A stretch of DNA of 5,328 nucleotides from Dehalococcoidia bacterium (GTDB taxonomy: Bacteria > Chloroflexota > Dehalococcoidia > JACPQF01): the NCBI GenBank assembly GCA_030650265.1, contig JAUSEJ010000225.1:1-5328 (forward strand). The letters run 5' to 3'. The position numbers and the translations under genes were made by a program. Below are positions 1 to 5,328 of the stretch, piece after piece. How positions within the stretch are numbered: position 1 is the stretch's first letter; each line of letters opens with the position of its first letter. The notes beneath the pieces are model-generated. The model was not told where the DNA came from. It worked only from the letters and a program-made list of their open reading frames with translations, and did no database searches.

Positions 1-1010
1 AGCAGGACCATGATGGCGGGCAGGAAGGTGAAGACGTAGCCGGGATCGCCGATATGGATAATCGTATAAAAGGCAACCATCGGCGTAACCCAGACAAGGA
101 AGAACAATATCATTCGGAGTTGGGTCCCCTGGAGCCAAGTCTTTCGCCGAACTAAGAGCCACGCGACGCCACCGATTAGAGGCAAGGCGGCCGCATACAA
201 GGTATAGAAGACGTAGCTTGCCGTGTCTCGCAAGTTCACGATGAGACCGGCGAGGCCCTTGTTGGTGCTGGAATAGCGGTCGGCGACGTCAGTCCCGACA
301 TAGGCAAGCAGGACGGCGTGGTATTGGGCAAATCCACCGGAGAGAAGGGCGGTGGGAACATACCACAGGGAGAAGCCAGCGACGGCGGCTAGAACGCAGA
401 CAATACGGGTCTTCCAGCTCTGAAGCCAGAGGCACCACAGCCAGAGGGGTCCCAAGAAGAGGAGGAGATCCGGTCGGAAACCGCTTGCTACGACGTAGAC
501 GATGGAGAGGAGGACGGCCAGTCCGGCCTGGGGACCATTGCCCGTTATGATTCGCCAGGCGAAGAGGGCGGTGAGGGAACTAAATAGAGCCAAAGACGGA
601 TAGGCGAGAGCCAATTCACCGTAAGTCCAAAAGGTAACGCTGAAAATGAGAAGCAAAGAGGCGATGAGGCCTGCCCGCCAGCCGAACATATTCTTGCCCA
701 GAAAGTAAGTGGCTATGACTGCCCCCACGCTGAAAAGGATACTAAGTATCACGAGGGAGGCATTCGCCTCGCCGACAATTTGATTGATAAGATTGGCCAC
801 GGCAACGTAGAAGAAATAGCCGGGCGGATGGGGAGCGTGGACCCTGACATCGAAATAGCGGATGCCCAGAGCGAAATTGGCCGAATCCCAGTTGTAGAGC
901 ATGGCGGTGCGGAAAGGCAAACGGGTGGCGACCACAAGCACGGCAAGGATGGCCGCGATAAGCCAATCGACCGTGCCTTCCGTATTAAGTTGGGCTGATC
1001 TCTTATTCAC
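1..1010 (-). CDS. GT-C fold membrane glycosyltransferase (PMT/ArnT-like, GT39-type), 3' end cut by window
   Basis: The minus-strand frame is open from GTG 1010 to the window edge, giving 336 codons and no stop. The in-frame TAA at 1019-1017 limits the start, and the next Met (residue 37) would remove the first membrane helix, so GTG is chosen although no good Shine-Dalgarno is visible. The protein has a short charged N-terminus, a first helix at about residues 16-33, and then the loop YNWDSANFALGI...HAPHPPGYFFY (about 39-68). That loop matches the first extracytoplasmic loop of polyprenyl-phosphate-sugar-dependent GT-C enzymes, where D42 would be the catalytic-type Asp. About eight further hydrophobic segments follow, with a basic loop near 'RRKTW'. 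Members of this class transfer sugars from lipid-linked donors to proteins or glycolipids on the outer face of the membrane. The substrate cannot be read here. The gene starts 6 bases after the PIN-toxin remnant and may share its transcript. Confidence 0.85.
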   Translation of the reverse strand, partial: MNKRSAQLNTEGTVDWLIAAILAVLVVATRLPFRTAMLYNWDSANFALGIRYFDVRVHAPHPPGYFFYVAVANLINQIVGEANASLVILSILFSVGAVIATYFLGKNMFGWRAGLIASLLLIFSVTFWTYGELALAYPSLALFSSLTALFAWRIITGNGPQAGLAVLLSIVYVVASGFRPDLLLFLGPLWLWCLWLQSWKTRIVCVLAAVAGFSLWYVPTALLSGGFAQYHAVLLAYVGTDVADRYSSTNKGLAGLIVNLRDTASYVFYTLYAAALPLIGGVAWLLVRRKTWLQGTQLRMILFFLVWVTPMVAFYTIIHIGDPGYVFTFLPAIMVL

Positions 1011-1016
1011 TACTGG

Positions 1017-1112
1017 TTAGCTTTGAAGGAGTTCTGCCGGGGTTTTCCGCCCTCGCTCGGTCCGATCGAAGTCGCTATCGAAGCTCACGATGATCTGCCT
1101 ATGATACACGAA
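1017..1112 (-). pseudogene. VapC/PIN toxin C-terminal remnant
   Basis: Directly after the antitoxin stop, in the same frame, about 31 codons run to TAA 1019-1017. They read FVYHRQIIVSFDSDFDR followed by TERGRKTPAELLQS. The IVSFDSDFDR...TPAELL pattern is the typical end of a PIN-domain ribonuclease: last beta strand, terminal acidic residues and a short tail. The rest of the domain (about 100 residues, including the N-terminal DTN-type Asp) is missing, so the product cannot be an active RNase. I interpret it as an internal deletion of vapC that left the antitoxin orphaned. GTG 1109 could start a roughly 30-residue peptide, but nothing suggests it has a function. The left deletion junction cannot be placed from the sequence alone. 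Confidence 0.6.
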
Positions 1113-1328
1113 CTAGTCCCCACGACAGTCAAGCGCCTTTTGCTCGAGCCCAAGGGACGTGAACTCGTCGCGATAATCTCTTAGAGCCCCAGCCCAGTCC
1201 TGACGAAGTTTCTTGCGAGCCCTGCGCCCTCCTTTTCGCAAGAGGAACTCAACGAAGTCGGCTACCTCTCGCTGCGGACCGGGTGGCAACTCGTTGACCA
1301 TATCTCTTATCTCTTCCACGGTTTTCAT
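1113..1328 (-). CDS. DUF2281-like VapB-type antitoxin, orphan
   Basis: This is a 71-residue protein beginning MKTVEEIRDMVNELP. Its first half (residues 1-32, ending ADFVEFLLRK) has the helical 'L..LP...Q.EV.DFVEFL' pattern of DUF2281 proteins. A basic linker (GGRRARKK) follows, then a tail, DWAGALRDYRDEFTSLGLEQKAL, that is typical of antitoxins paired with PIN toxins. ATG 1328 is preferred over the adjacent GTG 1331 because GAAGG lies 7 bases upstream of the ATG. In intact loci such a protein neutralises a VapC ribonuclease and represses its own operon. Here only a C-terminal scrap of the toxin follows, so it is an orphan that may survive as a regulator, as protection against related toxins, or as a gene not yet lost. 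A TATAAT box and a pair of direct repeats lie upstream. Confidence 0.75.
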   Translation of the reverse strand: MKTVEEIRDMVNELPPGPQREVADFVEFLLRKGGRRARKKLRQDWAGALRDYRDEFTSLGLEQKALDCRGD

Positions 1329-1344
1329 CACAGTACCTTCTACT

Positions 1345-1378
1345 GCGCCAACGAAGTGTCCTGTCGAATGGCGCCAAC
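1345..1378. repeat. Direct repeat pair GCGCCAAC upstream of the antitoxin; candidate operator
   Basis: The 8-base word GCGCCAAC occurs at 1345-1352 and again at 1371-1378, 26 bases apart start to start. The second copy is part of the palindrome TGGCGCCA. Both lie between the candidate -10 box and the antitoxin start, where an autorepressing VapB-type protein would be expected to bind. The role as an operator is inferred from position only. Confidence 0.35.
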
Positions 1379-1387
1379 TGCACAGTC

Positions 1388-1393
1388 ATTATA
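1388..1393 (-). promoter_or_regulatory. Candidate -10 box (TATAAT) for the antitoxin
   Basis: A perfect TATAAT reads on the minus strand and overlaps the TAA that ends the upstream coding tail. At 17 bases spacing the -35 position holds only TATGTT (1416-1411), a weak match. Transcription would start near 1381, about 50 bases before the antitoxin start and just ahead of the repeat pair. Confidence 0.4.
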
Positions 1394-1595
1394 ACTCAGA
1401 ATGGCGCTCAAACATAGAACTTTGCCAGCTTTCCAACATCATCGCTCTCGAAACAAGAAGCGTCTTCAGAGTGATTACCTGATCGGGCGCCGCGGGTTCG
1501 AGGGCGGCGTAGAGGTCGGGGAAGCAGCCGATCCTTGCCCCTTCCACCAGGCTGGTGGCGATGTTTCGCTCGTAGGCGTAAGGTTCCAGAAGAGC
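1389..1595 (-). pseudogene. Unrecognised coding-like tail in frame after the ArsR stop
   Basis: Immediately after the repressor's TAG (1598-1596), the same frame stays open for 68 codons to TAA 1391-1389. The first 40 or so codons have strongly GC-rich third positions, like the real genes nearby. It reads as a plausible soluble helical polypeptide (for example YERNIATSLVEGARIGCFPD, later ALEPAAPDQVITLK). There is no Met until its last third and no Shine-Dalgarno site, so it has no convincing start of its own. Two readings are possible: the 5'-truncated or nonsense-mutated remains of a second gene that once began near the ATG GCT ATG AAG just before the TAG, or an extension of the repressor cut off by the TAG. 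I do not recognise the family. Confidence 0.4.
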
Positions 1596-1889
1596 CTACT
1601 TCATAGCCATGGTGGTTGTTTCCCCGTGAGGCAAGGCCTTCAGGATCTCCAAGACACGTTGATCCTTGATACCATAGTAAATATTCTTGCCGGAACGACG
1701 CGGATACACGTATCCGCACCATCGCAGTCAGGTGAGATGGGTGGAAACCCTGCCTTGCGGCAAGCCTCCCAGTAGCTCCATGAGTTCACCCACGTTCTTC
1801 TCGCCAGCCAGTAGATGTCTCAGGATCTCGAGCCGAATGGGATGACCCAGATCGCGAAAGAGCTTGGCATCGGAAGTGTCTTCTGCCAT
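1596..1889 (-). CDS. ArsR/SmtB (CmtR-like) metal-sensing repressor with in-frame TGA at the first metal-ligand Cys position
   Basis: The frame from ATG 1889 to TAG 1598-1596 has 97 codons and one internal stop, TGA at codon 54 (1730-1728). The translation shows a winged helix: helix LFRDLGHPIRLEILRHLL (10-27), NVGELMELL (32-40), recognition helix QGRVSTHLT-x-LRWCGYV (45-60), and wing PRRSGKNIYYGI (63-74). In CmtR-type Cd/Pb sensors the equivalent segment is LSCLRGCG, whose two cysteines bind metal. Here residue 54 is TGA and the second cysteine, C58, is kept. Family members dissociate from operator DNA on binding metal. No cysteine follows C58, so a third CmtR ligand (Cys102) has no match before the TAG. 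GAGG lies 8 bases before the ATG, and a strong promoter sits upstream. Read normally, translation ends after 53 residues and lacks half the DNA-binding unit. With selenocysteine insertion it gives a complete 97-residue protein. A nonsense mutation of a TGC/TGT codon is the alternative. Confidence 0.75.
1694..1730 (-). promoter_or_regulatory. SECIS-like hairpin directly downstream of the in-frame TGA
   Basis: Numbering bases after the TGA (+1 = 1727), +11 to +17 (GCGGATA) pair perfectly with +22 to +28 (TATCCGC) around the 4-base loop CGUG at +18 to +21. The stem can extend down to +5/+34 using U-G, G-U, G-C, U-G, A-U and G-U pairs. Bacterial SECIS elements recognised by SelB are hairpins just after UGA, with the apical loop about 16-37 nt downstream and a G among its first two loop bases. 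Both conditions hold here, and the E. coli fdhF loop lies at almost the same distance. There is no bulged U as in fdhF. Function is inferred. Confidence 0.45.
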
Positions 1890-1929
1890 GGCTTCACCCT
1901 CGAATGGAAAGAACTAATATCTTGATGTA

Positions 1930-1958
1930 AGGATACGACGGGCCACGTCCGGTGTCAA
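1930..1958 (-). promoter_or_regulatory. Sigma70-type promoter for the ArsR-family gene
   Basis: TTGACA (1958-1953), a 17-base spacer and TATCCT (1935-1930) read on the minus strand. The -35 is perfect and the -10 matches 4 of 6. The predicted start near 1923 leaves a leader of about 34 bases containing the GAGG ribosome-binding site. The -35 overlaps the TGA stop of the upstream monooxygenase gene, so the promoter lies tight against that gene. No convincing ArsR-type inverted repeat was found, although an AT-rich stretch follows the -10. Confidence 0.65.
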
Positions 1959-2953
1959 GATTTGGCGATACGGTTGTTAGCCAGAATGCGGGCCAGAGGG
2001 CCGGACCGCAGTAGTAGCTCTTCCGCCTCGGCGATAATGCTGTCGATGAGTTCCTTGCAAGTGGGCACGTTATCGATCACGCCAATGGCCAGCGAGGGAA
2101 GGCCGCCGCCCACTAGCTCGGTATCGTTCGAGCTATCGTCGGTTTCGCCTTCGAAGCCCACCATGGCGTTTTCCAAACTGGTGAGCCATTCCGCCATCGG
2201 CTTCGAGCCCCGTTGCGCCTTGACCCGCTCCAGGATTTCCGCCTTTGGCGGAATCAGCGCATGGTCGCGATACTTTGGATCCAGGGGGTCGCCATCCACC
2301 ATCATCTGCTTGGCCCGGTCGCTGATCGGGCACTCCCTGGTGGCCATGAAACGGGTACCCAGGTAGACGCCTTCTGCCCCCATCGCCAGGGCGGCGAGAA
2401 AGCCCCGGGCATCGCCTATGCCACCGGCAGCAATAAGCGGCACCTTCATAGTTCTGGCCAAAGCCGTTATGCCGATGAGGGTAGGGACCTGAATGGTACT
2501 CTTAAAGCCGGCTCCCTCGAGGCCGACCAAGACCACAGCATCGGCGCCCTGACGCTCGGCAGCGAGCGCATGTTTAATGGTCGCCACCTTGTGAACCCAC
2601 TTGAGGCCGGCTGCCTTGGCCCGCTGGCCCAAAAACTCGGCCTTGTAGGCGGCCGTAAAGAGTACCGGTATCTTCTCCTCAATTACCACGTCGAGGTATT
2701 GTGGTGCTATATCCATCACCTTGTGGATCATCGAAATGTTCACCGCAAAGGGCTTATCAGTCATCTCCCGGGCGCGGCGGATGTCCTCTCTCAGACGCTC
2801 CGGGGTCTTCAAGGCTCCCGCCGTGATGATGCCGCAACCGCCGGCCGCGGAAACCGGCGCGGCGATGGCCGATGTCCCGAAGCCGCCGTATGCCCCCTGA
2901 ATGATCGGGTATTCACAGCCCAGCAACTCCGTTACTCGGGTGCTCCAGTTCAC
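1955..2953 (-). CDS. Nitronate monooxygenase-family FMN oxidoreductase (2-nitropropane dioxygenase-like)
   Basis: This is a 332-residue cytosolic TIM-barrel flavoenzyme, of the usual family length. N-terminal CEYPIIQGAYGG (13-24) is the first-strand flavin-site motif. AAGGIGDARGF (175-185) and MGAEGVYLGTRF (191-202) form the FMN phosphate-binding segments. VHKVATIKHALAAERQGADAVV (120-141) is a family hallmark. Known members oxidise alkyl nitronates to carbonyl compounds and nitrite, or act as enoyl-ACP or quinone reductases. The catalytic His of the G-x-E-A-G-G-H motif in FabK/NMO enzymes aligns here with Phe in GLEGAGFK (144-151), so activity on nitronates is uncertain. The GTG start at 2953 has AGGAAG 7 bases upstream and begins right before the conserved N-terminus. 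It lies 93 bases downstream of the thioesterase end of an extensive hairpin-bearing gap, and no strong promoter of its own was found. Confidence 0.88.
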   Translation of the reverse strand: MNWSTRVTELLGCEYPIIQGAYGGFGTSAIAAPVSAAGGCGIITAGALKTPERLREDIRRAREMTDKPFAVNISMIHKVMDIAPQYLDVVIEEKIPVLFTAAYKAEFLGQRAKAAGLKWVHKVATIKHALAAERQGADAVVLVGLEGAGFKSTIQVPTLIGITALARTMKVPLIAAGGIGDARGFLAALAMGAEGVYLGTRFMATRECPISDRAKQMMVDGDPLDPKYRDHALIPPKAEILERVKAQRGSKPMAEWLTSLENAMVGFEGETDDSSNDTELVGGGLPSLAIGVIDNVPTCKELIDSIIAEAEELLLRSGPLARILANNRIAKS

Positions 2954-3000
2954 TCAGCCACTTCCTTTCTTCTCTGACACTGCATCGTGCGGTGAATTTT

Positions 3001-3058
3001 CGCCTGACACGATCGGGCCGATTGGTCGGATTGGCGACCAATCGGCCCGATCAAGGCG
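3001..3058. terminator. 18-bp perfect inverted repeat; likely U-less terminator of the thioesterase gene
   Basis: Arms GATCGGGCCGATTGGTCG (3011-3028) and CGACCAATCGGCCCGATC (3035-3052) pair without mismatch around the 6-base loop GATTGG. An outer CGCCT (3001-3005) pairs with AGGCG (3054-3058) across a small asymmetric internal loop. It begins 4 bases after the thioesterase stop on the minus strand. Neither strand has a T-run after the stem, so it is not a classical intrinsic terminator. It may stop transcription without a U tract, protect the 3' end of the mRNA, or be a copy of a dispersed palindromic repeat. Confidence 0.55.
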
Positions 3059-3062
3059 CAAC

Positions 3063-3470
3063 CTAGGATAACGCCTCCCTCATCCACGGAGGGATCGTCA
3101 CCGGTTTATTTTGCCTGTCGACGACTACTTGAGTGGTGCCGCCGGTGGCGATAAGGGTTTCGCCGTTCTCGTCGGGACGCACAATCTCGAAGGAAAACGC
3201 CAGGCTGGTATTGCCGAGACGCTCGACGCGGACCCGAACGGTAAGCAGATCGTCGAAGTAGGCCATGGATCGAAAGCGACAGTTTACTTCCACACCCAAC
3301 AGGCGCTGGCCATCCTCGTCGGCGAGACGCCGGAGATTTATGCCTACCTCCCGGAAGAGGTCGTGCCTTGCGCCTGAAAAGAAGGTCAGGTAATTGGCGA
3401 AGTATACGCCGCCATCGGCGTCCGTGTCGGCAAAGCGAACTCTAACTGTTGTCTCTACATGATTTCCCAT
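3063..3470 (-). CDS. Acyl-CoA thioesterase, YbgC/4HBT hotdog family
   Basis: This is a 135-residue single hotdog domain, of the family's usual length. After a short start (MGNHVETTVRVRF), the motif ADTDADGGVYFANYLTFF (14-31) is the signature of 4-hydroxybenzoyl-CoA/YbgC thioesterases. The second Asp of DTD (D17) is the catalytic residue in the Pseudomonas enzyme. The central helix is ARHDLFREVGI, and later strands include CRFRSMAYFDDLLTVRVRV and SLAFSFEIVR. The family hydrolyses short-chain or aromatic acyl-CoA esters in the cytosol. The substrate is not predictable. ATG 3470 is chosen because GAGGAG sits 3 bases upstream and the in-frame ATG at 3488 lies inside the -10 box, upstream of the predicted transcription start. 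The gene is divergent from the DNA glycosylase and followed by a long hairpin, so it is probably monocistronic or only loosely linked to the monooxygenase. Confidence 0.9.
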   Translation of the reverse strand: MGNHVETTVRVRFADTDADGGVYFANYLTFFSGARHDLFREVGINLRRLADEDGQRLLGVEVNCRFRSMAYFDDLLTVRVRVERLGNTSLAFSFEIVRPDENGETLIATGGTTQVVVDRQNKPVTIPPWMREALS

Positions 3471-3486
3471 ATTCTCCTCAGCCAGC

Positions 3487-3515
3487 ATTCTATCTTATGG
3501 ATAATCTGGTGTCAA
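3487..3515 (-). promoter_or_regulatory. Near-consensus sigma70-type promoter of the thioesterase gene
   Basis: TTGACA (3515-3510), a 17-base spacer and TAGAAT (3492-3487) read on the minus strand, giving 11 of 12 consensus bases at ideal spacing. Transcription should begin near 3480, which leaves a leader of about 10 bases carrying AGGAG before ATG 3470. The upstream in-frame ATG 3488 overlaps the -10 and therefore cannot be the start if this promoter is used. Confidence 0.75.
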
Positions 3516-3544
3516 TCCAAAACCCGCTGATACAAGGAAAAGCC

Positions 3545-3573
3545 TTGACGCGACGACAGACCTTAGCTAGAAT
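3545..3573 (+). promoter_or_regulatory. Near-consensus sigma70-type promoter of the DNA glycosylase gene
   Basis: TTGACG (3545-3550), a 17-base spacer and TAGAAT (3568-3573) give 10 of 12 consensus bases. The predicted transcription start is near 3580. That removes the in-frame starts at 3449 and 3572 from consideration and leaves ATG 3590 or GTG 3602. It faces away from the thioesterase promoter, with 29 bases between the two -35 boxes. Confidence 0.7.
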
Positions 3574-3601
3574 GACCTTAGTTTCAGGTATGGAGACCGC
3601 T

Positions 3602-4219
3602 GTGCTCAACGAGAAGATTATGTCCCATCTTAAACGCGATCCAATCCTTGTTGGCCTCATCGACCAATACGGGCTGCCGGGGCTCGTCCAGCACGCAGAT
3701 GATGTTGGCCTCTTCCTCAGCCTGGTCGACGCCATCATCTCGCAGCAGATCTCGGCCAAGGCCGCGGCGAAGATAGTCGAGAAACTGAGAACCAGCCTTG
3801 CCGGGGCCGCCATCACGCCCGAGAGCATTCTAGCGGCAGGCATCGACGGACTGCGAGCGAACGGGCTATCCGGTCAAAAGGCGCGATACGTGTTCGGCTT
3901 GGCCGAGCAGGTGCTGTCTGGTGATCTAAACCTCGATAGTCTTGGTCAATTAGACGACGAGGCAGTTGTCGAACAGCTCATCCGCCTCAAGGGGATAGGA
4001 AGGTGGACCGCCCAGATGTTCCTCATCTTTGCCTTAGTCCGACCAGACGTACTGCCCACCGGCGACTTCGGCTTTCGCACTGCCGTCCAGCGCCAATACG
4101 CCCTCCCCGGCCTACCCGATCCGACCGAGATCGAGCATCTGGCCGAGACCTGGCGTCCCTACCGCACCTATGCCGCCTGGTATCTTTGGCGAAGCCTCGA
4201 GAATACCCCAAAGGCGTAA
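3602..4219 (+). CDS. DNA-3-methyladenine glycosylase II family (AlkA-like HhH-GPD)
   Basis: This base-excision-repair enzyme of 205 residues removes alkylated bases from DNA. From GTG 3602 the visible parts are: helix MSHLKRDPILVGLI (7-20), LSLVDAIISQQISAKAA (39-55, the conserved 'I..QQ.S.KAA' of the family), ANGLSGQKARYVFGLAE (87-102), the helix-hairpin-helix LKGIGRWTAQMF (129-140), and LPTGDFGFR with catalytic Asp155. The C-terminus is WRPYRTYAAWYLWR (184-197). E. coli AlkA carries an extra N-terminal domain that is absent here, as in many short bacterial members. GTG 3602 is preferred because GGAG lies 6 bases upstream. ATG 3590 is the alternative, with an AGG only 1-2 bases away. The gene is the only plus-strand gene here, is divergent from the thioesterase and is driven by its own promoter. 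No Ada-type regulator is adjacent. Confidence 0.9.
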   Translation: MLNEKIMSHLKRDPILVGLIDQYGLPGLVQHADDVGLFLSLVDAIISQQISAKAAAKIVEKLRTSLAGAAITPESILAAGIDGLRANGLSGQKARYVFGLAEQVLSGDLNLDSLGQLDDEAVVEQLIRLKGIGRWTAQMFLIFALVRPDVLPTGDFGFRTAVQRQYALPGLPDPTEIEHLAETWRPYRTYAAWYLWRSLENTPKA

Positions 4220-4232
4220 TGGTCGCTGATCC

Positions 4233-4280
4233 CCTCATTAGTGAACCAAGTAGACATCAGGCGCTTGCCAATTACTGAGG
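4233..4280. terminator. Weak imperfect hairpin in the convergent gap
   Basis: Between the glycosylase stop (4219) and the stop of the facing surface-protein gene (4303), CCTCA (4233-4237) can pair with TGAGG (4276-4280). A few further pairs with mismatches and an inner GGC-GCTT-GCC hairpin add to the fold. A shared terminator would be expected in such a convergent gap, but the stem is poor and no clear T-run follows. Low support. Confidence 0.22.
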
Positions 4281-4302
4281 CCAAGCCGCTCCCCGACCCT
4301 GC

Positions 4303-5328
4303 TTAGTCCTGGCTGGCGCTCCGTCGATGAAATCGTAGGAAGACCAGGATGCCTAGGGACACGGCAACCAGTATTACGCCACCAGCGAGGTAGAATGAGA
4401 GAGGCGATGTCAAGGGCGAGGAACTGCGCGTCAGTTCGCCCAGTTTTAGGTTCACCTGGTAAGAAAGAAACGATTTGCCCGGACTCTTATCTGCTTGCGC
4501 CCAGAAATCGGCTGACTTGATCTCAGCCGCCACGGCCGGCGCGTAGCCGTCGGCAAGCATGAGCAAGATCATCGTGGCCTCGCTCTCCCTCGGCGGCATA
4601 GCGAGCGATACCTTCCCGGCCGGGTCAGGGTCGAAAAAATATCCGTAGCCCGCTCTCCCGGACTGTGGTGGAAAGGTAATGAGAACCAGAGCGCGCGCCT
4701 GCACTCCGCCTGTATCAACGATGGCTGTACTCTCCTTGGGAAGATCGGCCGGCGAGTAGCGCGGGATAACGGCCTCATGGGTTCCTTTTTGGCAATAGCT
4801 GGTCATGCCTATTTCTTCAACAACTTTTGCCTTGCCGGCGGTTAGGGTAGCCTTTTGGATTTGCGGTAGGCAGGACCCCTCCGGATCGATAGCGCCGTCA
4901 TGCTGCCCATTGCCGTTCAAGTCGGCGAAGAAACCGTGCGAGATGAATATCGCGTCCACCGCGTCCAGGCCATTGGCGGCGCGCGCTCGTCCGCCGAAGT
5001 CCTTCTTGAGTGCCAGGTAGAGATCTTGAACGTCGAACAAACGGCCACCGCCAGATGCCTTTTCGCTCTTGAATCCCTCGATCGAGGCCATGAGCTCCGA
5101 AGCTTCCACTTGGAGCGGATCGTCGTCGCCGACTGGAAGAGCCTCAATCGAGAATTCCCAGTTTTGGACAAAAGTACCCTTGGGCAACGGCAGATAAAAC
5201 CGCGCCACCCCTCCGGGCGGAATGTCCTCGGGCGATGTCGGTCCGCTTACGTATCCAACGTTTCCAGGGTTGTCCACGTATTTCATCGTGATCTGCGTGC
5301 GCTCGCTGGTCGTGGAATCACGATTAAC
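4303..5328 (-). CDS. Unrecognised extracellular protein with C-terminal membrane anchor, N-terminus outside window
   Basis: The minus-strand frame is open from the window edge to TAA 4305-4303 (341 codons). An ATG at 5286 exists, but the 14 codons before it continue the frame with similar beta-rich content (...TSERTQITMKYVDNPGN) and no stop. The true start therefore lies beyond the window and probably carries a signal peptide. Numbered from that Met, IPPGGVARFYLPLP (22-35) looks like a beta-sandwich strand pair, DLNGNGQHD (122-130) resembles an EF-hand/dockerin calcium loop, and C139 and the Cys in TSYC may form a disulfide. A single hydrophobic helix (about 296-317) is followed by RFHRR and a short tail, the layout of a type I anchored surface protein. 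The ectodomain family is not recognised. A structural or adhesion role is a guess from architecture only. Confidence 0.75.
   Translation of the reverse strand, partial: VNRDSTTSERTQITMKYVDNPGNVGYVSGPTSPEDIPPGGVARFYLPLPKGTFVQNWEFSIEALPVGDDDPLQVEASELMASIEGFKSEKASGGGRLFDVQDLYLALKKDFGGRARAANGLDAVDAIFISHGFFADLNGNGQHDGAIDPEGSCLPQIQKATLTAGKAKVVEEIGMTSYCQKGTHEAVIPRYSPADLPKESTAIVDTGGVQARALVLITFPPQSGRAGYGYFFDPDPAGKVSLAMPPRESEATMILLMLADGYAPAVAAEIKSADFWAQADKSPGKSFLSYQVNLKLGELTRSSSPLTSPLSFYLAGGVILVAVSLGILVFLRFHRRSASQD

What the first reader, a model, noticed from the sequence alone, without database searches (positions are those of the whole stretch)
1596..1889. Candidate selenocysteine-containing ArsR/CmtR-type metal sensor
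Seen: a complete 97-codon winged-helix frame with its own promoter and ribosome-binding site is broken only by TGA, and the TGA falls on the first Cys of the metal-binding CxxxC (T-x-LRWC). Known: UGA replacing a functional Cys is the classic signature of bacterial selenoproteins. Inferred: selenocysteine would serve as a metal(loid) or redox ligand in a transcriptional repressor, a role I do not know to be established for this family. A recent TGC/TGT to TGA nonsense mutation is the main rival and is supported by nearby gene decay.
Basis: partly seen in the sequence, partly recalled or inferred. Interest (0 to 1): 0.88.

Follow-up and report, generated by a model that had tools for sequence, protein, structure and literature searches.

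The report
Selenocysteine-containing ArsR metal-sensor repressor
A small bacterial gene switch of the kind that senses toxic metals appears to carry the rare amino acid selenocysteine at its metal-binding spot, a role for selenium in a DNA-binding regulator that we did not find described.

Summary
In detail: window 1596-1889 (minus strand) is a 97-codon ArsR winged-helix frame with one in-frame TGA (codon 54), where relatives carry the first Cys of CxxxC (CmtR Cys57). Selenocysteine is strongly supported. A Chloroflexi genome (G001) holds an ortholog with the same TGA, 86% identical, still under selection beyond it (dN/dS about 0.18). Eighteen further database proteins (20 with these two) stop at exactly this residue; their stop codons were not seen. 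The hairpin after the TGA fits the bacterial SECIS model and differs between the two loci by one compensatory pair in its core. G001 has tRNA-Sec, SelA, SelB and a TGA-bearing SelD. A merA-like gene lies near 27 of 48 Cys relatives; all 48 keep a third Cys that both Sec forms lack. In G001 a NifU-like gene and a borderline SaoD follow; SaoD is named for the selenocysteine-assisted organometallic system. Best reading: a Sec54/Cys58 soft-metal (perhaps mercury) repressor; the ligand is inferred. The window copy has lost the NifU-like gene and most of SaoD, and its own genome is not held. A 2026 catalogue of 119 prokaryotic selenoprotein families lists no ArsR protein; its nearest entry is a 'putative regulatory protein, FmdB family'.

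The parts
1596..1889 (-). ArsR-family repressor CDS, 97 codons plus TAG, one in-frame TGA
1728..1730 (-). UGA codon 54, proposed selenocysteine; aligns with CmtR Cys57
   Evidence: same codon is TGA in L001
1716..1718 (-). Cys58 codon, the only Cys of the protein; aligns with CmtR Cys61
1696..1721 (-). Core of bSECIS-like hairpin (11 pairs counting G-U, loop CGUG, loop starts 17 nt after the UGA)
1930..1958 (-). Sigma-70-type promoter match TTGACA-17-TATCCT; same spacing as L001 TTGACT-17-TATCTT
1917..1928 (-). Operator-like imperfect palindrome 1 nt after the -10; L001 has the perfect ATATCCGGATAT at the same spacing
   Evidence: chance mean of the window match alone is 1.69, so only the shared position is suggestive
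1897..1901 (-). GAGGG ribosome-binding site, 7 nt before the ATG
   Evidence: read
1467..1577 (-). Remnant of SaoD (residues 74-110, 97% identical to L001 SaoD); the NifU-like gene and the SaoD front are absent

Best explanation
The gene encodes a selenocysteine-containing ArsR/SmtB repressor. UGA54 is decoded as Sec with the help of the hairpin just downstream of it (supported by comparison, not by protein chemistry). Sec54 sits near the end of the predicted recognition helix and Cys58 just after it. Together they would form a two-ligand Sec/Cys site in place of the three-Cys site of CmtR-like relatives. Binding of a soft metal, most likely Hg(II) or an organomercurial, would distort the recognition helix and release the operator (inferred). 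In L001 the repressor would control itself and the following NifU-like and SaoD genes (inferred from gene order and from inverted repeats before both). In the window the sensor gene remains but those two genes are deleted or truncated. My shares: selenoprotein about 0.95; metal sensing by the Sec/Cys pair about 0.65; mercury specifically about 0.45.
For: Same TGA in an independent locus, L001, with 86% identity over residues 1-87. After the TGA dN 0.137 and dS 0.77, before it dN 0.035 and dS 0.44; 14 of the 22 post-TGA differences are at third positions. 20 non-redundant proteins, counting the window's own and L001's, stop at exactly this residue (20 of 28 hits; sequences); 18 form one clade (100/97) and two lie elsewhere. 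Hairpin: 8 (L001) and 9 (window) Watson-Crick pairs within an uninterrupted helix of 11 and 13 pairs counting G-U, against at most 7 Watson-Crick pairs, mostly 3-4, in 48 Cys loci; random synonymous recoding reaches this in 64 (L001) and 34 (window) of 2000. In the 11-pair core the one difference between the loci is A-U against G-C, changed on both sides. tRNA-Sec, SelA, SelB and TGA-bearing SelD in G001. MerA-like gene near 27 of 48 Cys relatives (20 at 40% identity or more), MerA (TIGR02053) the best model for the 7 that I chose to test; merA divergent from the regulator on two mycobacterial plasmids, with merB next to merA on one. All 48 Cys forms have a further Cys after CxxxC, 45 of them exactly 42 residues on; both Sec forms have none. 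SaoD two genes downstream in L001. Model of the readthrough protein: winged helix, block mean pLDDT above 90 around the site, helix 45-57.
Against: DNA was seen for only two TGA loci; for the other 18 proteins the stop codon type is not known. The generic bSECIS constraints are also met by 20 of 48 Cys loci, so only the long stem and the one covariation discriminate, and folding energy alone does not (226 of 2000 synonymous recodings fold as well for the window, 45 of 2000 for L001; shuffle z -1.85 and -1.14). Constraint after the TGA is weaker than before it (dN/dS about 0.18 against 0.08). The window's own genome is not held. No MerA or MerB was found in the two Sec loci, and a MerB search of G001 was empty, though its controls were silent too. 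SaoD in L001 is borderline (just over, just under the cut-off). Nearest solved folds are SqrR (sulfide-responsive) and HlyU, CmtR ranks 41st. The window copy has lost the two genes that follow it in L001.
Confidence: 0.75

Rival explanations
1. Sec-containing redox or reactive-sulfur/selenium sensor: Sec54 and Cys58 form a selenenyl-sulfide or per-selenide bridge that releases the operator, controlling a DsrE-type and a NifU-like sulfur-handling pair.
For: Top structural matches are the sulfide-responsive SqrR and HlyU; BigR scores close to CmtR among NCBIfam models (47.2 and 48.5 bits, both far below cut-off); the L001 neighbours are NifU_N and DsrE-like/SaoD; the third metal-site Cys is lost.
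Against: The CxxxC position is that of CmtR, and Cys relatives are often near merA-like genes; fold ranking within ArsR proteins says little about the inducer.
Confidence: 0.25
2. The gene family is a true selenoprotein, but the window copy is on the way out: with the NifU-like gene and SaoD gone it regulates only itself.
For: SaoD tail remnant and no NifU match in the window; L001 keeps both genes.
Against: Promoter spacing, RBS, hairpin and frame are all intact in the window copy.
Confidence: 0.3
3. Recent nonsense mutation in an ordinary Cys-type ArsR gene (pseudogene).
For: Nearby decay; TGA serves as a true stop in the window (nitronate monooxygenase) and in L001 (NifU-like gene).
Against: Same TGA in L001 with constrained sequence beyond it, 20 proteins stopping at one residue, covarying hairpin, Sec machinery in G001.
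Confidence: 0.03
4. UGA is read as another amino acid (Cys or Trp) by a suppressor tRNA rather than as Sec.
For: The position is Cys in relatives.
Against: tRNA-Sec and SelA/B/D are present in G001; TGA is used as an ordinary stop next door. No search for suppressor tRNAs was made.
Confidence: 0.02

Closest known systems
CmtR (Cd/Pb sensor, M. tuberculosis, PDB 2jsc)
   Same: ArsR winged helix; TGA and Cys58 align with Cys57 and Cys61
   Different: Sec for the first Cys, no third C-terminal Cys; 48.5 bits against the CmtR cut-off of 150
merA-linked ArsR repressors of Chloroflexota and mycobacterial plasmids
   Same: The best Cys relatives in the class of G001 are 51-61% identical; CxxxC at the same place, as LRWCG in many, CLSDCG in the two plasmid ones
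   Different: They have Cys, a third Cys and often a merA-like gene near by; the Sec form has a NifU-like gene and SaoD
Selenocysteine-assisted organometallic (SAO) system
   Same: SaoD lies two genes downstream in L001 (170.2 bits, cut-off 169); selenium chemistry with organometals (review)
   Different: None of the other four L001 neighbours scanned with NCBIfam is a Sao protein; no ArsR selenoprotein is listed in the review table
TsoR, an ArsR regulator whose NCBIfam name points to the three-selenoprotein (Tso) operon
   Same: ArsR family, 44.1 bits
   Different: Below its cut-off of 115
SqrR/BigR sulfur sensors
   Same: Same fold
   Different: No Cys of SqrR or BigR aligns with Sec54 or Cys58

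Membership tests
Selenoprotein | In-frame UGA at a Cys position in homologs, sequence conserved beyond it | tested here: met
Selenoprotein | TGA-bearing homologs in independent genomes | tested here: met
   one by DNA; 18 more only by truncation at the same residue, stop codon unseen
Selenoprotein | bSECIS: loop 3-9 nt, G in its first two positions, spacing 16-37, MFE at most -7.5 (constraints read in PMC13188914) | tested here: met
   2 of 2 TGA loci; also 20 of 48 Cys loci, so weak alone (the script applied the 4-bp minimum of the upper stem, not its 16-bp maximum; the uninterrupted stems are 11 and 13); one compensatory pair
Selenoprotein | Sec machinery in the host genome | tested here: inconclusive
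   complete in G001, which holds the ortholog; the window's genome is not held
Selenoprotein | Selenium in the protein | not testable with these tools
   needs 75Se labelling or mass spectrometry
ArsR/SmtB family | HTH_5 / metalloregulator HMM over its cut-off and winged-helix fold | tested here: met
CmtR (NF047906) | Over the curated cut-off | tested here: not met
   48.5 against 150 bits
CmtR (NF047906) | Three-thiolate site Cys57/Cys61/Cys102 (recalled) | tested here: not met
   Sec54 and Cys58 only, no third Cys
SAO system | SaoD | tested here: inconclusive
   L001: 170.2 against 169 as a full protein but 166.8 in the genome search, so borderline; only its tail in the window
SAO system | SaoL/MerB-like lyase in the genome | tested here: inconclusive
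   no MerB match in G001, controls silent
SAO system | SaoB, SaoC, SaoP, SaoT, SaoX | not tested
   no genome-wide search was made for them

The most novel reading that the evidence does not exclude
The repressor reads two inputs through one residue. Sec54 is the mercury ligand, and it is also the point where translation fails if selenium is short. Mercury could derepress the genes both by binding Sec54 and by tying up selenide, so that UGA54 terminates and only a 53-residue fragment without the wing is made. This would be a transcription factor whose very synthesis depends on the element its ligand attacks.
Probability: 0.2. Interest if true: 0.92.

Novelty: new variant of a known kind. Interest (0 to 1): 0.85.

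Why it matters
Many catalogued selenoproteins resemble thiol oxidoreductases, and the review takes most of the uncharacterised ones to serve redox functions. A Sec residue in the recognition helix of a repressor would put selenium into gene regulation directly, with Sec as a likely metal ligand of a sensor. It adds a possible regulator next to SaoD, whose system is proposed for organometal chemistry and for which I saw no regulator named in the review passages that I read. It also shows a family that sits in databases as 52-53-residue stubs; such stubs are easily found, and the idea can be tested by one heterologous expression experiment.

Tried and rejected
Pseudogene reading: rejected on the independent TGA locus, the selection beyond the TGA and the 20 equal stops. 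Suppressor reading: set aside as needless given the Sec machinery in G001 and TGA stops next door; no search for suppressor tRNAs was made. Attempts to get more TGA DNA failed: viral contigs (none of 10 pattern matches confirmed); class of G001 (393 genomes; among the matches listed only G001 has TGA, and the list is cut); order (1 genome, G001 itself); phylum (400 genomes; that profile ends before the TGA, so stops were not scored); a second class draw (285 genomes, apparently a subset of the first, since only handles of the first draw are listed); two other classes (41 and 110 genomes; in 71 nothing matched at all at E 1e-24); plasmids by tblastn (393 records, none at 60% identity or more). 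A first tree was discarded because gapped alignment rows had been loaded as sequences, so only 2 TGA rows were left in it; one search stopped on a grouping error after the corrected tree was built, and one search is the tree used. Rfam gave nothing on the window. The papers cited for SAO and Tso (PMC9879109, PMC12013261) are not held, so I could not check whether they mention an ArsR selenoprotein. Paper search returned only unrelated SAO/SAOD papers. In the counts on 48 Cys loci the duplicates L011, L052, L053 (and L084, L085 once fetched) were dropped, the plasmid regulators do not fit the sequence pattern used or were dropped, and fetched ArsR loci without the pattern (for example L032, L058) were not counted. 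Of the 28 hits, 8 were left out of the truncated set (P0030, P0032-P0038).

Full report
What is there. On the minus strand, 1889-1596, the window encodes a 97-codon ArsR protein whose only flaw is TGA at codon 54, in HLT*LRWCG. Read with Cys at 54 it passes Pfam HTH_5 and NCBIfam HTH_metalloreg, and aligns with M. tuberculosis CmtR so that codon 54 falls on Cys57 and Cys58 on Cys61 (positions counted by me). AlphaFold2 on a 22-row alignment gives a winged helix (mean pLDDT 81.6; block means above 90 for residues 21-80; termini low); helix 45-57 is the recognition helix by ArsR anatomy, so a stop at 54 would cut it and remove the wing. A TTGACA-17-TATCCT promoter match and a GAGGG site precede it.

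An independent locus. L001, a groundwater Chloroflexi contig, carries an ortholog with the same TGA. Between the two, the 53 codons before the TGA have dN 0.035 and dS 0.44, and 33 codons after it dN 0.137 and dS 0.77. The sequence after the UGA has therefore been under selection as protein, more loosely than the part before. The promoters have the same 17-nt spacing. In L001 a perfect palindrome ATATCCGGATAT follows the -10 by one base and an inverted repeat ATATCCG-N6-CGGATAT precedes the next gene; the window has a degenerate form at the same spacing, which alone is no better than chance.

How widespread. Three protein searches gave 20 non-redundant proteins, the window's and L001's included, that stop exactly before the Cys position (P0001, P0007, P0013-P0029, P0031; sequences). 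In one search they are 20 of 28 hits; of the others, P0030 and P0032 stop elsewhere, and P0033-P0038 are not cut at this residue (P0034 has the Cys). That search admits only proteins of 29-93 residues, so it favours truncated forms and says nothing about how many Cys forms exist; and for 18 of the 20 I have no DNA, so the stop codon is unseen. On a 50-column tree of 20 truncated and 59 Cys forms, 18 truncated forms are one clade (100/97), and P0029 with P0031 lie apart beside a Cys form; a single group was found in 0% of 200 bootstrap trees. Two origins are likely, but the well-supported branches alone do not force more than one, the tree has few columns and the bootstrap had not settled. Among sampled genomes the TGA form is rare: only G001 among the listed matches from 393 genomes of its class, and among the 36 matches listed from a 400-genome phylum draw no other had a frame as short as that of G001 (68 residues).

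Selenium machinery. The window's own genome is not held. G001, which holds L001, has SelB (348 bits with its neighbouring piece, cut-off 242), tRNA-Sec (69.8 bits, gathering 47; ARAGORN anticodon TCA), SelA (563 bits) and SelD (410 bits) with one in-frame TGA, at GAG*ACK.

The hairpin. Both TGA loci fold into a hairpin with loop CGUG starting 17 nt after the UGA, inside the published bSECIS constraints (read in section 5 of PMC13188914). The constraints are weak: 20 of 48 Cys loci also meet them. Stronger is the stem: 8 (L001) and 9 (window) Watson-Crick pairs within an uninterrupted helix of 11 and 13 pairs counting G-U, against at most 7 Watson-Crick pairs, mostly 3-4, in the 48 Cys loci; random synonymous recodings reach this in 64 and 34 of 2000. 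Folding energy alone is unremarkable (45 of 2000 for L001 and 226 of 2000 for the window). In the 11-pair core the only difference between the loci is one pair, A-U against G-C, changed on both sides, both at third codon positions. With two related loci this is one covariation event.

What it may sense. Of 48 CxxxC relatives with Cys, fetched with at most about 1.6 kb on each side, 27 have a MerA-like gene (E 1e-10 or better), 20 at 40% identity or more and 21 none in the stretch held. The less similar ones could be other disulfide reductases; for the 7 that I tested (one, L084, being a second copy of the L054 place) the best NCBIfam model is MerA, two over the cut-off, the others incomplete within the locus. 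On two mycobacterial plasmids a relative (52.6% and 51.3% identical) is divergent from merA, and on one merB follows merA. All 48 have a further Cys after CxxxC, in 45 of them exactly 42 residues on, close to Cys102 of CmtR (recalled); both Sec forms have none. The site has thus changed from three thiolates to Sec plus Cys, which would suit two-coordinate soft metals such as mercury (recalled chemistry). In L001 the following genes are a NifU_N protein and SaoD (170.2 bits, cut-off 169; 166.8 in the genome search, under the cut-off). SaoD had no match in the 8 genomes with Cys forms that were searched. Against mercury: no MerA or MerB in the two Sec loci, an empty but uncontrolled MerB search of G001, and nearest folds among sulfur-responsive proteins. 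I therefore hold the metal reading at about 0.65 and mercury at about 0.45, with a redox or reactive-sulfur sensor as main rival.

The window copy. Only residues 74-110 of SaoD remain (1467-1577, 97% identical), and the NifU-like gene has no match. The sensor frame, promoter match and hairpin are intact. The copy may now control only itself or a distant target.

Novelty. The 2026 review of prokaryotic selenoproteins (PMC13188914; I read its outline and abstract, section 5, parts 1-2 of section 7, and passages around search terms) tabulates 119 families or subfamilies. The words ArsR and repressor do not occur in its main text; the nearest entry is 'Putative regulatory protein, FmdB family'. 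In the deep-Sep paper (PMC12013277, term search only) the words ArsR, transcription, repressor and regulator do not occur. Full-text searches listed no paper whose title or shown start of abstract describes such a protein; two lists were cut (15 of 31, 12 of 29), and apart from the review and deep-Sep the listed papers were not opened. No model of NCBIfam release 20.0 (June 2026) other than the general metalloregulator family reached its cut-off for the protein. The two Haft papers on SAO and Tso are not held, so a mention there is not excluded.

Noticed in passing
window 1467-1577 (-): 37-codon SaoD tail left by an internal deletion; the stretch is 94% identical to L001 in nucleotides, higher than the ArsR stretch (83%), which suggests a recent event.
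   Followed up: partly
window 1113-1331 (-): DUF2281 protein; a 71-base stretch here is 72% identical to L001 downstream of SaoD, so synteny seems to continue past the lost genes.
   Followed up: no
P0029, P0031 (database proteins, no locus): A second, separate group of ArsR proteins that stop at the same residue, nearer to ordinary Cys forms: perhaps an independent Cys-to-Sec change.
   Followed up: partly
L001 6390-6791: NifU_N-like scaffold between the Sec repressor and SaoD; well below the NifU/IscU cut-offs (101 against 187.9 bits for TIGR03419), so an unusual member.
   Followed up: no
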